NCBI GenBank assembly: GCA_900498245.1
Contig: LS998015.1
Coordinates: forward strand, 1,891,687 to 1,927,003
Length of the DNA stretch: 35,317 nucleotides
From: Candidatus Zixiibacteriota bacterium
GTDB taxonomy: Bacteria > Zixibacteria > MSB-5A5 > GN15 > PGXB01
Direction: 5' to 3'
In this document: positions 1 through 35,317 of the stretch, piece by piece
How the letters are laid out: the number at the start of each line of letters is the position of its first letter
Position numbering within the stretch: the stretch's first letter is position 1
Notes under the pieces: generated by a model
What the model was told of the DNA's origin: nothing
What the model saw: the letters and a program-made list of their open reading frames with translations, nothing else
Database searches by the model: none
Program-made: the position numbers and the translations under genes

Positions 1-203
1 TGGCCGGCGATGTCAATCATAATGGAACCATTAATATTCTTGATGTCAGTTACCTGATTAATCATTTATATAAACAGGGACCACTCCCCATTCCTTATAT
101 CGCAGGTGACACAAATGGCAATAATGCCATAAATATTCTCGATGTCTCCTATTTGATTAATTTCCTTTATAAGGGTGGACCGGCTCCCAAATATCCTCAA
201 TAG
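1..203 (+). CDS. C-terminal end of a dockerin-type secreted protein (partial)
   Basis: The reading frame is open from the window edge (first full codon at base 3) to TAG at 201-203, giving 66 residues. They form two near-identical calcium-loop repeats, GDVNHNGTINILDVSYLINH and GDTNGNNAINILDVSYLINF, each followed by a short KxGP segment. This is the type I dockerin layout: an Asp/Asn-rich EF-hand-like loop plus a helix, twice. In cellulosome organisms dockerins bind cohesins. In FCB candidate phyla they usually end large secreted or surface proteins whose partners are unknown. The catalytic or adhesive part lies upstream of the window, so the overall function cannot be given. A strong terminator follows. 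Confidence 0.85.
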   Translation, partial: AGDVNHNGTINILDVSYLINHLYKQGPLPIPYIAGDTNGNNAINILDVSYLINFLYKGGPAPKYPQ

Positions 204-226
204 GTTCAGGACCCGTAAGAAACCTG

Positions 227-254
227 AGGACGGCTTAGACAGCCGTCCTTTTTT
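227..254 (+). terminator. Rho-independent terminator after the dockerin gene
   Basis: A 9-bp perfect stem, AGGACGGCT (227-235) with AGCCGTCCT (241-249), a 5-nt loop and a run of Ts to 254. Confidence 0.9.
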
Positions 255-279
255 ATGAAGTATCTTAAAATAATTTCAA

Positions 280-308
280 TTGAATTGGACGGCTGAAATA
301 TCTATTTT
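280..308 (+). promoter_or_regulatory. Possible promoter of the C69 peptidase gene
   Basis: TTGAAT (280-285), a 17-nt spacer, then TATTTT (303-308), placed between the preceding terminator and the start at 341. Each hexamer matches consensus at four or five of six positions, so this is only suggestive. Confidence 0.3.
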
Positions 309-340
309 GATAGGACCTTGAGACCATGAAAGGACCTGAC

Positions 341-1951
341 ATGAGGAAATTGTACTTTGTACTTCTAATTATAATTACCATCGGTGCAGTTTTGATGCCG
401 GAGAGTTCCCTTCCCTGCACCAGTCTGCTCGTAACCAGAGGAGCATCGGCGGACGGCTCCGTAATGATCACGTATACTTGTGACGGTGAATTTCATCCGC
501 ACCTCGGATATACTCCGGCCGGAGACCATAATCCGGGAGATTCTATTGAAATTACCAGTTGGGGTGGTAAAGTGATTGGTAAAGTGGCACAGGTTCCGCA
601 TAATTATTCTGTCATCGGAATGATGAATGAGCATCAACTGGCCATAAGTGAAACCACTTTCGAAGGACGCGAGGAATTGGAAAATAGGGACGGCCTTCTT
701 GAATATTGGGATTTGATCGATTTGGCCCTGCAACGTACCCATACTGCCCGCGAAGCCATTCACTTAATAGCCGAATTAGCCGAAACCTATGGCTACCGTT
801 CCACCGGTGAATCCTTCTCACTGGCCGATGTCAATGAAGCCTGGATTATGGAAATGATCGGCCCCGGTCCCGGTGGAAAAGGGATGGAGTGGGTGGCTCT
901 TAGACTACCCGACGGCTATATATCATGCCATGCCAACAAATCCCGTATCGGGGAATTTCCTCTAAATGATACTCTGAATTGCCTTTATTCCAAAAATGTC
1001 ATTTCATTCGCAGTCGCCAAAGGATATTATAACCCTGACGCAGGAACAGCTTTCAAGTTTTGTGATGCCTATTGCCCTGATACTCCCCAAAATCGCCGCT
1101 ATGCCGATACCCGGGTTTGGAGTATCCTTCGCCGTGCCGCCCCATCCCAGAATATTTCTTCTGATTATAATCGCTTTGTGGAAGGCGCCAGGCCATATCC
1201 GCTCTGGATAAAACCTGATAAAAAGTTGACCATTGCCGATGTCTTCGCGCTGATGCGCGATCATTACGAAGGGACACCGCTTGACATGACCAAGGGCGTT
1301 GATGCCGGACCATTCGGCTCTCCCCTTCGCTGTCGCCCGATGACTTGGACAGCCGATAGTGTCGAATATGGCTGGGAACGGTCGATTTCCACCCCGCAGA
1401 CCGCCTTTTCATTCGTTTCCCAATCGCGTGCCGGCCTTCCTGACGCCGTTGGCGGCGTTTTCTGGTATGGGCTCGACGACACTTATTCCTCCTGCTATGT
1501 CCCCTTTTATTGCGGCATCAATGCTGTCCCCGAATCATATACCGTCGGGACTCTTAAAAAATTCTCCTGGGAGTCGGCTTGGTGGATTTTCAATCTGGTC
1601 GCCAATTATGCGCAATTGAAATATTCCTACATGATGCCGGAAATCCTTTCCGTTCAGAGAGAAATCGAAGGTAATTTTCTGGCCGCTCAACCGGAAATTG
1701 AAAAGACGGCCTCGGCTCTTTCCCAATCGAATCCTGCTCTAATGACCAATTTCCTGACCGACTATTCGGTTTCTCACGCGGAACTGGTGGTGAATCGGTG
1801 GCGCGATTTGGCAACCTACCTTATTGCCAAATATAATGACGGCTATGTCCAGGACTCGACCGGCAGAGCCCGCGAAATGGGCTATCCGGACAATTGGTTG
1901 AATGAAGTCACCAAATCTCGGCCCAATCGTTTTAATCTTGTTCCCAAATGA
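341..1951 (+). CDS. Exported peptidase of family C69 (dipeptidase type)
   Basis: Likely an N-terminal-nucleophile cysteine peptidase of family C69, which cleaves dipeptides and other short peptides. From the ATG at 341 it has 536 residues: a hydrophobic signal segment (about residues 4-19), then PCTSLLV, where Cys26 would become the N-terminal nucleophile after processing. Other family-like stretches are AISETTFEGR and ADVNEAWIMEM. An in-frame ATG lies 15 bases upstream at 326, but AAAGGA sits inside that extension, 6 nt before 341, so I prefer 341. The product is probably periplasmic or surface-located. The gene stands alone between two terminators. Family assignment is good; the substrate is unknown. 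Confidence 0.85.
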   Translation: MRKLYFVLLIIITIGAVLMPESSLPCTSLLVTRGASADGSVMITYTCDGEFHPHLGYTPAGDHNPGDSIEITSWGGKVIGKVAQVPHNYSVIGMMNEHQLAISETTFEGREELENRDGLLEYWDLIDLALQRTHTAREAIHLIAELAETYGYRSTGESFSLADVNEAWIMEMIGPGPGGKGMEWVALRLPDGYISCHANKSRIGEFPLNDTLNCLYSKNVISFAVAKGYYNPDAGTAFKFCDAYCPDTPQNRRYADTRVWSILRRAAPSQNISSDYNRFVEGARPYPLWIKPDKKLTIADVFALMRDHYEGTPLDMTKGVDAGPFGSPLRCRPMTWTADSVEYGWERSISTPQTAFSFVSQSRAGLPDAVGGVFWYGLDDTYSSCYVPFYCGINAVPESYTVGTLKKFSWESAWWIFNLVANYAQLKYSYMMPEILSVQREIEGNFLAAQPEIEKTASALSQSNPALMTNFLTDYSVSHAELVVNRWRDLATYLIAKYNDGYVQDSTGRAREMGYPDNWLNEVTKSRPNRFNLVPK

Positions 1952-2001
1952 CATTGACCTGAGAGCACCCTGCTTTTGCGGTCAGAGTCAGGGTTATCTG
2001 C

Positions 2002-2031
2002 AAGCGGCCGTTTTCAATACGGCCGCTTTTT
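2002..2031 (+). terminator. Rho-independent terminator after the C69 gene
   Basis: Stem AAGCGGCCG (2002-2010) / CGGCCGCTT (2020-2028), 9-nt loop, T run to 2031. Confidence 0.88.
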
Positions 2032-2118
2032 CGTTTGCTTAAGCAATTTTTATATTAAATTAGGATAAAATTAATCTCGTATATATTTGGAATTCAAAAT
2101 TTTCCGTTAACCCGGTTT

Positions 2119-4098
2119 ATGAAAGGACGGGCTGATATCATGCCGGAAGACCAAAAACTCGAGACCATTTTGGAGGAAGTGCGCCGTTTTGCCCCCTCTG
2201 ATGAATTTCGCCGTCGCAGTTATATTAAGTCATTTCAGGAGTATTTTGACCTTTATAGAAAAAGCATCGAGAATCCCGAAGCTTTTTGGGCCGATGCCGC
2301 CAAAGAATTGCACTGGTTTAAAAAATGGGACAGAGTTCTCAACGCCGATAATCCCCCCTTCTATAAATGGTTTGAAAGTGGCAGGACCAATATCTCGTAC
2401 AATTGCCTCGACCGTCATCTTTCAACTTCCCTCCGCAATAAGGCGGCGTTGATTTGGGAGGGCGAGTCGGGCGACCGCCGCGTCCTGACCTATTGGGATT
2501 TGGCCCGGGAAGTGAATAAATTCGCTAATGTTATGAAACAATTGGGAATTCAAAAGGGGGATCGCGTTGCCATTTATCTGCCGATGATTCCGGAATTGGC
2601 GATAAGTCTCTTGGCTTGTGCCCGCATCGGCGCCGTCCACACTGTGATTTTCGCCGGCTTTTCCGCCGATTCGATTCGCGATCGCATCCTCGATTGCGAA
2701 GCCAAACTTGTTATCACCTCCGACGGCTCCTGGCGCCGCGGCAATGTTCTTCCTTTGAAAAATATCATCGATGAGGCCGTTGACGGCCTGGCCTGTGTCA
2801 AGGATGTCATTGTTATTAAGCGATCCGAAAATATGAATTTCCCCTGCCATATTCGCGAGGGGCGCGACCACTGGTATCATCGCCTGATGGATTCCGCTTC
2901 CATGCAATGCCCGGTTGAGGAAATGGACAGCGAGGATATGCTTTTTCTCCTTTACACTAGTGGAACCACCGGCAAGCCGAAAGGAATTATTCATACGACC
3001 GGCGGATATATGGTCTATACCTATCTGACTACCAAACTGGTCTTCGATATGCGCCCTGAAGATGTTTTCTGGTGCACCGCTGATATCGGCTGGGTAACCG
3101 GCCACAGTTATGTTGTCTATGGCCCTCTTGCCAATGGGGCCACCTGTCTCCTCTATGAAGGTTCTCCCGATTGGCCCAATAAGGGCCGTTTTTGGGAACT
3201 GGTTGAGCGTTATGGTGTCACCATTTTTTATACCGCCCCGACAGCCATCCGGACTTTCATGCGATGGGGCTCGAATTGGCCGGAAAAGTATGACCTTTCC
3301 TCTTTGCGTCTCCTCGGAACGGTCGGCGAACCAATCAATCCGGAGGCCTGGGTTTGGTATCATGAAAATATTGGTAATAAACGTTGCCCCATAGTTGATA
3401 CCTGGTGGCAGACCGAAACCGGAGGCATAATGATATCCCCGCTGCCGGGGTGTACTGTCACCAAACCCGGCTCCGTTACGAATCCGTTTTTCGGTATTGA
3501 TGCAACCATCCTGTCTGACGACGGCAAAGAAGTTGACGCCGGCTACTTGGCTATCCGCAAGCCCTGGCCGGGAATGTTGCGCGGCATTTACGGCGATCCG
3601 GAGCGATACAAGCAAACCTATTGGTCCAAATGGAAAGGAATTTATTTCCCCGGCGATGGGGCTCGTTGTGACGAAGACGGCTACTTTTGGATTCTCGGAC
3701 GCGTCGACGATGTTGTCAATATCTCCGGGCATCGCATTGGAACCGCCGAATTGGAATCGGTCTTTGTTGAACATCCGGCCGTTTCCGAATCGGCCGTCAT
3801 TGGTGTGAGCCATCAAATCAAAGGACAGGGCTTGGTAGCATTCATTAGCCTCCGAGAAGGATTCGGAACCGACAATGGCATGAGCAAAGAACTATCCGAT
3901 TGGGTAGCCAAAAAAATCGGCAAATTTGTCGTTCCGGAAAAAATTATATTCTCCGGCGACCTTCCCAAAACTCGCTCGGGCAAAATCATGAGACGCCTCT
4001 TGAGAGATATAGCCGAAGGTCGCGCCCTTGGCAATGTGACTACTCTGGCCGATCCCAATATTGTGGAGTCTCTCAAAGCCAAGTACGAAGAGGATTGA
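2119..4098 (+). CDS. acs: Acetyl-CoA synthetase (AMP-forming)
   Basis: Converts acetate, ATP and CoA to acetyl-CoA, AMP and PPi in the cytoplasm. The 659-residue product has the full ANL-superfamily plan: an N-terminal acetyl-CoA synthetase region with WFKKWDRVLN, the P-loop YTSGTTGKPKG, the pocket and adenine motif VDTWWQTETGG (the second Trp limits the pocket to acetate or propionate in this family), and the C-terminal PKTRSGKIMRRLL with the catalytic lysine, which is the usual acetylation target. Length fits the Acs family (about 650). ATG 2119 has no Shine-Dalgarno site. The in-frame ATG at 2140 has AAAGGA 12 nt upstream and may be the real start. The gene appears monocistronic and I see no clear terminator after it. 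A shorter paralogue lies at 21200-22906. Confidence 0.93.
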   Translation: MKGRADIMPEDQKLETILEEVRRFAPSDEFRRRSYIKSFQEYFDLYRKSIENPEAFWADAAKELHWFKKWDRVLNADNPPFYKWFESGRTNISYNCLDRHLSTSLRNKAALIWEGESGDRRVLTYWDLAREVNKFANVMKQLGIQKGDRVAIYLPMIPELAISLLACARIGAVHTVIFAGFSADSIRDRILDCEAKLVITSDGSWRRGNVLPLKNIIDEAVDGLACVKDVIVIKRSENMNFPCHIREGRDHWYHRLMDSASMQCPVEEMDSEDMLFLLYTSGTTGKPKGIIHTTGGYMVYTYLTTKLVFDMRPEDVFWCTADIGWVTGHSYVVYGPLANGATCLLYEGSPDWPNKGRFWELVERYGVTIFYTAPTAIRTFMRWGSNWPEKYDLSSLRLLGTVGEPINPEAWVWYHENIGNKRCPIVDTWWQTETGGIMISPLPGCTVTKPGSVTNPFFGIDATILSDDGKEVDAGYLAIRKPWPGMLRGIYGDPERYKQTYWSKWKGIYFPGDGARCDEDGYFWILGRVDDVVNISGHRIGTAELESVFVEHPAVSESAVIGVSHQIKGQGLVAFISLREGFGTDNGMSKELSDWVAKKIGKFVVPEKIIFSGDLPKTRSGKIMRRLLRDIAEGRALGNVTTLADPNIVESLKAKYEED

Positions 4099-4307
4099 TC
4101 TTAATCCGTCTGAGTCTTAATGGGCGCAGATATTTTGTAGATGCATCTTAAAGTAATAATTTATATTGTCGCAGTATTCGCATTATTATCAATACAATAT
4201 GATTTCTTTCTCGTTGACCGTATTATTACTAGGCTTGCCGTTCCCGGGGCCTGATACGGGGCATTTAACACTAAAAATGTAGATTTTCCCAAAAAACCAA
4301 TGTAAAT

Positions 4308-4338
4308 TTGACCAAATTCACCGTGATTTTGTTACAAT
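4308..4338 (+). promoter_or_regulatory. Possible promoter of the E1 dehydrogenase gene
   Basis: TTGACC (4308-4313) and TACAAT (4333-4338), both close to consensus but 19 nt apart, which is longer than ideal. It lies 34 nt before the TTG start at 4372. Confidence 0.35.
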
Positions 4339-4371
4339 AAATATTAGATGCTTTAGAATGGAGGTCGAGTA

Positions 4372-6654
4372 TTGGCATTTTATGAAGTTAGAGACTATAT
4401 CAAGACTTTAAAATCATCTCGTACCAGTCCCTCGCTGGATGACTACGGTGGTCTCGATCAGGAGACTCTTTTAAAAATGTACCACACTATGGTCTTGGCT
4501 CGAAGGATTGAACTGGAGGAAAAAATATATCTTCGTAAAGGGATCTCGAAATTTTTTATCGGGTGCGGCGGCAAAGAACTCATTGATGTTGTCGCCGCCC
4601 GTGCCCTCCGCCCCGGCGATCCCTTCATCGGCTACTATCGCAACAAGGCCTTTGACCTCTATCGCGGGGTCTCTATTAAAGAGAAACTTCTGGAGGCGAC
4701 CGGCGACCCCCGTTCCGCCGCTACAGGCGGGATGCTTCAGCAATCTCATTCCTCCTATCCCGATCTGGCGATATTGCCGCAGGCCTCTCCCACCGGCTCC
4801 CACGCCATGGAAGCGGCCGGTCTGGGCGATGCCATAAAAAATTCGACACCCATAAACGGGGACTTGTCGGACTCCCCCGGCGGACGTTTTAAAAAAGATG
4901 CCATTGTCTTCTGCGCTATCGGCGAAGGAGCCACCTCATCCCCCGAATTCGGTCGGGCTGTATTCTATTCCACTTTCCACCGGACCGCCAATATCTTCGG
5001 CATATACAATTGCGGCTGGGCAATTGCCACCAGCGTCAAAGAGCAATTTCCTGATGGCAATCCAACATCTTGCTACATAGGTATGCAGAAATACGGTCTG
5101 CTTATCAAAAATTTCGACGGAACCGACATAAAAGCATCCATTGCCGATTTCCAGGCCATGCTGGATCATTGCCGTTCTGGTCTCGGGCCCGCCATTGCCA
5201 ATATAAATGTCGTCAGAATGGAATCACATTCCGGTTCCGATGATCAGAGTTATTATATGGCCCCCGATGAACAACAATATCATATCGAAAACGATCCCCT
5301 GCGCAAAACCGCCCGGGCGTTTATTGAAGACGGCCTCTTCACTGTCGACGAACTTGTAGGGATGTTCGATAAAATCGATTCCGATGTGAAAGTCATTTCC
5401 GCCGAAGTAACTTCTGATATTCGCCCCAAAACCATGACCGACATTATCACAAAGGTGTATAGTTATCGCGTCGAAACCGCGCGTGACCGGTGGCAAAAAC
5501 TTGTCCAAAAAAGGGCGGATATAAGAGCCAAGAAGTATGCTGAATTTCATAAAAAGGGATATTTCAGTACCGCCGAATTGCCCGAACATCAGCCGCCGAT
5601 GACTCTGCGCAAAGCCATAAATTATACCCTTTTTGACATCTTCACTATGACTGAGGACTCTCTCCTTTTCGGCGAAGATGTCGCCGATTTTCCCCGCGAA
5701 ATGTTCGAGAAGGGCGCGGCCATACTCGATCACCTCAAAGGTAAAGGCGGTGTCTTTCTAGTTACCCAAAACCTGCAGCGGGCTTTTGGGCCGGAAAGAG
5801 TTTTTAATACCCCTCTTGATGAGGCCGGCATTCTGGGTCGGGCCGTCGGGCATTCCTATCAGGGACGAGTTCCCTTTCCTGAAATCCAGTTTTTGGATTA
5901 TATCAGCCCCGGCTACCAGCAGTTGAAGGATCGCATCTCGACGGCCTACCAGAGATCAAATGCCAGAGTCAATTTACCAATGGTGATTCGGACTTCCTAT
6001 GGCGGCTATAAACAGGGTGCCGGAGCGATGTGGCACTCCGAAGCCAATCTTGGTGCATTCATCAACATTCCCGGTCTTCATGTGGTCGTTCCTTCAAACG
6101 CCGCTGACGCCGCCGGGCTTCTTCGTACCGCCCTTGTCTGCGGTGACCCGGTTCTCTTTTGCGAGGCGGTTGCATTGTATAATCGACGCGATTGGGACGG
6201 ACACAATATCCTGGCAAAATACCCTCCTATTGAGCAGACTATCCCTTTCGGCAACGCGAAGATCTATAACGATGAAGCGAAGGATTTGGCCATCATAAGT
6301 TATGGCATTACTCTGCCTATGGCCCTCAGGGCCGCTGATATGCTCGCGGAAAAAAATATAAATGCAAGGATTCTGGATTTGAGAACAGTTAAACCGATCG
6401 ATTGGGAAAGCATAAATCGGGCTGTCAAAGATTGTTCCCGAGCCATTATCGTTTCTGAAGATCGCTTTCACGGCGGCGTAGGCGCCACCATATCCGCCTA
6501 TATTGCGGATAACCTGTTTGACTACCTCGATGCCCCGATCCGCCTTATAACCGCCCGCGATGCTCGAGTCGCCTATGGTCTTGACGGTGATTCCCTCTGC
6601 CTGCCGCAAATCCCCGAACTGGTCAGGATTGCGGAGGAATTAATGGCCTATTGA
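4372..6654 (+). CDS. Fused 2-oxoacid dehydrogenase E1 (alpha + beta in one chain)
   Basis: Thiamine-diphosphate decarboxylase (E1) of a pyruvate or branched-chain 2-oxoacid dehydrogenase complex, which decarboxylates the 2-oxoacid and passes the acyl group to a lipoyl E2. In 760 residues, positions 30-350 are the alpha part, with the ThDP/Mg motif GEG (184-186) ... N213. From about 408 follows the beta part (MTLRKAINYTLFD, then LFGEDV, TPLDEAGILG, MWHSEANLGAF and a transketolase C-terminal domain, VKPIDW to the end). Residues 150-175 look like an insertion between core alpha-subunit elements. The start is TTG, set by GGAGGT at 4360-4365 with 6-nt spacing. Similar one-chain E1s are known in Bacteroidetes and relatives. 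No E2, E3 or lipoate genes are in the window, so the substrate cannot be assigned. Confidence 0.88.
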   Translation: MAFYEVRDYIKTLKSSRTSPSLDDYGGLDQETLLKMYHTMVLARRIELEEKIYLRKGISKFFIGCGGKELIDVVAARALRPGDPFIGYYRNKAFDLYRGVSIKEKLLEATGDPRSAATGGMLQQSHSSYPDLAILPQASPTGSHAMEAAGLGDAIKNSTPINGDLSDSPGGRFKKDAIVFCAIGEGATSSPEFGRAVFYSTFHRTANIFGIYNCGWAIATSVKEQFPDGNPTSCYIGMQKYGLLIKNFDGTDIKASIADFQAMLDHCRSGLGPAIANINVVRMESHSGSDDQSYYMAPDEQQYHIENDPLRKTARAFIEDGLFTVDELVGMFDKIDSDVKVISAEVTSDIRPKTMTDIITKVYSYRVETARDRWQKLVQKRADIRAKKYAEFHKKGYFSTAELPEHQPPMTLRKAINYTLFDIFTMTEDSLLFGEDVADFPREMFEKGAAILDHLKGKGGVFLVTQNLQRAFGPERVFNTPLDEAGILGRAVGHSYQGRVPFPEIQFLDYISPGYQQLKDRISTAYQRSNARVNLPMVIRTSYGGYKQGAGAMWHSEANLGAFINIPGLHVVVPSNAADAAGLLRTALVCGDPVLFCEAVALYNRRDWDGHNILAKYPPIEQTIPFGNAKIYNDEAKDLAIISYGITLPMALRAADMLAEKNINARILDLRTVKPIDWESINRAVKDCSRAIIVSEDRFHGGVGATISAYIADNLFDYLDAPIRLITARDARVAYGLDGDSLCLPQIPELVRIAEELMAY

Positions 6655-6661
6655 CCTCATT

Positions 6662-7024
6662 ATGTATAAAAAAACAGATTCCGATAGCGAATTTTGTCTG
6701 GTAAAGAAAGATTATAAAGCGGCATACCCCGATCCCTTGATTGCTTTCGAGGGCGACACCTTGCTTATCGGAAAAGAAGATACTGAATACCCGGGCTGGA
6801 TCTGGTGTAAAAACTTCTGTGGCAAAAGCGGCTGGGTGCCAAAAAATTATATTAGCATAAATCATAATCGCGCCATTTTGCTTCGTGACTACGATGCCAC
6901 CGAATTGTCCGTATCAACTGGTGAGCGACTCATAATATTGAAAGAAGAGAGCGGATGGTATTGGTGTCGAAACAAGAATGACCAAAAAGGCTGGGTCCCC
7001 CGCAGGAATATTTCAGTAATCTGA
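6662..7024 (+). CDS. Small protein with two SH3-like domains
   Basis: The 120-residue protein is two tandem SH3-like units: about residues 5-60 (LVKKDYKA ... GWIWCKN ... GWVPKNYI) and 65-120 (LLRDYDATELSVSTGERL ... GWYWCRN ... GWVPRRNISVI). The ALYDY-like start, the central GW.WC pair and the GWVP.NYI end resemble eukaryotic-type SH3 more than typical bacterial SH3b. There is no signal peptide or membrane segment, so it should be cytoplasmic. ATG 6662 lies 7 nt after the E1 stop and has no good Shine-Dalgarno site of its own (GGAGG at 6633-6637 is too far), so translation may be coupled to E1. The function is unknown; binding to a proline-rich peptide is a guess from the fold. Confidence 0.75.
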   Translation: MYKKTDSDSEFCLVKKDYKAAYPDPLIAFEGDTLLIGKEDTEYPGWIWCKNFCGKSGWVPKNYISINHNRAILLRDYDATELSVSTGERLIILKEESGWYWCRNKNDQKGWVPRRNISVI

Positions 7025-7070
7025 TGGATTTGCCCCGGTTTGGGATTCCTTTAAAAAATTGTAAATGTTA

Positions 7071-7098
7071 TTGACAGACATATTTAGACCAATATATT
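7071..7098 (+). promoter_or_regulatory. Sigma-70-type promoter of the RRM gene
   Basis: TTGACA (7071-7076, perfect), 16-nt spacer, TATATT (7093-7098). The same hexamers and spacing occur upstream of the lipoprotein gene (17744-17771, minus). Confidence 0.75.
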
Positions 7099-7104
7099 TA
7101 GAGT

Positions 7105-7264
7105 AACCAAAGTGCTCCTAATTACAGTTTTTTTCAGGATTTAATCTTGTCAAAACTTAACCTGGAGACGAAAGCGCAATAGTGCGCAAGAACGCGTTTA
7201 TCTTTTGTCGCGAGAATGCTTGGAAAAAGAATTCTTCAAGGATAAACCAAATCTGGAGTAATGA
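7105..7264 (+). promoter_or_regulatory. Long 5' leader of the RRM gene
   Basis: The likely transcription start is about 7105, leaving a leader of about 160 nt. It holds a hairpin GCGCA-ATAG-TGCGC (7174-7187), a palindrome AAGAATTCTT (about 7227-7236) and a nine-codon open frame beginning ATG at 7216. Long structured leaders are common on mRNAs of cold-induced and autoregulated RNA-binding proteins. No known riboswitch class is recognised. Confidence 0.4.
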
Positions 7265-7621
7265 ATGAATATCTACGTGGGCAACCTGCCGCGCGAGACG
7301 GAGGAGGGCGACCTCCGCGAAATGTTTGAAGCCTTTGGTCGGGTTTCCAGCATCAACCTTATTCGGGACAAATTCAGTGGCGAGCTGAGAGGTTTCGGAT
7401 TTGTGGAAATGGGCAGCAAGGAAGAAGGCATGGCGGCTATCGCCGGTCTTAATGGCAAGGAAATGCACGGCAACGTTCTCAACGTCAATGAAGCCCGTCC
7501 TCGCGGCGAAGGTGGCGGCGGTGGCCGTGGCGGTTTCGGCGGTGGCGGAGGTCGCGGCGGTGGCCGTGGCTTCGGCGGTGGCGGAAATCGCGGCGGTGGT
7601 GGCGGCGGAAGACGCTTCTAA
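7265..7621 (+). CDS. Glycine-rich RNA-binding protein with one RRM
   Basis: The 118-residue protein has one RNA-recognition motif (about residues 1-80) and a C-terminal RGG/glycine tail (about 82-118). RNP2 is IYVGNL (3-8) and RNP1 is RGFGFVEM (42-49), with the aromatic residues that stack on RNA bases (Tyr4, Phe44, Phe46). This matches the short Rbp family of cyanobacteria and FCB bacteria, thought to act as RNA chaperones or cold-response proteins. ATG 7265 has GGAG at 7255-7258, 6 nt upstream; an ATG at 7261 is out of frame. The gene stands alone with its own promoter, long leader and terminator, as expected for a regulated, abundant protein. Confidence 0.92.
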   Translation: MNIYVGNLPRETEEGDLREMFEAFGRVSSINLIRDKFSGELRGFGFVEMGSKEEGMAAIAGLNGKEMHGNVLNVNEARPRGEGGGGGRGGFGGGGGRGGGRGFGGGGNRGGGGGGRRF

Positions 7622-7644
7622 GCGTCCTGGTCGCTAAGACATCT

Positions 7645-7674
7645 AAAGGGTCGGCTCTGTCAGCCGACCCTTTT
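7645..7674 (+). terminator. Terminator between convergent genes
   Basis: A 12-bp perfect stem, AAAGGGTCGGCT (7645-7656) / AGCCGACCCTTT (7662-7673), 5-nt loop and a T run. The flanking As and Ts on both sides suggest it may also stop the convergent minus-strand transcript ending at 7679. Confidence 0.9.
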
Positions 7675-7678
7675 AAAT

Positions 7679-8248
7679 TTAAAACAGGCCGGGGACCAAG
7701 CGGGCTGTCTTCGACGAATACTCTTCGTATTCCCGACCGAACTTAATCTTAAGCGCCTTTTCCTCAATTTTAATTCTGTAAATAAAGGAAGCGGTAATCG
7801 GAATGAAAATAACCACCAGGCTTGCCCAATTAGAAAAATAAATGCCCAACCCCAAAAATGACAAGAGACTTCCGCTATAGGACGGATGCCTTACATACTT
7901 ATATATCCCGCTCTTTATAATTGTGTGGCCGGCTGATATATTTACATTAACTGTGAAGTATTTTCCCAGCGTTATGATCGACACCCATCTTATAACTAAA
8001 CCTGCCAGGATAAGTGAAATCCCTAGATATGCCGCTATCTGGCGCGCTGCCTGCACCAGTCCGATCCCTTTTGTCGCAATAGATACTCCCGCTGTGATGG
8101 CCAGAACAATAACCAGCCAGAGCAAACGAAATGATGACTTGTCTAATTTGCCGGCCCCCTCTCCCCTCGACTTCCTAATCACCGCCAGAAGGATCTCCGA
8201 CAAAACCCAGCACAAAGAAATTATTAGTATCAGGGGAAAGTGCCTCAT
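7679..8248 (-). CDS. Isoprenylcysteine methyltransferase-like (ICMT/PEMT) membrane protein
   Basis: The 189-residue integral membrane protein has about five hydrophobic segments. Its C-terminal third carries the signature of the ICMT/phospholipid methyltransferase fold: KYVRHPSYSG, then a hydrophobic hairpin, then the E-EEKALKIKFGREYEEYSSKTARLVP segment that binds S-adenosylmethionine and substrate. Eukaryotic members methylate isoprenylated cysteine. Bacterial members methylate lipids or remain uncharacterised, so only a membrane methyltransferase role can be stated. It follows the Mpv17-like gene with a 13-nt gap and is probably co-transcribed with it. Confidence 0.82.
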   Translation of the reverse strand: MRHFPLILIISLCWVLSEILLAVIRKSRGEGAGKLDKSSFRLLWLVIVLAITAGVSIATKGIGLVQAARQIAAYLGISLILAGLVIRWVSIITLGKYFTVNVNISAGHTIIKSGIYKYVRHPSYSGSLLSFLGLGIYFSNWASLVVIFIPITASFIYRIKIEEKALKIKFGREYEEYSSKTARLVPGLF

Positions 8249-8261
8249 AATTTGCCTCGCG

Positions 8262-8789
8262 CTATTGTTTTTTCGCCAGACCCAATATGATCCCCAGCGC
8301 CAGCGACCATATCGCTGCCAATCCTATCTGAAATTCTTTCGGCAGACTGAACGTTATCGTATGCGCCGGTATCCAGAACCAGATCAAGGTCCACCATGCC
8401 TTCTTTAGCCCTTCCATATTCCATTCCCATAATATTAAATTATCTTCGAGGCGATGAAAAAACATCATTTGCGGCCCGAAAAAAAAATTTGTCATGACAG
8501 ATACCGCAAAGCCGAATCCCACACCCGCGACCATGAATGAGGGCAGCAGATTATGCTCCAGAAGAGCCCGGGTGAAGCCTGTCATTCCTGTAAAACCATA
8601 TTTAATGACAATCCCCAAAATGGCCCATGCTAATATCTTGGCCGCAAGTTGGATCTGATTACAGGGCAGAGCCGGCCTTTTTCTCTTTAAACTAAAGGAA
8701 ATTACTTCGCCCAGAGTCCCGAGAATTGCAAATTGAATAGCCGCCGATAAAAGCGGATTTCCCACCACCCAAGTCACATAAGATGTCAT
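8262..8789 (-). CDS. Mpv17/PMP22-like small membrane protein
   Basis: The 175-residue protein has about four membrane segments. Several features align by eye with the eukaryotic Mpv17/PMP22 family: an N-terminal NPLLSAAIQFAILGTLGEVI segment, a central FGP...FHRLED (family GP..H.WY..L) and a C-terminal WIPAHTITFSLPKEFQIGL...WSLALG (family WP..N..NF..VP...R......W...LS). Mpv17 proteins are channels or membrane homeostasis factors of mitochondria and peroxisomes; bacterial relatives are little studied. The start codon lacks a strong Shine-Dalgarno site. It is first in a two-gene transcript with the ICMT-like gene. The family link is tentative; a plain conserved membrane protein is the fallback. 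Confidence 0.55.
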   Translation of the reverse strand: MTSYVTWVVGNPLLSAAIQFAILGTLGEVISFSLKRKRPALPCNQIQLAAKILAWAILGIVIKYGFTGMTGFTRALLEHNLLPSFMVAGVGFGFAVSVMTNFFFGPQMMFFHRLEDNLILWEWNMEGLKKAWWTLIWFWIPAHTITFSLPKEFQIGLAAIWSLALGIILGLAKKQ

Positions 8790-8821
8790 AAAAACCCCGT
8801 TAATCGGTTAATAACCTGTCC

Positions 8822-8850
8822 ATTTTAGAATGAATTAAGCCTATAGACAA
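8822..8850 (-). promoter_or_regulatory. Promoter of the Mpv17-like/ICMT pair
   Basis: On the minus strand: TTGTCT (8845-8850), 17-nt spacer, TAAAAT (8822-8827), 33 nt before the start codon. Confidence 0.55.
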
Positions 8851-8909
8851 TATTAAAATAATTTTGGAACCATGTAATATTTCATTGGTAGAAACGAAAT
8901 TGAAGTTAG

Positions 8910-8937
8910 TTGACTTTCGTTCAAATTTTTGTATTTT
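8910..8937 (+). promoter_or_regulatory. Promoter of the ABC/Gld operon
   Basis: TTGACT (8910-8915), 16-nt spacer, TATTTT (8932-8937). It gives a leader of only about 27 nt before the ATG at 8971, which has no clear Shine-Dalgarno site. The same hexamers, with 17-nt spacing, precede tdh at 24088-24116. Confidence 0.5.
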
Positions 8938-8970
8938 GTGCGGCTAAATAGGCAAAATTTTTAGATTATT

Positions 8971-9909
8971 ATGATATCCGTCCGGAATCTGGTAAAATAT
9001 TACGGTCCGACCTTGGCTGTTAATAATGTTTCCTTTGAAATTGCCAAAGGGACCGTGGTTGGCTTTCTCGGACCAAACGGGGCCGGCAAGAGCACCACGG
9101 TTCGCATTATTACCTGCTATTTGTCCCCCACGTCCGGATCTGTTCAAGTTGAAAATCATGATGCTTTGACCGATTCTCTGCAAGTCCGGAAATTAATCGG
9201 CTATCTACCTGAAAACGCCCCGCTCTATTTGGATATGAACGTCGTTGATTATCTAAAATTTATTCAGAAGATGCGGGCCGCCGAAATTTCCCAGAATGGT
9301 CTTCGCATTAAAACCGTCATAGAAAGATGCGGCTTGGGCGATGTCCTTTATAAAAATATTGGAGAACTTTCCAAGGGATATCGTCAGAGGGTCGGCTTGG
9401 CTCAGGCCCTTGTCCATAATCCTGAAATCTTAATTTTAGATGAACCGACGGCCGGCTTGGATCCCAATCAGATCATCGAGATTCGCAACCTTATCAGGGA
9501 ATTGGGAAAAGAAAAAACCATTATACTTTGTTCGCATATTCTTCCCGAGGTTGAAGCGACCTGCAACCGGGTGTTGATTATAAACGAAGGTAAAATCGTT
9601 GCCGATGGCACCCCCGAGGAATTGCAGGCTTCATTTGAGGGCAAGGCGCGGATATCAATTCAAGTCAAAAATAACATTGGCCCATTCAATGACCAGTTGT
9701 CTCGCCTGCCGGGCGTGGATCGTATCATAGGCACCCGCCATCTGAACGACAATTTGGCGGAACTTGAAATAGAAGCGGATAAAGGCACGGACCCCAGGGA
9801 GGCCATTTTCAATCTGTGTAAATCGACCGATTCCATCCTTCTGGAAATGAAGCGGGAGGAAATATCTCTGGAGGATGTCTTCCGCAAACTAACCGGGAGG
9901 GAGGAGTGA
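8971..9909 (+). CDS. ABC transporter ATPase (GldA-like)
   Basis: ATP-hydrolysing subunit of an ABC exporter or mechanochemical complex at the inner membrane. The 312 residues show Walker A GPNGAGKST (34-42), Q-loop region YLPENAPLY (about 79-87), signature LSKGYRQRV (133-141), Walker B ILILDEPTAGLDP (153-165) and a switch His in CSHILPE. The C-terminal 90 residues are the extension seen in the CcmA/NatA/GldA group. It is followed at once by a permease, a GldG-like protein and a DUF4340 protein. In Flavobacterium the GldA/GldF/GldG set is needed for gliding; outside Bacteroidetes the same set occurs in non-gliders with unknown cargo. The gene symbol is therefore left blank. Confidence 0.9.
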   Translation: MISVRNLVKYYGPTLAVNNVSFEIAKGTVVGFLGPNGAGKSTTVRIITCYLSPTSGSVQVENHDALTDSLQVRKLIGYLPENAPLYLDMNVVDYLKFIQKMRAAEISQNGLRIKTVIERCGLGDVLYKNIGELSKGYRQRVGLAQALVHNPEILILDEPTAGLDPNQIIEIRNLIRELGKEKTIILCSHILPEVEATCNRVLIINEGKIVADGTPEELQASFEGKARISIQVKNNIGPFNDQLSRLPGVDRIIGTRHLNDNLAELEIEADKGTDPREAIFNLCKSTDSILLEMKREEISLEDVFRKLTGREE

Positions 9910-9910
9910 T

Positions 9911-10621
9911 ATGCAGCAAGTGATTGCTCTTGCCCGGAAGGAATTTCGCTCCTATTTCGATTCCCCGGTGGCCTATGTTGTCATAACCCTCTTTCTCCTG
10001 ATTGCCGGATGGCAGTTTTCAACCTCGCTTTTTCTAAGCAATTCCCCGGATCTCCGAACCCTTTTCAGTATTGTCCGTTTCATCCTCCTATTCTTCATTC
10101 CGGCGGTTTCGATGCGCCTTATTTCGGAGGAGAAGAGGTTGGGTACAATTGAAATATTGTTGACCCTGCCGGTGAAAGAATGGCAATTGGTGCTGGGAAA
10201 ATATCTGGCCGCCTATCTTCTTATAATAATAACCTTATTGCTGACCCTGGTTCATTATATCACCATATCGATTCTGGGCCAGCCCGATCTGGGCGCCACG
10301 CTGGGCGGTTATTTGGGATTAATTTTGATTGTTGGCGTATATCTCTCCATCGGCATCTTTACTTCGTCTTTGAGTCAGAATCAAATTGTCGCCTTTATTG
10401 TCTCTTTCGTCATTATATTCGCCCTGTTTTTATTGGACAAGGTCGTGATATTCTTCCCCGGATTTATGGCCACCATATTGGAATACTTATCCATTGATTA
10501 TCATTTCAATAATATCGCTCGGGGAGTCATCGACAGCCGGGATATTATTTATTATCTCTCCCTCATCTTCTTCTTTCTGTTTTTGACCGTCCAGACCATT
10601 GAAAGCAGGAAATGGAAATGA
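9911..10621 (+). CDS. ABC transporter permease (GldF-like)
   Basis: The 236-residue membrane protein has six hydrophobic segments and a start typical of the ABC-2 permease family (ALARKEFRSYFDSPVAYVV). It carries the conserved RLISEEKRLGTIEILLTLPV stretch between the second and third segments, a hallmark of the GldF/NosY type. ATG 9911 is one base after the ATPase stop and is preceded by a GGAGG-rich sequence. Its stop overlaps the next gene in an ATGA. It forms the membrane channel partner of the ATPase at 8971. Confidence 0.88.
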   Translation: MQQVIALARKEFRSYFDSPVAYVVITLFLLIAGWQFSTSLFLSNSPDLRTLFSIVRFILLFFIPAVSMRLISEEKRLGTIEILLTLPVKEWQLVLGKYLAAYLLIIITLLLTLVHYITISILGQPDLGATLGGYLGLILIVGVYLSIGIFTSSLSQNQIVAFIVSFVIIFALFLLDKVVIFFPGFMATILEYLSIDYHFNNIARGVIDSRDIIYYLSLIFFFLFLTVQTIESRKWK

Positions 10622-12219
10622 AACTATTCGCCTCAAAAGTCATAAAAACCAAATCCAGCGCCGGCGTCCTGATACTTATAATTGCGGCTATCTTGCTTGT
10701 GATTAATCTGATTTCGATTAACCTCTTCTCGCGGGTTGACCTGACAGATAACAAAATCTATTCACTTTCCCAGACTTCCAAAGATCTTGTGGGCGGCTTG
10801 ACCGATCGCTTGAACATCAAAGTATTTTTTACCGATGACTTGCCGGCCCCCCACAATAATGATGCCCGCTATTTGAAAGACCTGCTCGATGACTACAAGG
10901 CCTATTCGCACGGCTACCTCCACTACGAGTTTATTGATCCGGTCAAGGCCGATCGCGAAAAGGAAGTGCAGGGATACCGGATACCGCCCCTGCAGTTCAA
11001 TGTCTTTCGCAACGACAAAACCGAATTTATTAAAGGATACAAGGGGCTTGTTCTTCTTTACGGGGATAAACAGGAAGTTCTTCCCTTTATTGAAAATACC
11101 GATAATCTAGAATATGATCTTTCCAGCGCCATCAAAAGACTCATCTCGAAGGAAATGCCGTCTATCGCTTTCACTTCCGGTCACGAGGAACCGAGTCTTT
11201 CCAAGGGCCTGCAGTGGGCGTACCAGATGCTCCAAAAGGAATATAAGGTCCAATTCCTGGATTTGAAAAATCAGAAATCGATTCCCCAGGATATAAATGT
11301 CCTTTTCATAATTTCGCCCAAACAACCCTTCTCGGAATATGAAAAATACCTTGTCGACCAGTACCTCATGCGCGGCGGCCGTGTTGTTTTTCTGGTTGAC
11401 AGATTTAATATCGATCTCAATCAGGCCATTGCCACTCCCATCAATACCGGTCTGGATTCTCTCATGATCAATTATGGCTTCGGTATCAAAGACAGTCTTG
11501 CCATTGATGCTCAATGCAATATGATTCCGGTCATCCGACAGATGGGCCAGTACCAGATGCAGAGCATCGTGAAATATCCCTTCTTCATCGCTATTTCGGA
11601 TTTCAATCCTAAAATCACGATTGTTAAGGATTTCAAATCGCTGGGGATGGCCTTCATCAGTCCCATAGATATTTCCATGCCGGTTCCGTCTGATGAAAGA
11701 CGCGAGATTCTTTTTTCCTCCTCGGAACACTCCGGTCTTGTCGGTTACCCGGCGGATATCACCCCGGAAAGAAAATTTCAGGCCGAGGACTTTAATCGCT
11801 CAACTCTGCCGCTCGGAGTCGTCATCAGCGGCACCCTGCATAGCTTTTTTGAAAATCGTTCCATCCCCCCTTATCAGGGGACCGATACCATAAATACCTC
11901 CCGTCCGCCCGAACCGGTATATTCTACCTCCGACGGACGCATAATCGCCATTGGCAACGGTACTTTCATCGATGACGATAATCGGAGCAATCAGACCGGC
12001 TTCGCCCTCCTTCTTAATATGGCCGACTGGATGACGCAGGATAAGGGACTGATTGCCATCCGCTCCAAACAGGTCGGGTCGCGAATACTTGAAGAAACCT
12101 CAGATAGTACCAAGACAATCGTCAAATACATCAATATGTTTGCCATGCCTTTTGCCGTCATTTTATTCGGTCTGATCAGGTGGCAATTCAAGCGGGCACG
12201 GAGGCGGAAGGTTCTCTAA
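10618..12219 (+). CDS. GldG-like ABC-associated membrane protein
   Basis: The 533-residue protein is anchored at both ends: a transmembrane segment at about residues 15-36 and another about 20 residues before the C-terminus. The large middle part should face the periplasm and matches the GldG/ABC_transp_aux plan, with DLTDNKIYSLSQTSKDL after the first membrane segment, a long alpha/beta region, and VVFLVDRFNID in the middle. An ATG lies six bases upstream at 10612, but AGGA (10607-10610) is 7 nt from 10618, and 10618-10621 is an ATGA overlap with the permease stop, so I use 10618. It probably forms a complex with the permease and ATPase. Confidence 0.87.
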   Translation: MKLFASKVIKTKSSAGVLILIIAAILLVINLISINLFSRVDLTDNKIYSLSQTSKDLVGGLTDRLNIKVFFTDDLPAPHNNDARYLKDLLDDYKAYSHGYLHYEFIDPVKADREKEVQGYRIPPLQFNVFRNDKTEFIKGYKGLVLLYGDKQEVLPFIENTDNLEYDLSSAIKRLISKEMPSIAFTSGHEEPSLSKGLQWAYQMLQKEYKVQFLDLKNQKSIPQDINVLFIISPKQPFSEYEKYLVDQYLMRGGRVVFLVDRFNIDLNQAIATPINTGLDSLMINYGFGIKDSLAIDAQCNMIPVIRQMGQYQMQSIVKYPFFIAISDFNPKITIVKDFKSLGMAFISPIDISMPVPSDERREILFSSSEHSGLVGYPADITPERKFQAEDFNRSTLPLGVVISGTLHSFFENRSIPPYQGTDTINTSRPPEPVYSTSDGRIIAIGNGTFIDDDNRSNQTGFALLLNMADWMTQDKGLIAIRSKQVGSRILEETSDSTKTIVKYINMFAMPFAVILFGLIRWQFKRARRRKVL

Positions 12220-13145
12220 TGAAAAGAATAATCATTCCCGCCATCTTTCTTCTGGTCATTATCGCGGTCTGGCTCACCCATAGCCGCATGGAATCAAAAA
12301 GTATTGCGCCCAAAGAATCTGCAAATTTTCTGAAAATCGACCCCGCTCAAATCAATCATATTGTGATTAATTCTGTTGATGATACTCTGGATTTTCGGCT
12401 GATCGACGGCAAATGGATCCTTGAAGGCAACCCGCCCCGTTTGACCGACAGCAATGCCGTCGAAACCATGATCGCCGCCGCCGGGGAAATGAAAGTCGGC
12501 AATATTATTTCGGAAAACCCCGAGCGCCAAAAAGATTTTCTGGTCGACAGCGCTACGGGTAATTTAATACAATTCTATAATAATGATCAACTTCTGGCAT
12601 CTATCTTCATCGGCAAGATGTCACCTGATTTCGCCCATACGTACGTCCGCAAGCCGGATTCAAAAGAAGTCTATCTCGCCGACGGATTAATTACCTATAT
12701 TTTCAATCGTAAACATAACCAATGGTTGAACCGCACCATTGTCGCGCTTAACCCGGACAGCGTCGAAGCGGTTGAATTTGATTATGGCGACAGGGCCTAC
12801 CATATCGATAAATCTTCATCCCAGTGGTATGCTGCCAAAAAGCCGTACCGCGATTCACTTCAAGCCGATTCCCTGAAAGTAAAAAACTTCCTGATGCAAA
12901 TATGCCATTTGAAAGCAACCGATTTCATCAGTATAGCCGACTCCGGTCTGGTCCATTTTGATCCCCCCGATTTGACCATTCATATAAATATGAATAACGG
13001 ACAGTCCCAAACCATTGAATTCGCGCCGATCGGCGATAAATCTCCTCGGGCTTATTGTCGTATCCCCGGATTTGCCGACACTTATGTGATTCCGCCGGCG
13101 CTCTACGATAATTTCCGCAGAGAATTTTCATCATTTTTGCCGTAA
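12219..13145 (+). CDS. DUF4340 membrane-anchored protein
   Basis: The 308-residue protein has one N-terminal membrane anchor (about residues 4-20) and a periplasmic region built of repeated small beta domains. It shows DUF4340-like motifs: FRLIDGKWILEGNPPRLTDS followed by a VETMIAA helix, IFIGKMSPD...TYVRKPDSKEVYLAD, and a second unit around VEFDYGDRAYHIDKSSSQW. DUF4340 genes are regularly found directly after GldG-type genes. GGAAGG at 12206-12211 fixes the ATG at 12219, whose A is shared with the GldG stop (TAATG); an upstream GTG at 12180 is unlikely. The biochemical role is unknown. Confidence 0.85.
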   Translation: MKRIIIPAIFLLVIIAVWLTHSRMESKSIAPKESANFLKIDPAQINHIVINSVDDTLDFRLIDGKWILEGNPPRLTDSNAVETMIAAAGEMKVGNIISENPERQKDFLVDSATGNLIQFYNNDQLLASIFIGKMSPDFAHTYVRKPDSKEVYLADGLITYIFNRKHNQWLNRTIVALNPDSVEAVEFDYGDRAYHIDKSSSQWYAAKKPYRDSLQADSLKVKNFLMQICHLKATDFISIADSGLVHFDPPDLTIHINMNNGQSQTIEFAPIGDKSPRAYCRIPGFADTYVIPPALYDNFRREFSSFLP

Positions 13146-13164
13146 CTTTATATCTTCTTTTATA

Positions 13165-13193
13165 TTGACCGCCCTTTGGCGTTGCGCTATAAT
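13165..13193 (+). promoter_or_regulatory. Strong sigma-70-type promoter of the GYD gene
   Basis: TTGACC (13165-13170), 17-nt spacer, TATAAT (13188-13193, perfect). It gives a leader of about 27 nt and separates this transcription unit from the Gld operon. Confidence 0.82.
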
Positions 13194-13226
13194 TTTATAT
13201 AACTCATTTGGAGAGGAGGAACGGTT

Positions 13227-13511
13227 GTGGCGACTTTTATCATGGCTATGACTATCAATCCCAATGCCAAAAAAATGCACGCGGATTTATCCCAACAGGT
13301 TAACAACTCTTTTGAAGTCTTCGCCCTCAATAACATAAAATTATCCAGTCTCTATGCCACCTTGGGCCGCTATGACTATCTGGCGATATTCGAGACCGCC
13401 GATCAGGCCGTTGCTTTTCGGACGGCGTCGATGATCAACAGCAAAGGAATTCTGGAGACCGAAACCTGGCCGGTGATACCATACGATGAATTCTCAAAAT
13501 TGATTCTTTGA
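13227..13511 (+). CDS. GYD domain protein
   Basis: The 94-residue protein matches the small GYD family: an N-terminal beta strand (FIMAMTINP), a helix, then the name motif LGRYDYLAIFETADQAVAF and a C-terminal strand (GILETETWPVIP). This is a ferredoxin-like fold related to dimeric alpha/beta barrels. No enzymatic role is established for the family. The GTG start at 13227 is set by GAGGAGGA (13213-13220), 6 nt upstream. The gene has the best promoter in the window and is followed after 37 nt by the CC-domain/winged-helix gene, so the two may act together, perhaps as ligand sensor and regulator (inference). Confidence 0.8.
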   Translation: MATFIMAMTINPNAKKMHADLSQQVNNSFEVFALNNIKLSSLYATLGRYDYLAIFETADQAVAFRTASMINSKGILETETWPVIPYDEFSKLIL

Positions 13512-13548
13512 CCAATTTTACCGCCAGGTCCCGCTGACCGCAAACTGG

Positions 13549-14049
13549 TTGCGCCGAGTGAAATTGAAAGAGAAATATATTCTGGCCAATTGCTGTCAAC
13601 CGGCCGAAGATGACTTGATCACCGGTTACTACAGCCACGACAATTTTATCAAAGTTCACAGATCCGACTGCCCCAATCTGGCGAAAGCAGAGACCTCAAG
13701 ACTGGTGTCGCTCGACTGGCCGGATATTATTCAAAATGATGAATTTATCCCCGGTGACGACTACTCATCTCTCGACGAGATTGACTTTGACATTCTGGCG
13801 CATCATTATAGAATGGGGATCGATTACTCTCTGGCGGTGGCGGCGCTCCTAAATCTCGACGATAAAACGGTCTTTGAGCGTCATCGCAAATTGCGCCAAA
13901 TGTCGCTTCTGGAACGGGTGGAGCCAGTCATGGTGCAGTACCGCAAGAATATTGTCAAGAACAAGTGGATCAAGCACCGCAATCATACTTATTATGATCT
14001 AACCGATAAGGGCCGCGATTATCTGAAATATCACGACCATAACTCGTAG
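13549..14049 (+). CDS. RelA/SpoT-type CC zinc-finger domain fused to a winged helix
   Basis: The 166-residue protein has two parts. Residues 10-45 read ANCCQPAEDDLITGYYS then VHRSDCPNL. The pattern Cys15-Cys16...His37...Cys41 is that of the zinc-finger/conserved-cysteine domain near the C-terminus of long RelA/SpoT proteins. Residues about 73-160 look like a winged helix (DILAHHYRMGIDYSLAVAALL, then KLRQMSLLERVE, then HTYYDLTDKGRDYL), recalling DUF2250/MarR-like domains. There is no synthetase, hydrolase, TGS or ACT domain. The start is unclear: TTG 13549, GTG 13558 or TTG 13564 all lack a good Shine-Dalgarno site, and the frame is open back to 13504 without an ATG. A likely DNA-binding regulator paired with the GYD gene. 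Confidence 0.68.
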   Translation: MRRVKLKEKYILANCCQPAEDDLITGYYSHDNFIKVHRSDCPNLAKAETSRLVSLDWPDIIQNDEFIPGDDYSSLDEIDFDILAHHYRMGIDYSLAVAALLNLDDKTVFERHRKLRQMSLLERVEPVMVQYRKNIVKNKWIKHRNHTYYDLTDKGRDYLKYHDHNS

Positions 14050-14088
14050 GGGCGACCCTCGCGGCCACTCGTCCAGCTGCCGGGAACT

Positions 14089-15351
14089 CTAAATCACCCC
14101 GTACTTCTTCCCTATCTTAGTGAACGCGTCCAGCGCCCGGTCGAGATGCTCCCGCGTGTGGGCCGCCGATATCTGCACCCGAATACGGGAATTGCCGCGC
14201 GGCACCACCGGATAGAAAAATCCGACCACATAAATCCCTTCTTCATACAACTCCCTCGGGATTTTCTGCGCCAGTTCGACGTCGTTGTTGAATTTGCGGA
14301 ACAAAATCGGCACGATTGGATGAGTGCCTTCGATTATATCGAATCCCCGTTTAGTTATTTCTTCCCTGAAATACCGCGTGTTTTCCATTAACCGTTCCCG
14401 TAAATCGCTGGTTTTGTCGAGAAGGTCGAAAGCGGCGATTCCGGCCGCCACCAGCGCCGGCGGCAGGGTGTTGGAAAATATGTAGGGACGGGATTTCTGT
14501 CTTAATAACTCGATCACTTCTTTACGGCCGGTGGTGAATCCGCCCGAGGCTCCTCCCAGCGCTTTACCCAGGGTCGATGTAATAATCTCCACCCGACCCA
14601 GAACCCCGCAATGCTCCACCGCGCCCCGTCCGGTCTTTCCCAGAATACCGGTGGCGTGGGAATCATCGACCATCACCATCGCGCAATAATAATTCGACAG
14701 GTCGACAATTTCGACCAGTTTGGCGATATCGCCGTCCATCGAGAAAACCCCGTCGGTGACAATGATAATATTTCTGACCGGAGTCGGTTCTTTATCGAGG
14801 CCGGTTCCTTCCCAGACATCGGTCCCTTCGCGCACCCGTTTGAGGGTCCGCTCCAGCGATTGCATATCGCCGTGATCATAGATATACCGTTTGGCCTTGC
14901 AGAGACGGATCCCGTCGATGATACTGGCGTGATTAAGCGAATCGGTGATAATAGCATCCTCCGGCCCGAGAAGCGATTCGAACAGTCCGCCGTTGGCGTC
15001 GAAACAGGAGGAATAAAGAATGGTGTCTTCGGTACGATAAAAATCGGTAATCTTTTTTTCCAGCGTTTTGTGGAGGTCCTGCGTGCCGCAGATAAAGCGG
15101 ACCGACGATAGCCCGAATCCGTATTTATCGAGCGCTTCGTGGGCGGCCCGGATTAGATCGGGATGGTTGGCGAGTCCCAGATAATTGTTGGCGCAAAAAT
15201 TTATCACTTCGCGCGGCTCGGAATTGACCGGATAGGTGACCCGGATATCCGGTTTCTGGTCGGTCAGGATAATCCGCTCGTCTTTGTAGAGCCCGGCTTC
15301 CCTGATTTTGGAGACTTCCTGGCTCAGATCGAATTTGACTCTGGCATACAT
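14089..15351 (-). CDS. kbl: Glycine C-acetyltransferase (2-amino-3-ketobutyrate CoA ligase), copy 1
   Basis: PLP enzyme of the alpha-oxoamine synthase family that cleaves 2-amino-3-ketobutyrate with CoA to glycine and acetyl-CoA, or the reverse. In 420 residues: VINFCANNYLGLANHP, SSCFDANGGLFE, DSLNHASIIDGIRL, VDDSHATGILGKTGRG, and the PLP lysine Lys263 in STLGKALGGASGG, followed by SRPYIFSNTLPPALVAA as in E. coli Kbl. AAGGAGG lies 5 nt before the ATG at 15351; an in-frame ATG 24 bases further upstream lacks one. It is a single-gene unit with no adjacent threonine dehydrogenase. A second copy, alike along its whole length, lies in the operon at 19672-20919. Confidence 0.9.
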   Translation of the reverse strand: MYARVKFDLSQEVSKIREAGLYKDERIILTDQKPDIRVTYPVNSEPREVINFCANNYLGLANHPDLIRAAHEALDKYGFGLSSVRFICGTQDLHKTLEKKITDFYRTEDTILYSSCFDANGGLFESLLGPEDAIITDSLNHASIIDGIRLCKAKRYIYDHGDMQSLERTLKRVREGTDVWEGTGLDKEPTPVRNIIIVTDGVFSMDGDIAKLVEIVDLSNYYCAMVMVDDSHATGILGKTGRGAVEHCGVLGRVEIITSTLGKALGGASGGFTTGRKEVIELLRQKSRPYIFSNTLPPALVAAGIAAFDLLDKTSDLRERLMENTRYFREEITKRGFDIIEGTHPIVPILFRKFNNDVELAQKIPRELYEEGIYVVGFFYPVVPRGNSRIRVQISAAHTREHLDRALDAFTKIGKKYGVI

Positions 15352-15434
15352 AACAACCTCCTTAATACCGGACAAATTTACGTCATTTTTTCCGATATCA
15401 AAAGAATATTTTCCTTTCCGATCCCCGCGGCACC

Positions 15435-15480
15435 CGTAGGTGCGGATCTATGCGTCCGGCCTTTTTTTATCGGCCGATGC
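15435..15480. repeat. Palindromic module of the GTAGG type
   Basis: Begins GTAGGTGCGGATC, then ...GCGTCCGGCC, a T run and a closing GGCC hairpin. It resembles the modules at 16059-16120 and 16481-16542. Further small hairpins follow, for example CCGGACA-AGAA-TGTCCGG at about 15530-15547. Confidence 0.55.
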
Positions 15481-15721
15481 AAATTCCCCCAAAGGTGGGG
15501 CGGGCATTCCTGCCCTCCGCCAGGGAGCCGGACAAGAATGTCCGGCCCACCTATTGTTTGTCCCTGTGCCCGGTCTGCCCCTTGGGTGCCACCCCCAAAC
15601 TCTGGGACGGGCGGCGCGGCTATTCGGGGTTTGGGGGTGTTTTCCCGCGCCATCAAACGTCTTTCTGCCGCCCACCGTAAGCGGTGGGGTACCCGTTGCG
15701 GAGCAAGAAGATAGCTTTTCA

Positions 15722-16022
15722 TAAATGGAAATGAAGCCAATCGATTTTTGGGTGTAAGTAATTGATCGGTATATGGATACTGGAGATTTGGCTTCGCTTT
15801 TCTGATACAAAGGGGGGCCCCATTTTTTGCATCTTTTCTCTTATCCGATTGAACGGAAGAAGATTACGGCAATCTTTTGGCGCAAATTTATTCTTTAATA
15901 GGCGAGCGTGAAAACCGATCGGCTTCTGATAAAATATTGACATATTTATAGACCTCTCTGTACCTATTGGCCCTTTTAACCGAAGCACATCGAAATGATA
16001 TCGAAATTGCACCGTGCTGAAA
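15722..16022 (-). repeat. Dispersed repeat of about 300 bp, copy A
   Basis: The right part (15875-16022) recurs almost unchanged as a direct copy at 16298-16445. The whole unit recurs, inverted and more diverged, at about 17870-18170. Shared blocks include GGGCCAATAGGTACAG, AACCGATCGG and TTTGTATCAGAAA (reading the minus strand here). A one-base length difference after the last block breaks any shared reading frame, so the similarity is at DNA level. Confidence 0.8.
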
Positions 16023-16058
16023 TAATGTGTGCAGCAGATATCCTATCTGCCCGAGCCA

Positions 16059-16120
16059 TTGTAGGGGCGGACCGGCGTGTCCGCCCTTTTCCCGGGTCGA
16101 CACGCAGGTCGACCCCTACA
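16059..16120. repeat. Palindromic module, copy 1
   Basis: An imperfect 60-bp inverted repeat with ends TGTAGGGG and CCCCTACA and two internal hairpin arms (GGCGGAC...GTCCGCC and GGTCGAC...GTCGACC). Confidence 0.8.
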
Positions 16121-16230
16121 TTTGCAGTTCCGCAGGGTCTTGGGTCCCATTTTATGGGGGCGTGACCCTGCAGTCGAATGAAGTCGAGGATTTTGAATCG
16201 TACAAGCGCGGGGTCACATGCTGTCCTAAG

Positions 16231-16298
16231 GCCGGACCAAGACCCCGCGGAGCTGTGTGAGGTTATGTCCGCCCACCCCAAGGGGTGGGTTACCCGGT
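16231..16298. repeat. 68-bp module, copy 1
   Basis: Matches 16572-16639 with few differences. It contains the hairpin CCCACCCCAAGGGGTGGG followed by TTACCCGG. A relative with CCCACC...GGTGGGGTACCCG lies at about 15670-15700. Confidence 0.8.
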
Positions 16299-16542
16299 TT
16301 TGGCGCAAATTTATGCTTTAATAGGCGAGCGTGAAAACCGATCGGCTTCTGATAATATATTGACATATTTATAGACCTCTCTGTACCTATTGGCTCTTTT
16401 AACCGAGGCACATCGAAATGATATCGAAATTGCACCGTGCTGAAATAATGTGTTCGACAGATATCCTATCTGCCTGAGCTGTTGTAGGGGGGACCGGCGT
16501 GTCCGCCCTTTTCCCGGGTCGACACACAGGTCGACCCCTACA
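16298..16542 (-). repeat. Dispersed repeat copy B plus palindromic module
   Basis: A direct repeat of 15875-16120 at an offset of about 423 bases. It differs by roughly a dozen or so substitutions and one indel over 245 bases. It includes the repeat's right half and the adjoining palindrome, and its left side is cut short and joined to a CCCACC...GGTGGG module, so the two spread or were duplicated together. Confidence 0.88.
16481..16542. repeat. Palindromic module, copy 2
   Basis: The same 60-bp inverted-repeat module as at 16059-16120, with TGTAGGGG and CCCCTACA ends. It forms the right edge of repeat copy B. Confidence 0.8.
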
Positions 16543-16571
16543 ATATGTGCGCGGCAGACTTTAGTCTGCCC

Positions 16572-16639
16572 GCCGGACCAAGACCCCGCAGAACTGTGTG
16601 AGGTTATGATCGCCCACCCCAAGGGGTGGGTTACCCGGT
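16572..16639. repeat. 68-bp module, copy 2
   Basis: The second copy of 16231-16298. It ends 90 bases before the stop codon of the lipoprotein gene and may provide that transcript's end structure. Confidence 0.8.
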
Positions 16640-16729
16640 TAAGATTTCGCAGAGAATGAAGATAAGCAAAAATAGAATAATGGCCCGCGCCTTGATAGAT
16701 TTCACATTTCCTCCCCAAATTAATAATAG

Positions 16730-17638
16730 TTATGGTATGAAAGTTGTTAATTGCTTCCTTTCCGATCCATCAGATTTCATTGCCCATATTGAAATAAATT
16801 TTCCACCAGATAATCCGGTATAAGCAATATATTGACCATCGGGCGACCAGACCGGTCCCGAGGCTCCCCCCGTTAATATTCTCCTGAGATTCCCTCCATT
16901 TATGTCGAAAGTAGATATATTGCCGTCGGCGGCCGTTACAATCATCCCGGAAGACAAATTAAAATCTATTTTTTCGACAACCATATTACCCATAGGATCC
17001 ATGATTTTCCTTTTCCCGGAGCGATCAAAACTTTCAATCCAATAACCCGATCGGGCAATACTGTAAAACAAGCTCTCCCCAGATGGGTGCCACTGGGGGC
17101 CAGCGCCTCCACCCCAATATGAGAGGTTATCTTTGCCCTCGAAATCGGTTATCCATATGCCGGCAGAATCGTCCAGAGTGTTATAGACTGCGACCCGATC
17201 CTGATTCGGTGAAATATTCGGTTGCCAGAAGGCGCGTCGGAATGTCAACTGCGTGGCGCTGTCGCCGTTAATCTTCATTTTCCATATATATCCACGCATG
17301 AAAACCAGCCACTTGGAGTCGGCACTCCATGCCGGGAAATTTGCCCCCTGGACGAGAAGATGGGGATCGGAGCCGTCGGCATTCATTATCCATATCCCCG
17401 CTTTGGTATAGTCCATGGCCAGCGGCTCACAACTGTCATCGCTTATCGCCGTGACACCGTAATGATAATAGGCGATATACTGCCCGTCGGGGCTCCAGGC
17501 CGGATTATCATCAATCTGAACATAGCACAACTCACCGTCGTCAGGCGGTGTGGGCCGGGAATGCTTGTTACAGCCGACAAAAATCAATAATAGAGAGATT
17601 ATAATTGTTATTCTTATCAGAATGTCATTTCCTTTCAA
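16730..17638 (-). CDS. TolB-like beta-propeller lipoprotein
   Basis: An exported lipoprotein of 302 residues. After a short hydrophobic segment comes LLIFVGC, a lipobox with Cys23 as the lipidated residue. The body is a beta propeller of PD40/TolB-type blades: NPAWSPDGQYIAYY, FPAWSADSKWLVFM, QPNISPNQDRVAVY, GPQWHPSGESLFYS and GPVWSPDGQYIAYT. Such propellers usually bind proteins or peptides at the envelope. The start is odd: TTG 17638 has no Shine-Dalgarno site, while AAAGGA at 17630-17635 points, with 6-nt spacing, to an ATT at 17621-17623; the nearby ATG is out of frame. The gene is flanked on both sides by repeats and has its own promoter. The partner is unknown. Confidence 0.82.
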   Translation of the reverse strand: MKGNDILIRITIIISLLLIFVGCNKHSRPTPPDDGELCYVQIDDNPAWSPDGQYIAYYHYGVTAISDDSCEPLAMDYTKAGIWIMNADGSDPHLLVQGANFPAWSADSKWLVFMRGYIWKMKINGDSATQLTFRRAFWQPNISPNQDRVAVYNTLDDSAGIWITDFEGKDNLSYWGGGAGPQWHPSGESLFYSIARSGYWIESFDRSGKRKIMDPMGNMVVEKIDFNLSSGMIVTAADGNISTFDINGGNLRRILTGGASGPVWSPDGQYIAYTGLSGGKFISIWAMKSDGSERKQLTTFIP

Positions 17639-17743
17639 TAAATATTATTTTTCAAAACTTTGAGCAAAAACAAAACGCCATTGTTACTTTGCATCATTGC
17701 ATATATTTGCACATAAATTCCTGTCCCGATTCCAAGTACAAAC

Positions 17744-17771
17744 AATATAATTGACGCAACAATATTGTCAA
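17744..17771 (-). promoter_or_regulatory. Promoter of the lipoprotein gene
   Basis: On the minus strand: TTGACA (17766-17771), 16-nt spacer, TATATT (17744-17749), identical in hexamers and spacing to the RRM promoter. An inverted repeat AATTGAC (17749-17755) / GTCAATT (17767-17773) overlaps both hexamers and could be an operator. Confidence 0.65.
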
Positions 17772-17869
17772 TTGTTGAATCAGCCAATGGTAGGTCGAAA
17801 CCCTTGTGGCTTCGACATCTTCTTTAGGATGCCTTTTAGGTCGGCACCGTCTTCGGTCCTGACATTTCT

Positions 17870-18170
17870 TTTGCCTCAGCGTACAATTACAGCATCAATC
17901 TGATGTGCATAGGTTCACGGGGCCAATAGGTACAGCGAGGTTTATAATTGTGTCCGCAAATTATCAAAAACCGATCGGTCTTGGCGCCTGGCAATTATCA
18001 CGCAAAAATGAACCTAAAGATTGTCGTAATCTCCGCCCGTTCAACCATTTGAGCGAAAACATGCAAAAAATAGGTCCCCCTTTTGTATCAGAAAGCGAAC
18101 CCAAATATCCCGCATGCCTATACAGGTCATCCACTTACGGTGAAAATCAATCGGCTCGGTTTTATTTCAT
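17870..18170 (+). repeat. Dispersed repeat, copy C (inverted, diverged)
   Basis: Similar over its full length to the reverse complement of 15722-16022. Long shared blocks are GGGGCCAATAGGTACAG, AAAACCGATCGGT and TTTGTATCAGAAA. It is clearly more diverged from copy A than copies A and B are from each other. Confidence 0.72.
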
Positions 18171-18195
18171 ATATTGTGGGACAAAAGGTTATGGG

Positions 18196-18275
18196 CAATG
18201 CTGGATTCCCGCCTTCGCGGGAACGACATTATTGAGGAAATGGATTCCGGGCCAAGCCCGGAATGACATTACTGC
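18196..18275. repeat. Pair of REP-like hairpins
   Basis: Two units, each starting TGGATTCC and closing on a hairpin: TTCCCGC-CTTC-GCGGGAA and ATTCCGGG-CCAAG-CCCGGAAT, followed by A(C/T)GACATTA. Very similar units are scattered through many bacterial genomes. Confidence 0.75.
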
Positions 18276-18303
18276 AATGAAACAAGATTGGAATAACGAA
18301 TAC

Positions 18304-19530
18304 TCAGCAATAGATTTCTTTCAGAAATTCTATCCGGCGGGAGATTTTGACGTCGTTGGCGCATCGGGCAAGGCAGGTACTGCATGAGAGACAGTTGCGA
18401 ATAGAATTATCGGGCGGGATTTCGTCAAGCGTGGTGCGGGCCTGCAGTAAGTTACCGTATTGCGCGGCGTACATATAGGTCCGCATCAGGGTAGGAATTT
18501 CGACATCATGCGGACAGGACGCCAGACAACTTCGGCATTGGCGGCAGAAATCGAACCCGAGGCGGGCGCCCTGATCATCAAGGAACCGTTTTTCCTCGGA
18601 GGTGTACTCCAGATCGCGGGCCACGGCAAAATCCTGCTTCAGATGTTCGAAATTGGTGAAGCCGGGAATATTGGTCGTGATATTTTCGTTTCTCATGACC
18701 CACTTCAGCGAGGCCGAAGCGATCACAGGCGCGGTATATTTCTTTATCCATGATGCATTTTCCAGACTCGGCTTTTCTATTCCGCCCCAGAACGCTTTCA
18801 TGGCGATAATGCCGACCCCGGAGGCGGCGGCGTTCTTGATCGCCTCGAATAATTTCCTGTCCGATGACAGGGCGAAATTGATCATCGCCTCGACGACCTC
18901 ATAGAAACCGTCGCGGGCCACTTCGTTCATCACCTCGGCCATGTCAGCATGGGTGGTGACGCCGGCGAAGAGAATTTTCTTTTGTTCTTTGAGGGTGCTT
19001 ATCGCTTCTTTGATCGCCGGGTTTTGCACCTGCGCGATTTCATCGACGGCATGAAAATAAAAAATATCGACATAATCCATCTGGAGTTGACGAAGGCACG
19101 ATTCGACGCGCGTAATTATTATATCTTTCAGTTTTGCGGAGCCGACGTGATCCCAATCGCGCGGCAATTCGATTTTGGTCCCGATTATCACTTTGTCCCG
19201 GATGCCGAGAGTTTTCACCACCCGTCTGACCATCTCCTGATTGCGTCCCATCTGGTACGATTCGGCGGTGTCGAAAAGCCGGACCCCTTCTTCGTAGGCG
19301 GCGGCCATTACTTCGGGAACAGCGGCGTTCATGACGCCCATGCTGATGATGGGGATTTTCAAACCGGTTCTGCCGAGAGTGCGGTAAATGACCGGCTTTT
19401 CGGCCGAATCAGGTTTATCGTATTCTTTGCTGATATAGTCCTTGGCCCGGCCGGTAGCGGCCAACCCGGCGGCGCCAAGAGCGGCAGTAAAGAAATTTCT
19501 CCGTGACAGATTTATCTTATCGGCGCCCAT
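18304..19530 (-). CDS. Tat-exported aldo/keto reductase with two 4Fe-4S motifs
   Basis: The 408-residue protein begins with a twin-arginine signal (SRRNFFTAALGAAGLAA, Arg10-Arg11). The aldo/keto reductase barrel spans about 45-315 with the usual tetrad Asp87, Tyr92, Lys119 and His160. A C-terminal ferredoxin-like part has two clusters of four cysteines (Cys329/332/335/339 and Cys380/383/386/390). This form is common in anaerobes; the second cluster has Ala where ferredoxins have Pro. It likely moves electrons between an Fe-S chain and a carbonyl or sugar substrate outside the cytoplasmic membrane. GGGGGA lies 7 nt before ATG 19530. A terminator separates it from the Kbl operon upstream, so it is a separate unit. 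Confidence 0.86.
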   Translation of the reverse strand: MGADKINLSRRNFFTAALGAAGLAATGRAKDYISKEYDKPDSAEKPVIYRTLGRTGLKIPIISMGVMNAAVPEVMAAAYEEGVRLFDTAESYQMGRNQEMVRRVVKTLGIRDKVIIGTKIELPRDWDHVGSAKLKDIIITRVESCLRQLQMDYVDIFYFHAVDEIAQVQNPAIKEAISTLKEQKKILFAGVTTHADMAEVMNEVARDGFYEVVEAMINFALSSDRKLFEAIKNAAASGVGIIAMKAFWGGIEKPSLENASWIKKYTAPVIASASLKWVMRNENITTNIPGFTNFEHLKQDFAVARDLEYTSEEKRFLDDQGARLGFDFCRQCRSCLASCPHDVEIPTLMRTYMYAAQYGNLLQARTTLDEIPPDNSIRNCLSCSTCLARCANDVKISRRIEFLKEIYC

Positions 19531-19593
19531 ACGTCATTCCCCCATGGCGAAAATCTTTTATATGTTAATTAATACAAATACTCATCGGCGGCG

Positions 19594-19628
19594 CAAGAAG
19601 AAACCGGCGGGCCCGAATACCCGCCGGT
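19594..19628 (-). terminator. Terminator of the tdh-ligase-ACP-kbl operon
   Basis: On the minus strand: ACCGGCGGG / CCCGCCGGT stem (9 bp, 19603-19611 with 19620-19628), 8-nt loop, then a T-rich tail. It lies 43 bases after the kbl stop. Confidence 0.75.
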
Positions 19629-19671
19629 GAATCATAAAATCGATAACAAAAGCGAATTGAAATACAAGTAT

Positions 19672-20919
19672 CTACATTCCGTACTTGTCGATAATCTCCT
19701 GTTTGGTCTTATGCAGGATATCATACTTCTTACCGATTTTGGTGAAGGCCGCCAGGGCTTTCTCCAGATGGTGCATCTCGTGCGCCGCCGAGAGTTGCGT
19801 GCGGATACGGGCCTGGCCCTTAGGGACGACCGGGAAGAAGAAGCCGACCGCATAGATCCCTTCGGCATAAAGGTCCCGCGCGAAATCCTGCGACAGTTTG
19901 GCGTTGAAGAGCATGACCGGTACGATCGGGGTCTCCCCTTCCTTGATAATCAGGCCGGCCTCGGTCAGGCCCTTGCGCCAAAAGATGGTGTTTCTCTCCA
20001 GTTTGTCGCGCCGCTCGGTGGTTTTGCTGATAATATCGAGCACCCGGATAGCGCCGGAAACCACCACCGGCGGAATGGTATTGGAGAAAAGGTACGGGCG
20101 GGCTTTCTGACGGCACATCTCAACTAACTCGCGCCGCCCGGAGACACAGCCGCCGGAGGCCCCGCCGAGCGCCTTGCCGAGAGTGGTGGTGATAATATCG
20201 ATTTTGCCCATCACGCCGCAGTGCTCGTGGGTGCCTCTTCCCGTCTTGCCGATAAAGCCGGAGGCGTGGGAGTCATCGACAAACACCAGCGCGCCATATT
20301 TTTCCGCCAGTTCGACAATTTTATCCAACTTGGCCAGGTCGCCGTCCATCGAGAAAGAGCCGTCGGTAATAATCAGTTTCACCCGGGCTTTTTCGTGCAA
20401 CTGAAGTTTTTCCTCGAGATGGGCCATATCGGAGTGCTTGAAAGTGTCGGTCATCGCCTTGCACAGCCGCATACCGTCGACAATCGAAGCATGCACCAGC
20501 CGGTCGGCGATCATTACGTCCTGCTCGGTCAGTACCGCTTCGAAAACGCCGGCGTTGGCATCCATGCACGACGGGAAAAGGATGGTATCTTCGGTGCCAA
20601 GAAAGGTTGTCAGTTTCTGCTCCAGTTCTTTATGAATATCCTGCGTGCCGCAGATAAAGCGCACCGACGACATCCCGTAGCCGCGAAAGTCGAGTCCCTT
20701 GCGGGCGGCATCGACGACATCGGGATGCGAGGAGAGCCCCAGGTAATTATTGGCGCACATGTTGATGACTTTCTGTTTGGAGGCGCCGATGGGGAACTCC
20801 ACTTCAATTTCGGAATTCTGGGGAGCGCAGATGATCCGCTCCTCCTTGAAAATGCCGGCTTCTTTGATACCGGCGAGTTCGGTCTGATAAATCGATCTAA
20901 TGGCATCGGGAAATGACAT
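19672..20919 (-). CDS. kbl: Glycine C-acetyltransferase-like alpha-oxoamine synthase, copy 2 (operon)
   Basis: A second alpha-oxoamine synthase of the Kbl type, 415 residues: MCANNYLGLSSHP, PSCMDANAGVFE, DRLVHASIVDGMRL, VDDSHASGFIGKTGRG, and PLP lysine Lys249 in TTLGKALGGASGG, then ARPYLFSNTIPPVV. By eye it resembles copy 1 (14089-15351) along its full length at about half of positions. It ends in an extra tail (LHKTKQEIIDKYGM) absent from copy 1. It starts 7 nt after the stop of an acyl carrier protein gene and closes an operon that begins with threonine dehydrogenase. The likely reaction is acetyl-thioester plus glycine to or from 2-amino-3-ketobutyrate. The neighbouring carrier suggests that acetyl-ACP may replace acetyl-CoA (inference). 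Confidence 0.88.
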   Translation of the reverse strand: MSFPDAIRSIYQTELAGIKEAGIFKEERIICAPQNSEIEVEFPIGASKQKVINMCANNYLGLSSHPDVVDAARKGLDFRGYGMSSVRFICGTQDIHKELEQKLTTFLGTEDTILFPSCMDANAGVFEAVLTEQDVMIADRLVHASIVDGMRLCKAMTDTFKHSDMAHLEEKLQLHEKARVKLIITDGSFSMDGDLAKLDKIVELAEKYGALVFVDDSHASGFIGKTGRGTHEHCGVMGKIDIITTTLGKALGGASGGCVSGRRELVEMCRQKARPYLFSNTIPPVVVSGAIRVLDIISKTTERRDKLERNTIFWRKGLTEAGLIIKEGETPIVPVMLFNAKLSQDFARDLYAEGIYAVGFFFPVVPKGQARIRTQLSAAHEMHHLEKALAAFTKIGKKYDILHKTKQEIIDKYGM

Positions 20920-20926
20920 ATATCAC

Positions 20927-21178
20927 CTACTGCACGTTAAATTCTTTTAAGAGATTGGCGATGTTGTTGACGGTATCGAACGCTTCCGGTGACGCTTTGG
21001 CGTCGGGAATCTGAATATTGTACTTATTCTCCAGAAACCGCTTCAAGGACACCATCGAGAAGGAATCGACGATGCCGCCGGAAATGAGCGGCGTATCAAA
21101 ATTAACTTCGCGGTCGTCGCCCTCTTCGAGGTACTCGTTCTTGACATAATTTAAAATGATAGTCTTAAGTTCGGACAT
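20927..21178 (-). CDS. Acyl carrier protein of the threonine/glycine operon
   Basis: An 83-residue acidic helical protein with the carrier-protein core GGIVDSFSMVSL. Ser39 in Asp-Ser-Phe is the expected 4'-phosphopantetheine site (DSL in fatty-acid ACPs), followed by the helix FLENKYNIQIPD and the EAFDTVNNIANLL segment. AAGGAG lies 6 nt before the ATG. It sits 21 nt after the AMP-ligase stop and 7 nt before kbl copy 2, so the three are co-translated. It is not the housekeeping fatty-acid ACP by context: no fab genes are near. It probably carries a short acyl group from the ligase to the oxoamine synthase. Confidence 0.87.
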   Translation of the reverse strand: MSELKTIILNYVKNEYLEEGDDREVNFDTPLISGGIVDSFSMVSLKRFLENKYNIQIPDAKASPEAFDTVNNIANLLKEFNVQ

Positions 21179-21199
21179 GATCTACTCCTTATATTAAAA

Positions 21200-22906
<1,707 letters not shown>

Positions 22907-22992
22907 TCTTTTCCTCCTCAAGCCTGACCGAGGTTGTGATTTATTTCACTAACGAACATCTTTTAATACGCCTGTTTTTTATAATAATCAAT

Positions 22993-24042
22993 TTATTCCA
23001 TTAATAGTACGATTTTTGATGATGGAACTTCGGTTGAAGACGCCATATCCATCGCTTTGATAAAGTCCTTGAAAGGAAAGCGATGAGTGATGACCGGCCG
23101 CGGATCGACTTTTCCCGAATCAAGCAGATTGCGCAATTGATACCAGGTCTCGAACATCTTGCGGCCACTGATGCCGATTATTTTGGCGCCCTTGAAGACC
23201 ACGCTTTCGGCCATATCGAATTCAAACGGAGCCGGAGCGATGCCGAAGGCCGTGAAAGTTCCCATTCTTCTCAGAATGGCGAAACCGTCATGCACGGCCG
23301 CCTTATTGCCGGCCATGTCGAGAACCACATCGACGCCGCCGTCGGTTTCATCGAGGATTCTTTCCCGATAGTTTTTTTCACGGGTGACATTGATGCTTAT
23401 GTCCGCGCCCATTCTGCGGCAGATATCAAGATTGAACTCGATCATGCCGAGATTGTATATTCGGGCCGCCCCCACCGCACGGGCGATGCCGCAGGCAAAA
23501 GCCGCAATCGGACCGTCACCGATAACGGCAATTTTTTTGGCGCCGACATTACTTTCCATCACCGTGTAGGTGGCGTTGCCGAACGGCTCCTGAATCGAGG
23601 CGATTTCAACCGGCAGGGACGGATCATTTTTCCAGCAGCAGATTTCCGGGATGACGGCATACTGAGCAAAGATGCCGTGTCGGTCAACCCCGAGTATGGA
23701 GACGTTGCGGCAAACATGCATGTCCCCGGTCCGGCACTGGAAGCAATGGCCGCAAGGGACATGGGTTTCGGCCGAGATATAATCACCGACTTTGATGCCT
23801 TTAACGTACGCGCCGACTTCGACCACTTCGCCGCAGCATTCATGCCCGAACACCATCGGCGGTTTGATTCTCCCTTGAGACCACTTATCCCAGGTGTAAA
23901 TATGTTTGTCGGTTCCGCAAATCGAAGCCGCTTTGATCTTGATTAAGACTTCATCCGGCTTTGGCTTGGGGATATCAATTTCCGCGAGTTCGGCACCGGC
24001 GGAAGGTTTCGTCTTCATCGCCGCCAGCATTTTATTTGACAT
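22993..24042 (-). CDS. tdh: L-threonine 3-dehydrogenase (zinc MDR family)
   Basis: Oxidises L-threonine with NAD+ to 2-amino-3-ketobutyrate, the Kbl substrate. The 349 residues are of the medium-chain zinc dehydrogenase family: catalytic zinc ligand Cys42 (SICGTDKH), HIYTWDKWSQGRIKPPMVFGHE (His67-Glu68), structural zinc cysteines 97/100/103/111 and a Rossmann GDGPIA motif near 174. The WDKW segment before GHE is characteristic of Tdh rather than sorbitol or alcohol dehydrogenases. It is the first gene of the operon, 86 nt before the ligase start. Other polyol dehydrogenase activities cannot be excluded from sequence alone, but the downstream Kbl supports Tdh. Confidence 0.85.
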   Translation of the reverse strand: MSNKMLAAMKTKPSAGAELAEIDIPKPKPDEVLIKIKAASICGTDKHIYTWDKWSQGRIKPPMVFGHECCGEVVEVGAYVKGIKVGDYISAETHVPCGHCFQCRTGDMHVCRNVSILGVDRHGIFAQYAVIPEICCWKNDPSLPVEIASIQEPFGNATYTVMESNVGAKKIAVIGDGPIAAFACGIARAVGAARIYNLGMIEFNLDICRRMGADISINVTREKNYRERILDETDGGVDVVLDMAGNKAAVHDGFAILRRMGTFTAFGIAPAPFEFDMAESVVFKGAKIIGISGRKMFETWYQLRNLLDSGKVDPRPVITHRFPFKDFIKAMDMASSTEVPSSKIVLLME

Positions 24043-24087
24043 CTCTCGTTGTTCCTTTCTTCAAACGATGCTCTCGTTCAGAGACCA

Positions 24088-24116
24088 AAAATATCATGTT
24101 ATGGGGAGAAAGTCAA
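24088..24116 (-). promoter_or_regulatory. Promoter of the tdh operon
   Basis: On the minus strand: TTGACT (24111-24116), 17-nt spacer, TATTTT (24088-24093), with TGA directly before the -10 (extended -10 form). Confidence 0.6.
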
Positions 24117-24139
24117 TTCAAATAGGATAATTGAATCAT

Positions 24140-24167
24140 AAAGCACAAAAGGTCCCAGAGGGACCTT
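24140..24167 (-). terminator. Terminator of the pckA-pfkA operon
   Basis: On the minus strand: AAGGTCCC-TCT-GGGACCTT (24149-24167, counting arms and loop) followed by a T-rich tail. It lies just after the pfkA stop. Confidence 0.75.
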
Positions 24168-24192
24168 AAGTGTTTAATATATATTGACTTAC

Positions 24193-25323
24193 TCAGGTTG
24201 CGAGCGGCTGACCCTTTAAGATGTCGATAGATTCCACACCCATGCATGTCCCGAGTGAAAGAGCCGTCTGGAGAAGCGAGGAATCGGGCTCAATTTTGCG
24301 ATTTCTTCCGGCGACATCGGCAATCGGCACATGTCCGATTTCATTACCATGGAGACCGACCATTGCGCCAAATTTCTTTTTATGGGCAAGATGCACGGCC
24401 GCCGTACCGAAACGGCTGGCGAGAATCCGATCAAAGGCGGTCGGGCCGCCGCCGCGCAGGAGATGACCGAGAATGGTGACGCGCGTCTCGAGAGTCGTTA
24501 TCCCCTCGATTTGGGCCGCCAACTGGTTAGAGATTCCGCCCAGCCGAACCTTGTCCGGGCTGTTGGCGATTATCCGTTTGACCACCATATCACCCCCTTC
24601 GGCTTTCGCCCCCTCACCGATAACGATGATACTGAAATTCCTTCCTTCGCGATTTCTCGTTCGAATTTTATCGCAGATGACATCGATCTGATACGGCAAT
24701 TCCGGAACCAGCACGATATCGCCGCCGCTGGCGATTCCCGAGGCCAGCGCCAGCCAGCCGGAATAACGGCCCATCACCTCGACAATCATCACTCTGTGAT
24801 GAGCCTGGGCGGTGCTGTGAATTTTGTCGATAGCATCGGCCGCGGTCGCTACCGCCGAGTCGAAACCGAAAGTCTGATCGGTCCCGAATAAATCATTGTC
24901 AATCGTTTTGGGAACACCGACGACATTAAGGCCTTTCTGGGCCATGCCGTTTGAAGCCGCCATGGTGCCGTCCCCCCCAATGGCGATCAGGGCATCGAGC
25001 CCCAACCGCTCGAAATTCTGCAGGGCCTGCGTCGAGCGATCCAGATAAATATATTCGTCGTTTTGCAGAACCGGGAAATGGAAAGGATCGGCCCGGTTGG
25101 AGGTCCCCAGTATGGTCCCGCCCAGAGTGAGAATTCCCGAGACATCGTTCGAGGCCAGTTTGCGGTAACGATTTTCAACGAGCCCTTCGTAGCCGTCAAG
25201 GAATCCGACCACTTCCATGTCATAGTCATTAATGGCGGTTTTGACAACCGCTCTCAGGACCGCATTCAGACCGGGGCAATCGCCGCCCCCGGTTAATACT
25301 CCCAGTTTCATCCTTGTCGCCAT
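24193..25323 (-). CDS. pfkA: 6-phosphofructokinase, group III type
   Basis: Phosphorylates fructose 6-phosphate to fructose 1,6-bisphosphate. The 376 residues carry GVLTGGGDCPGLNA near the N-terminus, GGDGT (116-120), PKTIDND (138-144), MGRYSGWLA and LGHLLRGGGPTAFDR. The Lys in PKTIDND marks the longer 'mixed-substrate' group. The Gly after GGD, rather than Asp, fits ATP use rather than pyrophosphate, by the residue rule known for the family (inference here). The start lies 5 nt after the pckA stop and its Shine-Dalgarno site (AAGGA) is inside the pckA end, so the two are translationally linked. Terminator at 24140-24167. Confidence 0.9.
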   Translation of the reverse strand: MATRMKLGVLTGGGDCPGLNAVLRAVVKTAINDYDMEVVGFLDGYEGLVENRYRKLASNDVSGILTLGGTILGTSNRADPFHFPVLQNDEYIYLDRSTQALQNFERLGLDALIAIGGDGTMAASNGMAQKGLNVVGVPKTIDNDLFGTDQTFGFDSAVATAADAIDKIHSTAQAHHRVMIVEVMGRYSGWLALASGIASGGDIVLVPELPYQIDVICDKIRTRNREGRNFSIIVIGEGAKAEGGDMVVKRIIANSPDKVRLGGISNQLAAQIEGITTLETRVTILGHLLRGGGPTAFDRILASRFGTAAVHLAHKKKFGAMVGLHGNEIGHVPIADVAGRNRKIEPDSSLLQTALSLGTCMGVESIDILKGQPLAT

Positions 25324-25328
25324 ACTTT

Positions 25329-26912
25329 TTATTTCCTTCCTGGAACGTCCGCCGTCTCCGGGTTTTCCTTTTTCCTGAATCCAAGATACGTTTTTTCAAA
25401 GGATGCGGCAAGTTTGTCGGCCTGAATCTTATAGTCATCCCTGTTGGACCAGCCCTGCGCCGGGTCGAGAACATATGCCGGGACATCCGGGCACTGCTCC
25501 GGCACCTCAAAACCGAAACGGCTGTCTTTCTTGTATGAAACCTTGCCGAGGTGGCCGTCAAGAATACCGCGAATTATAGAGCGGGTATATTGAATACTGA
25601 TTCTTTCGCCAGTGCCGTAGGGACCGTTGATCCATCCGGTATTTACCAGCCAGCAGTTGACCTTATATTTTTTGATCTTCTCCGAAAGGAGATGGGCATA
25701 TACGGCCGGATCCAGCGCCATAAATGGAGCCCCGAAACAGGGACTGAAGGTCGCCTTCGGTTCGGTGACCCCTTCTTCGGTTCCGGCAATCTTGGCCGTA
25801 TAGCCGATCAGGAAATATTTCTCGGCCAAATCCGGGGTCAGACGTGCCACCGGCGGCAGGACGCCAAAAGCATCGGCGGTAAGTAAAATGATATTTTGGG
25901 GATGACCGCCCATACCGTCCGGGACGATATTTTTCAAATGAGTGATGGGGTAGGCGGCGCGGGTATTTTCGGCCAGTGAATCGTCGTCAAGATCGACCCG
26001 CCGCGTTTCATTATCGATGGCGACATTTTCCAGAATGGTCCCGAACTTGCGTGTGCATTCATAGATTTCCGGTTCGCCTTCGGGCGACAATCTAATCACT
26101 TTGGCGTAACATCCGCCTTCAAAATTGAATATCCCCTCTTCGCTCCAGCCATGCTCGTCATCGCCGATCATCTTTCTATCCGGGTCGGTCGAAAGCGTGG
26201 TTTTCCCCGTTCCGGAAAGACCGAAGAAAATGGCGGTATCGCCGCTTTTCCCCATATTGGCGGAGCAATGCATGGATAAAACATCCTTTTGAGGAAGCAA
26301 ATAATTTTTGACCGTGAAGATTGATTTCTTGATTTCCCCGGCGTAATGGGTACCGCCGATAAGAACCATTTTTTTCTCGAAATTCAAAATGATGAAGGCT
26401 TCCGATTTGGTGCCATCCAGTTCCGGCACGGCGTGAAAATTGGGGATATGAAATACGGTAAATTCCGGCTGGAAAGAGCGCAGTTTTTCCTTGTCCAGTA
26501 TCCGAATGAACATATTGCGGGCGAAGAGATTGTGCCAGGCGGTCTCGTTAATTATGCGCACCGGCAGGCGATATTTGGGGGAAGCCCCGGCATAGCAATC
26601 CTGAACGTAGAGTTGTTTTCCTTGAAGGTAGGCCAGGATTCTATAATAAAGGGCGTTGAATTTTTCTTTTTCCAGCGGCTGATTTCCGCCGCTCCACCAG
26701 ATTTTATTTTCCGAACCCGGTTCCCTGACGATAAATTTATCCTTGGCGGCACGGCCGGTATAGTGGCCGGTCCGGACAACCAACGGTCCCAGATGAGAAA
26801 TAAATCCTTCTCTGTTGCGGACGGATTCTTCATAGAGCGCGGGCGTAGAGAGGTTCCAGGCAACCGTTCCGGTATTGGTCAGGCCATACATGTCGAGGTT
26901 CTTTTCGGACAT
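25329..26912 (-). CDS. pckA: Phosphoenolpyruvate carboxykinase (ATP)
   Basis: Interconverts oxaloacetate plus ATP and PEP plus CO2 plus ADP. Length 527 is normal for the ATP-dependent class. Signatures: GHYTGRAAKDKFIV near residue 50, MHCSANMG, the kinase P-loop FFGLSGTGKTTLSTDP, DDEHGW, and NTGWINGPYGTGERI with the adenine-binding part downstream. AAAGGGG lies 6 nt before ATG 26912. It leads a two-gene operon with pfkA and is divergent from glycogen phosphorylase across a 213-bp control region. A TATAAT-like -10 on the minus strand is at 26937-26942, but no good -35 is seen. Confidence 0.95.
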   Translation of the reverse strand: MSEKNLDMYGLTNTGTVAWNLSTPALYEESVRNREGFISHLGPLVVRTGHYTGRAAKDKFIVREPGSENKIWWSGGNQPLEKEKFNALYYRILAYLQGKQLYVQDCYAGASPKYRLPVRIINETAWHNLFARNMFIRILDKEKLRSFQPEFTVFHIPNFHAVPELDGTKSEAFIILNFEKKMVLIGGTHYAGEIKKSIFTVKNYLLPQKDVLSMHCSANMGKSGDTAIFFGLSGTGKTTLSTDPDRKMIGDDEHGWSEEGIFNFEGGCYAKVIRLSPEGEPEIYECTRKFGTILENVAIDNETRRVDLDDDSLAENTRAAYPITHLKNIVPDGMGGHPQNIILLTADAFGVLPPVARLTPDLAEKYFLIGYTAKIAGTEEGVTEPKATFSPCFGAPFMALDPAVYAHLLSEKIKKYKVNCWLVNTGWINGPYGTGERISIQYTRSIIRGILDGHLGKVSYKKDSRFGFEVPEQCPDVPAYVLDPAQGWSNRDDYKIQADKLAASFEKTYLGFRKKENPETADVPGRK

Positions 26913-27011
26913 TCCGTTCCCCTTTCGGTATTAAAGATTATATATCATTTTCGACAAAGTTGGAGATTTTTTGATTGATTTCAGGCATAGGAAAACACCG
27001 TTTTTAACTTG

Positions 27012-27107
27012 CTATCCCCTTTGGATAGAATAAATTTTACCGATATATTGTTATACAAAAAAGTATAAAAATTGCGGTTATAAAACAATTAAGGGATTAA
27101 TTGTTTT
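27012..27107. promoter_or_regulatory. Three inverted repeats in the pckA/glgP control region
   Basis: CTATCC-ccttt-GGATAG (27012-27028), TTATAC-aaaaaa-GTATAA (27051-27068) and AAAACAATTAA-ggga-TTAATTGTTTT (27082-27107, 11-bp perfect arms). The third ends 18 nt before the glgP start. They may be operators for the divergent genes; the third could also form an mRNA hairpin just ahead of the ribosome site. Confidence 0.55.
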
Positions 27108-27125
27108 CAAATTGGAAAAGGATTT

Positions 27126-29690
27126 ATGAAAGTAAAGCAATTTCTGGTTTTGCCGAATCTGCCGGAACGCATTCAAAGATTGCGCGAACTGGCGATGAAT
27201 CTCTGGTTTTCATGGAATTGGAACATTGTCAAACTCTTTATCCGTATCGATTCCGAACTCTGGGAAAAGACATATCAAAATCCGATAGAAATGCTGGCCT
27301 ATTTGCCGCAGGCCAAACTGGAGGAAGTTGCCCAGGACGAGGCCTTTCTCGCCAATCTGGACCGGGTCTATGCCGATTTCCAGGAATATCTGAAGGCCAA
27401 GCGGTGGTTCGAGACGGCTTTTCCCCAGCATAAGGATTGTAAAGTTGCTTATTTCTCCTGCGAATACGGCATCGATACCGGTCTGCCGATTTATTCCGGT
27501 GGGCTGGGGATTCTATCCGGGGACCATCTCAAAGCGGCCTCCGATCTGGGAGTTCCGCTGGTGGCGGTCGGGCTTTTGTACCGCTACGGCTATTTTCGAC
27601 AATTTCTTTCCGCCGACGGCTGGCAGCAGGAACGCTATGAGGAAAATGACTGGTATCATATGCCGGTCACGCTGGAAAAGGATGAAAAGGGGAATCCCAT
27701 TAAGTTTACGATCGATTTCTCGGGAACGCCGGTCTATGTGCAAATCTGGAAAGTAATGGTCGGCATCATTCCGCTGTACCTTCTTGACACCAACATTCCC
27801 GACAATTCCAGCAAGTACCGCGAAATTACTTCGGTTCTCTACAGCGGGGACAAGGATACTCGTCTACGGCAGGAAATTCTGCTCGGGATCGGCGGGGTGA
27901 AGGCCCTCAAGACTCTTGGCATTAAACCGGCTGTCTATCACTTGAATGAAGGACACTCGATGTTTCTCCTTCTGGAACGGATCCGCTCTTTGATCGAAAG
28001 CGATCATCTGACTTTTCAGGAGGCCGTCCAGATGGTCTGGCCGACCACGGTGTTTACATCGCATACGCCGGTGCCGGCCGGTAACGAGACATTCGACCCC
28101 AAACTTCTCGAGCCATATCTCAAGACCTATGTGGAATCGTTCGGCATGACCTGGGAGCAATTTCTTTCTCTGGGACGGGTTTTTCCCGCCAATGAAAACG
28201 AGCCGTTTTGCATGACCGTGGCGGCCCTCAAACTTTCCGCCTTCAATAACGGCGTGTCCAAATTGCACGGCAAAGTGACCCGGGAAATGTGGCACCACCT
28301 CTGGCCGAATTTACCCTCCGAAGAGGTGCCGATAAAGTCCATAACCAACGGCGTGCATCTCCGCTCCTGGCTGAGTCACGACATGGTCGATCTGTTTGAC
28401 ACTTACTTCGGGCCGAAATTCACCCGTCAACCGGCCGCTTTCGAGAACTGGGAGATGGTGCAGAAAATTCCCGACGCCGAATTGTGGCGCGTGCATCAGA
28501 GGCGGCGGGAACGGCTGGTCTTTTTCGGGCGGAAGCGGCTTAAAAGCCAGTTGACCCGCCGGGGCGCGTCGTCATTCGATGTCAAGATGGCCGAGGAAGT
28601 GCTGGATCCGCAGGTGCTGACAATCGGTTTTGCCCGGCGTTTTTCATCATACAAACGGGCCTTCCTGCTTTTCAAGGATGTCAATAGATTGAGGAAATTA
28701 ATCGGCAATCCCCAGATGCCGGTGCAGATAGTTATGGCCGGAAAGGCGCATCCTCTTGACAACCCCGGCAAGGAAATCATCAAACATATATTGCAAGTGG
28801 CGTCGCAGGACGAGTTCCGCCGGAAAATTATTTTCCTCGAAGATTACGATATCAATATCGCCCGCTATCTCGTTCAGGGGGTCGATGTCTGGCTGAACAA
28901 TCCCCGCCGCCCGCAGGAGGCCTCGGGAACCAGCGGCATGAAGGCGGCCATCAACGGCGCCGTCAATGTTTCAATACTCGACGGCTGGTGGTGCGAGGGA
29001 TACAGCCCGGAAACCGGATTCAAAATCGGAAACGGCGAGGAGTATGATAATCCGGAATATCAGGATATGCTTGAAAACCAGTTCCTTTTCGATGTGCTGG
29101 AACGCGAGGTTATTCCGCTCTTTTATGAAAGAAACGGAATCAATCTTCCCTACAAATGGGTGACGATGATGAAAAACTCGATCGTCATGGCCGGGAAGCA
29201 ATTCTCGTCGCTCCGGATGGTCAAGGATTACTCCAATATGTTTTATGTTCCCGCCATTCAGGCGCATGACAAATTCGTTCAGAATAATTATGCCCCGGCC
29301 AAATCGGTGGCTCATTGGGTCAACGACTTGAGCGCCCGATGGGATAAAATCGATATTGAAAATATCGAAACGCCCAGTATGGACATTTCCCCCAAGGTCG
29401 GTGATCGGATACCGGTAACGATGCGTGTGGCGCTCGGGGAAATTTCTCCCGATGATGTCACGGTTGAGGTTCTTGCCGGAAATCTCAATTCTCTCGAGCA
29501 GATGAGCAATTGCGAATCGGTCGTGGCGGCCAAACTCGATGGCGACGTTCATCTCCCGTCGGGGCAATATCTTTACAAGACCGAAGTGGTCTGCAAAGAA
29601 TCGGGCCGATTCGGTATTGCCGGGCGGGTCATGCCGCGCAATGAAAATCTGATTCATAACCGTATCCCTAAACTTATCAAGTGGTGGTGA
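27126..29690 (+). CDS. glgP: Alpha-glucan (glycogen) phosphorylase
   Basis: Releases glucose 1-phosphate from glycogen or maltodextrin using PLP and phosphate. The 854-residue product belongs to the archaeal/Thermus-type GT35 branch. It has an N-terminal DUF3417 region (NLPERIQRLRELAMNLWFSW, about residues 11-120), FSCEYGIDTGLPIYSGGLGIL, HLNEGHSMF, and the PLP site EASGTSGMKAAINGAVN with Lys606. The last 100 residues are a beta-rich tail (VGDRIPVTMRVALGEISPDDV) like that of this branch. The SD GGAAAAGGA ends 3 nt before ATG 27126, rather tight, and an 11-bp inverted repeat sits just upstream. Single gene with a strong terminator; it faces the pckA-pfkA operon. Confidence 0.93.
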   Translation: MKVKQFLVLPNLPERIQRLRELAMNLWFSWNWNIVKLFIRIDSELWEKTYQNPIEMLAYLPQAKLEEVAQDEAFLANLDRVYADFQEYLKAKRWFETAFPQHKDCKVAYFSCEYGIDTGLPIYSGGLGILSGDHLKAASDLGVPLVAVGLLYRYGYFRQFLSADGWQQERYEENDWYHMPVTLEKDEKGNPIKFTIDFSGTPVYVQIWKVMVGIIPLYLLDTNIPDNSSKYREITSVLYSGDKDTRLRQEILLGIGGVKALKTLGIKPAVYHLNEGHSMFLLLERIRSLIESDHLTFQEAVQMVWPTTVFTSHTPVPAGNETFDPKLLEPYLKTYVESFGMTWEQFLSLGRVFPANENEPFCMTVAALKLSAFNNGVSKLHGKVTREMWHHLWPNLPSEEVPIKSITNGVHLRSWLSHDMVDLFDTYFGPKFTRQPAAFENWEMVQKIPDAELWRVHQRRRERLVFFGRKRLKSQLTRRGASSFDVKMAEEVLDPQVLTIGFARRFSSYKRAFLLFKDVNRLRKLIGNPQMPVQIVMAGKAHPLDNPGKEIIKHILQVASQDEFRRKIIFLEDYDINIARYLVQGVDVWLNNPRRPQEASGTSGMKAAINGAVNVSILDGWWCEGYSPETGFKIGNGEEYDNPEYQDMLENQFLFDVLEREVIPLFYERNGINLPYKWVTMMKNSIVMAGKQFSSLRMVKDYSNMFYVPAIQAHDKFVQNNYAPAKSVAHWVNDLSARWDKIDIENIETPSMDISPKVGDRIPVTMRVALGEISPDDVTVEVLAGNLNSLEQMSNCESVVAAKLDGDVHLPSGQYLYKTEVVCKESGRFGIAGRVMPRNENLIHNRIPKLIKWW

Positions 29691-29713
29691 GCGGCCCCGA
29701 TAAATTCAAAACC

Positions 29714-29742
29714 GGGCGGGTTGATCAACCCGCCCTTTTTTT
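29714..29742 (+). terminator. Rho-independent terminator after glgP
   Basis: GGGCGGGTT (29714-29722) / AACCCGCCC (29727-29735), 4-nt loop GATC, followed by seven Ts. Confidence 0.93.
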
Positions 29743-29804
29743 ATTCACTCTTAATTTTCCAACGCCAAACGTGCGGCGAATTCCCCTTCAAATTGTAAAA
29801 ACAA

Positions 29805-29834
29805 TTGGAAATGCTGTCCGTAATAGACTATAAT
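29805..29834 (+). promoter_or_regulatory. Promoter of the first M16 pair
   Basis: TTGGAA (29805-29810), 18-nt spacer, perfect TATAAT (29829-29834). A small inverted repeat AATTGT-aaaa-ACAATT (29791-29806) overlaps the upstream edge. Confidence 0.6.
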
Positions 29835-29873
29835 GTTCACCTTGAAAAATTTTTCGGAATTAAAGGAGAAAGC

Positions 29874-31166
29874 ATGAGGAAAATATTATTCTTCGTCTTT
29901 TCGATTATGGTCATTTCTGTCGGCCTCTCTGCCGCTGATTGGAAATATGCCACCCTGGATAACGGTCTCAAGGTAATGATACTCGAGAATCACCAGGTAC
30001 CGCTGGCCAATATTTCCACGACGGTGAAGGTCGGCGCTAAAAATGAAACCGCCTATTTCGACGGCGCCACGCATCTTCTGGAACATTTGATTCTCTTCCG
30101 GGGCACGGAGAAGATGAATGGCGAGGAAGTCGGAGCCGCCATGAAAAAGCACGGCGCCTATTTCAACGGATACACTTCTCAGGATTGGACCGATTTTGTC
30201 ATTTCTCTTCCCAGTGAATTTCTCGATTTCGCATTGAGTATTCATTCCGATATGCTGTTCCGGTCCAGTTTCAGCGCCGCCGCCATGGATCAGGAACGTC
30301 AGGCCGTCATGGAAGAGATTAATATTAACGAAGACAACCCGGGGTCCAAAGCGTATCGCAGTATGGTCAAGGTCCTTTTCAAGGGGCATCCCTACGAGAA
30401 GAATGTTCTCGGCACCAAGGGAAATATCGAGAGCATTCCCCGTGATTCGGTTTATGCGTACTACAAGCGGTATTATGCGCCCAATAATATGACCCTGGTA
30501 ATTGTCGGCGATGTCGATGCGGACCAGGCCCTGGCGCTGGTAAAAAAATATTTCGGCGATATTCCCAAAGGGAGCAATCCGGTGGATCAATATTCGCCGC
30601 CGCCGGCGCCGAAGGATGTCGCGCGGCAGGAAATAAAAAAGGATATTGCGCAGGCTTATTTGATGATAGGGATGATCGGCCCCAAGGCCGACAGCCCCGA
30701 CCAGTATGCCTGCGATCTTATGTCCAGCATGCTGGGAAACGGCGAATCGAGCCGGCTTTGGAAAACGCTCCGGGAACAAAAGGGGTTGGTTTACTCGGCA
30801 TCGTTCAGTTTCAATACGACCAAATATGAGGGGCCGATTTATGCTTTCGCGGTCTGCGATCCCGATAAATTACCGGAAGTGGAAAGCGGCATTAAGGAAA
30901 TTTTGAATAACGCCAAAACCAACGGCTTTACCGAGGAGGAATTGCGCAAGGCCAAAAACTCCATCCTGACGTCGTACTACACCAGCCATGAACGGGGTCT
31001 GGATATCGCCGACAATTATGCTCAGTATGATTCTTTCATCAGTCACGGCTTCATCGACAAATATCCCGCCCGAATCGAGCAAGTAACTTTGGCCGAGGTG
31101 GCCGCCGCGGCCCGCAAATATCTCAATACCGATTCATATGTATTAACAACGGTGGTGCCGAAATGA
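29874..31166 (+). CDS. Exported M16 zinc peptidase, catalytic subunit (pair 1)
   Basis: A pitrilysin-family (M16B) metallopeptidase of 430 residues. Signal peptide MRKILFFVFSIMVISVGLSAA, then the inverted zinc motif His67-x-x-Glu70-His71 (HLLEH) and the third ligand Glu148 (VMEEIN), 76 residues later as the family requires. The C-terminal half holds GNGESSRLWKTLREQKGLVYS. AAAGGAG just before ATG 29874 fixes the start; a longer frame from 29805 would hide the signal peptide. Its stop overlaps the next gene in ATGA. It probably works in the periplasm as a heterodimer with that non-catalytic partner, degrading short unfolded peptides. Confidence 0.92.
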   Translation: MRKILFFVFSIMVISVGLSAADWKYATLDNGLKVMILENHQVPLANISTTVKVGAKNETAYFDGATHLLEHLILFRGTEKMNGEEVGAAMKKHGAYFNGYTSQDWTDFVISLPSEFLDFALSIHSDMLFRSSFSAAAMDQERQAVMEEININEDNPGSKAYRSMVKVLFKGHPYEKNVLGTKGNIESIPRDSVYAYYKRYYAPNNMTLVIVGDVDADQALALVKKYFGDIPKGSNPVDQYSPPPAPKDVARQEIKKDIAQAYLMIGMIGPKADSPDQYACDLMSSMLGNGESSRLWKTLREQKGLVYSASFSFNTTKYEGPIYAFAVCDPDKLPEVESGIKEILNNAKTNGFTEEELRKAKNSILTSYYTSHERGLDIADNYAQYDSFISHGFIDKYPARIEQVTLAEVAAAARKYLNTDSYVLTTVVPK

Positions 31167-32473
31167 AAGCAAAAACTATTATATCGATAATGACACTCTT
31201 CCTGCTGGCGTTTGCCGGCGTGCTTCAGGCGCAAAAGATTGAACTCGGTCCCGATGGGTACGGACGGGGCCAACTGACCAACGGCATTACAGTTCTTTAT
31301 AATGTCGACAAGTCGACTTCTTTGACCGGGGGCCGTATTTTGATTGCCGGTGGGGTTATGACCGAAACGCCCGCCGATAACGGCATTTCCAACCTGATGA
31401 TCAATATGCTTCTCAAAGGCAATGACCGTATGACCGCGTCGCAAATTACGGAGCGTCTCGATTTTCTCGGGGCCCAGGTAGCGACCGAGGATTTTCGCGA
31501 TTATTCGGCCATCACCTTTGTCTGCCTTTCCCGAAATCTGCCCGAGGTCATGGATATACTGGGGCGGTGCGTGACAGCGCCGACTTTTCCCGATGACGAA
31601 CTGGCCAAACTCAAAGTGCAGGTGGCAGGTGATATCAAGTCCGATAACGACAATCAGACGACCGCATCATCAATTCTTTTCTGGAAGACCCTTTATGGAG
31701 ACAACGGTTACGGGCTTCCGGTGCGCGGAACCGAGAGCAGTATCGCGGATATCACGGCGGATATGATCCGCAATTACTATAAGAAGTATATGGGCGGCAA
31801 TAATATTATTATCGCTCTGGCGACCGACCTTTCCCCCGATGAGACCCTTCCCCTGCTGAATAATTTCGCTTCTCTGCCGGCACGGGCCGAGGCGATCAGC
31901 GCTCCTCAACTGACGCGGCAGACGGCAAAAGAGGGTTTTGTATCATATGACCGCAATCAATCCTTTATTTTCATGGGCTACCCTCTTCCTCATCTTGACG
32001 CCCATGATGTTTTGCTTCTGGCGATGATTAACGATGCCATGGGGGCCAATGTTGGTTCCCGGCTCTGGGCCCTGCGTCAGGTGGAAAAACTGGCCTATAC
32101 GGTATTTTCGCAGTACGGCCTGGATCGCTATGACGGCATTTTCCGAGCGGCGATCGGAACCGATACTTCGAAAGTGAAAACCGCTCTGGCATCCCTTAAT
32201 CGTGAATTCCGCAAATTGTATGACGGCGGTATCTCCGAAGACGAGCTTACCGATTCCAAGGTTAATATTAAAAACAGCCTGATATATAGAATAGAAGCCA
32301 AGGAAAATCGGGCCGGTCAGATGGCGGTAAATGAATATATCGGCTACGGATATAAATTCGTTTATGACATGATGAAAGGCATTCCCGGAGTCACGGTCGC
32401 TGAAATGAATCAATTTATTAAGAGCCATTTGAATCCGGATGACCTGTACCTGGCCATTGTAGGCAAGAAATAA
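31163..32473 (+). CDS. Exported M16 homologue without zinc motif (pair 1 partner)
   Basis: The 436-residue exported protein (signal MKAKTIISIMTLFLLAFAGVLQA) has the M16 fold but not its active site. Where HxxEH should be, the sequence is Asn77-Leu-Met-Ile80-Asn81, so zinc cannot bind in the usual way. The half that forms the substrate chamber is kept, including GSRLWALRQVEKLAYTVFSQYG, which carries the Arg/Tyr features of non-catalytic M16B subunits. The ATG at 31163 overlaps the preceding stop by four bases, typical of subunits made in equal amounts. A terminator follows at 32499. Confidence 0.9.
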   Translation: MKAKTIISIMTLFLLAFAGVLQAQKIELGPDGYGRGQLTNGITVLYNVDKSTSLTGGRILIAGGVMTETPADNGISNLMINMLLKGNDRMTASQITERLDFLGAQVATEDFRDYSAITFVCLSRNLPEVMDILGRCVTAPTFPDDELAKLKVQVAGDIKSDNDNQTTASSILFWKTLYGDNGYGLPVRGTESSIADITADMIRNYYKKYMGGNNIIIALATDLSPDETLPLLNNFASLPARAEAISAPQLTRQTAKEGFVSYDRNQSFIFMGYPLPHLDAHDVLLLAMINDAMGANVGSRLWALRQVEKLAYTVFSQYGLDRYDGIFRAAIGTDTSKVKTALASLNREFRKLYDGGISEDELTDSKVNIKNSLIYRIEAKENRAGQMAVNEYIGYGYKFVYDMMKGIPGVTVAEMNQFIKSHLNPDDLYLAIVGKK

Positions 32474-32498
32474 ATCGGTGAAGTCTGGCAATACGAAG

Positions 32499-32525
32499 CG
32501 GCGGGCCCGGCGCCCGCCGTTTTTT
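32499..32525 (+). terminator. Rho-independent terminator after M16 pair 1
   Basis: CGGCGGGC (32499-32506) / GCCCGCCG (32512-32519), 5-nt loop, six Ts. Confidence 0.9.
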
Positions 32526-32540
32526 GTTACCGATATCCTC

Positions 32541-32571
32541 TTGACAAGAGACAAATTGTTTTAATTATTAT
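32541..32571 (+). promoter_or_regulatory. Possible promoter of M16 pair 2
   Basis: A perfect TTGACA (32541-32546) and TATTAT (32566-32571), 19 nt apart. The leader to the start at 32671 is about 90 nt. Confidence 0.42.
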
Positions 32572-32670
32572 GTCTTTTATTGGCTAATGGGATACGGAAA
32601 GTTGCCTTCTTGAAAAACTCTGAATTAAATTTGTTTTGATTTCAATTGATTTTAAGTCATGGAGGAAGGA

Positions 32671-34170
32671 ATGAAACGTAAACTGGAAGGATGGGTAGTG
32701 CTTTTGATCCTTATCCTGAGTTTCTCGACCGCATTTTCATTCGATTTTTCAAAAGTTGAAAATCAGGTCAAGGAATATCAGCTTGATAACGGCCTGAAAA
32801 TTATTGTCATGCCCCGTCATGATGCGCCGGTGGCGTCGTTTATAACGATGGTCAATGTCGGCGCCTGCGACGATCCCAAGGGGCAGGCCGGTATCGCACA
32901 TCTTTTCGAACATATGGCCTTCAAGGGCACCAAAACTATCGGGACCACCGATTACGGCAAAGAGAAAAAGTGGCTCGATGAAGAAGATCGCATTTACGGC
33001 CAAATCCGGCAGGAAAAGGCCCGTCTCGATTTGGCCGATACGGCCCGCCTGACGCTCCTGAATAACGAACTGCAAAAAGTTATGGATTCGGCCGGACAAT
33101 ATGTCAAGGTCAACGAATTCGGCCAGATAATCGAACGCGAAGGCGGTGTCGGCCTGAATGCCGGAACCGGTTATGATAATACCACTTATTATATTAATTA
33201 TCCCGCCAATCGCGCCGAATTGTGGATGGCGATGGAATCGGAACGGTTTATCGATCCGGTTCTGCGGGAACTGTACAAGGAAAAGCAGGTCATTGCCGAA
33301 GAACGCCGGATGAGCCGGGAATCGAGCCCGATGGGCAAACTCCAGGACGAACTTCTGGCCTCGGCCTATACCGCTCATCCCTATCACCGCTCGCTGATCG
33401 GCCCGATGTCGGATATTCAGAATTTCAATCGCCCTGACGCGATAGCTTTTTTCAAGAAATATTATGTTCCGAAGAATATGGTGGTGGCGATCGTGGGGGA
33501 TGTCGATCCCGAACAGATGTACATACTGGCCAAAAAATATTTCGGCCGGATCCCTGCCGCTCCGAAACCGGAACCGCCAATGACGATAGAGGCTCCGCAG
33601 ACAGCGGAACGACGGGTCACAGTCAGAGATAAGGCCCAGCCGATTTATTTCTGCACCTTTCATATTCCCGACGGCCGGTCCGCCGACATGCCCGCACTTG
33701 AGGCGCTGTCCGATTATCTGGGACAGGGACGTACCTCTCTTCTCAACAAGAGTCTCGTGAAAGAGAAAAAGATTGCGGTCCGGGCCATGGCCTTCGCCGG
33801 ATTTCCTGGGAATAAATATCCGACTCTTTTCGGCATCATGGCTATCCCCTCTAAGGATCACACCAATGAGGAGAACGAAGCCGAAGTCGCCAAACTGGTG
33901 GAAAAAGTAAAGACCGATTTGATTTCGGCCGAGGATATGGAAAAAATAAAGGCCCGGGCCAAGGCCACTCTGATCAACGGCCTATCATCCAATCAGGGAT
34001 TGGCCATGATATTGGCCTATTATGAAACCGTCCTTGGTGACTGGCACCGTCCTTTCCATGAACTGGATCGGGTCGACGCCTTGACGCCAGATGATATCAA
34101 ACGGGTAGCCAATGAATATCTGGTCTGGGATCACCGCACCACCGGACTTCTTGAATCGGAAACGGACTAA
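32671..34170 (+). CDS. Exported M16 zinc peptidase, catalytic subunit (pair 2)
   Basis: An M16 metallopeptidase of 499 residues: a signal segment in the first 23 residues, zinc motif His77-x-x-Glu80-His81 (HLFEH) and the third-ligand stretch VIAEERRMSRE. Compared with pair 1 it has an insertion of roughly 60-70 residues after the zinc motif, part of it charged and helical (KKWLDEEDRIYGQIRQEKAR), a form common among bacterial 'zinc protease' genes next to a non-catalytic partner. GGAGG at 32661-32665, 5 nt before ATG 32671, fixes the start; the ATG at 32659 is part of that site. It is followed 20 nt later by its partner. Confidence 0.92.
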   Translation: MKRKLEGWVVLLILILSFSTAFSFDFSKVENQVKEYQLDNGLKIIVMPRHDAPVASFITMVNVGACDDPKGQAGIAHLFEHMAFKGTKTIGTTDYGKEKKWLDEEDRIYGQIRQEKARLDLADTARLTLLNNELQKVMDSAGQYVKVNEFGQIIEREGGVGLNAGTGYDNTTYYINYPANRAELWMAMESERFIDPVLRELYKEKQVIAEERRMSRESSPMGKLQDELLASAYTAHPYHRSLIGPMSDIQNFNRPDAIAFFKKYYVPKNMVVAIVGDVDPEQMYILAKKYFGRIPAAPKPEPPMTIEAPQTAERRVTVRDKAQPIYFCTFHIPDGRSADMPALEALSDYLGQGRTSLLNKSLVKEKKIAVRAMAFAGFPGNKYPTLFGIMAIPSKDHTNEENEAEVAKLVEKVKTDLISAEDMEKIKARAKATLINGLSSNQGLAMILAYYETVLGDWHRPFHELDRVDALTPDDIKRVANEYLVWDHRTTGLLESETD

Positions 34171-34190
34171 GGCAGGAGGAGGAAAATAAA

Positions 34191-35317
34191 ATGAAAAAGA
34201 TATATATATCCGGTCTACTGATTATCTTCCTGCTCGGTTTCATCGGGATATCACTTCAGGCGGAAACGGCTCTGGATAAGATTAAGTTTCCCCCGCTCAA
34301 CAAGCAGGAAATGCCGAATATCGAAAAAACTGTTCTCGATAACGGCCTGACCGTGTATTTGCTGGAGGATCACGAATTACCGGTCATCAATGCCGCCGTC
34401 CGGTTGGGGGCGGGCGAATACCTCGTACCGGACGACAAAGTCGGGCTGGGGAGCATTACGGCAACCTTGATGCGCACCGGCGGAACGGATAAATTGACCG
34501 GCGATCAGGTCGATTCCGTTCTGGAGGGGGTTGGCGGTTCCATCGAGTTCGGCATGCGCAGTACCAGCGGAACCGGCAGTATGAATATCCTTTCGGACTA
34601 TTCAGACTTAGGGCTTTCTTTGATGGCCGATATGTTTCGTCACCCGGCCTTCGCTCAGGATAAGATCGATCTGGAAAAGACGTCCCAGCGTTCGGCCATT
34701 TCGCGCCGGAACGATGAGGCGATGGATATCTGCCTGCGGCAGTTCCGGAAAGTCATTTACGGGCAGAATTCGGCCTACGCCCGGAACACCGAATACAGTA
34801 CGATTGACAATATTACCCGGGATGACCTGATCGCTTTTCATGACAAATATATTACGCCTGAGAATGTCATGCTGGCGGTTTGGGGGGATTTCAACAAAGA
34901 TGCCATGCTCGCCAAAATCAAAAAATATTTCGGCGATTGGCCCAAGGGCCCCGGCCGCGTTCCCGATTTGCCGAAAGTCACTTACGATTTCAAACCGGGG
35001 ATTCATTATGTGCAGAAGGACAATATCAATCAGACCAAACTGCTGATCGGCCATATCGGCGGATATCTGAGCGATCCCGATTATTTCGCGATGGTCGTCA
35101 TGAATAATATCCTCGGGGGTTCGTTCGGGAGCCGTCTGTTCAATGATGTTCGCAGCAAGCAGGGGCTGGCGTACGCGGTCGGGGGCAGTTATACTTCGAA
35201 CATCGCCTATCCCGGGATTTATTATAATTATTGCTATACCAAATCCGAGACAACGGTGAAGGCCATAAAAAGCATCATTAACGAGATTAAAATGATGCAG
35301 ACCAATCCGCCGACTCC
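34191..35317 (+). CDS. Exported M16 homologue without zinc motif (pair 2 partner, partial)
   Basis: The frame is open from ATG 34191 (AGGAGG 8 nt upstream) to the end of the window, 375 residues. It starts with a signal peptide (MKKIYISGLLIIFLLGFIGI), followed by an M16 N-terminal domain (VLDNGLTVYLLEDHELPVINAAVRLGAGE). At the HxxEH position there is Ser88-Ile-Thr-Ala91-Thr92, so it is non-catalytic. The second half shows the usual GGSFGSRLFNDVRSKQGLAYAVGGSY. The rest of the C-terminal domain lies beyond the window. Confidence 0.9.
   Translation, partial: MKKIYISGLLIIFLLGFIGISLQAETALDKIKFPPLNKQEMPNIEKTVLDNGLTVYLLEDHELPVINAAVRLGAGEYLVPDDKVGLGSITATLMRTGGTDKLTGDQVDSVLEGVGGSIEFGMRSTSGTGSMNILSDYSDLGLSLMADMFRHPAFAQDKIDLEKTSQRSAISRRNDEAMDICLRQFRKVIYGQNSAYARNTEYSTIDNITRDDLIAFHDKYITPENVMLAVWGDFNKDAMLAKIKKYFGDWPKGPGRVPDLPKVTYDFKPGIHYVQKDNINQTKLLIGHIGGYLSDPDYFAMVVMNNILGGSFGSRLFNDVRSKQGLAYAVGGSYTSNIAYPGIYYNYCYTKSETTVKAIKSIINEIKMMQTNPPT

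Follow-up and report, generated by a model that had tools for sequence, protein, structure and literature searches.

The 318-bp repeat that recurs in the window (by which we mean the whole 35,317-nucleotide stretch of DNA analysed here) is, in the reading that we prefer with moderate confidence, a dispersed family of short genes that arose by internal deletion from genes of a protein family we label KHG and then multiplied; it is probably a real, short gene family derived from a gene of known type, and not a structural repeat. The initial annotation of this DNA had described a unit dispersed in several copies, a description our searches bear out, the unit having fairly sharp ends; it had also taken this unit for a DNA or RNA element instead of a coding one, which they do not support. 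A blastn search of the own genome with copy A, as that annotation had proposed, gave 32 matches, and a profile search (R1, a 318-position model built from short copies) gave 40 matches at E ≤ 0.01 in this 3.5-Mb genome (G000), 33 of which cover at least 240 of the 318 positions; because of these 32 blastn and 40 profile matches, the likeness of the copies is far beyond chance. The profile also found 27 matches in G001, another species of the same genus, and 12 of the 60 genomes searched (the own genome included) had any match at all, those outside the genus being weak. An alignment of 23 copies (A1) has a mean column identity of 77% and few indels. No blastn match to the repeat was found in phages or plasmids, and the exact core pattern had no match in the viral or genome contigs searched, a set that near relatives may lie outside; an origin of the repeat from a phage or plasmid was discarded on these results.

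Profile search placed all three copies that had been claimed for the window, with slightly shifted coordinates (Table 1; window position = L104 position + 11313). Copies A and B are indeed direct and nearly identical (95% identity over 193 nt), and C is inverted (74% complementary to A over 214 nt). Copy C had also been called older, which is not supported: the remaining long copies are likewise only 72-80% identical to A by blastn. Nor is B a separate truncated copy; instead, a tandem duplication took half of A together with A's right flank and its palindromes (alignment of both tandem units), and the likeness between A and B is due to this duplication. Elsewhere in the window, positions 7505-7618 hold a glycine-rich repeat run of the GGCGGTGGC type, its units being 9 and 12 nt long, and the gene at 14092-15375 has its best hits, at 57-62% identity, in many different phyla.

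Table 1. Repeat copies, their short frames and neighbouring features, in window coordinates.
Feature	Position	Strand or orientation	Evidence
Copy A, 318-bp repeat	15720..16016	family orientation +, gene on -	R1 236 bits, model 22-317
Copy A short frame, 74 aa, ATG behind GAGAGG	15719..15943	-	frame list and alignment
Tandem duplication, unit 1	15873..16299		direct repeats, alignment
Copy B frame, 46 aa, ended by duplication junction	16226..16366	-	frame list and alignment
Palindrome CCCACCCCAAGGGGTGGG	16272..16289, second copy 16613-16630		sequence reading; motif flanks RAYT gene on both sides
Tandem duplication, unit 2, internal gap, contains copy B	16296..16640		direct repeats, alignment
Copy B, gene-start half only	16297..16439	+	R1 101 bits, model 175-317
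Lipoprotein gene, PD40 beta-propeller repeats, between A/B and C	16730..17638	-	Pfam PF07676, E 1.2e-14
Copy C, inverted, gene on +	17878..18191	-	R1 252 bits, model 2-316
Copy C frame, GTG start, 145 aa, extends beyond repeat end	17950..18387	+	frame list and alignment

The coding signal lies on the strand opposite the family orientation, where a leader with a Shine-Dalgarno-like GAGAGG is followed, after ~9 nt, by a start codon (ATG in 22 of the 23 own copies, GTG in copy C). Of the 23 own copies, 22 keep an open frame from this start to the VS of the motif QKMGPPFVSE, where 9.6 (uniform placement) or 10.9 (placement weighted by column variability) would be expected if the same numbers of substitutions were set at random on the consensus; the test covers 23 of the 24 loci L001-L024, with the truncated copy B omitted, and treats related rows as independent although the copies share ancestry. 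The end branches of the copy tree are long (median 0.18), and each copy differs from the consensus by 11-25% substitutions, third codon positions being the most variable. The conserved stretch has the same length in 20 of 23 copies; of the rest, two have a 9-nt deletion each and one has a single inserted nucleotide close to the end. The dN/dS ratio of the open frames, a check that the initial annotation had suggested, is 0.56 (bootstrap 0.43-0.75) in the coding frame and thus only moderately low; in the remaining two frames of the same strand it is 0.79 and 0.84 with intervals that include 1 (23 own copies plus two of three G001 copies, L035 being omitted). By hand count, 12 of the 13 G001 copies with a recognisable start are open for at least 45 codons. 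Stop tallies over the whole repeat understate this signal, because they include the leader. Coding had been thought unlikely and a DNA or RNA element preferred, a coding signal conserved in the copies being named beforehand as the result that would speak against this, and such a signal is what we found. From these sequence comparisons we infer that the frame is probably translated and under selection now; its product might, at a guess, be a small, basic and possibly nucleic-acid-associated protein. The short frames, those of A and C included, had no Pfam match.

Towards the end of the frame the picture changes. An indel had been said to break the frame between A and C; the change in length is real, but it is located after the ~47 conserved codons. 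Several copies have a 1-nt frame change after VSE, with a tail that continues into flanking DNA, and no stop codon is common to all copies. In the 3' core (TGGGTTCG..GGGGCCCCATTTTTT), conservation extends to silent sites (L002, L013, L022 and L035 were omitted from this analysis), and the core is read in frames that differ between copies; therefore the constraint there is on the DNA itself.

We consider it very unlikely that the repeat is a conserved structured RNA or a cis-regulatory leader of adjoining genes. Short nucleotide blocks are strongly conserved, as such a role might require, and an RNAalifold column-shuffle control gave z-scores of -3.2 for one strand and -2.4 for the other, a weak control because it breaks up conserved runs. 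However, the covarying structure that the initial annotation had proposed to look for did not appear: the A1 consensus fold reaches only -4.16 kcal/mol, with one of 21 pairs compensated (RNAalifold), and Rfam had no match to the repeat at E ≤ 1. The copies thus have no conserved RNA fold, and their neighbouring genes lie in all four orientations (12/10/9/7 of 38 copies); a leader or trailer of adjacent genes was discarded for this lack of orientation preference.

Some repeat matches are longer, their additional sequence lying within the central part of the model, and these are homologous to the KHG family. The label is coined here after the motif ..ANRxNAQKSTGPKT..GK..SSxNAxKHGL.., and the members are 180-290-aa proteins of the form ..ANRxNAQKSTGPKT..KHGL..LVxKIANCLWRSRR..RYEMRLDRQL. 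An N-terminal query matched in 29 of the 40 genomes searched. A 19-row profile, run at E ≤ 1e-10 against 132 genomes of the phylum, found matches in 47, and many of these are open frames about 180-290 aa in length. For the 19 members searched, Pfam, NCBIfam and PHROG gave no relevant match (scattered database hits at E 0.0045-0.1 fell nearly all to one of the 19). Searches by tblastn gave weak hits in plasmids (Planctomyces, Paludisphaera, Gemmobacter, Sulfitobacter, Picosynechococcus) and none in phages, and no publication was found with the motif letters in a search for which most subscription journals were outside the scope, so that absence in print is not implied. An intact KHG protein of 191 aa has a predicted fold made up entirely of helices (mean pLDDT 74.5, pTM 0.50), for which neither the PDB nor the viral search gave a match at E ≤ 0.001; the fold therefore gives no function for KHG. 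In the family genome G004 there are also several near-alike units of 650-760 bp (L300-L303), with a short KHG frame of 85-89 aa and GAACCC motifs downstream of it. Around the start, L303 is 96% identical to L307 over 138 bp, but elsewhere the two differ, which makes a mosaic pattern.

The profile R1 matches KHG genes at their start (L145, which begins MPCTDRQLIANRLNAQKSTGPKT, and L122, which begins MPISERKLIANRLNAQKSTGPKT, both continuing to the KHG motif) and also matches long forms. One of these, L136 of G001, encodes 187 aa whose body is identical at 60/150 positions to a protein of the relative G004 and whose C-terminal end is the QKMGPPFVSE core of the repeat. In the hybrid L132:3233-3391 (G001), a KHG start, MRVSKKGDIANRRNAQKSTGPRTP, continues in frame into CTPKLSYNLCSFNPLPKNTQKMGPPFFS, the short-repeat body; its N-terminus is 17/33 identical to a KHG protein and its downstream part 16/31 identical to the short-repeat body, and L139 and L140 are hybrids of the same kind. 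The N-terminal motif ANRxNAQKSTGPKT..GK..NAxKHGL is present together with KHG in L122 and L145 and up to STGP in the three hybrids, and the main short copies retain only a QKPIG remnant of it; the middle domain (LVxKIANCLWRSRR / RYEMRLDRQL) is absent from the 318-bp form and present in long forms such as L136. The R1 matches and hybrid L132 point to a common ancestry of leader, start and 3' end in the short repeat and the KHG genes, and since the long and hybrid copies join both families, the most plausible reading of the short repeat is a KHG gene that has lost its middle. On this reading, an internal deletion would have removed the middle of a KHG gene and retained the leader, the start and the 3' end along with a vestige of the STGP motif, and the deleted form would then have multiplied to a few dozen intergenic copies beside REP-like palindromes. 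Each copy carries the leader with GAGAGG, the start codon and the ~47 conserved codons on the strand opposite the family orientation, followed by a variable tail that often extends beyond the repeat.

Comparison of the two species bears on how the copies have spread. Among the 21 G001 loci that carry copies, aligned flanks put 10 at an intergenic site that is also occupied by an own copy, with the same orientation at eight of them and the opposite one at two. This is a hand count, and the match of sites is loose in that the alignable flank mostly ends 14-450 bp before the copy and in one pair ~1.3 kb before it. At an eleventh locus, L141 (G001:C385:6212-14302), G001 has the right flanks of the own copies L103 and L102 (G000 360.7k and 393.2k) next to each other; in the own genome these two copies are mutually inverted and 32 kb apart, so that an inversion by recombination between them would give the G001 arrangement. 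A tree of 48 of the 70 R1 matches, those with at least 220 filled columns, separates the own genome from G001 with 4 changes (12.8 in shuffles), and among seven same-site pairs only L127/L112 are sisters. Copies in this tree are more alike within a genome than between the same sites of the two species, which would reflect either homogenisation within each genome or replacement of old copies at favoured sites. There is one clean empty site, where G001 has an 830-bp stretch with a KHG gene start and the G000 flanks meet directly; no target duplication is visible at this one site, which concerns a longer stretch than the repeat. Taken together, the copies appear to have been spread or homogenised by recombination or transposition, possibly with the neighbouring REP and RAYT sequences.

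The arrangement in the window had been likened to a decayed composite element, and A and C do lie inverted around the lipoprotein gene. In the three family relatives that have both outer genes on one contig (G004, G011 and G013), only 125-151 bp separate the gene at 14089-15375 from that at 19672-20919, and the whole intervening block (window 15400-19670, which comprises the three copies, the lipoprotein gene and the gene at 18304-19530) is missing; the block is therefore special to this lineage, a point in favour of a composite transposon. However, the block includes the gene at 18304-19530, which is outside A-C, and G001 has this gene with a copy alongside it, near C's place and in the opposite orientation, at which point the contig ends; the G001 lipoprotein gene is on a separate contig, with no repeat copy in the 3.96 kb read around it. 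Moreover, B is a tandem duplication, copies elsewhere are mostly solitary beside unrelated genes, and the lipoprotein gene, which is not part of the repeat, accounts for the only long frame between A and C; the initial annotation was right that no transposase is visible, there being none among the reading frames between A and C. We therefore regard a decayed composite transposon of A and C as extremely unlikely, although recombination between copies may have shuffled genes in this block.

A rather unlikely alternative is that the repeat is a non-coding, MITE-like passenger. On this view, dead fragments of KHG genes would have spread as DNA through resident REP-associated tyrosine transposases (RAYTs) or through recombination between flanking REPs, and the open frame would be a legacy of the source gene. 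The copies are dispersed, mostly intergenic and without the orientation preference discussed above, they lack a common stop codon, and the G000 empty site opposite the KHG-bearing G001 stretch would suit a mobile unit. The repeat is not itself a short palindromic unit, being 318 bp long and without a stable consensus hairpin, but palindromes adjoin it: a REP-like palindrome lies within 120 bp of 20 of 23 copies (B and the more diverged copies omitted) vs 29% of intergenic control windows from the same loci, a contrast that is biased upward because most motifs were picked from copy flanks. The own genome has 13 RAYT matches, 11 of them above the curated cut-off, and CCCACCCCAAGGGGTGGG, GCAGATGTCCACATCTGCC and GATGTCGGGTTTCTCG each occur on both sides of RAYT genes in it; one RAYT gene (L122:3190-3876, G000 ~644.4 kb; NF047646, E 1.7e-32) lies within a KHG element, whose start and 3' part it separates. 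Against a passenger stand the frames that are open in nearly every copy despite the substitutions, where about half would be expected, together with the in-frame deletions and the variability of third codon positions. In addition, the repeat ends ..TAACCTCTTGTCCCGCAA and ATTGCACCGTGC are not complementary and form no terminal inverted repeat (alignment, by eye), and no target duplication was seen. A further possibility, which strikes us as improbable, is that KHG is a self-spreading gene family of a new kind, without a recognised transposase and with DNA conserved at both ends (start leader and 3' core), which would copy itself between intergenic sites and give rise to miniature, still-translated derivatives homogenised in each genome.

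If the dispersed short-gene family that we prefer is confirmed, annotation that skips such short frames overlooks a real family. An apparent non-coding repeat becomes a probable multi-copy gene family, tied to KHG, which occurs in a good part of this bacterial order and has no Pfam or NCBIfam model. The repeat would offer a test case for short genes that arise by internal deletion and spread between other genes, and for copies that come to resemble others in their own genome more closely than those at the corresponding sites in another species.

The closest known relatives of the repeat are the KHG proteins, with which it shares the leader and start region and the 3' core, the long and hybrid copies bridging both; it differs from them in having neither the KHGL motif nor the helical middle, and in its far higher copy number. 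Neisserial intergenic mosaic elements with dRS3 repeats are shorter than the present repeat and non-coding. Compared by description, they resemble the present family as non-coding-looking units beside short ATTCCC..GGGAAT palindromes in intergenic arrays. With REP/BIME sequences and RAYTs (PMC2817692) there is common ground in that the adjoining palindromes include motifs which bracket RAYT genes of the own genome, whereas the repeat is non-palindromic and mostly without a flanking RAYT gene, the role of RAYTs here being putative. The enterobacterial units RU-1, RU-2 and RU-3 are described (PMC2759123) as mobile MITE-like repeat units of 103-168 bp that carry open reading frames, and are thus likewise small dispersed intergenic units with a readable frame; judged by that description, the repeat differs from them in its length of 318 bp, in its derivation from a recognisable gene family and in having kept its own start region.
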